From an uncultured Rhodospirillaceae bacterium (lineage in GTDB: Bacteria > Pseudomonadota > Alphaproteobacteria > UBA8366), in NCBI GenBank assembly GCA_913043025.1, contig CAJWLM010000003.1, positions 124,001 to 188,000 on the forward strand: a stretch of DNA of 64,000 nt. The letters run 5' to 3'. Below, in pieces: positions 1-64,000 of the stretch. Position 1 is the first letter of the stretch; every line of letters starts with the position of its first letter. The notes beneath the pieces were generated by a model, which worked only from the letters and a program-made list of their open reading frames with translations, was not told the origin of the DNA and searched no databases. Both the position numbers and the translations under genes were made by a program.

Positions 1-194
1 GAAAACAAGCCATCGTATACTTTTTGCCCTGATAATGCTGCCAATGAGAGCGGCGTCACGAATTCCGAACCGCCTTGTGTGAGCAAACATGTAACACTGC
101 AACCACTTTCTCGAAGCCGCCGAACCAAATCTGGAGTCTTATAAGCCGCAATTCCACCGGGAATAATCAGTAGTATACGTTTTTCACTGGACAA
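1..194 (-). CDS. coaBC: CoaBC (Dfp) phosphopantothenoylcysteine decarboxylase/synthetase, N-terminal part
   Basis: Only the first ~64 codons are inside the window; the gene runs off the left edge. Translation of the minus strand gives RILLIIPGGIAAYKTPDLV, then RRLRESGCSVTCLLTQ and EFVTPLSLAALSGQKVYDGLF, the FMN-binding flavoprotein start typical of CoaC/Dfp, which decarboxylates phosphopantothenoylcysteine in coenzyme A synthesis. The open frame extends a little upstream, but the only usual start codon is TTG at 194, preceded by a GAGG about 9 bases away. It lies downstream of ubiB on the same strand, an order common in Alphaproteobacteria. Start codon is uncertain. Confidence 0.85.
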   Translation of the reverse strand, partial: MSSEKRILLIIPGGIAAYKTPDLVRRLRESGCSVTCLLTQGGSEFVTPLSLAALSGQKVYDGLF

Positions 195-383
195 AGCTCG
201 GAGCCTCGAAAATTGAACGACCGCCGCAATCTACAGTGTATGAGTGTTAATAGGAAATATATTTTTTCAAAAGCCGTTTTTATACACTAGCACAGACCCA
301 AAAAATCAATATTATTGAAATAGTAATAACTTTTTGTAAATTTATATTTAATAATTTAAATAAATATGTAATAAAAGTTGTTT
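195..383. other. AT-rich spacer between ubiB and coaBC
   Basis: No gene seen. Bases 240-383 are markedly richer in A and T than the flanks. It holds a perfect short palindrome, TCAATA-T-TATTGA, at 306-318. It could carry the coaBC promoter, but no convincing -35/-10 pair was picked out. Confidence 0.4.
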
Positions 384-1934
384 TTACTGTGATTTTAACA
401 AATATCCTAAAATAAATGAGGCTGCAGAGAAAGTTATTATTACGGCGGCAGAAACGGGAAGCCGAAACCTATGACGAAGACTAGAAACCACAGACCAAAA
501 CTGCCCTTTATCTGTCTGACCTCCAGCATTTTCCTCTGCACGCTGTATCAGCGCATCAACTCGTGCAACCAAGTGGGGCAATCGAAGGCAAAGCGATGAA
601 AACTCTTCTACCCCCCCCAAAAACCTAGCTTGCGGACCACGATTCCGTCTCATCCAACCCTCAATCAGTGGTCGAGCTAAAATCCAGATGTTTGAATCCG
701 CATCGAGCTTGCGGCCTACCCCTTCTGCAACCAACATATTCTTTTGCAACAGAAGAAGTTGCGGCTGAACCTCCATCTGAAAGTCCTCTGCCGTCCTAAA
801 TAATCGAGCTAAGAGACCCGCGATTGATACCTGGTTCAATGGACGATCAAAAAGTGGCTCAGCAACCGCGCGCAAAGATAAAGCAAAAGCATCGCGTGAC
901 TGACTAGCCGGAACCAAACCTGCATCAAAATGGATGTCTGCTACCCTTTTATAATCTCTCTGCAAGAAGGCCATCAACATATCCGCCAGATAGAACCGGG
1001 TCGCTTGGTCAAGACGTCCCATAATTCCAAAATCTACCGGTACCAGCGTGCCTTCAGGAGTAACAAACATATTTCCGGGATGCATATCCCCATGGAAAAA
1101 GCCATCCCGAAACACCTGTTGAAAAAAGACTCCGGCAGAATTCTTTAAAATCTCACGGCGATCGAGGCCTAACTGGCTGATTTTCTCTACATCGTCAATG
1201 CGAATACCATCAATCCACTCGATGGTAAGCACTCGTTCACTGGTTCGATTCCAATCAACTTCAGGTACTTTGAACCCAACATCGCTTGCTGTAGCTAATG
1301 CTAATTCCGACGCCGATGCAGCCTCCAACCTCAGATCCAATTCAGTATGCACTATCTCCTTAAAGCGATCTACAACCGCCTTTGGCTTGTAACGAGCAAA
1401 ATTTGGCAGCATCAGTTCAACAGTGTTGGCCAACCAAATGAACAGATCAAGATCTTTAGCAAAAGCGGCCTCGACATCAGGTCGCAAAATTTTAACGGCG
1501 ACTAATTGCCCGTCAATCGTCTCAGCTGAATGAACCTGCGCTATCGATGCTGCGGCTACTGGTTTAGGATTAAAATGCCTAAATATTTTCTCAACTTTGT
1601 CACCCAGCTCTCGCTCAAGGGTTTCTATTGCTAGGGAGCCATCAAATGCCGGCATATTGTCTTGTAATAGGGCAAGATCATCCGCCGCCTTGTCGCCAAT
1701 AAGATCTGAACGAACGGCTAATGTTTGCCCAAATTTTACAAAACTCGGACCTAGTTCTTGAAGGGCTTCAGCCAAACGTTGGCCGAGCCCGCCTGGCTGA
1801 TCCCTGCGTCGAAACAAGAAAATGATAGCCCGCACGAAAATTGATTGTCTCTCTGAAGACGGTAAAACATCGTAACGACCGAGAACGCGTAGAATACGGA
1901 TCAAACGGAAACTGTTTACGACCAATTTTAACAT
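384..1934 (-). CDS. ubiB: UbiB, ubiquinone biosynthesis ABC1/ADCK-family ATPase
   Basis: A 516-residue protein of the UbiB/ADCK atypical kinase family, which supports ubiquinone assembly at the inner membrane. The family KxGQ motif is visible (SFVKFGQTLAVRSDL, about residues 64-78), as are an Ala-rich loop (VAAASIAQVHSA), the lysine region VAVKILRP, the catalytic-loop HGDMHPGN and metal-binding DFG (VPVDFGIMGRL). Hydrophobic segments near the C terminus (VSAAVIITFSAASFILGYLL) fit the expected membrane anchor. It follows ubiE with a 15-base gap, consistent with a ubiE-ubiB-coaBC transcript. ATG start and full family length. Confidence 0.95.
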   Translation of the reverse strand: MLKLVVNSFRLIRILRVLGRYDVLPSSERQSIFVRAIIFLFRRRDQPGGLGQRLAEALQELGPSFVKFGQTLAVRSDLIGDKAADDLALLQDNMPAFDGSLAIETLERELGDKVEKIFRHFNPKPVAAASIAQVHSAETIDGQLVAVKILRPDVEAAFAKDLDLFIWLANTVELMLPNFARYKPKAVVDRFKEIVHTELDLRLEAASASELALATASDVGFKVPEVDWNRTSERVLTIEWIDGIRIDDVEKISQLGLDRREILKNSAGVFFQQVFRDGFFHGDMHPGNMFVTPEGTLVPVDFGIMGRLDQATRFYLADMLMAFLQRDYKRVADIHFDAGLVPASQSRDAFALSLRAVAEPLFDRPLNQVSIAGLLARLFRTAEDFQMEVQPQLLLLQKNMLVAEGVGRKLDADSNIWILARPLIEGWMRRNRGPQARFLGGVEEFSSLCLRLPHLVARVDALIQRAEENAGGQTDKGQFWSVVSSLRHRFRLPVSAAVIITFSAASFILGYLLKSQ

Positions 1935-1949
1935 AATCTCAACAAGTTG

Positions 1950-2696
1950 TTAAACTCGCCAAGCGGAATGCAAGGCAACCACGCCACTAGACAAATCGCG
2001 CCATGTAACACCACAAAATCCTGCATCCTCCATCATAAGTGCCAGTTCTGATTGGGTTGGAAAACGGCGGATGCTCTCTGCTAAATACTTGTAGGATTCT
2101 GCGTCTCTTGCTACCCATCTTCCAAGGGCCGGCAAAACATTAAAAGAATAGATATCGTAAAGATTGGCTAACCAAGGCAAGGTAACATGGCTAAACTCTA
2201 GGCAAAGTAAATGGCCGCCTGGTTTCAGCACCCTCCGTGCCTCCCGAAGTGCCATATCTAGTCGGGTAACATTTCTGAGCCCAAATGCTACCGTATATGA
2301 ATCGGTGCAACTGTCTTTAAGCGGCAATTGTTCTGCGTCGCCAACACACCAATCACATCCTGTTAGTAATCCATGGTCCAACGACCTATCACGACCTACG
2401 TTCAGCATGCGTTCATTTATGTCACACACCGTTACATTTCCCCCCCCGGCTGATTTAAAACGTCTTGCAATATCCCCAGTGCCTCCCGCAACGTCCAAAA
2501 GCGTCATCGATGAAGAAGGACGTAACCAATCAATGAGCGCATTCTTCCACAACCGATGTAAGCCACCGGACATCAGGTCATTCATCAAATCGTACCGAGG
2601 CGCCACAGAATTAAAGACGGACCTAACGAGTTTGGTTTTGTCCTCCACAGGGACATCACGATAGCCAAATGAAGTCATATCTTGAATTTTGTTCAT
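1950..2696 (-). CDS. ubiE: UbiE, demethylmenaquinone/2-methoxy-6-polyprenyl-1,4-benzoquinol methyltransferase
   Basis: SAM-dependent C-methyltransferase of ubiquinone synthesis. The sequence shows the UbiE signature region (KTKLVRSVFNSVAPRYDLMNDLMS), the SAM-binding loop LLDVAGGTGDIA and the second family block RNVTRLDMALREARRVLKPGG. I chose the ATG at 2696 (248 residues), because homologues begin near this point and an in-frame upstream start at 2822 would run into the divergent mutM gene. It heads the minus-strand ubiE-ubiB pair; the 82-base gap to mutM must hold both divergent promoters. Confidence 0.94.
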   Translation of the reverse strand: MNKIQDMTSFGYRDVPVEDKTKLVRSVFNSVAPRYDLMNDLMSGGLHRLWKNALIDWLRPSSSMTLLDVAGGTGDIARRFKSAGGGNVTVCDINERMLNVGRDRSLDHGLLTGCDWCVGDAEQLPLKDSCTDSYTVAFGLRNVTRLDMALREARRVLKPGGHLLCLEFSHVTLPWLANLYDIYSFNVLPALGRWVARDAESYKYLAESIRRFPTQSELALMMEDAGFCGVTWRDLSSGVVALHSAWRV

Positions 2697-2778
2697 AGTC
2701 AGCCGCAAATCTTTTGAAAATAAATACCTTTTAATGGAACGATAGCCTACTGGCTTCAGCTTTGCTAGAAAAGCAATT

Positions 2779-3633
2779 ATGCCAGAATTACCCGAAGTTG
2801 AAACTGTGTGTGCCGGTCTCAAGCCAGCCCTTGTAGGTCAAAAGTTAGTTGGTATTGAGCAAAGGCGCAAGGATTTGAGGTTTCCCCTTCCTGCAAATTT
2901 TGTAGCCACTTTATCAGGAAAAATTGTAAAAGCAGTGCGCCGGCGCGCAAAATTTATATTGATACACCTCGACAGCGGTTTTGTCTTAATGATTCACCTT
3001 GGCATGTCGGGACGAATAACGGTTTACCCCGACGATGCCCCGCCAGCAGGGCGCCATGACCATATCGAATTTTTAACGGAGAAAGGTGTTACAATCCGAT
3101 ATTGTGACCCTCGACGGTTTGGTTTTATGGATCTAGTTCCAGGCAGTAGCTATGCCGAGCACCCCATGATACGCCATTTAGGACCCGAACCACTTACCGC
3201 AGACTTTAATGTAACAAGTTTTAATAATAAGTTGAACGGACGGAAAATACCCATAAAAACTGCACTACTGGATCAGAGAATCGTCGCTGGACTTGGAAAT
3301 ATTTATGCCTGTGAAGCACTATTCAAAGCTCGCATATCGCCCAAAAGGATTGCGCATAGCATCCCAGGGGAACGATCCAAGAGACTCGTAGTAGCAATCA
3401 AAGAAGTGCTGCATGCTGCAATTACTGCTGGAGGATCTAGCCTTAAAGATTTTACTGGGACCGATGGAAACCTTGGCTACTTCCAGACTCAATGGGCTGT
3501 CTATGGCCGAGCGGGGGAAAAATGTCATGCCATTTGCTGCGGGCCTGCTAAAACATGGTATTGTGAGCATGCTATCAAGCGAATTGTGCAATCAGGGCGC
3601 TCTACTTTTTATTGTTCAAAGTGCCAACGGTAA
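2779..3633 (+). CDS. mutM: MutM (Fpg), formamidopyrimidine-DNA glycosylase
   Basis: Base-excision repair glycosylase/AP lyase that removes 8-oxoguanine. The N terminus MPELPEVETV supplies the catalytic Pro2 and Glu3; LGMSGR and GLGNIYACEALF are family blocks, and the C-terminal zinc-finger region ends GRSTFYCSKCQR. The first half of the finger reads EKCHAICCG with extra residues before IKRIV, so the first Cys pair is spaced differently from the usual C-x2-C; some alphaproteobacterial MutM proteins are similarly expanded here. 284 residues, ATG start, divergent from ubiE. Confidence 0.95.
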   Translation: MPELPEVETVCAGLKPALVGQKLVGIEQRRKDLRFPLPANFVATLSGKIVKAVRRRAKFILIHLDSGFVLMIHLGMSGRITVYPDDAPPAGRHDHIEFLTEKGVTIRYCDPRRFGFMDLVPGSSYAEHPMIRHLGPEPLTADFNVTSFNNKLNGRKIPIKTALLDQRIVAGLGNIYACEALFKARISPKRIAHSIPGERSKRLVVAIKEVLHAAITAGGSSLKDFTGTDGNLGYFQTQWAVYGRAGEKCHAICCGPAKTWYCEHAIKRIVQSGRSTFYCSKCQR

Positions 3634-3647
3634 GGGTAAGAGACATC

Positions 3648-4007
3648 ATGCAGAAATTTATAGTAATTCTTGGATTCATATCGATTTTGAGTTCAATAAA
3701 TGTACATGCGGAGCCTGGTACTTTTCTACCCGGGTTTGAGGACATTCCCCTGATGACGGGGCTCAAACCTCAAAAGAATAGGGACTTTATATTTGACACG
3801 CCAAGTGGTCGCATAATTGAAGAAACAGCTTTTGGCAACTCATCCAGAGCGCAGGTTACTCAATTCTACGATTCAACACTACCCGAACTTGGCTGGAAAA
3901 AGATTGGTAGTCGCATATTTGAAAGGGATGGCGAACGCCTTAACATTAAGTGTTACGGCCAAGACGGAGACCTTTCCGTGCGTTTTACTCTTACCCCAGG
4001 CAAATAA
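3648..4007 (+). CDS. Small exported protein of unknown function
   Basis: 119 residues starting at the ATG at 3648, with GGGTAAG about 8 bases upstream; an earlier in-frame start would overlap mutM. An N-terminal signal peptide is clear (MQKFIVILGFISILSSINVHA then EPG), so the mature part is probably periplasmic. The remainder has the pattern IPLMTGLKP...FDTPSGRIIEETAFG...QVTQFYDSTLPELGWKK...FERDGERLNI, which I recognise as a conserved but unnamed family often sitting between mutM and enoyl-CoA hydratase in this group. No catalytic motif is visible; function unknown. Confidence 0.75.
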   Translation: MQKFIVILGFISILSSINVHAEPGTFLPGFEDIPLMTGLKPQKNRDFIFDTPSGRIIEETAFGNSSRAQVTQFYDSTLPELGWKKIGSRIFERDGERLNIKCYGQDGDLSVRFTLTPGK

Positions 4008-4086
4008 TTGCCTAAAATTAAGGATAATATAATACAAACGTGATCTCAATAACGATCAAGTTAGCGCCAGAGGAAACCTATTAGAA

Positions 4087-4863
4087 ATGCCTTACGAACA
4101 TATTGTCACAACAGCACAGGGACCGGTAGGTGTCATTACACTCAACAGGCCTAATGCAATGAATGCATTGTGCGCCGACTTAATTGACCAATTATGTATC
4201 TCAATTGACAAATTTGAAGATGATAAATCCATAAAGTCGATGGTACTGACAGGCGGTGATAAAATATTCGCTGCGGGCGCCGATATTAAAGAGATGCAGG
4301 ATAAGGGCTTTATGGATGTCTATTTGGCTGACTTCATAACCAAAGGTTGGGAACGAGTAGCAAGTTGCCGTAAGCCTATTATCGCTGCTGTCTCTGGATA
4401 TGCTTTGGGTGGCGGGTGTGAGTTAGCGATGATGTGCGACTTCATCCTCGCGGACGAAAGTGCAAAATTTGGCCAACCTGAAATCAATATAGGTGCAATA
4501 CCAGGCGCCGGAGGAACTCAACGGTTAGCCCGCGCCATCGGGAAATCAAAGACGATGGAGATGTGCTTGACAGGGCGCATGATGGATGCGGAAGAGGCAG
4601 AGCGATCAGGTTTGGTGAGTCGTATTATACCGGCAGAAGATTTACTTTCTGAGGCCATTAAGACTGCGGAAAAGATCGCATCAATGTCCCTACCAATAGC
4701 TATTTTAGCTAAAGAGTCAGTCAATCGAGCCTTTGAAACTTCTTTAGCAGAGGGTTTATTGTTTGAGCGCAGGGCGTTTCACTCAACTTTCGCAACCAAA
4801 GATCAAAAAGAGGGAATGAGCGCATTTGTCGCGAAGCGCAAACCTAAATTTAAAGATTGCTGA
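4087..4863 (+). CDS. Enoyl-CoA hydratase (crotonase family)
   Basis: 258 residues. Hydrates 2-enoyl-CoA to 3-hydroxyacyl-CoA in beta-oxidation or related acyl-CoA pathways. The oxyanion-hole block FAAGADIKEM and the active-site segment GYALGGGCELAMMCDFILADE, followed by FGQPEINIGAIPGAGGTQRL, carry the two glutamates expected of a true short-chain enoyl-CoA hydratase (in GGGCE and QPE). Full length. It stands alone on the plus strand before rpsT, an arrangement conserved upstream of dnaA in related genomes. The exact acyl chain preference cannot be read from sequence. Confidence 0.9.
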   Translation: MPYEHIVTTAQGPVGVITLNRPNAMNALCADLIDQLCISIDKFEDDKSIKSMVLTGGDKIFAAGADIKEMQDKGFMDVYLADFITKGWERVASCRKPIIAAVSGYALGGGCELAMMCDFILADESAKFGQPEINIGAIPGAGGTQRLARAIGKSKTMEMCLTGRMMDAEEAERSGLVSRIIPAEDLLSEAIKTAEKIASMSLPIAILAKESVNRAFETSLAEGLLFERRAFHSTFATKDQKEGMSAFVAKRKPKFKDC

Positions 4864-4995
4864 CGGAGCCACAAGTCTCGATCAAATAGATAGAGAATTT
4901 GGCACAGTTCGAAGCGCTTGACGGCACGTGGTCAGAGGTCTATAAGCCGCAAACAAATCGTAATATATTCAAAACAGCAATAGCAAAAATACACC

Positions 4996-5262
4996 ATGGC
5001 ACAAACAGCTTCTGTAAAAAAACGGGTGCGCCAAGCCGTAAAAAAAAGCGCGCGCAACAGCTCGCGAGTTAATCGCATACGTACCTTTGTCCGGAAGGTA
5101 GAGGAAGCCATTATCAATGGTAACAAGGCGGCAGCTTCGGAAGCCATGAAGCTAGCTATGCCGGAAATGCATCGTGGTGTAAGCAAGGGCGTGCTTCGCA
5201 AGAATACCGTTGCTCGAAAGTTATCGCGTTTAAACAAACGTATTCGCGGTCTCGAAATTTAA
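4996..5262 (+). CDS. rpsT: 30S ribosomal protein S20
   Basis: 88 residues, very Lys/Arg rich. Begins MAQTASVKKRVRQAVKKSAR and continues NSSRVNRIRTFVRKVEEAI, matching bacterial S20, a primary 16S rRNA-binding protein of the small subunit. The C-terminal segment MHRGVSKGVLRKNTVARKLSRLNKRI is also diagnostic. ATG start; no strong Shine-Dalgarno is visible in the A-rich leader. Confidence 0.96.
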   Translation: MAQTASVKKRVRQAVKKSARNSSRVNRIRTFVRKVEEAIINGNKAAASEAMKLAMPEMHRGVSKGVLRKNTVARKLSRLNKRIRGLEI

Positions 5263-5799
5263 AGAGTCCCAACAGTTTCCCAACCGAGTCGGGGCTAACA
5301 TCGCAATACCACAGCGTTTACTGGCTAATTTTCTTTGGGGTTGGCTATTAAACTTTCTTTTTCCTTCTCCAAGACGACTAAAACAAACCCATTTTAAGAG
5401 TCATGAGGTTGTCAACAACTTTATTTTCGATTCTTTAGCTATTTACAGATGAAACTCATTGCAGTGCATTTGGGCGGTGTTTACAGTGTTGTTTCTGCCC
5501 TTCAGGGAGGTCAGTGAGAATCAGCACCTCGTTAGATACATTTTTGGTTTTTAACGAGGTATAAAAAAACAGAGAAGTAGCACGTTTAGAGATTTACTGA
5601 GGTCGTTGAGATAAAAAATCTATGGTGGTCCTGGAAGGTGCCACCCATCAACCATAACTACTCTAATTATGTTGTTACCAAGTTCTCACAGCCGCGCGAT
5701 TGCATCTGCTTTATGCATGAATGCAGTCTCGAGCCAACTATTTCCTGGCGAGCAGTTCGTGATTTCGGGGCCTACGGGTCTGTTGGGGATACACAGTAG
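5263..5799. other. Long dnaA upstream region without a gene
   Basis: 537 bases with no credible coding frame. It contains the inverted repeat listed separately (5526-5560) and a weaker GGTGG/CCACC pair at 5624-5628/5641-5645. I found no clear TTATCCACA-type DnaA boxes, so I do not call an origin here, although position before dnaA makes it a candidate. It should contain the dnaA promoter and any rpsT terminator; neither could be pinned down. Confidence 0.4.
5526..5560 (+). repeat. Inverted repeat in the dnaA upstream region
   Basis: ACCTCGTTA (5526-5534) and TAACGAGGT (5552-5560) form a perfect 9-bp stem with a 17-base T-rich loop. No T-run follows the stem on either strand, so it does not look like an intrinsic terminator. 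It may be an operator or a structured dnaA leader. Confidence 0.5.
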
Positions 5800-7149
5800 A
5801 TGTCAGAAACTTTGCCTGCGCAATGGGCTCGAATTCGAAGCCGACTGCGAGCTGAATATGGAGAAGCCGCCTATAGAAGCTGGCTGAAACCACTTACTTT
5901 GAGCGGAACCTCAGATGAGGTCGTTCAGTTAACTGTGCCAACTCGCTTCATGAGAGATTGGGTGGAAGCACAATATGGCGAAAGATTGTTAAGCCTGTGG
6001 ACCGGTGAAAATGCCTCCATCAAGAATGTTGACATTCTGCTTGAGGGGAGCGCCGCAGCGCAGCTCGTAGAGAGTCAAGCAGCAACCATGCAGGCAGCAG
6101 CTGTCACTGAGGCACGACAAGCAGACATCAGTGCTCCTTTAGATCCTCGATTCACTTTCGACAATTTCATTGTTGGAAAGCCAAACGAGCTGGCATTTGC
6201 TGCCGCGCGACGCGTTGCCGAGGCAGCAACGGTTCCCTTTAATCCATTATTTCTATACGGCGGTGTGGGGCTTGGAAAAACGCATCTTTTACATGCAATA
6301 GCTTGGCATATAAGGAAGCGAACCCCTGAGCGCCGCGTGGTCTATTTATCGGCTGAGAAATTTATGTATCAGTTCATACGCGCACTCCGATACAAAGATA
6401 CAGTGGCCTTTAAAGAACAATTCAGAAGCGTCGATGTTTTAATGATTGATGATGTCCAGTTTATTGCTGGCAAAGACAACACGCAGGAAGAGTTCTTTCA
6501 CACCTTCAATGCGCTAGTCGACCAAAACCATCAAGTGATCATCTCCGCAGACAAATCACCAAATGATCTAGAGGGCATGGAAGACAGGATGAAATCACGC
6601 TTGGGCTGGGGCCTGGTGGCTGACATTCACCCTACAACTTACGAATTGCGGCTTGGGATATTACAAGTAAAAGCTGAGCAGCTTGAAGCCGAAATACCTC
6701 CAAAAGTTATGGAGTTCTTGGCACACAAGATAACTTCCAATGTACGGGAGCTAGAGGGAGCCTTGAATCGCATCGTGGCGTATGCAAATTTGGTTGGCCG
6801 ATCGGTCAGTCTTGAAGGAACCCAAGAGGTTTTACACGATATACTCCGCGCAAATGACCGGCGAGTAACAATCGAAGAAATTCAGAAGAGAGTTGCCGAA
6901 CACTACAACATACGGCAGTCGGAAATGTACTCCTCGCGTCGCGCGCGCGCGGTTGCTCGGCCTCGCCAGGTAGCAATGTACCTTTCAAAGCAATTGACCT
7001 CTCGTTCCTTACCAGAAATTGGTCGGAAATTTGGTGGCCGCGACCACACAACGGTGATGCATGCGGTGCGTAAAGTAGAGGAGTTGCGTGTTACCGACAA
7101 TAGCTTTGCTGAGGATATCGAGTTGTTACGACGCATGCTAGAGGGCTGA
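5800..7149 (+). CDS. dnaA: DnaA, chromosomal replication initiator
   Basis: 449 residues. AAA+ ATPase that opens the replication origin. Domain I is at the N terminus (WARIRSRLRAEYGEAAYRSWLKPL), a short linker follows, the AAA+ core starts near residue 117 (DPRFTFDNFIVGKPNELAFAAA without gaps to the family), Walker A is GGVGLGKTHLLHA, Walker B is VLMIDDVQF, and domain IV carries the box-recognition signature GRDHTTVMHAV. The linker (domain II) is short. ATG start; the upstream ORF overlapping its first codons is not real. First gene of dnaA-dnaN-recF-gyrB. Confidence 0.97.
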   Translation: MSETLPAQWARIRSRLRAEYGEAAYRSWLKPLTLSGTSDEVVQLTVPTRFMRDWVEAQYGERLLSLWTGENASIKNVDILLEGSAAAQLVESQAATMQAAAVTEARQADISAPLDPRFTFDNFIVGKPNELAFAAARRVAEAATVPFNPLFLYGGVGLGKTHLLHAIAWHIRKRTPERRVVYLSAEKFMYQFIRALRYKDTVAFKEQFRSVDVLMIDDVQFIAGKDNTQEEFFHTFNALVDQNHQVIISADKSPNDLEGMEDRMKSRLGWGLVADIHPTTYELRLGILQVKAEQLEAEIPPKVMEFLAHKITSNVRELEGALNRIVAYANLVGRSVSLEGTQEVLHDILRANDRRVTIEEIQKRVAEHYNIRQSEMYSSRRARAVARPRQVAMYLSKQLTSRSLPEIGRKFGGRDHTTVMHAVRKVEELRVTDNSFAEDIELLRRMLEG

Positions 7150-7397
7150 GCTAGTGTAATTTGCACGCATTCTAGCAATCCGATTATTTGTGGTAACTTA
7201 TACATATAAAACATATAGATAGGACTTCCCGAGTGGAATCCTGAGCTTGGAAAATTGCTGCAGGCCCGCTACTCCTATGCTATAAATCATTTTATTATAA
7301 AGGCGATGTTTAGAGGTATGATGACACACCTCTAAGTTAGGCTCTGAAGGCACGTTTATTACGATATGGATAATTTCGATAGAAAATGGGAGACACG
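7150..7397 (+). other. dnaA-dnaN intergenic region
   Basis: A 248-base spacer with no gene. One near-match to a DnaA box on the minus strand (TATGGATAA at 7365-7373, one mismatch to TGTGGATAA) lies just upstream of dnaN; a single site is not enough to claim an origin. It probably carries a separate dnaN promoter. Confidence 0.35.
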
Positions 7398-8516
7398 ATG
7401 AAACTGACGATTGAACGCGCAGCATTGCTACGATCACTGAATCACGTGCAGAGTGTCGTAGAACGACGCAATACAATTCCCATCCTCTCAAATGTACATT
7501 TCAATGTTCAAGAAGAGCGGCTAGCAATGACCGCAACAGACATGGATCTTGCTATTATCGAGACTGTCGATGCCGCGCCAAAAAGTGGAGGAGCAACTAC
7601 CGCACCGGCGCACACGCTTTACGACATAGTTCGAAAGTTGCCCGAAGGTGCACAAATAGGCTTGGATGCAAATGGCGAAGAAGATCGCCTAATTCTTATG
7701 TCTGGGCGATCGCGATTTACCCTGCAAACCCTCCCAACAGCTGACTTTCCACAGATGACGGACGGCGATCTACCAGCCGTTTTCAAGTTACCTGCAGACG
7801 AGCTAAGAATGCTTATAGATCGAACTCGATTTGCAATATCTACCGAGGAAACACGCTATTACCTAAATGGCTTGTACGTTCACAAAGCCGAGGCCAATGG
7901 AATCCCAGTTTTGCGTGTGGTAGCAACTGATGGCCATCGCCTCGCGAGAGTAGAAATGCCGCTGCCAAATGGCGCAAGCGATATGCCAGGAATAATTGTA
8001 CCGCGCAAAGCAATAAACGAGCTCCGGAAACTAATTGACGAAACTGAGGATGATGTTGAAATAGCCCTGTCTGACACCAAAATTCGCTTCAGCTTCGACA
8101 ATGTGGTGCTAAGCTCCAAACTTATTGATGGTACCTTCCCCGACTACGATCGCGTGATTCCCGACGGCAATGACAAAACACTGGAAGTAAATTGTGAAGA
8201 CTTCGCAGCTGCCGTAGATAGAGTGGCAACAATCTCAACTGATAAGTCTCGAGCTATTAAATTATCGGTGGACGCTGGCACTATTGTTCTTTCGGCATCT
8301 AGCCCCGAAAGCGGCACAGCGTCAGAAGAAATAGAAGTTGATTATTCCCAAGGGCCTATAGAAATTGGTTTTAATGCTCGGTATTTGTTGGATATTGCAC
8401 AGCAGATAGAAGGCACAATGGCTCAATTTGTTATGGCAGACTCGGCTTCTCCTACAATTGTAAGAGATACTGACGACCCTACCTCATTGTATGTCTTAAT
8501 GCCGATGCGTGTGTAG
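7398..8516 (+). CDS. dnaN: DnaN, DNA polymerase III sliding clamp (beta)
   Basis: 372 residues from the ATG at 7398, preceded by GGGAGA at good spacing; an in-frame ATG four codons earlier is less likely because that GGGAGA lies within it. Begins MKLTIERAALLRSLNHVQSVVERRNTIPILSN, typical of the clamp, and shows ATDMDLAI, FPDYDRVIP and the C-terminal YVLMPMRV. Forms the dimeric ring that tethers polymerase III and other repair partners. Immediately followed by recF with no gap. Confidence 0.96.
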   Translation: MKLTIERAALLRSLNHVQSVVERRNTIPILSNVHFNVQEERLAMTATDMDLAIIETVDAAPKSGGATTAPAHTLYDIVRKLPEGAQIGLDANGEEDRLILMSGRSRFTLQTLPTADFPQMTDGDLPAVFKLPADELRMLIDRTRFAISTEETRYYLNGLYVHKAEANGIPVLRVVATDGHRLARVEMPLPNGASDMPGIIVPRKAINELRKLIDETEDDVEIALSDTKIRFSFDNVVLSSKLIDGTFPDYDRVIPDGNDKTLEVNCEDFAAAVDRVATISTDKSRAIKLSVDAGTIVLSASSPESGTASEEIEVDYSQGPIEIGFNARYLLDIAQQIEGTMAQFVMADSASPTIVRDTDDPTSLYVLMPMRV

Positions 8517-12214
<3,698 letters not shown>

Positions 12215-12312
12215 AGAATTAGTCGCTTTTGGAAAGCAAACGCAGGTTTACATTGAGTTATGTTCACGTGTGAGATATTGGTAGCAAGAAAGGTCGATAA
12301 ATAGGTAGGTGG

Positions 12313-12840
12313 TTGGTTTTGAATTTAAAAAAACAGTCTAGCTACAGCTTTGAAGATTTAATCGAATGCGCTCACGGACGACTTTTTGGTCCCGGCAACG
12401 CACAGTTGCCGTTACCTCCTATGTTGATGATTGACCGTATTACGCACATCTCTGATGATGGCGGAAACTTCGGCAAAGGAGAAATAGTAGCTGAACTTGA
12501 TATCGAGCCGGGCCTTTGGTTTTTTAGTTGCCATTTTGAAGGAGACCCAGTGATGCCAGGTTGTCTTGGGCTTGATGCGATGTGGCAGTTAGTTGGTTTT
12601 TTCCTCGGCTGGAAAGATGGGCCCGGAAAAGGACGCGCGCTTGGAGTTGGTGAAGTTAAATTTACAGGCCAAGTTTTAAAAACTGTCAAAAAAATTACAT
12701 ATCACATTAACATGAAGCGTGTAATTATGCGCAGGTTGGTGATGGGTATAGCAGATGGTGTTCTCAAAGCAGACGGGGAACCAATCTATGAAGTAAAAGA
12801 CATGCGAGTTGGACTGTTTACACCTCAAGAGACAACATAA
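12313..12840 (+). CDS. fabA: FabA, 3-hydroxydecanoyl-ACP dehydratase/isomerase
   Basis: About 175 residues. Makes the cis double bond that starts anaerobic unsaturated fatty acid synthesis. Visible: [39 protein letters not shown] with the active-site His of [11 protein letters not shown], and [12 protein letters not shown]. No ATG is available; the start is TTG at 12313 or, with slightly better spacing from AGGTGG, TTG at 12319. It precedes fabB and fabI on the same strand, the usual alphaproteobacterial unit, but the irr regulator often found upstream is absent. Confidence 0.94.
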
Positions 12841-12864
12841 ACACGCGATCTTTTAGGAGTGCAT

Positions 12865-14082
12865 ATGCGACGTGTTGCGATAACTGGCCTGGGCATAGTC
12901 TCAAGCATCGGCAATAACAAAGGTGAAGTGCTAGAGTCACTTAAGCAGGGCCGGTCGGGCATAGAATATTGTGAAGAATATGAGAAACGGGGTCTCCGAA
13001 GCCATGTACATGGCTCAGTCAAAATAAATATTGAAGAACACGTAGACAGGAAAATTCGCCGTTTCATGGGCGACGGAGCTGCATACAATTACATCGCAAT
13101 GGAAGAGGCAATTGCGGATGCCGGCCTAGAGGAAAATGAAGTTTCTAGCGAAAAAACTGGTATGATTATGGGCTCGGGTGGTCCATCAACTAAGAATCTA
13201 TTGCTTGCTTGGGATACAGCTCGCGACCGTGGGCCAAAACGTATTGGCCCATATATGGTCCCTCGTACTATGTCCAGTACAAATTCTGCGACTCTTGCTA
13301 CGCCTTTTAAAATCAAAGGAGTTAATTATTCAATAAGTTCCGCCTGTGCCACTAGCGCTCATTGCATTGGAAACGCAAGTGAGCTTATCCAATGGGGAAA
13401 GCAAAATGTAATGCTAGCCGGTGGAGGAGAAGAGTTAGACTGGACAATGACGTCACTATTCGATGCCATGCCCGCGCTCTCTTCGGGCTACAACGAAACA
13501 CCAGAAAAAGCTAGCCGGCCCTATGATATCGATCGCGACGGATTCGTGATTGCTGGGGGGGGTGGGGTGATTGTACTGGAAGAACTGGAGCATGCGAAAG
13601 CACGCGGCGCCCATATTTATGCGGAATTAGTTGGTTACGGTGCCACATCAGATGGTTACGATATGGTTCAGCCATCGGGCGAAGGCGCCGCACGCTGTAT
13701 GAGGAACGCTACTAGCGGGCTCAACATTCCGGTTAATTACGTCAATGTCCATGGCACGTCGACGCCAGTTGGTGACATAAAAGAACTGGAAGCATTGAAA
13801 ACCGTATTTGGGGATCACATGCCTATCATTAGCTCAACAAAATCTTTAACCGGCCACTCACTGGGCGCAACGGGAGTTCACGAATCGATTTATTCTGTCC
13901 TTATGATGAAACACCGTTTTATTTCGGCTTCAGCGAATATTGAGAATCTAGATCCAGGTGCTGAAGGTTTACCAATTACCCGCGAACGAGTCGACAACAT
14001 TGATCTTGACTGTGTGGTCTCTAACAGTTTTGGTTTTGGTGGCACTAATGCAAGCTTGGTGTTCAAACGTTACAACGGTTAG
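12865..14082 (+). CDS. fabB: FabB, 3-oxoacyl-ACP synthase I
   Basis: 405 residues from the ATG at 12865, five bases after AGGAG; a GTG two codons earlier lies inside that ribosome-binding site. Condensing enzyme that elongates the cis-unsaturated acyl-ACP made by FabA. The catalytic Cys is in [14 protein letters not shown], the two His residues in [12 protein letters not shown] and [13 protein letters not shown], and the C-terminal [14 protein letters not shown] is typical. Second gene of fabA-fabB-fabI. Confidence 0.95.
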
Positions 14083-14130
14083 AGCAGAACTACAGACTTA
14101 ACGTTCATTTATTGCCGGGGGCACTCAGTA

Positions 14131-14931
14131 ATGGGAACTGCCAAGTTACTATCCGGGAAACGCGGCCTCATCATGGGAGTTGCGAATGATCACTCTATAG
14201 CGTGGGGGATCTCATCAAAATTGCATGTGGCTGGTGCCGAGTTAGCTTTTACCTTCCAGTCAGAAGCATTTGCAAGACGCGTCAGGCCACTCGCTGCATC
14301 AATTGGCTCTGATATCGTATTACCTTGTGACGTTACAAGTGATGAAAGTCTTGATTCTGTATTTTCTGAAATTGAATCACGCTGGGGAAAGCTTGATTTC
14401 TTACTGCACGCAATTGCCTATTCCGACAAAAAAGAATTGAAAGGCAAATATGTCGATACGACTAGGACTAATTTTAGATCAACCATGGATATCTCATGTT
14501 ACTCGTTTTCTGCGGTAGCGCTTCGCGCTTCTCCTTTAATGAAAGATGGAGGAAGCTTAGTAACACTTACATATTCAGGATCGGAGCGTGTAATGCCAAA
14601 CTACAATGCTATGGGCGTTGCAAAAGCTGCTTTAGAAGCAAGCGTGAAGTATTTAGCAGTCGACCTTGGGGGCAATGGAATAAGAGTTAATGCAATTTCC
14701 GCTGGTCCTATGAGAACTCTTGCAGGTTCTGCAATAGCGAGTGCGCGCACACTTTTTCGATGGCAGGGAGAACATGCGCCACTCAAACGCAACATTAACA
14801 TGAGCGATGTTGGGGGCGCCGCACTCTATCTTTTCTCAAATATGTCGGGCGGGGTAACAGGCGAGACCCATTATGTGGATGCTGGATATAATGTAATAGG
14901 CATGGTCAATTTAGCCGGCGACGGCCCTTGA
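14131..14931 (+). CDS. fabI: FabI, enoyl-ACP reductase (NADH)
   Basis: 266 residues. Last reductive step of each fatty acid elongation cycle. The atypical SDR start GKRGLIMGVANDHSIAWGI marks the FabI type; the catalytic Tyr-x6-Lys is in YNAMGVAKAAL, preceded by SGSERVMPN, and the nucleotide-binding end has RVNAISAGPMRTLAGSAI. FabI is the usual target of triclosan-like inhibitors. Convergent with pnp across 73 bases. Confidence 0.95.
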   Translation: MGTAKLLSGKRGLIMGVANDHSIAWGISSKLHVAGAELAFTFQSEAFARRVRPLAASIGSDIVLPCDVTSDESLDSVFSEIESRWGKLDFLLHAIAYSDKKELKGKYVDTTRTNFRSTMDISCYSFSAVALRASPLMKDGGSLVTLTYSGSERVMPNYNAMGVAKAALEASVKYLAVDLGGNGIRVNAISAGPMRTLAGSAIASARTLFRWQGEHAPLKRNINMSDVGGAALYLFSNMSGGVTGETHYVDAGYNVIGMVNLAGDGP

Positions 14932-15004
14932 CACCCAACACCCCAGGTTTTTCGCGGCCGCAAATGACAACGCGCCCTTTTTAGCTAAAATCTAAGCTTA
15001 CATG

Positions 15005-17164
15005 TTAGTCATTGTTATTACGGGGCCGGCGCTCCCGACGAGGCTCTCGATCTTTGCGCTCTACTGGCACTTCTTCGCCAGTGCTCTGATCAACTGCTCT
15101 CATTGACAATTTCACTTTGCCACGATCATCGACCGCTAACACTAGGACTTTCACTTCCTGACCCTCAGATACCACATCACCGACAGAAGGAACGCGTTCA
15201 TTAGCTAATTCTGATATATGAACCAACCCATCCTTAGAGCCGAGGAAATTTACGAAAGCACCAAAATCAACAATCTTTACAACCTTCCCTTCGTACACTT
15301 TGCCGACTTCTGGCTCAGCTACTATCGACTGGATCCAAGCAATAGCACTCTCTCCAGCCTCATTGTCAACCGAAGCTACCTTGATCGTTCCATCGTCTTC
15401 GATGTCCACTTTTGCTCCCGTTGTCTCACAAATTTCACGAATGACTTTCCCTCCCGTGCCTATGACTTCGCGAATCTTTTCACGCGCAATCTGGAAAGTG
15501 GTAATTCGAGGTGCATTCTGTGATACATCTTCACGAGCTGAAGTTATTGCATCCTTCATTTCTGCAAGAATATGCAGCCTTCCATCTCTCGCTTGGGCCA
15601 ATGCAACCTGCATTATCTCTTCTGTGATGGATGTAATCTTTATATCCATCTGAAGAGCCGTAACCCCCTCTTCGGTGCCAGCAACCTTGAAATCCATGTC
15701 ACCCAAGTGATCCTCATCACCTAAAATATCGGACAAGACTGCAAACTTATCGTCTTCCTTGATTAGACCCATAGCGATACCAGCACATGGCCGCTTCATC
15801 GGGACACCAGCATCCATGAGAGACATGGATGTACCGCACACTGTCGCCATTGACGAGGAACCGTTACTTTCGGTGATCTCAGAGACGACCCTAACTGTGT
15901 AAGGGAAATCCTCATGATCTGGCATCAGTGGTCTAATTGCACGCCACGCGAGTTTTCCGTGCCCAATCTCACGTCGCCCAGGAGAACCAACACGGCCGGC
16001 TTCCCCTACCGAATATGGAGGAAAGTTGTAGTGAAGCATAAAGTGGCGACGATATTCACCCTCTATAGCATCAATAATCTGTTCATCCTGGCCAGTACCA
16101 AGCGTCGTAACAACGAAGGCCTGTGTTTCGCCACGGGTAAATAGAGATGACCCATGGCTTCGCTCTAAGATACCCACCTCACACTCAATCGGCCGGACCG
16201 ATGCAGTATCGCGTCCATCGATACGCTGCCCTGTTTCTAAGATATTTCCACGAACCACGTTCTTTTCTAGTTTTTTGAACATGGATGCTGCAAGCTCTGT
16301 ATCCTGCTCCTCAGTCTCAAGCTGATCGAGGACGCTACGCTTGAGTTCGGTTATTGATTCCATGCGATCTTGTTTGGATTTAATTTCGTAGGCGCGACGA
16401 AGCGGCTCTTCTGCTCGATCTTTAAGTATTTTCAGAACCTCGCCTTGTCCCTCCGGAGCCTTAGGTAAATCCCATGGTTCTTTCGCGGAAGATTCGGCCA
16501 TAGATATGATTGCATCTATGACCGGTTGGAATTGTTCATGACCAAACATTACCGACCCTAGCATTACTTCTTCTGACAGTTCGTTGGCCTGGCTCTCTAC
16601 CATCAAAACACCCTCACGCGTGCCTGCGACCACAAGATCTAAATCAATGTCGTCCATTTCACCTAGACGAGGATTAAGAATAAACTCTCCATTCTGGTAA
16701 CCAATCCGGCAAGCGCCAAGAGGCCCAAAGAAAGGCACACCGGATATTGTTAGTGCAGCTGACGCACCAATTAGTGAAACTATGTCAGGATCATTTTCCA
16801 TGTCGTGTGCCAGCACAGTGCAGATAATTTGGGTTTCATTCCGGAACCCGTCAGGAAATAATGGTCGTATTGGTCGATCAATTAAGCGTGAGGTGAGTGT
16901 TTCTTTTTCACTGGGTCGTCCTTCACGCTTAAAAAAACCACCCGGGATTTTACCTGCCGCATATGTTTTTTCCTGATAATTAACAGTGAGGGGAAAAAAA
17001 TCGACTCCTGTCCGGGGGTTTTTTGCAGCAACAGCGGTGCATAACACTTGTGTCCCGCCATAAGTCGCCATGACAGCACCATCAGCCTGGCGTGCTATTT
17101 TCCCCGCCTCTAATAATAAAGGGCGCCCGCCCCACTCTATTTCTTTTTTTGTAACATCAAACAT
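15005..17164 (-). CDS. pnp: Polyribonucleotide nucleotidyltransferase (PNPase)
   Basis: 719 residues from the ATG at 17164, which has AAGGA seven bases upstream; a longer in-frame reading starts within the leader. Phosphorolytic 3'-5' exoribonuclease. Two RNase PH-like domains are visible ([20 protein letters not shown] in the first; [13 protein letters not shown] and [18 protein letters not shown] in the second), then a KH domain ([16 protein letters not shown]) and an S1 domain ([28 protein letters not shown]). The tail is basic and Arg-rich, as in PNPases that join RNase E. Last gene of the rimP-pnp unit. Confidence 0.97.
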
Positions 17165-17189
17165 CTGTGTTTCCTTCACATACCTACCA

Positions 17190-17214
17190 CTGGGATGGTC
17201 TTGCTCAATCCCAG
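17190..17214 (-). promoter_or_regulatory. Hairpin in the pnp leader
   Basis: CTGGGAT (17190-17196) and ATCCCAG (17208-17214) form a perfect 7-bp stem with an 11-base loop, about 26 bases upstream of the pnp start. In enteric bacteria the pnp leader hairpin is the site of RNase III processing and PNPase autoregulation; a similar role here is inference. Confidence 0.45.
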
Positions 17215-17350
17215 CCTGTAACGGCCTTAAAATAGAGACCATGTCCAAGTGGCCTCAACTGATTATCCTCGGCTCTGAGAGTTTTTCACTCGGCCGGGTC
17301 AGACAAAGACAGATCCTGCTTTGCCTGTAAGGAGGGTCGTTACTAACTCC

Positions 17351-17620
17351 TCAGCGACGTAATTCAAGCCGTTTGAGTAAAGATTCGTAGCGGCTCATGT
17401 CTTTGCGCTTCACATAATCGAGAAGACGTCTCCGTTGACCCACCATCATCAATAATCCACGACGCGAGTGAAAATCCTTCTTGTGCGACTGCATATGCTC
17501 GGTGAGATTGCGAATGCGCTCAGTTAATACTGCTATTTGTACATCGGCTGAACCGGTATCACCTGCTTTAGTTGCAAACTCCGCTATGAGCTCTTTTTTA
17601 CGCTCTAATCCAATCGACAT
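17351..17620 (-). CDS. rpsO: 30S ribosomal protein S15
   Basis: 89 residues. Begins [36 protein letters not shown] and contains [25 protein letters not shown], both diagnostic of S15, a primary binder of 16S rRNA. Two consecutive ATGs occur; the second (17620) has the better distance (6 bases) from AAGGAG. It lies 14 bases after truB and before pnp, the standard truB-rpsO-pnp order. Confidence 0.96.
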
Positions 17621-17634
17621 CATATTCTCCTTTT

Positions 17635-18564
17635 TTATAGTTTAAGCACTTTGAAAGGCCTAACCTTTCCAGCGCTGAATTCGGCTAGTGCTAACGGTTT
17701 GCCCTGATTGGTGGCCAAAACCGTAGCTCCGTCGCTTAAATCGATAACGCGCTCGATGTCTTCCTTTCGCAGTAACGTCACAGCTTGGCCGTGACGCAAT
17801 TTTGAGGCTTCAGCTCCTGTCAAGGCTAACGCCGGGATGTCGTCCAGCGCAGTCTCTACAGGAAGAAGATATTCCAAAACCGCGGCAATGTGCCCAAATT
17901 CTTTCAATTCGTCCAGTGAAATTCCATTATCAAGTGAAAAAGGTCCAACTCGGGTCCGGCGAAGTTGCGTCAAATGCCCCACTGTTCCTAGTGCAATAGC
18001 CAAGTCACGCGCCAAAGCACGCATGTAAGCTCCAGCGCCAGAGACCACTCGAAAAAGTGCGTGATCACAATCGGGTATCCCCAACAGAGCTAAGTCATAA
18101 ATACGTATGTTTCTTGATGGAATATCAAAAGTCTTCCCCTTTCTGGCGAGATCATAAGCCCTCTCACCGCCTACTTTAATTGCAGAAAACGCAGGTGGTA
18201 TTTGTTCAATTAGACCCGTGAAATTAGGTATCAACCTTTCAATTGCTCTCCGGTCTGGGCGGATATCCGACGTCGCGGTGATGCATCCTTCACGATCATC
18301 CGTAGTACTTGCCCTGCCCCATTCCACTGTGAACTCGTATTCTTTTGTTCTGTCCACAATGTAAGGAACCGTCTTTGTAGCTTCACCCAATGCAATCGGG
18401 AGGATCCCGGTTGCGAGGGGGTCTAGGGTACCACCATGACCCGCCTTCTTCGCGTTGGCTAATTTTTTAATGATTGCCACTGTTTTAGTTGAGGTAATCC
18501 CCTCAGGCTTATCTATTACAAACCAGCCATGTACCGGATCACCTTTTCGGTTGCGCCGTCCCAT
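17635..18564 (-). CDS. truB: TruB, tRNA pseudouridine-55 synthase
   Basis: 309 residues. Converts U55 in the tRNA T-arm to pseudouridine. Visible are [14 protein letters not shown], the catalytic-Asp block [42 protein letters not shown] and the [10 protein letters not shown] segment near residue 210. The C-terminal PUA-like region is present. ATG start, 21 bases after rbfA. Confidence 0.96.
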
Positions 18565-18585
18565 TTATTGTTTGTCCTAATATAT

Positions 18586-18966
18586 TTACGGAGCCAAATC
18601 CCGAATAACAACAGGATCTGCCAAAAGCCTGTCAATTTCACTGGCGTTATCAAAGGTATAGTCGCTTACAAAAGTAAGCTTTGGGAGATACTTTAGTCGC
18701 ACTCTGCGCCCAACCTCACTGCGCAAAAATGATGATGCTCTACCTAATGCTCCAACGACCAGTTTTTCGTCAAGCCCCCCGAGGGGCAACACATATACCG
18801 TCGCATTGCGCATATCGGCACTAACCTGCACCTCACAAACCGTTATTGACCTTCCTGCTAGATCAGGATCTCGTAAGTCCCCGTTTGTGAACAGCTCAGC
18901 TAACACATGGCGCAACTGCTCTCCAACTTTTAACTGGCGCACCGACCGTTTTTTTTCCTTAGCCAT
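18586..18966 (-). CDS. rbfA: RbfA, 30S ribosome-binding factor
   Basis: 126 residues. Small KH-fold protein that helps mature the 16S rRNA 5' end of the 30S subunit. Typical sequence is RQLKVGEQLRHVLAELFTNG, TVCEVQVSADMRNATVYVLPLGG and the closing LKYLPKLTFVSDYTFDNASEIDRLL. It sits between infB and truB, as expected. ATG start. Confidence 0.94.
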   Translation of the reverse strand: MAKEKKRSVRQLKVGEQLRHVLAELFTNGDLRDPDLAGRSITVCEVQVSADMRNATVYVLPLGGLDEKLVVGALGRASSFLRSEVGRRVRLKYLPKLTFVSDYTFDNASEIDRLLADPVVIRDLAP

Positions 18967-19034
18967 TTTAACTTACCACACGGTAAAACCACATGAAGAG
19001 AAAGACATCGTATTTTCGTTACATATCTCTAATA

Positions 19035-21551
19035 TCAAAGGGATCTACTTATTTCTTCGACTTCGTAACACTCAACCATATCGCCTTCCTTCAGGTCATC
19101 ATAGCTTTCAAAAGCCATACCGCATTCATAGCCTTGTTGAACTTCACGCACGTCTTCCTTAAAACGACGAAGCGTTTTTAAGCTTCCTTCGTGTATAACC
19201 ACATCATCGCGAAGTAATCGTACCCTAGCCCCACGCTTAACCTCACCTTCCGTGACCATACCTCCGCCGATCTTACCCACTTTAGAAATGCCAAAGACCT
19301 GTCGTATTTCAGCATACCCAAGCTGCTTTTCTCGTCTTTCCGGAGCCAACAAACCGCTCAGCAACTGTTTCATATCGTCAATAACGTCATAGATTATCGA
19401 ATAATAGCGTATGTCAACATTATCGCGTTTTGCTAATTCACGGGCCTGCGGGTTGGCGCGCACATTAAATCCGATTATGACACCTTCAGATGCACGGGCG
19501 AGTATGACATCAGATTCCGTTATTCCACCAACACCACTATGCAACACTTGAACTTTAACTTCATCTGTTTCGAATTTTTGCAACGAGCTTTTTATGGCCT
19601 CAAGTGATCCTTGCACATCAGTCTTGATCAGAATCGCTAATTCGCCACATTCGCCAATTTTGATCTTGTCAAACATCTGCTCCAGTGTGCCGCGTGATCC
19701 AGCAGCCATCGAAGTTTGCCTTAACTGCCGAGTCCTATATTCTGCAATCTCGCGGGCTCTAGCTTCGTCCCCAACAACATGAATAATATCACCGGCGGAT
19801 GGGGTCCCTTGCAGCCCCAAAACTTCTACTGGGTAAGCTGGGCCGGCGTCTTCAACTGTATCACCATGATCATCAATCATTGCACGTACGCGACCCCATT
19901 CGGATCCAGCCACAAAAATATCGCCAGTCCGTAGGGTGCCCCGTTCTACGAGTACGGTTGCAACAGAACCACGTCCTTGTTCCATTTTTGCCTCAACCAC
20001 AACCCCCTGTGCCGGGCGACTGGGGTTCGCTTTCAATTCCAGTATCTCTGATTGCAAGAGAATTGCTTCCTCAAGCTTCTCGATATTAGTTTTTTCTTTA
20101 GCCGAAACTTCAACGTCCAAAACATCGCCGCCCAAAGACTCCACAACTATCTCGTGGTTTAATAATTCATTTCGGACTTTCGCCACATCAGCACCAGCCG
20201 CATCAATTTTATTGATCGCGACAATGATGGGGACTTGTGCTGCTTTTGCATGAGCAATAGCTTCGGCGGTCTGCGGTTGCACACCATCATCAGCAGCAAC
20301 CACCAAGATAACAATGTCAGTAACGCTAGCACCACGCGCACGCATTTCTGTAAAAGCTTCGTGCCCTGGAGTATCGAGAAAAGTTATTGTTGCACCAGCG
20401 GGAGTGTTAACTCGGTAAGCTCCGATGTGTTGAGTGATACCTCCAGCCTCACCACCAGCCACATCACTTGTACGCATCACATCTAATAGAGAAGTCTTAC
20501 CGTGATCCACATGGCCCATTACAGTAACAACTGGTGCACGCTCCTCTAGGTCCACCTCTAGGTCTTCGTTGCCTTCAAGGCCAATCTCAACATCTGCCTC
20601 AGAAACTCTTTTAACCTTATGGCCGAGTTCATTGACAACAAGCTCCGCGGTATCTGCGTCCACCGTTTGATTTGCCGCAGCCATCACTCCCATATTCATA
20701 AGAATCTTGACTACATCCGCTGCTCGGGTTGCCATTCGGTTAGCTAGGTCAGAGACAGTTATAGATTCGGGAATTATTACCTCACGAATCTTAGCCTGAA
20801 GTTCGCCCTTTTGTAACTCTGCTCTCTGCCGTTTTTTCTCACGCTCCTTTGCCCGCCGCATTGCCGCTAAGCTCCGCACACGGCCATCATCTCCATCTTC
20901 CGCCTGCCGCAATGCATCGCCAATCGTAAGTTTTCCTTGCATGCGGCGACGCGGTTCATCCTTAGACCGTCTTGGCCTTTTTGTTTCAGGTTTAGCTCTG
21001 CGCTGAGGCTTAGCCGCATCAGGCTCCCTAGTCTCTGCCCTCTTTGCGTTTACCTCAGCCTCGGCGACAGTTTGTTGGAGGTCTTTCTCGGCAGCTTTAT
21101 TCCGCGCTTCTTCTTCCGCTTTTTTCTTAGCATTGTCATCAGCTCGACGGCGGGCCTCTTCTTCCTCTTGCGCACGCCGCTTATTCTCTTCTTCGATCTT
21201 GCGGCGCTCATCTTCAAGTTCAGCCGTACGCCGCTTATCAGTTTCCTCAGCGGCACCGTGGACAGCCCGGAGCCGCGCTGACCGTTCTTCATCTGTCAAA
21301 TTATCTAGATCTGTATCAGCATCTGGCGCCTCCACTGCAGCTGCTTGTTGCTGCTCTTCAGCAACTGCGCGCATGCGGCCCGCAGAATCGCGACCGAATG
21401 TGCGCTTTTTCTTAACTTCGACCATAACCGATTTTGATCGGCCATGACTGAAGCTTTGGCGCACTTGTCCAGTTTCCACCGTCTTTTTAAGCTCTAGCCG
21501 CCCGGGTAGACTCAGGCTGAGCTTGCCTTCCTGTTCAGATTTTTGCGTCAT
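19035..21551 (-). CDS. infB: Translation initiation factor IF-2
   Basis: 838 residues from the ATG at 21551, which follows GAGGATAGGC; this overlaps the end of the upstream rnpM gene by 17 bases. The long charged N-terminal part (Glu/Arg/Lys-rich, about residues 60-230) is followed by the GTPase: G1 [14 protein letters not shown]3 [17 protein letters not shown]4 NKIDAAGAD, and domains with [16 protein letters not shown] and [18 protein letters not shown]. Positions initiator tRNA on the 30S subunit. Confidence 0.97.
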
Positions 21552-22161
21552 GCCTATCCTCGTCAAGAGAACCCTTATTACGAAACTCCGCTAACCGACG
21601 ACCGTCAATTTTTATTAGTTCTGCAAGCCCACCCGCAGATACTGCCGCCTGAACTGCGTTGGGCTTCGAAAACGCAGTGCCCAACTCATGTGATGTGAGT
21701 ACCCTCAAACAGTCTACACTTTGCGCCATCGCACAAACTTTTGACCGCGCATTTTCAGAGGCATCGCGCGCAACCAAAAGTAAAGCGCATTTTTTTTTCA
21801 ACGCTAATGACACTTTGGTATACCCACATACAGCCTGTCCTGCTTTTTTTGCTAAGGATAGCCCATTTATCACACGCTCACAAAGCTGATGATCTACCAG
21901 TTCCACTAAATCACACCTAACCTTAACATTTGTCTTTGCCGCTCGCCTAAAAAGATTTTGTTGAATAGCTTCTTCCAAGAGCCCTCGCTTTATACCAACC
22001 CACATTCCGCGGCCACCCAATTTGCACTTTATATCCGGCACAACACTGCTATTGGGCCCTACAACAAATCTTACCAATGCCTCGGTAGAAAATGATTTAC
22101 CACTGACTATGCAACGCCGTAATGGCTTAGCCGTGTTTACAGGTTCGGTAAAGGCAATCAT
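21535..22161 (-). CDS. YlxR/RnpM-type RNA-binding protein fused to an L7Ae-like domain
   Basis: 208 residues. The N-terminal ~90 residues are a YlxR (DUF448) domain: [23 protein letters not shown] and [19 protein letters not shown]. The C-terminal half (from about residue 95, [29 protein letters not shown]...[10 protein letters not shown]) resembles a ribosomal L7Ae/L30e fold. In Firmicutes these are separate genes between nusA and infB; the fused form is common in Alphaproteobacteria. YlxR proteins bind RNase P RNA in Bacillus; the role here is inferred. Overlaps infB by 17 bases. Confidence 0.85.
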
Positions 22162-22188
22162 TGTATTTGTCCCAAAAATCTACTCACT

Positions 22189-23832
22189 CTATGTATCAGA
22201 CTGCTTTTGCGATGCTTCAACCGGCAACTGTGATTCGGAAGCGCTATCCAACCTTACCCCATCATCCTCGTTCGCCTCTGGAGCTAAAGCACTTGCCATG
22301 TCTTCTTGAGAAATCCAACCAGCAGCTACCCGGGCACGCAGGATCAATTCATTAGCCGCAGTTGGCTCAACACCATATTCGCGTAATATTCCATCGTCCA
22401 CGCCTATAAGTTCATCACTGGCTAGATCTGCAAAATCTTCAAGAGTTTTGATCTTGGCCTCGCCAAGAGTAACAACCATTTCAAGCGTCAGGCCTTCAAG
22501 TGTTTTCAGATTCTCAGCAATGACTAGCTCCGATACACGCGTTTCTAGGCGTTCAGTTTCCTGAGTAAGGTAATTGCGCGCCCTGAGGCGGAGCTCTTCT
22601 GCTACCTCCGCATCAAAACCCTCGATCGAGGTTAGCTCTTCCTCTGGAACGTATGCCACCTCCTCAACGCTGGTAAAACCCTCTGAAACTAAAAATTGAG
22701 CGATCACATCGTCTACATCCAGAGCATCAATAAATGTTTGGCTTCGTTGCTGCACTTCCGCCTGTCGCCGCTCAGATTCTGCTTCCTCCGTGAGAATATC
22801 AATCTCCCAGCCAGTCAGAGACGACGCAAGCCGCACATTTTGCCCGCGCCGACCAATTGCAAGACTAAGTTGTTCATCTGGAACCACCACCTCAATTTTC
22901 TGCGCATCCTCATCAAGTACTACTTTGGCCACTTCAGCAGGTGCCAATGCATTCACAACAAAGGTTGCAGGATCTTGGGACCAGGGAATTATATCGATTT
23001 TTTCACCCTGCAGCTCAGCTACTACTGCTTGTACTCGGCTACCTCTCATCCCAACGCAGGCGCCCACCGGATCTATGCTGCTATCGTGCGATATCACTGC
23101 TATTTTTGCGCGGCTTCCCGGATCACGAGCAACAGACCGAATCTCAATAATCCCATCATAAATTTCCGGCACTTCTTGGGAAAATAACTTGGCCATGAAT
23201 TGAGGGTGTGTACGGGACATGAAAATTTGTGGGCCCCGCTGCTCTCTTCGCACATCATAAATGTAACCCCGGACCCTATCGCCGCGCCTGTATTTTTCCC
23301 TAGGTAAAAGCTCTTCACGGCGTATTACAGCCTCACCCCGGCCCAAGTCGACGGTGACATTGCCAAAGTCTTCTCGTTTGACGAGACCATTAACAATTTC
23401 CTCAACTCTGTTCTTATACTCTTCAAATTGTTGCTCTCGTTCCGCCTCTCTCACGCGTTGAACAATCACTTGTTTGGCAGTTTGCGCCGCAATCCGCCCA
23501 AAATCAATCGGAGGGAGCGGGTCGATCAAAAAATCGCCTAATTTCAGATCAGACTGCCGGCGTTGAGCCTCAGCTAACGTTAGCTGGGTGGACTCATTCT
23601 CGATCTCTTCTGCAACCTCCATGTAACGTGCAAGCCTTATTTCGCCGCTTTTCCGATCGATCTCCGCACGAATGTCATTCTCCTGACCGTACTTTGATCG
23701 TCCTGCTTTCTGAATAGCCTGCTCCATCGCTTCGAGCACCTCTTCCCGCTCTATGCCCTTTTCTCTTGCCACCGTATCCGCAACATTCAGCAACTCGGCT
23801 CTTGGCATTGGCGTCGCGCTTGCAGTCTCCAT
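22189..23832 (-). CDS. nusA: NusA, transcription termination/antitermination factor
   Basis: 547 residues from the ATG at 23832, with AAGGGAT about 7 bases upstream; a TTG seven codons earlier is in frame but that Shine-Dalgarno lies inside it. Order of domains: N-terminal RNAP-binding part, S1 (YRRGDRVRGYIYDVRRE), KH1 and KH2 (CVGMRGSRVQAVVAELQGEKIDII; LAIGRRGQNVRLASSLTGWEIDI), then C-terminal helix-hairpin-helix repeats (FVSEGFTSVEEVAYV; LEDFADLASDELIGVD). Binds RNA polymerase and nut-type RNA. Second gene of the rimP unit. Confidence 0.96.
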   Translation of the reverse strand: METASATPMPRAELLNVADTVAREKGIEREEVLEAMEQAIQKAGRSKYGQENDIRAEIDRKSGEIRLARYMEVAEEIENESTQLTLAEAQRRQSDLKLGDFLIDPLPPIDFGRIAAQTAKQVIVQRVREAEREQQFEEYKNRVEEIVNGLVKREDFGNVTVDLGRGEAVIRREELLPREKYRRGDRVRGYIYDVRREQRGPQIFMSRTHPQFMAKLFSQEVPEIYDGIIEIRSVARDPGSRAKIAVISHDSSIDPVGACVGMRGSRVQAVVAELQGEKIDIIPWSQDPATFVVNALAPAEVAKVVLDEDAQKIEVVVPDEQLSLAIGRRGQNVRLASSLTGWEIDILTEEAESERRQAEVQQRSQTFIDALDVDDVIAQFLVSEGFTSVEEVAYVPEEELTSIEGFDAEVAEELRLRARNYLTQETERLETRVSELVIAENLKTLEGLTLEMVVTLGEAKIKTLEDFADLASDELIGVDDGILREYGVEPTAANELILRARVAAGWISQEDMASALAPEANEDDGVRLDSASESQLPVEASQKQSDT

Positions 23833-23856
23833 TTCTATATCCCTTTTGTTCAAGCC

Positions 23857-24363
23857 CTAATGTAGGCTAATTTCTGCACTTTGCCTCTTGTGGGCCTCAA
23901 TTAAGTCGTCGGATAGTATCAAATTCGCCGCAACAATGTCAGAAATAGGTAGCTCTTCCTCGCCTTGCTCGGTCTGTATACTAACCATTCCCCTGTCACA
24001 ACCGATTAGCCGACCGCGGAAACGTTTGCGACCTCGGATGGTTTTCTCTAATTCTACCTTGGCAATAAACCCTAAAAATCTCTCAAAATCACGCTCTTTC
24101 ACAAGAGGACGAGCAATGCCAGGCGAGCTTACCTCAAGATTGTAGTTGCCACTGATCGGATCCTCCACATCGAGAATGGCCGAAAGTTGACGACTCACGA
24201 CCGCACAATCTTCCACAGAAACAGGGGTCTCGTCAGAACGATCAATCATGACTTGCAATATTTTCTGTCCATCGCCACCCATTAGCCTCACGCGAACTAT
24301 CTCATAGCCTAGGTCACTTAAGCTGGGTTCAACCAAGGCTTTCAATTCAATTTCTATAGACAC
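23857..24363 (-). CDS. rimP: RimP, ribosome maturation factor
   Basis: 168 residues. Assists 30S assembly. Seen: LVEPSLSDLGYEIVRVRLMGG, QVMIDRSDETPVSVEDCAVVSR and LEVSSPGIARPLVKERDFERF, the family core, then an Sm-like C-terminal part (RKRFRGRLIGCDRGMVSIQ). It is the promoter-proximal gene of rimP-nusA-rnpM-infB-rbfA-truB-rpsO-pnp; a terminator for the preceding trmB transcript lies about 60 bases upstream. Confidence 0.94.
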   Translation of the reverse strand: MSIEIELKALVEPSLSDLGYEIVRVRLMGGDGQKILQVMIDRSDETPVSVEDCAVVSRQLSAILDVEDPISGNYNLEVSSPGIARPLVKERDFERFLGFIAKVELEKTIRGRKRFRGRLIGCDRGMVSIQTEQGEEELPISDIVAANLILSDDLIEAHKRQSAEISLH

Positions 24364-24421
24364 CGTATCTTATTATCCTACTTCCCTAAAGCACACAGTT
24401 ACTTTTCTCGAGTGGTGCACG

Positions 24422-24447
24422 AAAAAAAAGGCGGGACCAAGCCCACC
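24422..24447 (-). terminator. Rho-independent terminator downstream of trmB
   Basis: On the minus strand GGTGGG-CTTGGT-CCCGCC forms a six-pair stem (one G-U) with a 6-base loop, followed directly by eight T. It ends the metK-trmB direction of transcription and separates it from rimP, which must therefore have its own promoter in 24364-24420. Confidence 0.8.
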
Positions 24448-24553
24448 CACTCCACTTGTCTGTTTTTTTACGATGCGCACCTAACCGAAAAATGATTATC
24501 AAGCACATGTAACTACAAAGCTATATGCCTTTTTTTCCCTTTCTACAAGTCTA

Positions 24554-24609
24554 TTATAAGAGCGTTGAACCCTAGACAATCTTATAAGAGCGTTGAACCC
24601 TAGACAATC
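24554..24609. repeat. Perfect 28-bp tandem duplication across the trmB stop codon
   Basis: Two identical head-to-tail units, 24554-24581 and 24582-24609, beginning TTATAAGAGCGTTG. The right-hand copy contains the last codons and TAG of trmB; the left-hand copy repeats them downstream, out of use. 28 is not a multiple of three, so the protein is unaffected. Confidence 0.95.
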
Positions 24610-25304
24610 TGATGTCGTCGCCGGAATGTTAGGTATACGCAGGAACACCCCGAGGAAAGAGCCTTACTTTCATAGCGTGTTTGGATTGACTCTTTAAAAC
24701 GAAAACGCCAATCGTGGGGGCCGTCGGCGAGCCAATCAAAATCGGAGTGTTTACACAGATGCTGCAGCGTCCAACGGACATAACTCATATGATCACTTGC
24801 AAAATGAAAAACGCCCCCAGGGCGTAAAAGCCTTGAAAACTGATCTAAGTTTTCTGAACATATAAGCCGCCTCCTATGATGTCGTTTTTTAGGCCACGGA
24901 TCGGGGAACAACACATAGATTTGATCCACAATCGCTGCCGGCAAATAAGGCAGTAACAGTCGAGCATCATCAGGAAAAATTTTTAAGTTTTTTGGACGAA
25001 CCCTTGTGTCTCTGGATTGAGTCCTAGCAAGCAATGCTGCCACACCATTAACGAACGGTTCGCAACCAATAAAACCTACTTCTGGCCTTTTAACAACCAT
25101 GTCTGCTAGGTGCTCTCCAGCCCCAAAGCCAATCTCCAAACAAAGTTTTTTTATTGATGGGTCAAAGATCCCATCAATGGTGGCCGCAGCTTTACAAGTA
25201 ATTTCCATTTCCGGCAGTACATTCAAAATAAGCTCTCGCCGTGCATTGCTCAATGGGCGACCAAAGCGACGACCAAAAAAACGATGTGTGATTCTCGGCT
25301 CCAC
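24600..25304 (-). CDS. trmB: TrmB, tRNA (guanine-N7)-methyltransferase
   Basis: 234 residues. Methylates G46 of tRNA with SAM. SAM-binding segment LCLEIGFGAGEHLADM, then VGFIGCEPFVNGVAALL and the family hallmark IYVLFPDPWPKKRHHRRRL; C-terminal GGVFHFASDHMSYVRW is also typical. The final codons lie inside a 28-bp tandem repeat. It follows metK (which makes its cofactor) by 21 bases on the same strand. Confidence 0.94.
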   Translation of the reverse strand: MEPRITHRFFGRRFGRPLSNARRELILNVLPEMEITCKAAATIDGIFDPSIKKLCLEIGFGAGEHLADMVVKRPEVGFIGCEPFVNGVAALLARTQSRDTRVRPKNLKIFPDDARLLLPYLPAAIVDQIYVLFPDPWPKKRHHRRRLICSENLDQFSRLLRPGGVFHFASDHMSYVRWTLQHLCKHSDFDWLADGPHDWRFRFKESIQTRYESKALSSGCSCVYLTFRRRHQIV

Positions 25305-25325
25305 GAGAACACCCCCAGATAGCGA

Positions 25326-26501
25326 TTAGCTCAGAGCAGCCTTCAAGTCATCGGCTAAGTCTGTCCGCTCCCAAGAGAACCCGCCATCTGCATCCGGCGT
25401 GCGGCCAAAATGCCCGTAAGCCGATGTTCTAGCATAGATTGGACGGCTCAATGCAAGGCGCTCACGAATGCCACGCGGACTCAAATCGATCACCTCGGAG
25501 ATTGCCGCAGACAGCTTTCCCTCATCAACCTTCGAAGTTCCTAGTGTATCAACATAAACACCCAACGGCTTCGCAACCCCTATTGCATACGCGACCTGTA
25601 TAACGCATTTGTCCGCCAATTCTGCAGCAACAATATTTTTCGCAACATATCTAGCACCATATGCAGCTGAACGATCTACCTTAGAGGGATCTTTGCCAGA
25701 AAATGCACCTCCTCCGTGAGGGGCAGCCCCACCGTATGTGTCAACGATGATTTTACGCCCGGTCAACCCCGCGTCACTGTCGGGACCGCCAATTACAAAT
25801 CGACCGGTTGGGTTCACGTAAAACTCGTCATCACCACACATCCATCCACTAGGAAGACATTCTTCCACAAAGGGACGAACGATTTCTCTGACATCATCTT
25901 GGCTCAAATCCTCATCATGCTGAGTGGAAACGACCACTGAACTACATCCAGTCGGCCTTCCATTCTCGTACCGTACTGTCAGCTGGCTTTTGGAGTCGGG
26001 ACCCAAGCCAGAAATTTTTCCAGCATGGCGCGCTTCGGCCATAAGGCGCAAAATTTGATGACAATATTGAATTGGTGCTGGCATTAATTCTGGGGTTTCG
26101 CGACAAGCATAACCGAACATTAAACCTTGATCGCCTGCACCCTCATCTTTACTAACCGAGGCATCCACGCCCATCGCAATATCTGTGGACTGGCTATGGA
26201 TCAAACATTGAACATCCATTTCTTTCCAGTGAAAATTATGCTGTTCATACCCTATTTCCCGCACTGCCTTTCGCGCCAAATCAACCATCTGTTGCGGCTC
26301 TATATCTCGTGGGGAACGGACTTCTCCCGCTAGCACTACTTTGTTGGTAGTTACGAGCGTTTCTAAGCCTGTGCGGATTGTTTCGCCTTGCTCCAAAAAC
26401 AAGTCTACTATCTCGTCAGATATTCGATCACAGATTTTATCTGGGTGTCCTTCAGAAACGGACTCGCTGGTAAATAGATAATCATCTTTTGGCACACTCA
26501 T
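25326..26501 (-). CDS. metK: MetK, S-adenosylmethionine synthetase
   Basis: 391 residues. Makes SAM from methionine and ATP. Begins [23 protein letters not shown] (catalytic His in GHPDK), and has [42 protein letters not shown] and [22 protein letters not shown] start with AAGGGG four bases upstream. The 331-base region before it contains a small hairpin near the start codon, but I could not match it to a known SAM riboswitch class. Confidence 0.97.
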
Positions 26502-26526
26502 ACCCCTTTTTAACCTTTCAATATCT

Positions 26527-26553
26527 ATGACGCCAAAGCACCCAACCTGTCAT
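26527..26553 (-). promoter_or_regulatory. Hairpin in the metK leader
   Basis: On the minus strand ATGAC ... GTCAT (26549-26553 with 26527-26531) closes a 17-base loop ending TTTGGC, about 26 bases before the metK ATG. The stem/loop layout recalls the short SAM-binding pseudoknot riboswitches found before metK in some Alphaproteobacteria, but the conserved loop and pseudoknot bases are not matched. Function unknown. Confidence 0.3.
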
Positions 26554-26647
26554 CTCTATAAAACTGATTCGACGCCGCGGTATTCGGGTTGTGACAATGT
26601 TTAGGCTCACCGTCAAGGCGCTGTTAAATAAATGGTAAAGTGCGATC

Positions 26648-26689
26648 GAAAGGTCATGAAGTATTTCCTATGATTTTTACCGACCTTTC
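26648..26689. repeat. Inverted repeat upstream of metK
   Basis: GAAAGGTC (26648-26655) and GACCTTTC (26682-26689) are a perfect 8-bp pair with a 26-base spacer. No T-run adjoins it, so it is not an obvious lnt terminator; an operator is possible. Confidence 0.4.
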
Positions 26690-26832
26690 AACTCAAATTT
26701 GCTAAACTTTGGCGAAAAATCTGAAGGAGTTTGGTGGCCCCTTATTGCCAATAGCTAGCCAGCGGAATGGCGCTGACCGTTAAATTGAAAATATAGTTCA
26801 AAGATTTTTCAAGTCTTAACTTTCAAAGCCTG

Positions 26833-28509
26833 CTAAACAACTTTACGCAATTTTGAGGATGCTTTTTGACATAATTTCGCGCAATACGACTTAGGTTTTT
26901 TCTTCTTTTCTTTGATCTTTGGATGGGGAAACGTTCTTGTTATTCCCCTTCTCATAAATAAAACTAGAAAGCCCAAGAGTGCAACTATGATAGTTGAAAT
27001 TTGTGAATTTTGCGCCCAAAACGAGTACACTCTAGATGAATTTGGAAGCCGCGTATCCAAAACCCCCGTCTTATCCAGCTCGATCCGAGACCACTCACGC
27101 CCATAACCATCGAAAACTGCTGAAATCCCTGTGCTGGCTGCACGGACAACTGTCAACCCCTCCTCGACAGCCCTAATTCTGGCGATAGAAAGATGTTGAT
27201 ATGGGCCAGATGAATGTCCATACCAGGCATCATTGGTTAGAACTAAAATCCAAGTCGGCCTTTTATCTAGGGAAGTAACTGTCCCTGGGAAAATTACCTC
27301 ATAACAGATCAGGGGACTTACAGGCGGAAGCGACTTCAAATGCCAGGTTCTTGGCCCCGACCCAGCACTATAATCGAGACGCCCTTCTGTAATCTTTTTA
27401 ATCGATAACAATTTCTTTCCTGGAATATATTCTCCGAAAGGTACTAAATGGGCTTTATCATATTTTGCAAGAATTTTGGCTTCCTCGTCGAGTGCGATAA
27501 TTGAATTCCATATCTTCTTTTCTGGCACTACCTGCCTACGTATCATTCCCGTTATCAATGCTCCTCCTCTGGGAACAATTGCTGACGCGGCAGCACGCGC
27601 GGCATCATTATTATCAAGCGGAAAAGGGCTAGCAGTTTCAGGCCATATTACGTGGTTTATCCAATCTGGCCGGTCACGATTACTGAGAAATAGGTACTTT
27701 TTAAAATTTCGCACAAGGTATTTTCGATCCCATTTTTCCTTTTGCGGAATACCTCCTTGCACTAAACGTATACCAACACCCTCGACCCAATCAGCACCAA
27801 CAACAGGCGCCTGCGCTAAACGTATTACTCCATAGCTTGCAAAACTAAAAGGCAACATCAGAGCAACCACAACACCGGCCAATGCGGCCCTTGACCGCTC
27901 TTGCGCTAAAACCGACAATAAGAATCCTGACAGTAGTGCAAAAAACGTCATGCCATATATGCCAACTAACGACACACCCTGCAGCAAAGTATCATGGCTA
28001 GCCCATGCCTGACCGAGCAAATTCCACGGGAATCCGGTTAGAAAATTACCGCGTATCCATTCAGCGGAACCAAGTGAAATTGTTAAGATCAACGCACGCG
28101 AGAAGTGATCGTTACCGAACCTAACCGGCAATACGGATAAACCAAAGAAAAGCGAAAGAAATGCAGGCAGACCTAACGATGCAAGAGGAAACAACCATGC
28201 GTTTTCATTTGCATCGACTAACATCGCGCTGCCAATCCAATAAAGACCAGAGACGAAATAGCCAAACCCAAACCACCACCCTGTGGCAAAAAGGCACCAT
28301 GGCCGAACCTGGCCAGATAAAGACCAAATCAAAACAGGTAGTGCTGCATAAAAAACGGGAAGAAACTCAAAGGGCGGCAACGAAAAGGTGACAGAAAGAC
28401 CAGTGAGGAATGCGGTGCCGTAACGCACAAAACCTGTTGAAGCGCCTAGATAAGCTGCAAATCGATTAATGTTAGCAAAAAACCGTTGTTTGGTATTACG
28501 ATCATTCAT
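26833..28509 (-). CDS. lnt: Lnt, apolipoprotein N-acyltransferase
   Basis: 558 residues. Inner-membrane enzyme that N-acylates lipoproteins. The N-terminal half is hydrophobic with several membrane segments (FLTGLSVTFSLPPFEFLPVF onward); the C-terminal nitrilase-like domain has the Glu of VIWPETASPF, Lys of YDKAHLVPFGEYIPG and catalytic Cys of PLICYEVIFPG. A Lys-rich tail of about 25 residues follows the last membrane segment. The ATG at 28509 is chosen over a GTG one codon earlier; it overlaps the corC stop. Confidence 0.95.
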   Translation of the reverse strand: MNDRNTKQRFFANINRFAAYLGASTGFVRYGTAFLTGLSVTFSLPPFEFLPVFYAALPVLIWSLSGQVRPWCLFATGWWFGFGYFVSGLYWIGSAMLVDANENAWLFPLASLGLPAFLSLFFGLSVLPVRFGNDHFSRALILTISLGSAEWIRGNFLTGFPWNLLGQAWASHDTLLQGVSLVGIYGMTFFALLSGFLLSVLAQERSRAALAGVVVALMLPFSFASYGVIRLAQAPVVGADWVEGVGIRLVQGGIPQKEKWDRKYLVRNFKKYLFLSNRDRPDWINHVIWPETASPFPLDNNDAARAAASAIVPRGGALITGMIRRQVVPEKKIWNSIIALDEEAKILAKYDKAHLVPFGEYIPGKKLLSIKKITEGRLDYSAGSGPRTWHLKSLPPVSPLICYEVIFPGTVTSLDKRPTWILVLTNDAWYGHSSGPYQHLSIARIRAVEEGLTVVRAASTGISAVFDGYGREWSRIELDKTGVLDTRLPNSSRVYSFWAQNSQISTIIVALLGFLVLFMRRGITRTFPHPKIKEKKKKPKSYCAKLCQKASSKLRKVV

Positions 28510-29422
28510 CACTCAGGAAACGTGCCCCAAGATTACTTATTTTGATCCGGCGAATTCGCCTAGGATCTGCTTCCCGCACCTCAAACTCAATCCCTGAACT
28601 ATCGTGTCTAATAATCTCACCTCGAACCGGCACCCGCCCAGCAATACTGAACACAAGCCCACCTAAAGTATCAACGTCATCCTCTCTATCCTCAAATGTA
28701 AGGAATTCTCCGACCCTGGCCTCAAATTCTTCCAGAGTAACTCGAGCATCAGCCAAGACCGATTTGTCGTCGAGCGCCATAAGCTTAGGGCCTTCATCTA
28801 CATCGTGTTCGTCCTCGATTTTTCCTACGATCTGCTCAACAAGGTCTTCAATAGTTGCCAACCCATCAATTCCCCCGTATTCGTCCACGACCAAAGCCAT
28901 GTGCGTGCGGGCTACCCTCATCTGTAGTAATAAGTCGAGCACACGAATGCTTGGAGCAACAAATAGTACCGAACGGATAATATCGCTTAGCTTTTTGTTT
29001 TTTTCACCGTTAGTGGCTGCCAGAACGTCCTTGATATGCACCATACCGATCGCATCATCGAGGGTATTACGATACACCGGCAATCGAGAATGTACTTCCG
29101 CCGACATCAGACCGACGATTTCATCGAGTGGCATATGACGCTCAACCGCTATAATATCCGCGCGCGGAACCATCACATCGTTAACCGTCAACTCGCCTAT
29201 TGTGAGTACTTTTTCGAGCAATGCACGTTCGCGATCATCAATCGGCGACTCACGTTCTTCGTGCTGTTCAATCAGTTCTTCAAACGTTTCACGTATATTC
29301 GACCCATTACGGCCACTCCTGATAGAGCGAACCCAGCGCCATATCCGGGCCAACAAACCCATTTCAGACTCGGATCCAGATTGTGCATTTTCATCCTTAT
29401 CTGATGTACTTCTATCAGTCAT
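28502..29422 (-). CDS. corC: CorC/YbeX-type CBS-domain protein
   Basis: 306 residues. Two CBS domains (NDVMVPRADIIAVERHMPLDEIV; the second from about SIRVLDLLLQMRVARTHMALV with DEYGGIDGLATIEDLVEQIVGKI) followed by a CorC_HlyC transporter-associated domain (FEARVGEFLTFEDREDDVDTLGGLV). Linked to magnesium/cobalt efflux in enterics. The ATG at 29422 is favoured because it overlaps the ybeY stop as ATGA. Member of the miaB-phoH-ybeY-corC-lnt chain of overlapping genes. Confidence 0.92.
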   Translation of the reverse strand: MTDRSTSDKDENAQSGSESEMGLLARIWRWVRSIRSGRNGSNIRETFEELIEQHEERESPIDDRERALLEKVLTIGELTVNDVMVPRADIIAVERHMPLDEIVGLMSAEVHSRLPVYRNTLDDAIGMVHIKDVLAATNGEKNKKLSDIIRSVLFVAPSIRVLDLLLQMRVARTHMALVVDEYGGIDGLATIEDLVEQIVGKIEDEHDVDEGPKLMALDDKSVLADARVTLEEFEARVGEFLTFEDREDDVDTLGGLVFSIAGRVPVRGEIIRHDSSGIEFEVREADPRRIRRIKISNLGARFLSDE

Positions 29423-29925
29423 ATCTGCCCGTCGATCCAATTGATATAGGGATCGCCAATCCCGCCCTCGGCTAATATAGAAATTTCAAGTGCTTTCATT
29501 TCGTCTGCTTCAGCCCTGCTTTCATGATCATATCCAGCCAAGTGCAGAACTCCGTGCACGACAAGATGACACATATGATCAGACAAAGACTTTCCATGTA
29601 AAATTGCCTCTCGCGCAATAACACCACAACCCAGCACAATGTCACCCACCAAAACCGGCGCGCCCTCCACACGTAGCATCACATCACTGTCACAGACAAA
29701 CGAGAGTACGTTTGTTGCCCGGTCAATGTCGCGATACCGCTTATTCAATTCACGTATTTGCATATCATCCGTGATCAATAGACTTATTTCTGCTTTTGAA
29801 ATAGTGCGATTTGCCCTAGCCCATGCTCGGCGAGCGACTGACGAAAGCTCTGCTATAAATGGTTTCGACAGTTTTTTACCCGACATTTTATCTACGCTAA
29901 TATCGACAACAAGACCATCAGTCAT
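29419..29925 (-). CDS. ybeY: YbeY, endoribonuclease / rRNA maturation factor
   Basis: 168 residues. Zinc-dependent RNase needed for 16S 3' end maturation. The H-x3-H-x5-H zinc motif is present in HGVLHLAGYDHE, and the upstream family block is LNKRYRDIDRATNVLSF. Its ATG lies inside the end of phoH (8-base overlap) and its stop overlaps corC by 4 bases, showing tight translational coupling. Confidence 0.95.
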   Translation of the reverse strand: MTDGLVVDISVDKMSGKKLSKPFIAELSSVARRAWARANRTISKAEISLLITDDMQIRELNKRYRDIDRATNVLSFVCDSDVMLRVEGAPVLVGDIVLGCGVIAREAILHGKSLSDHMCHLVVHGVLHLAGYDHESRAEADEMKALEISILAEGGIGDPYINWIDGQI

Positions 29926-30910
29926 CTTTTGAATTCATGTTCAACTTCGATTCACGCTTGGCATAAGCCCTTACAACCTCTGCGACTAGTGGATGACGAA
30001 CCACATCAGCATCCGTAAATTCAACAAAGCTAGCTTTATTAAAATGCTTTAGCGTCTCGACCGCATCGGCTAATCCCGACGGTAGACGAGAAGGAAGGTC
30101 TACCTGACTAAGATCACCTGTGATTACCATACGGCTATTTTCACCGAGACGCGTAAGGAACATCTTCATTTGAACTGGTGAGGTATTTTGCGCTTCATCG
30201 AGGATAACGAAAGCGTCAGATAGTGTACGTCCGCGCATAAAGGCTAAAGGTGCTATCTCAATGTCACCATTCTCGATACGCTTAATGATCTGATCCGCAG
30301 GCATAGTATCATGAAGTGCATCATATATTGGTCGCAGATAAGGATCGACCTTGTCTCGCATATCACCGGGCAAAAACCCAAGGTGCTCACCAGCCTCCAC
30401 CGCCGGACGAGACAGAACTATCCGCTTAACTTCCCCCCTCAAAAGACGTTCCACAGCGAAACAAACGGCTAAATAGGTCTTCCCAGTGCCAGCGGGACCG
30501 AGCCCAAAAACCAGCTCATACTTCATCATCGCCTTGATGTAATAAGCCTGAAGAGGCGAACGCGGCGTAATACGTCGTCGTCTAGTAATTATGGAAGGGC
30601 CTTCCGCGCCGCTTTGAAACCTAGGATGACGGGCCATACGCAAGGCTGCGTCTACCTCAGCTATACCAACATGCTCACCTCGCTGCAAGAATTTGTAAAG
30701 CCGATTCAATGTTTCACACGCAGTCCCCACTGCATCGGTTGTTCCAGTTACCGCTACCCGGTTTCCCTTGCTTACTAATGTGACACGAAGCTCCTCTTCA
30801 ATACGCGCCAAATGCTTATCATATTCACCAAAAAGGGAGACAAGAAGTTTATTATCGTCAAAAAAGAGTTGGCGAGCACTATCTGACTCTATGCGAGGAC
30901 TTTCGCTCAA
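29918..30910 (-). CDS. phoH: PhoH-like ATPase
   Basis: 330 residues. P-loop protein of the PhoH/YbeZ family, a likely RNA helicase-type partner of YbeY. Walker A is FGLGPAGTGKTYLAVCFA, Walker B is AFVILDEAQNTSPVQMKMFLTRLG, and SRMVITGDLSQVDLP follows. Starts with TTG at 30910, which overlaps the miaB stop as TTGA; no better start is available without cutting conserved sequence only slightly downstream. Confidence 0.94.
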   Translation of the reverse strand: MSESPRIESDSARQLFFDDNKLLVSLFGEYDKHLARIEEELRVTLVSKGNRVAVTGTTDAVGTACETLNRLYKFLQRGEHVGIAEVDAALRMARHPRFQSGAEGPSIITRRRRITPRSPLQAYYIKAMMKYELVFGLGPAGTGKTYLAVCFAVERLLRGEVKRIVLSRPAVEAGEHLGFLPGDMRDKVDPYLRPIYDALHDTMPADQIIKRIENGDIEIAPLAFMRGRTLSDAFVILDEAQNTSPVQMKMFLTRLGENSRMVITGDLSQVDLPSRLPSGLADAVETLKHFNKASFVEFTDADVVRHPLVAEVVRAYAKRESKLNMNSKDD

Positions 30911-32310
30911 AGAGATACTCCCTCTGCAACTGCCGCATTTCTCGCCAATCTCTTGCCCAATTCTACCTTGCCTAAAAGGCTATTTGTCTTAACCTCTGCG
31001 ATGTGAACCTCTGCAATTTTGCCTAAAAAACTGTCTGGAGCTTGGGCGTGTACCGGGTGCATATAAGGCGAGCGACCACAAATTTGTCCAACTTGTTTGC
31101 CCAGCCTTTCGAATAGGACCTTAACCTTTTTTCCTTTCTGCGCCGAGAGAAAAGCATCCTGCTGTGCACGCAGCAATTGCTGCAAGCCGGCAAGGCGCTC
31201 CGCCGCCACACTATCCTCAACTTGATCAATAATGTCCGCAGCTGGCGTGCCTGGCCTGGCACTATACTTGAAGGAATAAGCTTGGGCATATCCAACTTCA
31301 TTGACCATTTTTATCGTTTTAGCGAAGTCCTCATCTTCCTCGCCGGGGAAGCCCACGATGAAATCTGAAGAAAGAACGATTTCCGGACGTGCTTTACGCA
31401 GCTTTTCCACTGTGTGGAAATAGTCTCTGGCATTATGGTGCCTATTCATTGCTGCGAGTATTTTATCGGATCCAGACTGTACTGGTAAATGAAGAAAAGG
31501 CATAAGCTGGGGCACTTCCCGATGGGCATTTATTAATTCATCATCAACATCCTTAGGATGGCTTGTTGTATAACGAATACGATCAATACCCTCGATCTCG
31601 GCCAAATAACAAATCAATCTACCAAGCTTCCATTCTCCCCCGGAGGGAGACTCTCCGTGCCAAGCATTAACATTCTGCCCCAAAAGAGTAATTTCACGCG
31701 CACCATCGGCCACTAAACGACGAGCCTCCTGCGCAATTGAAATTGCTGGTCGAGACTGCTCAGCGCCCCGAGTGTACGGGACAACGCAAAAAGTGCAGAA
31801 TCTGTCACAACCCTCTTGAATTGTAAGGAATTTCGATGGGCCACCCTGTTGGCTTCCCTGAGCGAGATGGTCGAATTTATCTTCGACAGGGAACTCTGTA
31901 TCTACAATGCGTTTGCCCCCTGCCATGGCGTTTTGGACCATAAACGGCAATCGGTGATAGGTTTGAGGGCCAAATACCAAGTCCACAGTTGGCGCACGCT
32001 CAAGTATTCGCTTACCCTCGGCTTGAGCAACACAACCCGCGACAGCAATCAGAATCTTTGAGCCCTGCTCTTTCCTCTTTGTTTTTAACTTTGTAAGTCG
32101 CCCAAGCTCTGAATAAACCTTTTCCTCTGCCTTTTCACGAATGTGACAAGTGTTCAAAATAATAAGGTCGGCACTACTCAAATGCTCGGTTTTTGAATAA
32201 CCTGCAACCTCCAACAAATCTACCATCCTATTAGAGTCGTAGACATTCATTTGGCAGCCATAAGTTTTGATGAAAACCGATTTGCCCAAGTTTAAACCCC
32301 CACCAGACAT
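30907..32310 (-). CDS. miaB: MiaB, tRNA-2-methylthio-N6-dimethylallyladenosine synthase
   Basis: 467 residues from the ATG at 32310 (an in-frame TTG lies three codons earlier). Radical SAM methylthiotransferase acting on A37 of tRNA. The N-terminal MTTase domain has TYGCQMNVYDSNRM and LNTCHIREKAEEKVYSELG with cluster cysteines, the radical SAM motif C-x3-C-x2-C is GCDRFCTFCVVPYTRG, and a C-terminal TRAM domain follows. Heads the miaB-phoH-ybeY-corC-lnt run. Confidence 0.96.
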   Translation of the reverse strand: MSGGGLNLGKSVFIKTYGCQMNVYDSNRMVDLLEVAGYSKTEHLSSADLIILNTCHIREKAEEKVYSELGRLTKLKTKRKEQGSKILIAVAGCVAQAEGKRILERAPTVDLVFGPQTYHRLPFMVQNAMAGGKRIVDTEFPVEDKFDHLAQGSQQGGPSKFLTIQEGCDRFCTFCVVPYTRGAEQSRPAISIAQEARRLVADGAREITLLGQNVNAWHGESPSGGEWKLGRLICYLAEIEGIDRIRYTTSHPKDVDDELINAHREVPQLMPFLHLPVQSGSDKILAAMNRHHNARDYFHTVEKLRKARPEIVLSSDFIVGFPGEEDEDFAKTIKMVNEVGYAQAYSFKYSARPGTPAADIIDQVEDSVAAERLAGLQQLLRAQQDAFLSAQKGKKVKVLFERLGKQVGQICGRSPYMHPVHAQAPDSFLGKIAEVHIAEVKTNSLLGKVELGKRLARNAAVAEGVSL

Positions 32311-32513
32311 GCCCCACAAAAAAATGTTATATACCAGACGTTCAGAGTGGGGCGGATAATGATTAAGTCACTTCCAAACTTTTAATCACGTTTCCGTAAC
32401 AAGATTCCTACTATAAAGATCTAGATTTTCACATGTAAGATTGTCTTGCAAGCAAACCTTATTATATCTTACATGCAAAAAGGAAGCGTGCACACTAGCA
32501 ACCAACGCGTGAA

Positions 32514-33296
32514 CTAAACCCTCCCAGACAGCGCATCCGAAAGGCCGTTAGACACTTTCTGTTCACAGTGATCAGATAGTTCCTTACGCGAGCCAAAATT
32601 CTTCAAACGGACGGGAGAATGAAAAATAATATCCACACCAAGACTTCCGGAACCCAAAAGTGTCCAAAAGTGGTTTAACATGACCATGTCGCCATACCAA
32701 GCGAAGAGAGGGCGCAGGCGACGACCCATCGCTATTCCATCAAGTCGCGTGTAGGCAATAGTAATTGGTTGCACTGCAAGACCCTGACCGTTCAAATTCC
32801 AGTCGGCAGCACTGAAAAGAGCGCTCTTGAATTGGCGTGTGAATGTTCCGTTGTTGCTGGTTCCCTCAGGGAACAGAATCAAGCTATCTCTATCATCCAA
32901 CCGCTTATATAGCTGTTTTCGTTGTGCCAGCGCTTTCCGCCAGTCTCGATCTATGAAAATTGTTCGCTGAAGGCTACATAGTAGCCCAAACATTGGCCAA
33001 CTTTTGATTTCTGATTTAGCAATGAAGGTGCCATCAATTAAAGAGCCTAATGCAGGGATATCAAGATAGGATGTGTGGTTGGCAACAAAAAAAGTTGGCG
33101 ATTCCAACGAGATGCTGCCGTGATAGCGTACTCTCATCCCGATCGCCCAACGACATAACTTGTGCCAAGTGTGGCCCAACTTATAACCCGAGCGAAAACC
33201 GATAATTCGCAATGGTCCTTGAACTAAAACAATAACAGCAAAGATGACCAATAGAGTTACTGATCGCCGGAGCGCAAGGAGATGGGACGTTGCCAT
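32514..33296 (-). CDS. 1-acyl-glycerol-3-phosphate / lyso-ornithine-lipid type acyltransferase (PlsC family)
   Basis: 260 residues. The acyltransferase H-x4-D motif is VANHTSYLDIPA, the second block is IFIDRDWR and the third LILFPEGTSNNGTF. An N-terminal membrane segment (LLVIFAVIVLVQGPLRII) is present. PlsC makes phosphatidic acid; because it directly follows an OlsB-like gene (20-base gap, same strand), it may instead be, or double as, the OlsA step of ornithine-lipid synthesis. Sequence alone does not separate these. Confidence 0.85.
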   Translation of the reverse strand: MATSHLLALRRSVTLLVIFAVIVLVQGPLRIIGFRSGYKLGHTWHKLCRWAIGMRVRYHGSISLESPTFFVANHTSYLDIPALGSLIDGTFIAKSEIKSWPMFGLLCSLQRTIFIDRDWRKALAQRKQLYKRLDDRDSLILFPEGTSNNGTFTRQFKSALFSAADWNLNGQGLAVQPITIAYTRLDGIAMGRRLRPLFAWYGDMVMLNHFWTLLGSGSLGVDIIFHSPVRLKNFGSRKELSDHCEQKVSNGLSDALSGRV

Positions 33297-33316
33297 AAAT
33301 GACTTTTCCTCCTCTT

Positions 33317-34174
33317 CTATATAGCCTGAAAATTAGAGCCACGACGTTCGAAATATCGAGCATATTTTTCTGTAATAAGTTTGGTCTGAACAACTATACA
33401 AACATCCGTTGTCTGAAATTGCTCGTCAATAACTGCCCCATCACCTACAAAACCCCCTATTCTAAGATAACCTTTAATCAGCGGTGGCACCGATTTGAGG
33501 CCTGTCTTTTGATCAATATCCCCGATCAGCCTTTGGTTCATTTCTATATGCCGGTGAGGTAGGGCACGCGGTCGTATTTCTTCAGGTGCCAAGTGATAGT
33601 GATAAAGATATGACAATGGAGTTTTGAGAGCGGCCGGGTCGCAACTAGGAATACTTCCACACCCAAACAAAAATCGAATATCATGTGCAACACAATAAGC
33701 TGTTATCCCTTCCCACAACAGATTGATTACCCTCCTGTCACGATAATCAGCATTAACACAAGACCTGCCTAACTCAAGAATCTCGTCGGACAATCTGGTT
33801 AAGACGTTGATGTCGTATTCATTTGCTGAATAGAAACCTCCGCATGATTTTGCAGCACTTCGGCGGATTAGACGATAAGTTCCAACAACCGCTTCAGCAC
33901 CCCGCCCTAATTCACTATCAAATACTAATAAGTGATCAGCAAAGTCATCATATTTGTCAAAGTCCCGCTTCCGGATAGCCATTTCCGTTGTAGGGCGTGC
34001 TTGCATTTCTTCATAGAAGATTCGGTAACGCAGCGCGAGTGCAGCATCTATTTCCCCCATATCGCGCGCTAATCGCACCGATAAAGTTCCCTTTACGATC
34101 TCAAAATCAGAAGAGCAACTCTTGTAGGTTGCAGAAGAAGCATTGAGAATGGACTGGGAAATGGATTGGGTCAT
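33317..34174 (-). CDS. olsB: OlsB-type GNAT acyltransferase (ornithine N-acyltransferase family)
   Basis: 285 residues. Acetyltransferase-fold protein with LSVRLARDMGEIDAALALRYRIFYEEM, VGTYRLIRRSAA, EILELGRSCVNADYRDRRVINLLWEGI and LFGCGSIPSCDP, the pattern of OlsB (sometimes labelled hemolysin-like), which transfers a 3-hydroxyacyl chain from ACP to ornithine. Together with the PlsC-family gene after it, it would give ornithine lipids, which contain no phosphorus. A palindrome and tandem repeats lie just upstream. Confidence 0.82.
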   Translation of the reverse strand: MTQSISQSILNASSATYKSCSSDFEIVKGTLSVRLARDMGEIDAALALRYRIFYEEMQARPTTEMAIRKRDFDKYDDFADHLLVFDSELGRGAEAVVGTYRLIRRSAAKSCGGFYSANEYDINVLTRLSDEILELGRSCVNADYRDRRVINLLWEGITAYCVAHDIRFLFGCGSIPSCDPAALKTPLSYLYHYHLAPEEIRPRALPHRHIEMNQRLIGDIDQKTGLKSVPPLIKGYLRIGGFVGDGAVIDEQFQTTDVCIVVQTKLITEKYARYFERRGSNFQAI

Positions 34175-34196
34175 CTTACAACGGTAATTTCAAACT

Positions 34197-34213
34197 ACCC
34201 TAGTGTAGGGTAT
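34197..34213. promoter_or_regulatory. Palindrome upstream of olsB, candidate operator
   Basis: TACCCTA-GTG-TAGGGTA is a perfect 7-bp inverted repeat with a 3-base spacer, centred about 30 bases before the olsB ATG, where a promoter would lie. The binding protein is unknown; Fur and MucR are encoded right next door. Confidence 0.5.
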
Positions 34214-34219
34214 GCAATA

Positions 34220-34251
34220 TTGTCATTGTATGAAATTGTCATTTTATGAAA
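34220..34251. repeat. Two 16-bp direct repeats upstream of olsB
   Basis: ATTGTCATTGTATGAA (34220-34235) is followed without gap by ATTGTCATTTTATGAA (34236-34251), one mismatch. They adjoin the palindrome at 34197-34213 and together fill the fur-olsB gap. Confidence 0.8.
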
Positions 34252-34269
34252 AATTTTGCCTAATGCCCT

Positions 34270-34686
34270 TTATTTTTTAGTCTTGAGCGGCCTCGCGTAC
34301 AATTCTAAGCGGTGATCAACGAGCTCGTAGCCCAGAGATTTAGCGAGTTTCTCGCGAAGTTTTTCCATCGCAGCATCATGAAAACAAAACACTTCACCGC
34401 TTTCCACATCAATTAAGTGATCGTGGTGGTCATCCGAAGACTCCTCATAACGCGCCTTGCCATCACCAAAATCACGACGTGTAACTATTCCTGATTCTTC
34501 AAACAATCGAACTGTTCGATAAACGGTAGCCAGACTTATCCTTGGGTCTACTTCGGACGCTCTGGAAAAAACCTGGTCAACATTGGGATGATCGTCTGAT
34601 TCCGCCAATACTCGCGCAATTATCCTTCGTTGCCCGGTCATTTTAAGGCCCTTTTCCTCGCAGAGCCGCTCTATTGGTGCGCCCAT
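34270..34686 (-). CDS. Fur-family metal-responsive transcriptional regulator
   Basis: 138 residues. Winged helix (LKMTGQRRIIARVLAE; ISLATVYRTVRLFEESGIV) followed by the metal-binding dimer domain HHDHLIDVESGEVFCFHDAAMEKL and VDHRLELYA. Overall closest to alphaproteobacterial Fur/Mur rather than Irr. A Cys occupies the position (EVFCF) where homologues generally have Glu, while the later Glu of the AMEK segment is kept. Whether it senses iron or manganese cannot be told. Located between mucR and olsB on the same strand. Confidence 0.88.
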   Translation of the reverse strand: MGAPIERLCEEKGLKMTGQRRIIARVLAESDDHPNVDQVFSRASEVDPRISLATVYRTVRLFEESGIVTRRDFGDGKARYEESSDDHHDHLIDVESGEVFCFHDAAMEKLREKLAKSLGYELVDHRLELYARPLKTKK

Positions 34687-34789
34687 GGGCTTCCTACTCT
34701 TCGAATATCGACCAAACCCATCTAAGGGTAGTAGCCGGCGAACCGCATATGCGTCTAAGAAGCTTTTGCGCTATGCGAAAAACCTCTTC

Positions 34790-35221
34790 CTACATTTCGA
34801 TACGCCTACGTGATCTGGTGCCCAGACCAATCTCTTTTGCTAAACGACTACGCTGTTTTGCATAATTTGGCGCCACCATCGGATAATCTGGAGACAAACC
34901 CCAACGCTCTCTGTACTCCTCCGGCGTCATATTATATGCCGTTTTAAGATGCCGCTTGAGCATCTTAAGTTTTTTACCATCTTCCAAACAAACAATAAAA
35001 TCTGGTGTAATTGACTTTTTGAGCGGAACCGCTGGCGTTGGACGGTCTCCAGCGCTCACGTCAACCCCACCAATTGACGCCAGTGTCCTATATATTTGTT
35101 CAATCAATCCCGGAAGGTCTGAAATTGCCACAGTGTTGTTTGACACATGCGCAGCTACAATCTCCGAAGTATAACCTAGAAGATCTTCCCGTTTTACTTC
35201 GGTGGCCGAAGACTCGGTCAT
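34790..35221 (-). CDS. MucR/Ros-family transcriptional regulator
   Basis: 143 residues. The zinc-finger region reads FIVCLEDGKKLKMLKRHLKTAYNMTPEEYRERWGLSPDYPMVAPNYA with the Cys and His residues of the Ros/MucR fold, and the N-terminal part (EIVAAHVSNNTVAISDLPGLIEQIYRTL) is the usual oligomerisation helix region. MucR proteins bind AT-rich DNA and act as H-NS-like silencers in Alphaproteobacteria. ATG start; 234 bases separate it from rimI. Confidence 0.93.
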   Translation of the reverse strand: MTESSATEVKREDLLGYTSEIVAAHVSNNTVAISDLPGLIEQIYRTLASIGGVDVSAGDRPTPAVPLKKSITPDFIVCLEDGKKLKMLKRHLKTAYNMTPEEYRERWGLSPDYPMVAPNYAKQRSRLAKEIGLGTRSRRRIEM

Positions 35222-35455
35222 CTCTGTTTGCCCCTGTTTTTGTTATTACCACTTGCGTGGTTGCCGTCGGCCAAACACCGAACAGCGTGTGTTGCCGAAT
35301 TATTAAACTTTCGACTTAATATGACGTGTTGAAGACTATAGCCTAAAAAATATCACTAATCACCAAGAAATATTACTAATTATCGTTGTAACAATCAAAG
35401 ACTTCAAACATCAAATAAACGTTACTTTTTTAATACCATACACAACAATCTAATT

Positions 35456-35920
35456 TCATAGAACTATTTTCATCACTAAAGCGTCAACTTGGGAGCGGTC
35501 AGCACGTCGATAGTACCCCTTACGGCGAGCGACCGTTTTGAAATTCATCTTCTTGTAAAAGGTTAGAGCAGCGTTGTTATCAATTCCAACTTCTAAATAC
35601 AAAGAAGCTGCAGACTTCTCCCGCGCGCAACTCAACAGCGTTCGCATTAAAGATTTAGCTACGCCGCGCCGACGAAACCTCGGCGAAACTCCAAGGCTGA
35701 GGACTTCAGCCTCATCATGAACAACACGCGCCAAAGCAAAACCGGCAGGTATTATTAGATCCCTATCTGAAATTTCTGCTAATTGAGCCCAACACCCGGG
35801 AGGCCGAAGCAGATTTTCAATGGACACAAGAGGCCAGGGTTCATTAAAACATTCACGGTAAAGATCTGCCAGAGCGGGCCAGGAAGGTTGCTCAGAAAGA
35901 GTCACTACAATATCAGACAC
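35456..35920 (-). CDS. rimI: RimI-like GNAT N-acetyltransferase
   Basis: 154 residues. The acetyl-CoA-binding motif is LGVSPRFRRRGVAKSLM, followed by LYLEVGIDNNAALTFYKKMNFKTVARRKGYY, as in RimI, which acetylates the N terminus of S18. It lies 7 bases after tsaB on the same strand; tsaB-rimI pairing is very common and supports the call over a generic GNAT. Confidence 0.88.
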   Translation of the reverse strand: MSDIVVTLSEQPSWPALADLYRECFNEPWPLVSIENLLRPPGCWAQLAEISDRDLIIPAGFALARVVHDEAEVLSLGVSPRFRRRGVAKSLMRTLLSCAREKSAASLYLEVGIDNNAALTFYKKMNFKTVARRKGYYRRADRSQVDALVMKIVL

Positions 35921-35927
35921 AGAACCA

Positions 35928-36617
35928 TTACTTCCTAGCCAAAACAGTTACACTGGGTGCTCGCAAATACAGTGGTTCAGGGTCGGCGTAAACGCCACTG
36001 TCAAAGCGCTTGCTGGCTAATTCGGCAAATTCCATGGCCACCGGCTCCACATCGCTAAAAAGGCGCGAGGGCTTTCGACCGGACTCGACCAACTGTTGAT
36101 CCAAGCGTTCTGCTCCATCACCAACCAGAGTAATAGATTCAGCTGGTAATCGTGTCTGGATTTCTTCCCCTGTCAACGCCAATGGACCCTGAACTGCCTC
36201 GTTATTTTCTTCAAAAAACTGCACATAAAAGTCCTCCCGCTTGGTTTCAAGTACAACTAATTTTGATCCTTTGACTTTAGGTGCCTGCCAGAAAACAACA
36301 TCAAAGTTTGTCAAACCAATTACGGGTAGCCGACGAGGTAATGCAAGAGCTCTTGCAGTTGCAAGCCCGATGCGTATACCCGTGAAAGTGCCAGGCCCAA
36401 TTGTCACGGCAATCGCACTTAAATCACTCACATCAATATCGCAACCGTCGTATTTTTCAAAAACCTCCTCTATCATAGGGACAAGAGCCTCAGAGTGGCC
36501 GCGTGACATTACCTGAAAACACGAACAAGCTACTTTCCCATTAGCCCAGAGCGCTACTGAGCATGCATTTGCAGAAGTATCAAAGACAAGAATTTTTTTG
36601 GATTTATCCAAACTCAA
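35928..36617 (-). CDS. tsaB: TsaB, tRNA threonylcarbamoyladenosine complex subunit
   Basis: 229 residues. ASKHA-fold protein: ILVFDTSANACSVALW at the N terminus, SRGHSEALVPMIEEVF, and AVTIGPGTFTGIRIGLATARALA. With TsaD and TsaE it makes t6A37 in tRNA. Not catalytic itself in the known complex. ATG start; divergent from the deacetylase-like gene. Confidence 0.94.
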   Translation of the reverse strand: MSLDKSKKILVFDTSANACSVALWANGKVACSCFQVMSRGHSEALVPMIEEVFEKYDGCDIDVSDLSAIAVTIGPGTFTGIRIGLATARALALPRRLPVIGLTNFDVVFWQAPKVKGSKLVVLETKREDFYVQFFEENNEAVQGPLALTGEEIQTRLPAESITLVGDGAERLDQQLVESGRKPSRLFSDVEPVAMEFAELASKRFDSGVYADPEPLYLRAPSVTVLARK

Positions 36618-36704
36618 AAATATCCCATAATTAAGACATCCGTTCTAATATTTTAAACTTGACACGTGAGTTTAAACAGATTTTTTTGTTTATCGGTATC
36701 GACA

Positions 36705-37757
36705 ATGGATTTTTTAAGAAATATTAAAACCAAACTCAATTGGGGACTGCTGTGTTCGATTTTGGTTGGACCAACCTTATTTATATCGTCGCCGGATGTC
36801 CTTGCTTCAAATTCTGCAATTGTTCTTCTCTACCACAGGTTTTCAAATCCCGGTCAATCTGAAACTTCAATTAGTAAAGATAACTTTTCTGACCACGTCA
36901 AAGAGCTCTCATCAGGTAACTACTCCGTATTACCGCTCGCCCAACTAATTAAAAATTTAGATGTAGGTGTATCGCTGCCAAAACGGTCAGTTGTTGTTAC
37001 AATCGATGATGCATATGAGTCGTTCCTAAACATAGCTTGGCCATTGCTGAAAGAAGCAGGCCTTCCAGCAACGCTTTTTTTAACAACTCAACCCATCAAC
37101 TCTGGAAAAAAAGGCTACCTAAACTGGTCCCAAATAAGGACATTGACTCAAGAAGGTGTTTCAATTGGATTAAAAGCACATAGTCAGAGGCGCCTCGCAA
37201 CGCTTACACCACAAGAAGTAACGCGTGAAATTAAAACTGCCCGCACTCTCATTTTCGAAAACCTTGGCGTAACGCCGATAGCTTTTGCGTTTCCTTACGG
37301 ACTCGCCAGTGAAACAGCGCAAAAAGTAGTGCAAGCAGAGGGCTACAAAGCAGGCTTTGGGCAACACTCTGGCGTTCTGCATCGAAAAACTTACCGGTAT
37401 TACCTACCGCGCTTTTCTTTTACAGATGCTTATGGAGATCTTGATAGATTTAAAACGGTTGTAAACGCAGCAGCATTGCCAGTTGTCGAACTTACGCCAA
37501 GTAATCCATTATTATCACCCGACGTAAACCCACCGAACATAGGTTTTACTATTTTACCTAAAGTTACCAATCTCGACAGCTTAGCGTGCTATCACTCAAA
37601 GTTCGGTAAGATCAAGATACAGAGACTTGGTTCGAGCCGAATAGAAATCCGGTTTGTGGAGCCGTTTTCAAAAGGACGTTCTCGCATTAACTGTACTATC
37701 CGGGCAGAAGGCGGCCGCTGGCGTTGGTTTGGGATGCAATACTACCTCCCAATGTAG
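36705..37757 (+). CDS. Secreted polysaccharide-deacetylase-like protein with altered metal site
   Basis: 350 residues from the ATG at 36705; an in-frame start at 36666 would add 13 residues before what looks like a signal peptide (LNWGLLCSILVGPTLFISS, cut near LAS). The NodB-like domain shows ILLYHRF-like IVLLYHRF, motif 1 VVVTIDDAYESF and FAFPYG, as in PgaB/IcaB-type deacetylases. Where the zinc-binding H-[ST]-x-x-H is expected, the sequence is IGLKAHSQRRLATL, so the second His is absent. The last ~100 residues are an extra domain I do not recognise. Likely periplasmic; activity doubtful. Confidence 0.8.
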   Translation: MDFLRNIKTKLNWGLLCSILVGPTLFISSPDVLASNSAIVLLYHRFSNPGQSETSISKDNFSDHVKELSSGNYSVLPLAQLIKNLDVGVSLPKRSVVVTIDDAYESFLNIAWPLLKEAGLPATLFLTTQPINSGKKGYLNWSQIRTLTQEGVSIGLKAHSQRRLATLTPQEVTREIKTARTLIFENLGVTPIAFAFPYGLASETAQKVVQAEGYKAGFGQHSGVLHRKTYRYYLPRFSFTDAYGDLDRFKTVVNAAALPVVELTPSNPLLSPDVNPPNIGFTILPKVTNLDSLACYHSKFGKIKIQRLGSSRIEIRFVEPFSKGRSRINCTIRAEGGRWRWFGMQYYLPM

Positions 37758-37782
37758 AAGCTTTGCTGGAATAAAATTTTAC

Positions 37783-38355
37783 TTAAAAACCGACAGCTCT
37801 CACCTCCACCACCTCTGGAATGTAATGTTTTAACATATTTTCAATTCCCATTTTCAAAGTAGCTGTTGAGCTTGGGCAACCAGCACATGCGCCCTGCATC
37901 TGAAGGTAGACAATCCCGCCATCAAAGCTGTCAAAAACAATATCCCCACCATCCATAGCCACAGCTGGACGCACTCTTGTATCAATCAGCTCCTTAATTT
38001 GTCCAACAATCTCTAAATCATCTCCCTCTGCTTCCGAGGCATCAGCATGATCTTGCGAAAGCGCACTTTCATTCAAGATTGGCAAACCTGCCGTGAAATG
38101 CTCCATGATAGCGCCGAGAACTGAGGGCTTTAAGACGTGCCACTCCTTTGAGCCGCTTTTTGTAACAGTTATAAAGTCTGACCCCAAAAAAACGCCATCA
38201 ATCCCGTCAATGTGAAATAACCGCAAGGCCAAGGGTGATTTCTTTTCAGCATCCGTAATCGTCGTAAAATCAGCAGTGCCACTCTTTATAACATCTCGCC
38301 CGGGCAAGAATTTCATCGTTGCCGGATTGGGGGTTTCTTCGGTCTGAATGAACAT
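37783..38355 (-). CDS. NfuA-like Fe-S cluster scaffold protein
   Basis: 190 residues. N-terminal Nfu_N domain (MFIQTEETPNPATMKFLPG; GSDFITVTKSG) and C-terminal NifU-like domain with the cluster-binding C-x2-C in LQMQGACAGCPSSTATLK. Delivers Fe-S clusters to target enzymes. Convergent with the deacetylase-like gene across 25 bases and upstream end faces trpS. Confidence 0.94.
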   Translation of the reverse strand: MFIQTEETPNPATMKFLPGRDVIKSGTADFTTITDAEKKSPLALRLFHIDGIDGVFLGSDFITVTKSGSKEWHVLKPSVLGAIMEHFTAGLPILNESALSQDHADASEAEGDDLEIVGQIKELIDTRVRPAVAMDGGDIVFDSFDGGIVYLQMQGACAGCPSSTATLKMGIENMLKHYIPEVVEVRAVGF

Positions 38356-38460
38356 GTTTAGTCTCCTTTAGCGTTTTTAGCTATCGAGTTTTGGCAGGGT
38401 TCCCTAAACAAGAGATGGGCTTTGCGCGTGGCGGGGTCAAGCACAAACCTCAATCCTCTA

Positions 38461-39456
38461 TTAAGACCGAAATCCCACCGCTTGGAAAACCTTTCCCATC
38501 ACTGGTCTCGAAACATCTACCGCGCGCTCGCCTCCATTAGCAAGGATTCCATCAATATACTCTGGTTCTGAGAGAAGTTTTCTCATTTCGTTATTGATCG
38601 GCTCGAGGACAGATACTGCAAGGTCAGTTAAATCCCTCTTAAAATTGGAAAATTGTTTGCCGGAATTAATTGAGATAGAATCTTCTCTACTAATACCAGC
38701 AAACGCGGCATAGATGCTAATCAAGTTGTCGGCTTCCGGCCTCCCCGATAGAGCCTCGATAGAATCAGGTAAGGGATTTGGATCAGTCTTTGCTTTGCGA
38801 ATTTTTTGAGCAACTGCATCTGCTCCATCACTCAGGTTAATACGACTCAAATCTGAGGGATCGGATTTGGACATCTTGCTGGCACCGTCTCGAAGTGACA
38901 TTACCCGTGTTGCCGCACCAGTGATTAATGGTTCTGGTAGCGGAAAAATATCAGCCCCATAGTCACTATTGAATTTTTGAGCAATGTCACGCGCCAATTC
39001 TAAATGTTGTTTCTGATCTTCTCCCACGGGCACATGGGTCGCCTGATAGACTAAGATATCAGCAGCCATAAGATTGGGGTACGTATACAACCCTACAGAA
39101 GCATTTTCTCTATTTTTCCCAGCCTTTTCCTTGAATTGTGTCATTCTATTAAGCCAGCCCAACCGAGCGACGCAATTGAGTATCCAAGAGAGATTCGCGT
39201 GATCTGGGTTGCGACTTTGATTAAAAAGAATTTGAGTTTTTGGGTCAATACCGGAAGCAATGAGAGCTGCCGCAACTTCTCGGGTGTTCTCAACAAGCAT
39301 GCTCGGGTCCTGCCAGACCGTTATGGCATGCATGTCAACGATGCAGAAAATGCATTTAAATTTTTCCTGCAAGGCAACCCAATTACGAACTGCACCTAGA
39401 TAATTACCAATATGAAGATTTCCAGTTGGCTGGATGCCTGAAAATACCAGTTTCAT
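38461..39456 (-). CDS. trpS: Tryptophanyl-tRNA synthetase
   Basis: 331 residues. Class I synthetase: [23 protein letters not shown] holds the HIGH-like signature (HIGN), KMSKSDPSD the KMSKS loop, and [20 protein letters not shown] the tryptophan-site region. Full bacterial length. In related genomes trpS commonly lies next to murJ on the same strand; here two selenoprotein-like genes intervene. Confidence 0.96.
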
Positions 39457-39551
39457 TTTCGCAGCTTTCGGCTCTAAGGTGTTAATGCGACGTATTTTCT
39501 AAAACCTATTCGACCCAAGAAACGATAGGCAAAAATCGCGTGACTTAAATT

Positions 39552-40772
39552 TTAGTCATTAAGCCTGTGTTCTTGTGCCCTAGGTACAAGTTGTGTCTTA
39601 CCGACGTGCCTAATGCCTTCATCCTCGTGCTTAATGCATTTTGAATGCAGATCGAGAAACAGTTTACCTGCATTTGTTTCTCCCCAAAACCAATCGGCTG
39701 CTGAACGGCTGTTTTGCACATTGGACTTTGCCGTAGCAGCTTCAAGATACCACATCTTTACGTCCTCGCAAGTAAAGCGAAAAACCTCACCCAAAGTCAT
39801 ATCCTCCCGGGGATTATTTGGAGTTCCTTCAAGAAACCCAGCCAAAAACTCTGCCGCTTGTTTAATATCTAACCCTGCAAGCCCAAAGGTTGTCCTCCCC
39901 CGCTCATCGAGCGAGAGATTATACCAAGGTTTTAGCAAATCAATTTCAGTATAAACTTCTCTTAACACTTCGATATCAGTCTCGACTGCTGGCTTCGGGA
40001 AACCGACCGGACAAAAAACCCCCGATTGGTCGAAAGAATGGCCTCCTGGTGGTTCCTCGTCAAAATCTTCCAAGATTACCGGTCCGTCTGTACGTTCGAG
40101 AAGAGCCATGAGTGATGAGAGTACTTTTGTTTGAAATTCAGGCTCGTTCGGAGCTCCAAACGGCCGACCAAGCTCAAATGGCACCCAAAGTGCTCTTGGT
40201 GGTCGGATACGCTCTGTGTTTTCGCGTACTAGACTTATTCCGGCTGTCGCCAGTCCTTGTTCCTCAATATAATGACCCACCGCGCCGACCGCGCGAGTGC
40301 AGTTTGGTCAAACCGGCACTAACAGGACTGCATTAACATTGTCCTCACGAAGCAACCCTGCAAGCTCATGGCAAGTGGGCTTAATTTCGTGCGGAAGCCA
40401 CCCTGCCCCCATCAAAGAATAGTGAAACCTGGCAATTGAACCAATTTTTCCCCTATTCTCAAGTTCACGTAATCTATCAAGTGGGAAAACAACATTGGTA
40501 TCTTGCTGGAAACCGGTACGATCGTAATTGACGGAGGTGTGGGTCATTACGATATCATTTAAATCTATGTCTCCAGGAATCACCCTGTAACCTGTATCCT
40601 GTAGGAAAAAATTCTTGTCCTCCCGCCTGTGAAGCCCGGCCGTTGTGATAATCGCTACTCTTCGGTCCTCGAGTGCGGGGCCAAAGATAAATGGCTCATT
40701 ATCGAAAACAGGACACTCTTTTTCACGCAAATGCTTCGCATCAAGTGCCGGAATGTCTTTCAATCTAACCAT
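39552..40772 (-). CDS. GrdB/PrdB-like selenoprotein, copy A (in-frame TGA read as selenocysteine)
   Basis: Reading TGA at 40308-40310 as selenocysteine gives one 406-residue protein with Sec155 in VPV-U-PNCTRAVG, a U-x-x-C redox motif. Sequence on both sides belongs to the same family: before it IVMTHTSVNYDRTGF, FPLDRLRELENRGKIGSIA and HYSLMGAG; after it GISLVRENTERIRPPRALWVPF and LGRPFGAP. This is the glycine/sarcosine/betaine/D-proline reductase selenoprotein B superfamily. Start at ATG 40772 is chosen because copy B begins at the matching MVRL; a start 8 codons earlier overlaps copy B. A hairpin with loop GGUC(G) begins 8 bases after the TGA. No known substrate; other Grd/Prd subunits are not nearby. 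The gap after the copy B stop is 4 bases, so the two are surely coexpressed. Confidence 0.88.
40278..40299 (-). promoter_or_regulatory. SECIS-like hairpin after the copy A UGA
   Basis: Minus-strand RNA folds as CACU(C)GCGC-GGUCG-GCGCGGUG: eight pairs including one G-U, one bulged C. The apical GGUC starts 18 bases after the UGA, close to the spacing and the same loop bases as in the E. coli fdhF SECIS that binds SelB. Confidence 0.65.
40308..40310 (-). other. Predicted selenocysteine codon (TGA), copy A
   Basis: The triplet lies in the same motif position as the TGA of copy B, with family-conserved sequence continuing in the same frame on both sides. Confidence 0.88.
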
Positions 40773-40776
40773 GAAA

Positions 40777-41997
40777 TTAATCTTTAATCCGGGCAATTAG
40801 GTGTTGAAAATCTCTAGGAACAATTCCCTTGTTCCCTATTATTGTCAATTGCTTTTCATTCGATATCTTCATCAAAGATGCAAGTTGAAGCAAGGTTTCA
40901 CCGGCCGCTGTTTCACACCAAAACCACTCAGATATTTCTTCGCTAATCGTTCCCGGTTGCAGACTAGCAGCTTCATAGTACCAGACCTTCAAGTCGTCAG
41001 CCGCGAATTTCAGCTTTTGAGCCAATGACTCATCTTTTCCCGAAAAGGCAATACTCTGATCAGCAATAAAACTGTTTATGAAAGTAACGATCTCATGTAC
41101 GTCAAGGCCGCTAACCCCAAATACTGTTCGCCCTGTCTTTGCGTTATTAGAAACTCGGCATGGCGCAAGCAAAGATATTTCCCTAGCTAATGCCTCGCTA
41201 GGATATTTTATCCAACATGTGCGCGGCGGAAGGTTCACCGGACACGACCAGCAATCAGTTTTTTCATTTACGGTCCTATAATCCTGATCCGAAAAATTCT
41301 CTAAAACCGGCACATCCGAGCGCGCCAAAAGGCCTAGCCCGGCCTCAAGCACACGGCGTTGCAAGCCTGGTGAATCCGGTGCCCCCATTGGCCTTCCCAG
41401 TGGAAAGGGAACCCAAAGAGCACGAGGAGGATTTATTTTTTCTGAATGTTCACGCACAAGGCTAATTTGAACTGTTGAAATTCCTTTTTCTTCAATAAAC
41501 CTCGCTAACCCGCCAACGGCGCGCGTACAATTCGGTCATACTGGCGTTAGAAAAACAGCATTCACCTGATCTTCTTTTAGCATACCTATCATATTCTTAG
41601 CGCTCTTCTCGAGTGCTCCCGGCTCTGTTGCACCCATAAAAGAGTAATGTGATGAGGCAATTGATCCTATTGTTTTTGCCTCTTCTAATTCTCGGAGTCT
41701 ATCAATTGGAAAAACAGTATTTAGATCTTGGACAAAGCCGCTACGGTCGTAATTAACTGATGCATGGCTCATTACTATTTCACTGGCATCTGCAGTGTTC
41801 GGAATAACGCGATAATCACCAGACCCAGCTGAAAAAGTTTCATCATCTTTCATTGAGATGCCAGCCGAGGTGACAAGTGCAACTCGCGCAGCCCTTAAAT
41901 CTGGAGCAACAGAAAGTGGAGAATCATCGAACTGCGGACATGGAAGCCGCAGCAAATTCTCTGCTTCACCTTTCGATAGATCGCTCAACCGCACCAT
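40777..41997 (-). CDS. GrdB/PrdB-like selenoprotein, copy B (in-frame TGA read as selenocysteine)
   Basis: Also exactly 406 residues when TGA at 41536-41538 is read as selenocysteine: Sec154 in TPV-U-PNCTRAVG. N-terminal part has MVRLSDLSKGEAENLL, VMSHASVNYDRSGFVQDL, FPIDRLRELEEAKTIGSIA and HYSFMGA; C-terminal part has ISLVREHSEKINPPRALWVPF, LGRPMGAP, GRTVFGVSGLDVHEI and SEWFWCETAAGE. It aligns with copy A end to end, but has diverged, so the duplication is not recent. Start: ATG 41997 matches copy A; ATG 42012 is an alternative. An extra CWSC pair (about residues 220-225) is absent in copy A apart from a single Cys. Lies 54 bases after murJ on the same strand. Confidence 0.88.
41506..41527 (-). 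promoter_or_regulatory. SECIS-like hairpin after the copy B UGA
   Basis: Minus-strand RNA CGCC-GUU-GGCG forms the top of the hairpin (four pairs, three-base loop containing GU); weaker pairs with bulged G residues extend it down to UAC/GUUA. Position relative to UGA is the same as in copy A. Less regular than copy A. Confidence 0.5.
41536..41538 (-). other. Predicted selenocysteine codon (TGA), copy B
   Basis: Same codon of the same motif as in copy A; flanked by continuous family sequence in one frame. Confidence 0.88.
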
Positions 41998-42051
41998 CAA
42001 TTCAACTACCACGCAAAAAATTAAAAAAGTAGTTAAGTCAGGAACACCAAA

Positions 42052-43599
42052 TCAATCTTGCACTTTTTTATTTCGAAGATCTGACAACCGAAATGCTCCT
42101 GTAACTTGAATAGTTACCAAATAAATGCTCCCCCCACAAATAATGAGACCCAAGAGGGCACTTGATCTACTTAGCTCGCTACCAGCAAGAGGGGTAGATA
42201 ACACATCAACCCCAATTAGGAGGCCTGCAGCCATTAATGCAGTCGAGAACACAATCCGGGGCAACCTAGCCAACAAATGAATATCAAAACGGTAGTAATC
42301 ACGCCGGATGAGTATTACGGCAAGTCCAAAAACATTTGCCCAAGCAGTTAATGACGTAGCAAGCGCAATCCCCACGTGTGCAAGAAATTGCATCAAAAAA
42401 ACTGCCAGGATGACATTTAAGACCATAGAAATAGCAGCGATCTTTACTGGCGTTACAGTATCTTTACGAGCAAAAAATCCGGGGGAAAATGCTTTAATAA
42501 GGACAAAAGCCGGTAACCCAAAAGCAAAAGCAGTGAGGGCTTGTGCCGTAGCTTTTGCATCAGATGACATGAATTCACCACGTTGAAACAAAACCACTGC
42601 TATTGGTTCAGCCAGCACCAAAAAAGCGGCTGAAGCAGGTAAACAGAGTACTAAACAAAGTTCTATCGCTCTATTCTGAACACTAATCGCGAGCTCTAGA
42701 TTTCCTTCTGCAATGTTTCGGCTAAGGGCAGGCAAAAGAGCTACACCGATGGCAACGCCAACAACGCCAAGGGGCAACTGGTTAATTCTGTCTGCATAGT
42801 AAAGCCAAGAAACAGACCCTTCGGTTAAAAAAGTAGCTAGTATCACATCTACAACCAAATTTATATGAACCACACCGGCGCCAATCACTCCTGGCAGCAT
42901 CAATCTGAGCAACCTTTTTACTTCTGGGGAAAGCTTGGGAAGTGGCAGCCTAAACAATAATCCAGCCCGGCAACAGGCATACACTAGCCAGAGAAATTGA
43001 ACTACTCCTGACAAACAAACACCCCAGGCTAGAGCATGGGCAGTTGAAGACACCACCCCTTCGCGGACCAATAATAGCACCGCGATCAAAATCAAATTTA
43101 ATCCGATAGGGGCGGAAGCCGTTGCAGCAAAACGATCCAGCGCGTTCAGCATGCCGCCCAACAGTGATAGCAACGCCATGAACAACAAGTACGGAAAGGT
43201 AATCTGAGTTAGCTGAATAGCTAGCTGAAATTTTTCCGGCTGTTCTTTAAAACCCGGGGCTACCAAAATCATCAACCATGGCATAAGAAGCAAGGTAAGA
43301 AGCGTAAATCCTGTCAAGACGCTAACCATAATTGAGTTTACCTGCGCCGCAAATTGTTTGGCGGCAACAAGCCCGTTCTTTGCTAGGCGCTCAGTAAACA
43401 GGGGAACAAAGGCAGAATTAAAAGCTCCCTCGGCGAAAATACGGCGAAAAAAATTCGGGAATTTAAAAGCAACGAAGAACACGTCTGCCACCAAGCTTGC
43501 TCCAACAAGGCTCGCAATGAGAACATCTCGGACAAAGCCTAAAATTCGGCTTGCCATAGTCCAGGAACCAAGAGTGAGGAAAGCGCGATAAATTACCAT
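42052..43599 (-). CDS. murJ: MurJ (MviN), lipid II flippase
   Basis: 515 residues with about 14 hydrophobic segments. Moves lipid II across the inner membrane. N-terminal MASRILGFVRDVLIASLVGAS and FKFPNFFRRIFAEGAFNSAFVPLF are diagnostic MurJ blocks, with the functional Arg residues of this region present. Later LYYADRINQLPLGVVGVAIGVALLPALS is conserved. ATG start. Precedes the two selenoprotein genes and follows glnD on the same strand. Confidence 0.95.
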   Translation of the reverse strand: MVIYRAFLTLGSWTMASRILGFVRDVLIASLVGASLVADVFFVAFKFPNFFRRIFAEGAFNSAFVPLFTERLAKNGLVAAKQFAAQVNSIMVSVLTGFTLLTLLLMPWLMILVAPGFKEQPEKFQLAIQLTQITFPYLLFMALLSLLGGMLNALDRFAATASAPIGLNLILIAVLLLVREGVVSSTAHALAWGVCLSGVVQFLWLVYACCRAGLLFRLPLPKLSPEVKRLLRLMLPGVIGAGVVHINLVVDVILATFLTEGSVSWLYYADRINQLPLGVVGVAIGVALLPALSRNIAEGNLELAISVQNRAIELCLVLCLPASAAFLVLAEPIAVVLFQRGEFMSSDAKATAQALTAFAFGLPAFVLIKAFSPGFFARKDTVTPVKIAAISMVLNVILAVFLMQFLAHVGIALATSLTAWANVFGLAVILIRRDYYRFDIHLLARLPRIVFSTALMAAGLLIGVDVLSTPLAGSELSRSSALLGLIICGGSIYLVTIQVTGAFRLSDLRNKKVQD

Positions 43600-43806
43600 T
43601 TAAACCTTATTAATCAGCGAGAAATGCTGCCTTGATTATCGGCCCTATAAATGAGCCCTGATCCTACCGTCGAAATTTAATTCGTCATTATAAATCCAAA
43701 GAACTCCAAGCCAGTTTTAGACCTAAGTTATCACGAACACATCCAGCCCCAAAACCCCCCCCTCCTAATTGATAGAAATGTCCTCCGTGACTGGGGCAAC
43801 CCTAAT

Positions 43807-46590
43807 TCACCTTGCGGAAACCTTAGAATAACTGGCTGTTAATTTTTCAAAGCTTGCATCGGCCACGGGATCTTGTAAGGCGGCCATTAAAACCTCTTTG
43901 ACTTGTGCTATCTTTCCTGATTGATCTATTTTCGTTCCGAACAAATCTTGCAAATAAAAGACGTCGACCACCTGCTCGCCAAAGGTGGATATTTTTGCTG
44001 AGTAAACTTGCAAACTAAGTTTATACAGAGCTTCAGACAACGCAAATAGTAGCCCCGGCCTATCTCGTCCGTTGACTTCAATAACCGTGTAACGATTTGA
44101 TGCCTTGTTATCAATGATCACTCTGGGCTCGACAGTAAAAACAGACGTCCGGTTCAGCGGACTTTGTCGCTTACTCAATTCGTTGGCAATGTATAACTCC
44201 CCCGCTAAAGCTTTATTTATCAGTGCAGATAACCGGCTCATTTTTTTATCTGGCCGAGAAAAAGCGCTTCCCTTTGAGTCCTGTATCAAAAAACTATCAA
44301 GTCCTTTCCCATTATTGAGGGTAGTGATTTTAGCCTCGACAATATTTGCACCTGACAATGCCATTGCACCACTAATTTGACTGAAAAGGCCAGGATGATC
44401 AGCGGCATAAATCGTTACTTCTGTAGCGCCTTTCCCACGATCGATTTCCGTATCTACAACGAGCGGGGTGCCAAGGGTTTCCGCTTCTTGAATTAATAAA
44501 GCTTGGCGATGCAAGGTTGTCGGGCTGTAAGCTGTCCAATACCCAGCATGCCCGCGAGCAATATGGGCATCGATGTCGTGCACGGGCCAATCTTTAAGAA
44601 CTTTTCGCAAACCCAACACAATGGCTGCGGCAGCGGAGTCTCTACCATCCTTCATAAGGCCACCAGACATGAAAGACTCAGCGCGATGGTAGAGATCTCG
44701 CAATAATGATGCCTTCCAATTATTCCATCTACCAGGCCCAACGGCACGGATGTCCACAACGGTCAAGCACAGAAGTAATCTCAGCCTCTCCGGTGATTGA
44801 ACTACGTCAACAAAATCAATAATTGTTTTAGGGTCGCCAAGGTCGCGTTTTGCGAAGGTGTCACTCATGAACAGGTGATGAAGCACTAACCATGCGACAG
44901 TTTCGGTTTGCTCTGACGACAGTCCCAGTCGAGGGCAAAGCTTTGTTGCAACCTCGGCTCCTAACTCAGAGTGGTCTCCTCCTCGCCCCTTAGCAATATC
45001 ATGCAACAAGACCGCCACATATAAAACTTCTCGTGATGCAATCTTATGCACAACCCTACTTGCCAAAGGGTGCTCATCAACCAATTCGCCTGCCTCAATT
45101 CGGCTCAAGATCCCAATTGCACGGATAGTATGCTCGTCAGTAGTATAAACATGATACATGTCATACTGCATCTGCGCCACCACCCGGCCAAAATCAGTCA
45201 CAAATCTGCCAAATACTCCAGCTTCATTGAGCCTACGTAGTGTGGTTTCAGGATCATTCTTTGACATCAAAATATCTAAAAATATTTTGTTGGCATCGGA
45301 ATCATTACGAAGTTCACTATCTATTCGCGCTAAATCGCGCGTAATCATTTGCAATGCTGCAGGATGGATGTCTAGCCTAAGACGCTGGGCAACCTCGAAT
45401 AATCTCAACATGTCTATGGGGCACATTGTAAAGTGCTTACGAGATGATACTGTTAGGCGGCCGCGGTTAATGACAAAACCCTCGACCTCACGATTGAAAA
45501 GTGTAGGCAATCTAAACATGCGCGGTGGCTGATGCCGGGCCTCAAGTGCCGCACAAAAAATTCGAGTCAGGTCGCCCACATCTTTTGCAATTAAAAAATA
45601 GTGTTTCATGAAACGCTCAACGCCAGAAGTTCCAGCGTGATCTCGGTACCCCATTCTATTTGCAAGCTGAGGCTGGACATCGAATGTGAGTCGCTCTTCC
45701 GCACGCCCCATCAAATAGTGAAGGTTACAACGAAGAGTCCAAAGGAACCCCTGTGCTTTGTCAAACGCTTTAACCTCCTGAGCGGTTAGCACCCGTTCAT
45801 CAACCAACCGACCAACATCAGTAACTTTATAGAGATACTTGGCTATCCAAAATAAGGTCTGCAAATCACGCAAACCTCCCTTACCTTCTTTGATGTTAGG
45901 CTCCAAAACATATCGCGAGTTACCCATTCTATCATGGCGTTCATCGCGCTCTGCAAGTTTTGCCTCAACAAAATCGGGGCCCGTCCCCTCAACTACTTCA
46001 TCAAAAAATCGTCGCCTTAATTCGCTAAATAACGATTTATCGCCCCACACGTAACGAGATTCTAACAGACCTGTTCGAACGGTTATATCATCTCTAGCCT
46101 GCCGAATATTTTCATCAATTGAACGGGTTGCGTGCCCAACCTTAAGATTAAGATCCCAAAGTGTGTAGAGAATTAATTCTACGATCTGCTCCCCACGCGG
46201 GGTTTGTTTGTATGGTTGAACGAACAGTAGGTCCAAGTCGGATTTAGGAGCCAATTCTCCACGGCCATACCCTCCAAAAGCCGTTATACAAAGGTGGTCC
46301 GCTGCTGTTGGATTGGGCGCAGGATAAAAATTCTCGGCCCCTATATCATGAATCACTCGAATAAGCTGATCTATGAGAAAACAATGACCCTGCACTGCAA
46401 GAGCGCCGTCTTGGCTTTTGTTGAATCGACTTTCAATTTCTCCAGAGCCACGCTCAATCTCTCTTCTGTAAAGCCCAAGCAAAGATTTCCGAGCTTGTTC
46501 ACCCGTTCCATTTTTGTCCACAATCGCCTGAGCTTCTCTCACAAGAGTCTTACGGCTGATAATTTCCAAACGTTTTTTAAGTTTAACCAT
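43807..46590 (-). CDS. glnD: GlnD, bifunctional uridylyltransferase/uridylyl-removing enzyme
   Basis: 927 residues. Nitrogen sensor that modifies PII proteins. The nucleotidyltransferase motif is FGGYGRGELAPKSDLDLLF, the HD phosphohydrolase domain has LLHDIAKGRGGDHSELGAEVA, and two C-terminal ACT domains start near VTIYAADHPGLFSQISGAMA and IEVNGRDRPGLLFALSEALY (glutamine sensing). ATG start. The conserved order mutS-glnD-murJ is intact; 207 bases without a gene separate glnD from murJ. Confidence 0.96.
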   Translation of the reverse strand: MVKLKKRLEIISRKTLVREAQAIVDKNGTGEQARKSLLGLYRREIERGSGEIESRFNKSQDGALAVQGHCFLIDQLIRVIHDIGAENFYPAPNPTAADHLCITAFGGYGRGELAPKSDLDLLFVQPYKQTPRGEQIVELILYTLWDLNLKVGHATRSIDENIRQARDDITVRTGLLESRYVWGDKSLFSELRRRFFDEVVEGTGPDFVEAKLAERDERHDRMGNSRYVLEPNIKEGKGGLRDLQTLFWIAKYLYKVTDVGRLVDERVLTAQEVKAFDKAQGFLWTLRCNLHYLMGRAEERLTFDVQPQLANRMGYRDHAGTSGVERFMKHYFLIAKDVGDLTRIFCAALEARHQPPRMFRLPTLFNREVEGFVINRGRLTVSSRKHFTMCPIDMLRLFEVAQRLRLDIHPAALQMITRDLARIDSELRNDSDANKIFLDILMSKNDPETTLRRLNEAGVFGRFVTDFGRVVAQMQYDMYHVYTTDEHTIRAIGILSRIEAGELVDEHPLASRVVHKIASREVLYVAVLLHDIAKGRGGDHSELGAEVATKLCPRLGLSSEQTETVAWLVLHHLFMSDTFAKRDLGDPKTIIDFVDVVQSPERLRLLLCLTVVDIRAVGPGRWNNWKASLLRDLYHRAESFMSGGLMKDGRDSAAAAIVLGLRKVLKDWPVHDIDAHIARGHAGYWTAYSPTTLHRQALLIQEAETLGTPLVVDTEIDRGKGATEVTIYAADHPGLFSQISGAMALSGANIVEAKITTLNNGKGLDSFLIQDSKGSAFSRPDKKMSRLSALINKALAGELYIANELSKRQSPLNRTSVFTVEPRVIIDNKASNRYTVIEVNGRDRPGLLFALSEALYKLSLQVYSAKISTFGEQVVDVFYLQDLFGTKIDQSGKIAQVKEVLMAALQDPVADASFEKLTASYSKVSAR

Positions 46591-46647
46591 ACTTAAAAAT
46601 TTGCGCTTACAGCATCTTCATTGCAAGCAAAACTACACCCAAAAAAA

Positions 46648-49371
46648 TTAATGGAGATCCCTTTTCAATTGATAAATCAATTCCAGCGCCTCACGCGGCG
46701 TCATTTGATCAGGATTAATATCACTTATAGCGGATTCTATAGGCGACAGCACCTTTGAGGGCGGCTTGTCATTAACTTTATTAAAAAGCGGCAAATTGTC
46801 TGCTAATCCTGTTAAAGAGCAAGACTGCTCTCCTTGCTCTAAAATCGAAAGAACCTGCTCTGCCCGGGTAATCACTGCAGATGGTAAGCCGGCCAACTTG
46901 GCGACATGGATTCCATATGAGCGATCAGCAGCGCCTGCGACTATTTCGTGTAAAAAAACCACATCACCCTGCCACTCCTTTACTCTCATCGTGAAGGATT
47001 TTAATGAGTCCAGACGTGTCTCAAGAGAAACTAACTCATGGTAATGACTCGCAAATAGTGCTCTGCAACAATTTTTATCGTGTAAATGCTCAATTGCAGC
47101 CCATGCTATTGACAAGCCATCGAAAGTCGCTGTGCCACGGCCAATTTCATCCAATATGACGAAGGAACGCGCAGTTGCTTGATTTAAAATCGAAGCCGTC
47201 TCAACCATTTCGACCATAAAAGTGGAGCGACCGCGCGCCAAGTCGTCGGCCGCACCAACTCGACTAAATAGTCGATCAACAATGCCGATTTTAGCTTTCG
47301 ATGCTGGAACAAAGCTCCCGATCTGCGCCAAAATAAGAATAATAGCATTTTGGCGCAGAAAAGTGCTTTTTCCTGCCATATTTGGACCTGTAACAAGCCA
47401 AATCCGTTGATCTTCGCTGAGTTTACAATCATTAGAAACAAACCGTCGATTTTCCGAAAGACCTAAGGAATCTTCGACAACTGGGTGTCGCCCTCCAACA
47501 ACAGCGAAAACACTCTCATCGACAACTTCCGGCCGACAATATTGTTGCTCATCAGCCAATTCAGCCAAGCCTGAAGCAACGTCTATCTCGGCTAACGCAA
47601 CTGCCTCACGGCTGATAGTCTCACTTTGTTTGGTAATCTCATTAATCAAATCCTGAAACAATCTTAACTCCAGATCTAAAGCAAGCTGTCCGGATTCTGA
47701 TGCCTGTCTTGCGAACTCTGCGAGTTCGGCCGTGGAAAACCGAACAGCATTGGTCATAGTTTGCCTATGAATAAAATGGTCACCAAGTCTGTCGGACTGC
47801 CTAACAGAAACTTCAACAAAGTAACCCAGAACATTATTTTGTTTGATTTTAAGTGTCTCAGCACCGGTTGAATGTCTGTATTTCGTCTCCAATTTCGCTA
47901 TAAGTTTACGACTATCGCCGCCCAATTGCCTAAGCTCATCTAATTGGCATGAATAGCCCTCTCTTAGAAAACCACCGTCACGGGCATTAGTTGGCAAATC
48001 ATCTTCTAGTGCTCGACATAAAACTTTGGCCAAAACCTCATGGCACGCGAGTAGGGTGAGCGCAGCATCGATGGCTTGGGGCGGTAAATTTCCTTTTTTT
48101 TCCAAAATTGCTTTAATTGCTTTTGCAACCGCTAAACCGTCGCGGACTGAAGCAATGTCACGAGGCCCACCACGGTTCAGCGCCAATCGTGACAATGCTC
48201 GCTCGAAATCTGGGCACTCGCGCAAAACCTCGCGGACCCGTGCCCGTGAGTCTGAGTCCTCAACGAAGTATTCTATTGAGTCAAGGCGAGCTCTTATTTT
48301 TGTAACTTCCGTTGATGGTGAATTTAAGCGTGAAGCCAGCAGTCTCGCACCTGACCCGCTCACCGTTCGATCTACTGTCGCTAAAAGACTACCCTTCGAC
48401 TCACCCGACAACGTTCTTGTCAATTCAAGGTTGCGTCTGGTGGCGGCATCAATCTCTAAAAACGTGCTGTCAGAAATCTGCCGAGGCCGGTCCAAATGCG
48501 GCATATTGCCAACTTGGGTAAGCTCGATGTAGTCGATTAATGCACCAGCTGCCGAAAATTCCGACTTAGTGAAAGATCCCGACCCATCCAACGTTGCTAC
48601 ACCAAAAAAAGCTTCCAGCCTTTTACGGGAATTTGTAGGGTCAAATCGGATGTCGGGTAAAGGCACCAACGCCTCTATACATTCCTCCCAAACCTGCCGA
48701 AATTCCTCACTCTGGTGTATTTTTTCTGGGATTAAAATCTCACCCGGGGCTATGCGCGCCAATACAGCCGCCACAGATGCTGGCTTATAGGGACACACAC
48801 ATTGAAGGAAAAATTTTCCTGTAGATATGTCTAGCCAAGCAACCGCACAATCACCAGCAACGCAGCTAATAGCAGCGAGAAAGTTATTACAACGAGCGTG
48901 CAACAGACTTTCCTCAGTCAAAGTGCCTGGTGTTACAAGTCTCACAACATCCCGCTTAACAAGGCTCCGGGAACCACTGCGTTTCTTGGCTTCTGCTGGA
49001 TTTTCTAACTGCTCACATATTGCTACTCGAAACCCCTTTTTTATCAAACGGGCTAAATAAGTGTCAGCCGCGTGTGCCGGAACCCCGCACATAGCCACGT
49101 CCGCACCTTTGTGCTTCCCACGTTTAGTAAGAGTTATATCGAGGGCTTCAGCTGCAATAATGGCGTCATCAAAAAACATCTCATAAAAATCTCCCATGCG
49201 ATAAAACAACAGACAGTCTGGGTATGATTGCTTTATTCCAAGATATTGAGACATCATTGGCGTAGCGCCTATGTGGGACTCGGTGTTAGACTTGAGCCCT
49301 CTTGATTTTTTTGTCAGCCCGTCGTGGCACCCACGGTTGAACTTTATGTTAGTTGATTTCTGTTTTGGCAT
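46648..49371 (-). CDS. mutS: MutS, DNA mismatch recognition protein
   Basis: 907 residues. Mismatch-contacting Phe-x-Glu is in LLFYRMGDFYEMFFDDA; ATPase has Walker A VTGPNMAGKSTFLRQ, RVGAADDLARGRSTFMVEM and ILDEIGRGTATFDGLSIAWA. The C-terminal ~20 residues carry a typical TPREALELIYQLK clamp-contact-like end. The N terminus has ~38 extra residues before MMSQYLGIK, so the true start could be at the internal ATG pair; the longer form is given. Confidence 0.95.
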   Translation of the reverse strand: MPKQKSTNIKFNRGCHDGLTKKSRGLKSNTESHIGATPMMSQYLGIKQSYPDCLLFYRMGDFYEMFFDDAIIAAEALDITLTKRGKHKGADVAMCGVPAHAADTYLARLIKKGFRVAICEQLENPAEAKKRSGSRSLVKRDVVRLVTPGTLTEESLLHARCNNFLAAISCVAGDCAVAWLDISTGKFFLQCVCPYKPASVAAVLARIAPGEILIPEKIHQSEEFRQVWEECIEALVPLPDIRFDPTNSRKRLEAFFGVATLDGSGSFTKSEFSAAGALIDYIELTQVGNMPHLDRPRQISDSTFLEIDAATRRNLELTRTLSGESKGSLLATVDRTVSGSGARLLASRLNSPSTEVTKIRARLDSIEYFVEDSDSRARVREVLRECPDFERALSRLALNRGGPRDIASVRDGLAVAKAIKAILEKKGNLPPQAIDAALTLLACHEVLAKVLCRALEDDLPTNARDGGFLREGYSCQLDELRQLGGDSRKLIAKLETKYRHSTGAETLKIKQNNVLGYFVEVSVRQSDRLGDHFIHRQTMTNAVRFSTAELAEFARQASESGQLALDLELRLFQDLINEITKQSETISREAVALAEIDVASGLAELADEQQYCRPEVVDESVFAVVGGRHPVVEDSLGLSENRRFVSNDCKLSEDQRIWLVTGPNMAGKSTFLRQNAIILILAQIGSFVPASKAKIGIVDRLFSRVGAADDLARGRSTFMVEMVETASILNQATARSFVILDEIGRGTATFDGLSIAWAAIEHLHDKNCCRALFASHYHELVSLETRLDSLKSFTMRVKEWQGDVVFLHEIVAGAADRSYGIHVAKLAGLPSAVITRAEQVLSILEQGEQSCSLTGLADNLPLFNKVNDKPPSKVLSPIESAISDINPDQMTPREALELIYQLKRDLH

Positions 49372-49580
49372 TATTATTTTTTTCTAGAGGATCACTTTAT
49401 AACTCGTGTGTTGATATGATTGGAGATACTTCAATTATTTAAAACCGGAATAAAGATAATGGCCAAGCTGGCCATGTGTCTCCGTTCATGTCAAACTAAA
49501 TACAAGTTTTTGTTTACTTTACCAACGTGACCAACGTGGCATGAAAAAAATAGTTTCGTTAGGGGGTTAGTTTCAGAATA

Positions 49581-51842
49581 ATGTCCGATACTAAGATTAG
49601 TCAGCAAGATGCGCTCGATTTCCACGTTAGTGGTCAGCCAGGAAAGATTGCACTTCGAGCAACAAAACCGCTAAATACCCAGCGAGATCTGTCGCTTGCC
49701 TATTCTCCAGGTGTTGCTTATCCGTGCCTCGAGATCGAGAATTCACCTGACACCGCTTATGACTACACCTCGAAAGGTAACATGGTTGCGGTGATATCTA
49801 ATGGAACTGCAGTCCTCGGTTTGGGTAACATTGGCGCGTTGGCTTCAAAACCAGTCATGGAAGGCAAAGCAGTCCTTTTCAAGCGGTTTGCTGATATAGA
49901 TGGTTTCGATTTAGAGGTAGAAACTGAGGACGTGGATGAATTCATCTCATGCGTTCGTGCAATTGGTAATGGGTTCGGTGGAATCAACCTCGAGGACATC
50001 AAAGCTCCAGAATGTTTTATTATTGAACAAAAACTGCGCGAAATACTGGATGTTCCCGTATTTCATGACGACCAGCATGGCACTGCGATCATTTCTGCAG
50101 CCGGGATGATAAATGCTCTCGAACTGACAAATCGAAAGATGACTGACATCAAAATGGTAGTCAACGGTGCTGGCGCGTCAGCAATTGCTTGTATTGAGCT
50201 TATCAAATCGATGGGTGTGCCGCATGACCAAATCACACTTTGCGACTCTAAAGGCGTCATATATAAGGGCCGTGAAGAAGGGATGAACCAATGGAAGTCA
50301 GCTCACGCAATACCCACAAATGACCGATCATTGGAAGACGCTGTAAAAGATGCCGACGTTTTATTTGGCCTTTCGGTTAAAGGGGCCGTTTCCGGAAGCA
50401 TGATAAAGTCTATGCGTGCGGACCCTATTATTTTCGCCATGGCCAACCCAGACCCAGAAATAACCCCAGAGGAAGTTGCGGCCATCAGAAGTGACGCAAT
50501 CGTTGCAACGGGCCGCTCAGATTATCCAAATCAAATAAATAATGTACTCGGCTTTCCATATATCTTTCGCGGCGCTCTCGACGTTCGTGCTTCAACTATT
50601 AACGATGAGATGAAATCTGCTGCAGCTTATGCCCTTGCAGAACTTGCGCGTGAGGACGTGCCCGATGAAGTGGATGCCGCATACGGAGGTAAACGTCTTC
50701 AATACGGTCCAAATTACATAATCCCAGCACCATTTGACCCGCGTTTGATTTCTGCGATCCCGCCCGCGGTAGCGAAAGCGGCGGTAGACAGCAAAGTCGC
50801 GCGCAGACCCGTGAAAGACATGGATGCATATCGGCAACAATTATCCGCCCGCCTTGACCCTGCTGCAGCAAAATTACAATTTATCTTTCAACGTGTACAA
50901 TCGGAAAATAAGCGTATTGTCTTTGCTGAGGGTGAAGATGAGAGAGTGATTCGCGCTGCAATCGCCTTCCGCAACGCAGGCTACGGCGAACCTATTCTTT
51001 TAGGACGGGCCGAACACGTGGAACAAACCATGAGTAGTCTCGGTATTGCAGGAACAGCGGACCTTGAAATACACAACGCAGCGCTCAGCACCGATAAAAC
51101 CACGTATTCAGATTACCTTTATAACCGGCTTCAGAGACGTGGATTTCTATTTCGCGATTGTCAAAGACTGGTTAATCAAGACCGCAATATTTTCGGTTCC
51201 TGCATGGTTGCCTGTGGTGATGCAGACGGCATGGTAACCGGAGTGACCCGGCCTTTCGCGGTAGCTTACTCAGAAGTCACACGTGTTATAGACACAAAAA
51301 AAGGCGAGTGTCCCATGGGAATAACCATGGTGATGGCACAGGAACACACGATCCTGATAGCTGACAGCGGCGTGCATGAGCTTCCCACAAGTGAGAATTT
51401 GGCAGATATTGCCTGTGGAGCAGCAACTTATGCCCGGAAGCTGGGTCAAGAACCGCGCGTAGCAATCCTATCTTTTTCGAACTTCGGTCAACCTAAACGT
51501 CGTCAAATGGAACGAGTCAGAATGGCCGTAACACTATTAGACGAACGCAAAGTCGATTTTGAGTATGACGGCGAAATGACCACCGATACCGCTCTTGACT
51601 TTGAGTTGATGCAACGAATTTATCCGTTTTGTAGATTATCTGGGCCAGCAAATGTACTAGTAATGCCGGACCTACATAGTGCTAGTATTTCCTCCAAACT
51701 ACTGCAGGCACAGGGTGATGGGAGCGTGATTGGCCCCATTCTTGAAGGACTTTCAAAGCCGATTCAAATTGTCCAGTTGGGTTCACGAGTGAGCGATCTC
51801 ATCAATGCCGGAGCTATTGCAGCATATGATGCAATAGCATGA
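49581..51842 (+). CDS. maeB: NADP-dependent malic enzyme with phosphotransacetylase-like C-terminal domain
   Basis: 753 residues. Residues 1-~430 are malic enzyme (LSLAYSPGVAYPCLEI, DIKAPECFIIEQKLRE, FHDDQHGTAIISAAG, VVNGAGASAIACIELI) converting malate to pyruvate and CO2. Residues ~440-753 are a PTA-like domain (RIVFAEGEDERVIRAA, MGITMVMAQ, ALDFELMQRIYPFCRLSGPANVLVMPDLHSASI segment), which is regulatory rather than catalytic in characterised MaeB. Divergent from mutS; ATG start following AGGGGG at about 14 bases. Confidence 0.95.
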   Translation: MSDTKISQQDALDFHVSGQPGKIALRATKPLNTQRDLSLAYSPGVAYPCLEIENSPDTAYDYTSKGNMVAVISNGTAVLGLGNIGALASKPVMEGKAVLFKRFADIDGFDLEVETEDVDEFISCVRAIGNGFGGINLEDIKAPECFIIEQKLREILDVPVFHDDQHGTAIISAAGMINALELTNRKMTDIKMVVNGAGASAIACIELIKSMGVPHDQITLCDSKGVIYKGREEGMNQWKSAHAIPTNDRSLEDAVKDADVLFGLSVKGAVSGSMIKSMRADPIIFAMANPDPEITPEEVAAIRSDAIVATGRSDYPNQINNVLGFPYIFRGALDVRASTINDEMKSAAAYALAELAREDVPDEVDAAYGGKRLQYGPNYIIPAPFDPRLISAIPPAVAKAAVDSKVARRPVKDMDAYRQQLSARLDPAAAKLQFIFQRVQSENKRIVFAEGEDERVIRAAIAFRNAGYGEPILLGRAEHVEQTMSSLGIAGTADLEIHNAALSTDKTTYSDYLYNRLQRRGFLFRDCQRLVNQDRNIFGSCMVACGDADGMVTGVTRPFAVAYSEVTRVIDTKKGECPMGITMVMAQEHTILIADSGVHELPTSENLADIACGAATYARKLGQEPRVAILSFSNFGQPKRRQMERVRMAVTLLDERKVDFEYDGEMTTDTALDFELMQRIYPFCRLSGPANVLVMPDLHSASISSKLLQAQGDGSVIGPILEGLSKPIQIVQLGSRVSDLINAGAIAAYDAIA

Positions 51843-51945
51843 AGGTTTAGTACAGAATCTGTCCGAAATTTTTCAACCTTGATTAGTTTTATAAAGCGGA
51901 GTGCCCGAGAAGTCCTAATGCAAAGGTGTAGCGAGGCTAATTCCA

Positions 51946-53256
51946 TTATTTTTTAATTCCAGTTTTTGTCTGGGTTCGCTCCGCCAAATAGATACAAAGG
52001 AATATTGCCGGCAATCCGAGCGATGCTACGTACGCGAAAAAAACCATATACCCCACACCATCAACAACAATCCCTGAGAATCCACCAATGAACTTTCCTG
52101 GAAGTGTCATGAGCGAACTTAACAGCGCGTACTGTGTCGCTGTGTAAGGGGATCGTGTTAGATTGGACAAATACGCAATGAATGCAGAGCCAGCAAGGCC
52201 ACCACTGACATTATCAGCACTGACCACTGCAATGAGAAGATTTATATCGGGCCCTATAAGCGCCATCAAAGCAAACAAAAAATTAGTCAGACATACGAGA
52301 ACTGCTCCGGCGAGCAGCGGCCCCATAATGCCGTAATGGGTGACCAACAGACCACCTAAAACAGTTCCAGAGATGGTCATAGTAAAGCCAAATATCTTTA
52401 TAACATTTGCAATCTCAGTTTTCGTAAATCCGAGATCGACGTAGAAAGGATTAGCCATCACAGCCATCGATATGTCACTGATCCTATAAACAGCAACGAA
52501 TAGAAGTATGGGAACGGCAAGCCTTCCGAATCTACTGAAAAAATTTCTGAATGGCCCCGAAAACGAGCCACTTAACCACTCATTAATATTTCCCGCTTTT
52601 GGCAAAGTATTTTCAATAGGAGGCTCTGAGACAATCAAAACAGTTGTGATTCCCACTCCCATTAGCGCTGCCATTATGCAGTAACTAGACGCCCAACCCG
52701 CATACTCTGAAATGTAAAGCACACCGGCCCCAGCAACCAAAAGGGCTATACGAAAGCCAAGTTGATACGCAGCAGCCAGTGCTCCTTGCATTTCAGCCGG
52801 CGCACTTTCAATACGGAAAGCATCAATGGACACGTCCTGTGTGGCTGAAAAAAAAGCAGTGACGAAAGCGAAGATTATTAACAAGTGCGTTGATTTTACT
52901 GGATCAACGAAGGCCATTCCCAATAGACCAAAAGCAATTCCAACCATTGATATCAACATCCAAGCACGGCGACGGCCGAAAATGGAATTCAAGCAAAATA
53001 AGGAAGCGCAATCAATCACTGGCGCCCAAATCACCTTTATGGAATATGTAATGCCAATCCAACTTATCAGGCCAATTGCTGTTCGACTGAGCCCTAACTC
53101 ACGGAGCCAGATAGAAAATGTTGAAAATACTAACAGAAACGGCAAACCCGCAGAGAAGCCCAAAAATAATAGTGCAAGGACTTGCCCCTGACAAAAAACC
53201 GAAATGGAGGTTTTCCAACTACGTTTGAGTTTATTTCCATCACTAAGGTGGATCAG
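51946..53256 (-). CDS. AmpG-like major facilitator (muropeptide permease family), probable CTG start
   Basis: 436 residues if started at the CTG at 53256. The family N terminus (QGQVLALLFLGFSAGLPFLLVF, first membrane helix) is encoded upstream of the first TTG (53163), so a start there would cut it. In this frame no ATG, GTG or TTG exists between the upstream stop and 53163. CTG at 53256 overlaps the adoK stop as CTGA and follows AGGTAGG. About 12 hydrophobic segments; SIKVIWAPVIDC and FGRRRAWM match AmpG-type permeases, which import anhydromuropeptides for cell-wall recycling. Confidence 0.82.
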   Translation of the reverse strand: MIHLSDGNKLKRSWKTSISVFCQGQVLALLFLGFSAGLPFLLVFSTFSIWLRELGLSRTAIGLISWIGITYSIKVIWAPVIDCASLFCLNSIFGRRRAWMLISMVGIAFGLLGMAFVDPVKSTHLLIIFAFVTAFFSATQDVSIDAFRIESAPAEMQGALAAAYQLGFRIALLVAGAGVLYISEYAGWASSYCIMAALMGVGITTVLIVSEPPIENTLPKAGNINEWLSGSFSGPFRNFFSRFGRLAVPILLFVAVYRISDISMAVMANPFYVDLGFTKTEIANVIKIFGFTMTISGTVLGGLLVTHYGIMGPLLAGAVLVCLTNFLFALMALIGPDINLLIAVVSADNVSGGLAGSAFIAYLSNLTRSPYTATQYALLSSLMTLPGKFIGGFSGIVVDGVGYMVFFAYVASLGLPAIFLCIYLAERTQTKTGIKK

Positions 53257-54239
53257 CCTAACCTACCTGCCACTAATGCCGCCAGATCCTTTTCAGGACG
53301 TGCTCCATAATGACCTATGACTTCAGCCGCCGCGATTGCCCCTATCCGTGCACACTTTGTAAGGTCTTCCTCTTTACAAAGCCCGAATAAAAACCCGGCA
53401 GCAAACTGATCTCCGGCGCCTGTGGTATCGATCAACTTATCAACAGCTTCTGATTTTACCTCAATACTTTCAGTCTCACTTAAAATAACAGCACCTTTTG
53501 CACCGCGGGTCACGCATATTACATCACATTTGCCACTACTTAACTCGACGGCCTGTTCAAAATTCTCTGCTTGATAAAGGCTTATAAATTCATCTTCGTT
53601 GGCAAATAAAATATCTGTATTCCGCTCGACAAGCTCAATGAAAGCATCCCGGTGGCGCTCAACACAAAAACTATCTGATAATGTAACAGCGACTTTACCG
53701 CCAGCTTTATTGGCCACACCGGCCGCGTGTACCATTGCTTCTTGCGCTACTGGTTGATCAAAAAGATAACCTTCCATGTATATTATCTTACTTCCGGAAA
53801 TAACGGTTTCATTGAGGTCCTCAGGCGCCAACAGAGCCGCAGTGCCTAAATAGGTACACATTGTGCGTTGTGCATCTGGTGTAACAAAAACTAAACACAT
53901 TCCAGTTGGCAGCCCCTGCTCCGAAGGAGCAGCTGCAAATGAGCAACCAAGCATTTTCATATCAGCCTGAAATGCTTTTCCGGCACTGTCATTTTTTAGC
54001 TTGCCAATGAAGGCGCCTCTACCGCCAAGTGACGCAAAACCGGCCATTGAATTTGCGCAGGAACCGCCTGAGGCCCTGTGTGGCGTACTCATGGTACTGA
54101 CCAAATTACTCGCCTCACTCTCATCGACCAGTTGCATGCTTCCCTTTACAAGACCATGATCGTGCAAAAAAGAGTCGTCTACGTTACAAAGTACATCGAC
54201 CAAGGCATTTCCAACACCTAACAGTTCATATTTAGCCAT
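53253..54239 (-). CDS. PfkB-family carbohydrate kinase (adenosine-kinase-like)
   Basis: 328 residues. Ribokinase fold: YELLGVGNALVDVLCNVDD at the N terminus, GGSCANSMAGFASLGGRGAFIGKL, and the anion-hole/catalytic block DTTGAGDQFAAGFLFGLC. This subgroup is commonly annotated adenosine kinase in Alphaproteobacteria; the phosphate acceptor is inferred. ATG start; its stop overlaps the presumed start of the AmpG-like gene. Confidence 0.88.
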   Translation of the reverse strand: MAKYELLGVGNALVDVLCNVDDSFLHDHGLVKGSMQLVDESEASNLVSTMSTPHRASGGSCANSMAGFASLGGRGAFIGKLKNDSAGKAFQADMKMLGCSFAAAPSEQGLPTGMCLVFVTPDAQRTMCTYLGTAALLAPEDLNETVISGSKIIYMEGYLFDQPVAQEAMVHAAGVANKAGGKVAVTLSDSFCVERHRDAFIELVERNTDILFANEDEFISLYQAENFEQAVELSSGKCDVICVTRGAKGAVILSETESIEVKSEAVDKLIDTTGAGDQFAAGFLFGLCKEEDLTKCARIGAIAAAEVIGHYGARPEKDLAALVAGRLG

Positions 54240-54371
54240 AATTTCCTCTCAGCCCATTTAAGGGCTATCTTTCTACCTAAACAGAGCATCAGTATAGCGA
54301 CCCTCAACAACGCAGCAAACTGACCCATTGTTTGCCTTGCTTAGCACATTTGTTGTCTATAGTTATCAAAC

Positions 54372-55091
54372 ATGATTAGGTTTCTTCTAAAAGCGTTAAC
54401 TCAACTAACAGATCCATCGCTCAGACAAATTATCTATTCCAGCATTCTAGGATCCCTCGTAATAATGGGGATTTTAGCAATTGGCATCTGGTTTCTTCTA
54501 GGTCAAATCCCCCTAGAGGGTATCCCATACCTTGTTCACGTCCGCGAATGGATGGGGAGTTGGTTCGATTGGCTTTCTAGTTCTTTTTTTGCAGGTTTAG
54601 TAGGAGTACTAACGTTCCTGCTTTTTCCTGGTGTTGTTTCATTAACTTTAGGGGTGTTTTTCGATGAGATTGTTAGTTCAGTCGAAGCAAAACATTATCC
54701 GGAATTGGCACCTCGACGGCATCAACATTTTAGGGAAGTCACAGTTTCCACGCTCAGATTCGCCTGCATAATTTTAGTTTTTAACATCGTAGCACTCCCA
54801 TTTTATATTCTCTTGATATTTTTCCCGCCAATGAATCTTATCCTTTTTTATATAGTTAATGGGTATTTGACCGGTCGCGAATATTTTGAACTCGTAAGTT
54901 TATTGCGCCGCGAACCCGACGAAGTTGCCATGCTACGCAAATGTAATCGGGGCCGTGTCCAAGTTGCTGGAATGTTAATCGTCTTTCTTATGACGATCCC
55001 ATTGGTAAATTTGCTGGCACCAGTCATTGCAACCGCTTTTATGGTTCACCTTTGCAATTCACCAAAACTTAATGGCCAAATTAAATTATAA
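54372..55091 (+). CDS. EI24/CysZ-like membrane protein
   Basis: 239 residues with four to five hydrophobic segments (IIYSSILGSLVIMGILAI; FAGLVGVLTFLLFPGVVSL; FACIILVFNIVALPFYILL; VAGMLIVFLMTIPLVNLL). The central NGYLTGREYFELVSLRR-like stretch (NGYLTGREYFELVSLLRRE) is the EI24/CysZ signature. CysZ is a sulfate permease in enterics; the role in this family elsewhere is not settled. Divergent from adoK. Confidence 0.88.
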   Translation: MIRFLLKALTQLTDPSLRQIIYSSILGSLVIMGILAIGIWFLLGQIPLEGIPYLVHVREWMGSWFDWLSSSFFAGLVGVLTFLLFPGVVSLTLGVFFDEIVSSVEAKHYPELAPRRHQHFREVTVSTLRFACIILVFNIVALPFYILLIFFPPMNLILFYIVNGYLTGREYFELVSLLRREPDEVAMLRKCNRGRVQVAGMLIVFLMTIPLVNLLAPVIATAFMVHLCNSPKLNGQIKL

Positions 55092-55193
55092 TTGCATTGA
55101 GGTTTAGTTGACACATTTCTGTCGTGCATTACACTGAACAAGACTTTTTAAACTCAAGTTTCAGCAAAAAAATTATACGATTGGGCGTTGTAC

Positions 55194-55643
55194 ATGGCTG
55201 CAAAAATCAAATCACCGTCGGGGTTGCCAGAGGGTTTCGCTAAACGAGTAGTAAGCATACCAGGGCCAATGGCCACCTCGGAGGCTGGTAAAAAATTAGT
55301 TGTAGGGAAAGATATTTGCCTGTCTGGTGAAATAACTGCCTGCGATACGCTCGTTGTCGAAGGACAGGTGGAAGCATCATTAAAGGGTAGCAGGGTATTT
55401 GAAGTTGCAGAATGCGGCGATTTTAAAGGCAATGTAGAAATTGAGATTGCAGAAATAAGAGGAAAATTTGATGGAGAATTAATAGCGAATTCGCGTCTAA
55501 TAATTCGTCGATCGGGAATTGCGACTGGTAAAATTCGGTATCGTGAATTGGAAATCGAACAAGGCGGTAAAATTTCTGGCACAGTGGATGTTTTACCTGA
55601 AACGGCGGAAGACTCGCCGAAGAAAAGCACTGAGGGTACGTAG
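55194..55643 (+). CDS. Bactofilin
   Basis: 149 residues from the ATG at 55194. Bactofilin (DUF583) beta-helix core: SGEITACDTLVVEGQVEASL, ECGDFKGNVEIEIAEIRGKF, GELIANSRLIIRRSG and ELEIEQGGKISG, repeating short turns about every 18 residues. Bactofilins polymerise without nucleotide into filaments that organise cell-wall enzymes. Flanked by disordered N- and C-terminal tails. The lipoprotein gene follows after one base. Confidence 0.92.
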   Translation: MAAKIKSPSGLPEGFAKRVVSIPGPMATSEAGKKLVVGKDICLSGEITACDTLVVEGQVEASLKGSRVFEVAECGDFKGNVEIEIAEIRGKFDGELIANSRLIIRRSGIATGKIRYRELEIEQGGKISGTVDVLPETAEDSPKKSTEGT

Positions 55644-55644
55644 G

Positions 55645-56169
55645 CTGTTTCATTTTAAAGTTCCGCGCTCGCTAGCAACTTATGCATTTCTGGCACTTAT
55701 TGCAGTTTCGTGTGACTCGAACCCTGAACGAGAGCTAGCCAACATATTTGGAGTAAACTTTTTAGAAGATGACAGTAGCGCTCAAAGCAGCGGAACAGGC
55801 CTTAGCGCCAGCGAAGTCCAACAATTAGAAAGCACGCTAGGCACAAAGAAGCCCTGGAAAATCGGATTTCCAGCTCTGAAAAACAAGCGTCCGGACGTTC
55901 TTCTTCAAACTCTCGGAGGTCCTGATTTTGTTAGACAGGACGGAAAATCGCAAATTTGGCAATATCGCTCGAGCGACTGCATCTTAGACATATTCATTCA
56001 CGGACCGCAGAAAAATCTCAAGATAATTCACTCGGAAATACGCGGCCGCGCTGTCGGCAGCTTCCCAAACGACAATTGTATTACCAACCTCATCATTAGC
56101 AAAGTAAAACAAAAGCATGCCCTGCTTGTAGAAAAGATAAAACAGCGAAGCAGTGAAAAATATTTCTAA
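55645..56169 (+). CDS. Putative outer-membrane-type lipoprotein, probable CTG start
   Basis: 174 residues if started at CTG 55645, one base after the bactofilin stop and 8 bases after GAGGG. That start gives a well-formed lipoprotein signal: FHFKVPRSLATYAFLALIAVSC with Cys23 as the modified residue. The nearest in-frame ATG (55588) would prepend a very basic stretch read from inside bactofilin. Mature part has LLQTLGGPDFVRQDGKSQIWQYRSSDCILDIF, a pattern I recognise in unnamed alphaproteobacterial proteins. Function unknown; coupling to bactofilin suggests an envelope role. Confidence 0.75.
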   Translation: MFHFKVPRSLATYAFLALIAVSCDSNPERELANIFGVNFLEDDSSAQSSGTGLSASEVQQLESTLGTKKPWKIGFPALKNKRPDVLLQTLGGPDFVRQDGKSQIWQYRSSDCILDIFIHGPQKNLKIIHSEIRGRAVGSFPNDNCITNLIISKVKQKHALLVEKIKQRSSEKYF

Positions 56170-56244
56170 TACTTGTTTCGGTGAACTTGCGTCAAAAAGT
56201 CCACCCATCTTGATTCAGGCAATCTAAAATTTTACAAACTCGGA

Positions 56245-56739
56245 ATGTTTCCGTCCGTATCTAATCTAAAGCCTACGAAAGGCATTATTTTTTCGGCCTC
56301 TCTTACGCCTAATCGCAGTTTGAGCCGCTTTGGTTTTTGGGTCCTTTTTGTTACGATCTCCACGTCAGCACTGGTTGTGGGAATAAGCTTTATGCAGATG
56401 GGTGCCTGGCCTGTTCTCGGTTTTTGCGGCCTTGAAATTTTACTTCTCTATATTGCTTTTCATGTAAATTATGTCAGCGGCCAAAAAAGCGAGGAAGTGA
56501 AACTCACCGAACATCTCTTAGAAGTACGAAAAATTTCTCCCTTAGGCCACGTCTTACATTGGCGTTTCGAGCCCACATGGCTGCAAGTTACTATCGATGA
56601 GCCCCTGCGGCATGACAGTAAACTTCAATTAGCAAGTCACGGACGATCTCTCGAGATAGGCGCCTTTTTGGCTCCTGAGGAGCGACTACAGCTAGCTCGT
56701 GCTCTGCGTGGTGCTTTAGATCATTGGCACAGACGGTAA
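56245..56739 (+). CDS. DUF2244 membrane protein
   Basis: 164 residues. Two adjacent membrane segments (FWVLFVTISTSALVVGISF and WPVLGFCGLEILLLYIAFHV) followed by a soluble part with EVRKISPLGHVLHWRFEP and GAFLAPEERLQLARALRGAL, matching DUF2244. Function unknown. ATG start; the next gene begins 12 bases later on the same strand. Confidence 0.85.
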   Translation: MFPSVSNLKPTKGIIFSASLTPNRSLSRFGFWVLFVTISTSALVVGISFMQMGAWPVLGFCGLEILLLYIAFHVNYVSGQKSEEVKLTEHLLEVRKISPLGHVLHWRFEPTWLQVTIDEPLRHDSKLQLASHGRSLEIGAFLAPEERLQLARALRGALDHWHRR

Positions 56740-56751
56740 AGCTTCCAATCA

Positions 56752-57642
56752 ATGACTTTCAGTATCAGAAAAACTGACCTCGGTGCACTTATAGCTTTGG
56801 TTCTATTCTGGAGCCTAGCTTTTGTTATGCTGAAAATATCAGTCGCAACCGTTCCACCAGCTAGTGCTGCTTTCGTAAGAATTGTGATTGCTGCAACCCT
56901 TCTGTGGACGATAATGCGACTAATGGGAGAACGCTTGCCAGAAAAACTGGAACATTGGCAATATCTGTCAGCATTAGGCATGATAGCTAATGTTTTACCA
57001 TTCACTTTAGTACTTTACGGCATTAGACATATAGAGTCTGGGGTCGGCGCGATCCTCATGGGCATTATGCCGGTTATAACTGTCGTATTAGCACACTTTT
57101 TCTCTGATCATACAGAGCGGTTGACACTGCGCAAAAGCATTGGAGTGGGCGTAGGTTTCACCGCCATTTTGCTATTACTTGGCCCGTCTACGCTGACGAA
57201 ATTAGGTGAACAAGCCCTTTCGGAGCTAGCAATTGTGTGCGGCGCAGTCTGCTTTGCGGTTGCAGCAGTTATTACTCGAAGAGCTCCAGAATTGCCTATT
57301 ACGTCATTAAGCGCAGGCATCATGTTGGCATCTGCACTTTTTTCATTGCCTGTTGCATTAATTCTCGACTGGCCTTTAGACTTTAGACCGGATATTCCGG
57401 CCCTCTTGTCATTGGTCTGGCTCGGCGTGTTTCCAACTGGCCTTGCAACATTGCTCTATTTTTTTGTCGTCCTAAAATCGGGAACGGGATTATTAGCAAT
57501 GAGCAATTATTTGGTTCCAATAGCAGGAGTTTTTTGGGGTGCTCTTTTGTTAGGCGAAAGGCCTAACTGGCAAAGTTTTATTGCGTTGGCTATGGTATTG
57601 CTTGGCACTTGGCTTGTTGGGCCATCGCAACCTAAGCGTTAA
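56752..57642 (+). CDS. EamA/DMT-family transporter
   Basis: 296 residues, about ten hydrophobic segments in two EamA repeats (LIALVLFWSLAFVMLKISV...; from about residue 150 LAIVCGAVCFAVAAVITRRAPE...). Closing motif SNYLVPIAGVFWGALLLGERPNWQSFIA is typical. Probably exports an amino acid or metabolite; substrate unknown. Convergent with dapB, separated by 7 bases. Confidence 0.88.
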   Translation: MTFSIRKTDLGALIALVLFWSLAFVMLKISVATVPPASAAFVRIVIAATLLWTIMRLMGERLPEKLEHWQYLSALGMIANVLPFTLVLYGIRHIESGVGAILMGIMPVITVVLAHFFSDHTERLTLRKSIGVGVGFTAILLLLGPSTLTKLGEQALSELAIVCGAVCFAVAAVITRRAPELPITSLSAGIMLASALFSLPVALILDWPLDFRPDIPALLSLVWLGVFPTGLATLLYFFVVLKSGTGLLAMSNYLVPIAGVFWGALLLGERPNWQSFIALAMVLLGTWLVGPSQPKR

Positions 57643-57649
57643 ATGGGTT

Positions 57650-58465
57650 CTAATCTTCAAAGCCTAGAACAGCCTTCATAGAGTACAATCCGGGCGATTT
57701 CCCTCGGCTCCAAAGAGCGGCGCGCACCGCCCCAGCGGCGAATATTACTCTAGATGCAGCTTTGTGCGTAAACTCAATGCGCTCACCAGCTCCAGAGAAA
57801 ACTACCGTGTGGTCGCCGACCACATCACCACCACGTAAGGTAGCAAAGCCAATTTCACCTGGAGTACGCGGACCAGTATGCCCATCTCTTTTTGTCTTTT
57901 TTACATCACTCAGACGAACCGCGCGACCAGCAGCGGCAGCCTCACCAAGCCCTAAGGCCGTTCCTGAAGGCGCATCGACCTTATGCCGATGGTGCATTTC
58001 AACAATCTCAATATCGAATTCGTCATCTAACATACCGGCAACACGCTCAGTAAGAGCAAGTAATAACGTTACACCTACACTCATATTTGGAGCACGAACG
58101 ATCACAGTCTTTGCTGATGCCTCTAATAGTGCGGCCTCATGGTCATCACTAAGACCAGTTGTTCCAGCAATCAAAGCGGTACCCGCCCGCATACACAAAT
58201 GCGCGTGGGACTCTGTAACGGCCGGTGAAGTAAAGTCAATGACTGCATCAGCGCGCACTACCAGCTCCTCAGAATCTGATTTCAAAGGTACGCCTATGTT
58301 ACCTATACCCGCCAATTCGCCAGCATCACGCCCTAGCGCCTCGTGACCAGTTACCTCTGTAGCTCCGCTGACCGAGCACCCTCGCCACTCAGATACCTGT
58401 CGCACACACATCTGACCCATGCGGCCAGCTGCCCCTACAATGCCTATCTTCATGTCATCGACCAT
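57650..58465 (-). CDS. dapB: DapB, 4-hydroxy-tetrahydrodipicolinate reductase
   Basis: 271 residues. NAD(P)H-binding MKIGIVGAAGRMGQMCVRQV, DFTSPAVTESHAHLC, and the catalytic His pair in IEIVEMHHRHKVDAPSGTAL. Second committed step of lysine/diaminopimelate synthesis. The ATG at 58465 has AAGGTC upstream; an internal ATG four codons later is equally close to the family start. Lies downstream of dnaJ on the same strand, as in many Alphaproteobacteria. Confidence 0.95.
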   Translation of the reverse strand: MVDDMKIGIVGAAGRMGQMCVRQVSEWRGCSVSGATEVTGHEALGRDAGELAGIGNIGVPLKSDSEELVVRADAVIDFTSPAVTESHAHLCMRAGTALIAGTTGLSDDHEAALLEASAKTVIVRAPNMSVGVTLLLALTERVAGMLDDEFDIEIVEMHHRHKVDAPSGTALGLGEAAAAGRAVRLSDVKKTKRDGHTGPRTPGEIGFATLRGGDVVGDHTVVFSGAGERIEFTHKAASRVIFAAGAVRAALWSRGKSPGLYSMKAVLGFED

Positions 58466-58540
58466 TTTTGACCTTATATTTTTTAGGAAACGATGCCCTA
58501 GGTGAAGTTCTTATAACGGTATTTGAACACTAAACATGAT

Positions 58541-59674
58541 CTAATCGGTTAGATCGTCCCAAATCTCTTTCACTTTACTAAGAAAGCTTTCTGACATTGG
58601 GCTTTGCGTAGCCTTTCCACCCGACCCCTCAAACTCTGCTAAAAGCTCTTTTTGTCTCTTCGTAAGGTTGACAGGTGTCTCGACTGTTATCTCTACATAC
58701 ATATCCCCACGGCCTTTTCCATTGAGAATAGTCATGCCTTTGCCTTTGAGCCGAAATTGCTGCCCGGTCTGAGTGCCATCGGGTATATTCATCTTGGCCT
58801 TGCTGCCATTAATAGTTGGAACCTCTATAGATCCACCGATAGCCCCAGTCGTCATTGGAATAGGAATACGGCAAAATACATCTGCACCCTCCCGCTCAAA
58901 AATACGGTGACTATCGACATTCAGAAATACATACAAATCTCCTGCTGGAGAACCTTGAAGCCCCGCCTCACCTTCGCCAGACAAACGTATGCGAGTGCCG
59001 TCTTCTACCCCAGGAGGAATATTAACGGATAACTTTTTATCCTTGTGAACCCTGCCTGAACCACCACAGTTGCCGCAGGGATTTTCTATAACTTGGCCTA
59101 GTCCTTGACATTGCGGGCACGTGCGTTCAACAGTGAAAAATCCTTGTTGGCTCCTAACTTTACCAGCACCACCGCAAGCACTACAAACTATTGGTTGGGA
59201 GCCTTCGGCTGCCCCCGAGCCTCCACACGCTTCGCAATGAACGGTTGTGGGGACACCAATTTCAACTTGGCGACCGTTAAAGGCATCTTCTAAGGAAATT
59301 GAGAGGTTGTATCTTAAATCAGCTCCTCGCGCTCCAGGCCCTTGCCGGCCACCCCGCCGACCGCCGCCCATAAAGTCCCCGAACATTTCATCGAAAATAT
59401 CAGAGAAACCGCCAGAAAATTCAGCTCCACTAGCTCCAGGACCGCCGCCCTCAAATGCCGCATGGCCGAACCTGTCGTACGCAGCCCGCTTATCACCGTC
59501 TTTGAGGACTTCGTAAGCTTCATTTATTTCTTTAAACCTTGCTTCGGCCTTGCTGTCACCAGGGTTTCGATCGGGGTGATATTGCATTGCGAGTTTTCTA
59601 TAGGCCCTTTTTAGACCATCTGGGTCACAATCACGTTGTACGCCAAGCAATTCGTAATAGTCGCTCTTATCCAT
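58541..59674 (-). CDS. dnaJ: DnaJ, Hsp40 co-chaperone
   Basis: 377 residues. J domain [36 protein letters not shown] (HPD present), Gly-rich linker ([17 protein letters not shown]), four zinc-finger repeats [32 protein letters not shown], and a C-terminal substrate-binding region. Stimulates DnaK ATPase. ATG at 59674 chosen; an in-frame GTG three codons earlier is less usual. Confidence 0.97.
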
Positions 59675-59767
59675 AGCGTTCACTCACCACTAGGCCGAGG
59701 AGAGAACCAGAGAAAGGTATAAGTTTATACAGCATACCATCTTTTCCAAAGGCTTGGGTAATAGCCA

Positions 59768-61720
59768 TCAAGAACCGGTTTTTTTCTCTTTTCCTTCCGG
59801 TTTCTCGTCAACCTCCTCAAAATCAACATCGACTACGTCATCAGCCTTAGAACCCTTATCATCGGCATCTCCTACACCCTCACCAGAGCTATCAGAAGCT
59901 GCTGCCGCTTCTTCTTGACTTGCCTTATACATTGCCTCGCCAAGCTTCATCGAAGATTGCGTTAAAGCCTCAACCCCTTTTGTTATCGCATCGACATCTT
60001 CAGCTTCAAGCGCCTCTTTGAGTACAGATATATCCTGCTCAATGGTCTCTTTTTCGGACTTATCTATCTGGTCACCAAATTCTTCCAAGCTTTTTTCCGT
60101 TGAGTAAACAAGACTGTCAGCATTGTTTTTCGCTTCGGTAAGTTCTCGCCGTTTTTTATCCTCACCTGCGTGCTCTTCTGCCTCGCTTACCATTTTTTCT
60201 ATATCGTCGTCTGAAAGGCCGCCAGAGGCTTGAATACGTATCTGTTGCTCCTTGCCGGTAGCCTTGTCTTTTGCCGATACATTCACAATGCCGTTCGCAT
60301 CAATGTCAAATGTCACCTCAATTTGTGGCATTCCGCGCGGAGCAGATGGAATACCCACCAGATCAAACTGGCCGAGAACTTTATTATCTGAAGCCATTTC
60401 ACGTTCTCCTTGGAAAACACGAATTGTGACAGCAGTTTGATTGTCTTCCGCTGTGGAAAATACTTGGCTTTTTTTCGTTGGTATGGTGGTGTTGCGATCT
60501 ATTAAACGCGTAAAAACGCCTCCCAAAGTTTCTATCCCAAGGGATAGTGGTGTTACATCCAGCAAAAGAACGTCTTTTACGTCCCCTTGTAAAACACCTG
60601 CTTGGATAGCTGCACCAATAGCAACAACTTCATCTGGATTTACACCGTGACTTGGATCCTTGCCGAAAAATTTCTTAACTGTTTCACCCACTTTGGGCAT
60701 ACGTGTCATGCCCCCCACAAGAATGACTTCATCTACCTCGCTGGGTTTCAAGCCAGCATCTTTTAAGGCCTGCTGACATGGTTTGATCGTACGTTGGATT
60801 AAATCATCGACAAGCGTCTCAAGTTTTGCTCTGCTGAGCTTTATATTGAGATGTTTTGGACCAGATTGATCTGCCGTTATAAATGGAAGATTTACATCAG
60901 TTTCAACTGCACTTGAAAGCTCAACCTTTGATTTTTCCCCAGCTTCCTTTAGCCTTTGCAAGGCTAATTTGTCTTCCCGCAAATCAATACCATTTTCTTT
61001 TTTGAATTCATCGGCAAGATAATCAACAATACGCTGATCGAAATCCTCCCCACCTAGAAAGGTATCACCATTGGTAGATTTAACCTCAAACACGCCATCA
61101 CCAATCTCTAGAATAGACACATCAAAAGTACCGCCGCCTAGGTCGTAGACCGCTATAGTGCCAGCACCTTTTTTATCCAAACCGTACGCTAGTGATGCTG
61201 CTGTAGGTTCATTAATGATGCGTAAGACTTCCAAACCGGCGATTTTGCCCGCGTCTTTTGTTGCCTGACGCTGAGAATCATTAAAGTATGCCGGCACAGT
61301 GATTACCGCCTGCTCAACATTCTCCCCCAAATAAGCCTCAGCTGTATCTTTCATTTTTTGAAGAACAAAAGCGCTTATTTGGCTTGGTGCATACTTTTCC
61401 CCATCACATTCCACCCAAGCATCACCATTCTCACCATCCACAATACTAAATGGCGCCAAGTCCCTATCTTTTTTTACCTCAGCATCTGTAAACCGCCTTC
61501 CAATGAGACGCTTTATAGAAAAAAATGTGTTTTCAGGGTTTGAAACAGCTTGTCTTTTGGCTGCTTGCCCCACAAGCCGCTCTCCAGATTCAGTGAATGC
61601 TACCATCGATGGCGTCGTGCGGAAACCCTCAGCATTTTCAATGACTTTTGCTTGTTTTCCTTCCATCACTGCCACACACGAATTCGTGGTGCCCAAATCA
61701 ATGCCAATAACTTTACCCAT
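59768..61720 (-). CDS. dnaK: DnaK, Hsp70 chaperone
   Basis: 650 residues. [18 protein letters not shown] at the N terminus, [33 protein letters not shown] and [13 protein letters not shown] are Hsp70 signatures; linker [19 protein letters not shown] precedes the substrate-binding domain; acidic tail ends in Lys-rich [12 protein letters not shown] start with GAGGG upstream. Followed by dnaJ and dapB. Confidence 0.98.
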
Positions 61721-62068
61721 GCGACCCTCGTTTAATTAAATTAACAATGCTATCTAGCGCGTGCGCAAAACGCTGCGCTGGTGTGTGCCAAACCCGATTT
61801 AGACTTGTTGTCCTGTAAGCTGATCCTTTAGTCGATTTACTGCATTACGGCCACATATAGGTACGTGTCTGGACTACTGCAACCTTCCACCAAAAAGAAA
61901 ATCATGTTCCTGCCATAATAAAATACAAACACACTAGGCTATCACAAACAACGGACCCACAACTTAAACGCCATTCGGGCAAGAACACGTGATTTTATGG
62001 TCGAGCCGGGTTGCTTATGCTTCTAACTCGGATGATTCTGTCCAACATATTTAGCACCAGTAATTAAG
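61721..62068 (-). other. dnaK upstream region
   Basis: 348 bases without a gene between grpE and dnaK. It should contain the heat-shock promoter of dnaK, but I could not identify a clear RpoH-type -35/-10 pair or a CIRCE (HrcA) element; only a TTAGCACC half-site-like string occurs at about 62050. Confidence 0.4.
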
Positions 62069-62719
62069 TCAGGCACTTGTATCAACCCGATCAACCTTAT
62101 CTGACAGCTCCTCAGAGGTATCTTTTGCGACAGCAACCATCGCCGGACGTAAAAGCCGGTCGTGCATGACATATCCAGGCTGAAGTAATTCGACGATGGT
62201 ACCTGTTTGCTGACCCGAGTCCTCGACTTCATACATTGCCTGATGAAAATCATGGTTAAATTTCTCACCAAGTGGCTGTAATTTTGTTACCCCATGTTTT
62301 TCGAAAACATCTAGCATTTCTTTTTCGACCATTTGCACTCCAACAACGAGGTTTTTAACCGCCTCGTCCAATTCTTTGACATCCTCACCAACCGCTTCCA
62401 AAGCACGGTGCAAATTGTCGGAAACATTCAGCAGATCCTTAACTAAATTACTAGAACCATATTTCTTTGCATCCATAACTTCGCGCTCTGAACGACGCCG
62501 GGTGTTTTCCGCATCAGCAAGTGCACGTAAGCTACGATCTTTTAAATCAGCCAACTCACCCTCCAGTTCGGAAATACGCGCCTCCGAACCTTGATTTTCA
62601 GCTTCGCTTAGCTCATCTTCCACAGCCTCGAGCTTTGCCGAATTAATATCGGGCTGATCACAATCCTCTTCAGCGGTCTTATTTTCTGAGTTTTCCGGGG
62701 GTTTGCTTTTCTTCGCCAT
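62069..62719 (-). CDS. grpE: GrpE, DnaK nucleotide exchange factor
   Basis: 216 residues. Charged N-terminal region, long coiled coil (LEGELADLKDRSLRALADAENTRRRSEREV), then the beta domain with the signature FEKHGVTKLQPLGEKFNHDFHQAMYEV and GYVMHDRLLRPAMVAVAK. Releases ADP from DnaK. ATG start; 13 bases after hrcA on the same strand. Confidence 0.96.
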   Translation of the reverse strand: MAKKSKPPENSENKTAEEDCDQPDINSAKLEAVEDELSEAENQGSEARISELEGELADLKDRSLRALADAENTRRRSEREVMDAKKYGSSNLVKDLLNVSDNLHRALEAVGEDVKELDEAVKNLVVGVQMVEKEMLDVFEKHGVTKLQPLGEKFNHDFHQAMYEVEDSGQQTGTIVELLQPGYVMHDRLLRPAMVAVAKDTSEELSDKVDRVDTSA

Positions 62720-62732
62720 AACTTTTCCTATC

Positions 62733-63767
62733 CTATCCGATCAACCGACTTACAATCTTGGCGGTATAATCTACCATCGGTATAATCCTCGCATAATTTA
62801 TCCGTGTTGGGCCAACAACTCCAATAGCACCAATTATTGCCTCGTTCCGGTTTTTGTATGGAGCGATTACCATGGAACAACCAGCCAGTGAAAACAACTC
62901 GTTTTCTGCGCCGATGAAAATTTGTACCCCTTCTGCATCATCAGCAGCCTCTATGAGCCGGAGCAGTGCCTCTTTAGTCTCCAAAGCCTCAAATAATGCA
63001 CGTATTTTTTCTAATTCATCGAGTGCCGTTACGTCTTTAAGAAGTTTTGCCTGCCCCCGAACGATTAACACTCCATCCTCACTATCGCCAGACCATGTCG
63101 CCAAACCCGCCTCGACAACTTTTTGTGATAACGTATCAATCTCGGCACGCTGCGTTTTTATTTCCAATTCCACATCGGTAGCTGCTTGCGAAAGGTTACG
63201 CCCAATAAATTTCGCTGAAAGATAATTGGATGCCTCTATCAAACTGGACGCAGGCAACCCAAGCGGCAAATCAATGATACGATTTTCCACGGTGCCGTTA
63301 TCAAATACCATTACTACTAATGCATGACCTGGTCCTAGCCTTACAAATTCCACATGCCTTAAATTTTCCTCTGATTTCGGCGCCAAAACCAATCCGGCAC
63401 AATTTGAAAGTCCGCCAAGAAATGAAGATGCCTCCTCAAGTACCTGATTAACACTTCGTCCAGCGCCGACACATTTGGCTTCTATGTCGTTGCGATCTTC
63501 AGAGCTAAGGTTCCCGACCTCAAGCAAGCCGTCAACAAAGAGCCTCAATCCCTGCTCTGTTGGCAGCCTTCCAGCAGATGTATGTGGTGAATAAAGGAGC
63601 CCTAAGTCCTCTAAATCGGCCATCACGTTGCGAATTGAAGCTGCTGACAGCGACAATTCTGATAACCTAGAAATTGTTCGCGATCCAATCGGCGATCCTG
63701 TCTCGACATACGCCTCAACCACATGCTGCAGAACAGTTCGTGCGCGCTCGTTTAATTCTTCTATCAT
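62733..63767 (-). CDS. hrcA: HrcA, heat-inducible transcription repressor
   Basis: 344 residues. Winged helix LNERARTVLQHVVEAYVETGSPIGSRTISRLSEL...SAASIRNVMADLEDLGLLYSPHTSAGRLPTEQGLRLFVD is characteristic, as is the C-terminal GPTRINYARIIPMVDYTAKIV. Normally represses groESL through CIRCE; no CIRCE was found in this window, so its target is probably elsewhere. ATG start; divergent from rph. Confidence 0.95.
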   Translation of the reverse strand: MIEELNERARTVLQHVVEAYVETGSPIGSRTISRLSELSLSAASIRNVMADLEDLGLLYSPHTSAGRLPTEQGLRLFVDGLLEVGNLSSEDRNDIEAKCVGAGRSVNQVLEEASSFLGGLSNCAGLVLAPKSEENLRHVEFVRLGPGHALVVMVFDNGTVENRIIDLPLGLPASSLIEASNYLSAKFIGRNLSQAATDVELEIKTQRAEIDTLSQKVVEAGLATWSGDSEDGVLIVRGQAKLLKDVTALDELEKIRALFEALETKEALLRLIEAADDAEGVQIFIGAENELFSLAGCSMVIAPYKNRNEAIIGAIGVVGPTRINYARIIPMVDYTAKIVSRLIG

Positions 63768-63897
63768 TGTGATATCTTCTAATAACGTGTCATGCGGACA
63801 TCAATCTGAGTGTAATTTTTTTGAATAACTCAAATAAGCAGCTTTACGGTGGACCTTCTATCAGGATAGCTTCCTCCAAACAACTCATGGAGATTAC

Positions 63898-64000
63898 ATG
63901 CGCCCGTCTGAACGATTATTCAACCAAATGCGACCTGTAAATATTGAGACCGGTGTTTCAAAATATGCCGAGGGTTCTTGCATTATTAAGTTTGGCGAAA
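63898..64000 (+). CDS. rph: Ribonuclease PH, N-terminal part
   Basis: The first 34 codons only; it runs off the right edge. Translation [19 protein letters not shown] then [15 protein letters not shown] matches the N terminus of RNase PH (tRNA 3'-end phosphorolytic trimming). ATG at 63898 with GGAG six bases upstream. The divergent hrcA/rph arrangement is standard in Alphaproteobacteria. Confidence 0.92.

What the first reader, a model, noticed from the sequence alone, without database searches (positions are those of the whole stretch)
39552..41997. Tandem pair of GrdB/PrdB-like selenoproteins, each split by an in-frame TGA at the same codon
Two adjacent 406-codon paralogues both carry TGA in the motif V-TGA-P-N-C-T-R-A-V-G. 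In each, family sequence continues in the same frame on both sides of the TGA, and the two genes are the same total length. Independent nonsense mutations at the same codon in two diverged copies are implausible; selenocysteine in a U-x-x-C redox motif explains it directly. Standard annotation would give four fragments.
Basis: partly seen in the sequence, partly recalled or inferred. Interest (0 to 1): 0.88.

Follow-up and report, generated by a model that had tools for sequence, protein, structure and literature searches.

The report
Tandem PrdB-like selenocysteine protein genes
Two side-by-side bacterial genes that look broken by a stop codon are almost certainly whole genes in which that codon inserts selenocysteine, making two related redox proteins of a widespread but uncharacterised family; the selenocysteine itself is a known trick, but what these proteins do in oxygen-respiring bacteria is not known.

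Summary
Confirmed. On the minus strand, 40777-41997 and 39552-40772 each encode a 406-aa protein interrupted once by TGA, in V-U-P-N-C-T-R-A-V-G. The genome has selA-selB-selC in one cluster and selD elsewhere. In homologues from Alphaproteobacteria, Desulfobacterota, Chloroflexota and other lineages, 136 of 137 strong hits carry TGA at that column. Three homologues have Cys exactly there, and their genomes show no full-length SelB. A short hairpin sits at +14 to +30 from the UGA, with compensatory changes beyond what the protein explains; it is decayed in the Cys homologues. Sequence after the TGA is under purifying selection. So these are selenoproteins (about 0.97). The pair are old paralogues kept in tandem within one bacterial family. 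Best guess: partner-free selenol/thiol oxidoreductases acting on an unknown substrate. 'PrdB' selenoproteins have been counted in ocean metagenomes since 2005, so novelty is moderate: a variant of a known kind.

The parts
40777..41997 (-). gene A: 406-aa PrdB-like selenoprotein (first gene of the pair)
   Evidence: TGA=Sec translation open throughout; PrdB model E 9e-32; orthologues in four other genomes of the bacterial family form their own supported clade
41536..41538 (-). TGA codon read as selenocysteine, residue 154, motif TPV-U-PNCTRAVG
   Evidence: TGA at this column in 136 of 137 strong homologues, Cys in three genomes without a SelB hit over cut-off
41508..41524 (-). core of the SECIS-like hairpin of gene A (+14 to +30 from the U of UGA)
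   Evidence: in gene A itself the outermost pair (G-U) is weak and its own folding z is only -1.2
41269..41910 (-). gene A PrdB/GrdB-like alpha/beta domain (about residues 30-243)
   Evidence: TIGR04483 match 35-229 on the 411-aa reading, that is 30-224 of the 406-aa protein; model of the paralogue, pLDDT 91
40780..41268 (-). gene A C-terminal region: conserved C-P then an all-helical domain
   Evidence: no Pfam family in the C-terminal alignment; predicted all-helical, pLDDT 89.6 (on the paralogue)
39552..40772 (-). gene B: 406-aa PrdB-like selenoprotein, ATG 4 bp after the stop of gene A
   Evidence: PrdB model E 2e-29; own orthologue clade
40308..40310 (-). TGA codon read as selenocysteine, residue 155, motif VPV-U-PNCTRAVG
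40280..40296 (-). core of the SECIS-like hairpin of gene B
   Evidence: (23-nt core, z -3.25)
40044..40685 (-). gene B PrdB/GrdB-like alpha/beta domain (about residues 30-243)
   Evidence: TIGR04483 match 41-234 on the 414-aa reading, that is 33-226 of the 406-aa protein; model: beta strand 148-152, then U155 at the N-terminus of helix 156-171
39555..40043 (-). gene B C-terminal region: conserved C-P then an all-helical domain

Best explanation
Both genes are translated through the UGA by the SelA/SelB/SelC/SelD system, directed by a hairpin just downstream, giving two 406-residue selenoproteins with a U-P-N-C active site (this step strongly supported by sequence; not shown experimentally; about 0.97). 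Each has a PrdB/GrdB-like alpha/beta domain with Sec at the start of a helix after a beta strand, plus a helical C-terminal domain (predicted). Inferred (about 0.5 as a specific mechanism): they work as selenol/thiol oxidoreductases like the Sec subunit of D-proline or glycine reductase. The selenolate would attack or reduce a small-molecule substrate, a selenenylsulfide would form with the C at +3, and cellular thiols would reset it. They would do so without the pyruvoyl subunit that PrdB and GrdB need. The pair may form a heteromer, or be two enzymes of different specificity.
For: Sec machinery complete: selC (ARAGORN tRNA-Sec), selB, selA adjacent to selB, selD. TGA at the exact column in 136 of 137 strong hits; the scan that found the named-genome loci used peptides that do not include the column. 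Cys at that column in three genomes with no full-length SelB, while this genome and its congener have SelB. Hairpin +14..+30: alifold -6.5 versus -3.2 +/- 0.03 kcal/mol for codon-permuted, protein-preserving controls; 98.6% of cells paired, 7 double-change cells versus 0.7 shuffled; decayed in the Cys homologues. Purifying selection downstream. Some homologues lie next to selD or selAB. Structure: U155 caps helix 156-171 after strand 148-152.
Against: No protein or selenium-labelling evidence. Substrate and redox partner unknown; gene neighbourhoods outside this family are mixed and give no pathway. The hairpin of gene A alone is not exceptional by shuffling (z -1.2). The Cys homologues also differ elsewhere (long branch), so they are not pure Sec-to-Cys swaps.
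Confidence: 0.96

Rival explanations
1. The TGA codons are nonsense mutations or sequencing errors and both genes are decaying.
For: One homologue (G035) has CGA at the column, showing that single-base differences occur. In G005 the upstream copy is in pieces next to an intact downstream copy.
Against: TGA at one column in over 130 hits from several phyla; purifying selection after the TGA; conserved hairpin; Cys counterpart in SelB-less genomes.
Confidence: 0.01
2. They are true D-proline reductase (PrdB) or glycine/betaine/sarcosine reductase (GrdB) subunits used for Stickland-type reduction.
For: Best family match is PrdB, E 2e-29 and 9e-32; ocean metagenome surveys call such proteins PrdB (PMC1088965, PMC2398784).
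Against: Scores 103 and 110 bits against a cut-off of 300. No PrdA, no GrdE/PrdA-type Gly_reductase domain and no GrdA in this genome, while the same searches find GrdE and GrdA in relative G028 (cluster). Two strong haem-copper oxidase hits suggest aerobic respiration. Extra C-terminal domain.
Confidence: 0.06
3. UGA is sense (for example Trp) throughout this genome.
For: A reassigned code would also leave both frames open.
Against: A genuine tRNA-Sec plus SelA/B/D exist; the column is Cys, not Trp, in the stop-free homologues; only two read-through sites of this kind appear in 64 kb.
Confidence: 0.005
4. The UGA works as a selenium-responsive switch: the short ~155-aa product has a function of its own when selenium is low.
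For: The N-terminal halves are well conserved and could fold.
Against: The truncated form ends just before the active-site U and C; no positive evidence.
Confidence: 0.03

Closest known systems
D-proline reductase subunit PrdB (TIGR04483)
   Same: Homologous over about 190 residues, with Sec in a UxxC motif at the matching place
   Different: Scores a third of the equivalog cut-off; the model is 238 positions against 406 aa here; no PrdA partner found; tandem paralogues; haem-copper oxidases in the genome
GrdB / GrdF / GrdH, selenoprotein B of glycine, sarcosine and betaine reductase (PF07355, TIGR01917/TIGR01918)
   Same: Homologous to the second half of GrdB, up to and past the Sec
   Different: Lacks the first ~200 residues of GrdB and adds a C-terminal helical domain; motif UPNC rather than the UGTC seen in the G028 GrdB; no GrdA or GrdE in the genome
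Ocean-metagenome 'Proline reductase PrdB' selenoproteins (Sargasso Sea 42 sequences, PMC1088965; GOS 235 Sec and 110 Cys, PMC2398784)
   Same: UxxC, assigned to PrdB and (in GOS) pfam07355, abundant in ocean surface water; probably includes this family
   Different: Those papers, as far as read here, do not separate the 400-aa form with the C-terminal domain or describe the tandem pair; identity with this family was not tested
UGSC-containing selenoproteins (NF041046)
   Same: Same genome carries four, each with one in-frame TGA; the model matches weakly to a true GrdB
   Different: 147-position model, motif UGSC; neither window gene was matched by it

Membership tests
Bacterial selenoproteins | In-frame UGA with family sequence on both sides under selection | tested here: met
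Bacterial selenoproteins | Sec machinery SelA, SelB, SelC, SelD in the genome | tested here: met
Bacterial selenoproteins | Stem-loop immediately 3' of the UGA (bacterial SECIS) | tested here: met
   decayed in Cys homologues
Bacterial selenoproteins | Cys homologues with Cys at the UGA column | tested here: met
Bacterial selenoproteins | Selenium in the protein | not testable with these tools
   needs 75Se labelling or mass spectrometry
D-proline reductase PrdB (TIGR04483) | Score above the curated cut-off (300 bits) | tested here: not met
   102.6 and 110.4 bits
D-proline reductase PrdB (TIGR04483) | PrdA/pyruvoyl partner encoded in the genome | tested here: not met
   TIGR04480 no match, without a positive control; PF09338 no match in G000 while it finds GrdE in G028; genome 97% complete
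D-proline reductase PrdB (TIGR04483) | D-proline reduction | not testable with these tools
   enzyme assay needed
Glycine reductase selenoprotein B (TIGR01917, PF07355) | Full-length GrdB architecture and score above the 602-bit TIGR01917 cut-off | tested here: not met
   49.7 and 62.7 bits, matching only the second half; the Pfam domain cut-off of 22 bits is passed by that half
Glycine reductase selenoprotein B (TIGR01917, PF07355) | GrdA and GrdE partners | tested here: not met
   none in G000, both found in G028
TIGR01918 various_sel_PB subfamily | Score above 65.45 bits | tested here: inconclusive
   gene A 66.8 (over), gene B 53.9 (under)

The most novel reading that the evidence does not exclude
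A distinct, widespread clade of partner-free PrdB-like selenoenzymes with a new C-terminal domain, in lineages that include aerobes, where tandem paralogues form a two-selenocysteine heteromeric reductase for an undescribed substrate.
Probability: 0.3. Interest if true: 0.65.

Novelty: new variant of a known kind. Interest (0 to 1): 0.42.

Why it matters
Ocean metagenome surveys list 'proline reductase PrdB' among the commonest selenoproteins of surface seawater, although D-proline reductase is known as an enzyme of anaerobic amino-acid fermentation. This family offers a possible resolution: at least part of that signal may not be proline reductase at all, but a separate branch without the pyruvoyl partner. 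Practically, standard annotation splits each gene into two fragments, so the family is easily missed, and tandem copies look like a run of four unrelated short genes.

Tried and rejected
Rfam at gathering cut-offs found nothing in the window; no SECIS family was matched, so the hairpin was tested by alignment instead. PDB sequence search with the family profile: no match up to E 1. Foldseek of the full model: nothing with E <= 0.001; VIA-align gives only generic alpha/beta matches such as LacI-type sensor domains, best Z 8.3, rmsd 3.4, 141 aligned, which I do not read as function. The C-terminal domain alone: no Pfam family, no Foldseek hit with E below 2.7, best VIA Z 3.9; this does not show a new fold. 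Gene neighbourhoods: in this bacterial family the flanks are housekeeping genes conserved by synteny; elsewhere they vary, with some adjacency to selD, selAB, HAD hydrolases and TauD dioxygenases, not enough for a pathway. Promoter and terminator scan uninformative.

Full report
What is there. On the minus strand, window 40777-41997 (gene A) and 39552-40772 (gene B) each read as 406 residues if one TGA is taken as selenocysteine, and each has no other internal stop. Standard ORF calling gives four fragments. Gene B's ATG lies 4 bp after gene A's stop. The proteins are 43% identical. A scan of all six frames of the 64-kb window for TGA in UxxC or CxxU context with at least 60 open codons on both sides finds only these two sites.

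Is the UGA decoded? The genome (65 contigs, 97% complete) has tRNA-Sec over the Rfam cut-off (ARAGORN agrees), SelB over its cut-off 0.2 kb upstream of selC, SelA immediately before selB (TIGR00474 E 6e-174), and SelD in a 766-aa frame. So the stated refutation, absence of sel genes, fails.

Homologues. A scan of one-per-species genomes, with peptide patterns that avoid the Sec column, found 195 relatives; the 80 kept come from Alphaproteobacteria, Desulfobacterota-type bacteria, Chloroflexota including SAR202, and some Beta- and Gammaproteobacteria, nearly all metagenome-assembled genomes. Across strong hits (E < 1e-60) the codon at the column is TGA 136 times and CGA once; some of these loci overlap or repeat one another, so this is a count of hits, not of independent genes. 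In an even sample of 385 genomes of the same class, 33 have the family. Three hits without a stop were read: all have Cys exactly at the column, V-C-P-N-C-T-R (ORFs), and their three genomes have no SelB over the cut-off, whereas this genome and its congener do. One of those three genomes is only 83% complete.

SECIS. The 45 nt from the UGA were compared in 83 dereplicated genes. A hairpin pairing +14/+30, +15/+29, +17/+27, +18/+26, +19/+25 (counting the U as 0), with GU in the loop, is predicted; its consensus energy is -6.5 kcal/mol against -3.2 +/- 0.03 when synonymous codons are permuted within columns, which keeps every protein and the column make-up. A count on 58 sequences gives 98.6% of cells paired, 7 cells with both sides changed (shuffled mean 0.7, 0 of 500 as high), and no slid version above 59%. 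The two outer pairs change on both sides in several sequences, including cases where the Arg after CT is replaced by Cys and the opposite base changes with it. In the Cys homologues 4, 1 and 3 of the five pairs remain and the GU loop is gone; the CGA outlier keeps all five, as expected for an error or a very recent loss. In the window, gene B's core hairpin is strong (z -3.25) and gene A's is ordinary (z -0.9). The position of the loop fits my recollection of the bacterial SECIS model; this was not looked up.

Selection. Between this genome and a congener, dN/dS (NG86) before and after the TGA is 0.13 and 0.24 for gene A and 0.05 and 0.06 for gene B. Both halves are constrained.

Family and fold. 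The best named match is PrdB (TIGR04483), E 2e-29 and 9e-32, at 103 and 110 bits against a cut-off of 300; GrdB models match only their second half. An AlphaFold model of gene B from 56 family sequences has pLDDT 91.4 and pTM 0.91: an alpha/beta domain (to about 243) with U155 at the start of helix 156-171 after strand 148-152, then a helical C-terminal part. Invariant or nearly invariant positions include S80, N82, D84, R85, H117, Y118, U155, C158, T159, R193 and C254. The C-terminal region alone folds as helices with pLDDT 89.6 and has no Pfam, PDB-sequence or convincing structural match. Absence of a match is not proof of a new fold.

Not proline or glycine reductase. PrdB and GrdB work with a pyruvoyl subunit (PrdA, GrdE), and glycine reductase with GrdA (general knowledge; GrdA and GrdB also described in PMC13188914). 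No PrdA (no positive control), no GrdE/PrdA-type domain and no GrdA were found here, while in relative G028 the same searches find a GrdE and a Sec-containing GrdA beside a GrdB with UGTC. This genome has two strong haem-copper oxidase hits, which suggests aerobic respiration, though nitric-oxide reductases belong to the same Pfam family and were not told apart. I therefore place these proteins in the PrdB/GrdB superfamily but not in either enzyme.

The pair. In a maximum-likelihood tree gene A and gene B fall in two separate supported clades, each with orthologues in the same other genomes of the bacterial family, and a third, more distant copy lies elsewhere in this genome. The pair is thus older than the genus and both copies kept Sec. 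Outside this family tandem copies are rare; one other case was seen (L059). In G005 the upstream copy is fragmented beside an intact downstream copy, so the two are not strictly inseparable.

What it does. Shown by sequence: Sec decoding. Predicted: position of U at a helix start. Inferred: a selenol/thiol oxidoreductase in which U and the C at +3 form the redox pair, acting on an unknown small molecule without a pyruvoyl partner. Some homologues sit near selD (12 loci in the cluster), selB (8 loci, including this genome's own sel region, which was fetched as such) or a HAD hydrolase (7 loci), but neighbourhoods are too mixed to name a pathway.

Known or new. 'Proline reductase PrdB' with UxxC was reported as abundant in Sargasso Sea (PMC1088965) and GOS data (PMC2398784; also 6.4% of GOS selenoprotein genes in PMC9402790). 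This family is probably part of that set; I could not test it. The selenoprotein claim is therefore not new in kind. The 400-aa architecture, the lack of partners and the conserved tandem pair were not found described in the passages read, so I rate it a new variant of a known kind.

Noticed in passing
G000:C4:34588-35016 (L153), C6:9804-10229 (L154), C1 (L155, L156): Four UGSC-family genes, each with one in-frame TGA; the first lies about 1.9 kb downstream of selC. The genome is selenoprotein-rich.
   Followed up: partly
L172 (G028:C421:20000-26500): A relative in the same order carries a GrdE + GrdB (UGTC) + Sec-GrdA cluster, unusual for an alphaproteobacterium by my recollection; used here as a positive control.
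   Followed up: partly
L017 (G000:C2:48263-49180): SelD lies in a 766-aa frame, so it is probably fused to another domain; the GOS paper mentions SelD fusions.
   Followed up: no
L171 (G035:C158): A homologue with CGA instead of TGA at the Sec column but an intact SECIS hairpin: sequencing error or very recent loss.
   Followed up: partly
G005:C7:142010-142728: The upstream copy of the tandem pair is in two overlapping fragments next to an intact downstream copy, as if decaying in that genome or misassembled.
   Followed up: no
genomes G007, G019, G028 and others: A second group of ~300-aa PrdB-like genes with motif U/C-P-x-C-H-Q-T, mostly with one TGA and sometimes Cys; some genomes hold up to ten members of the two groups together.
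   Followed up: partly
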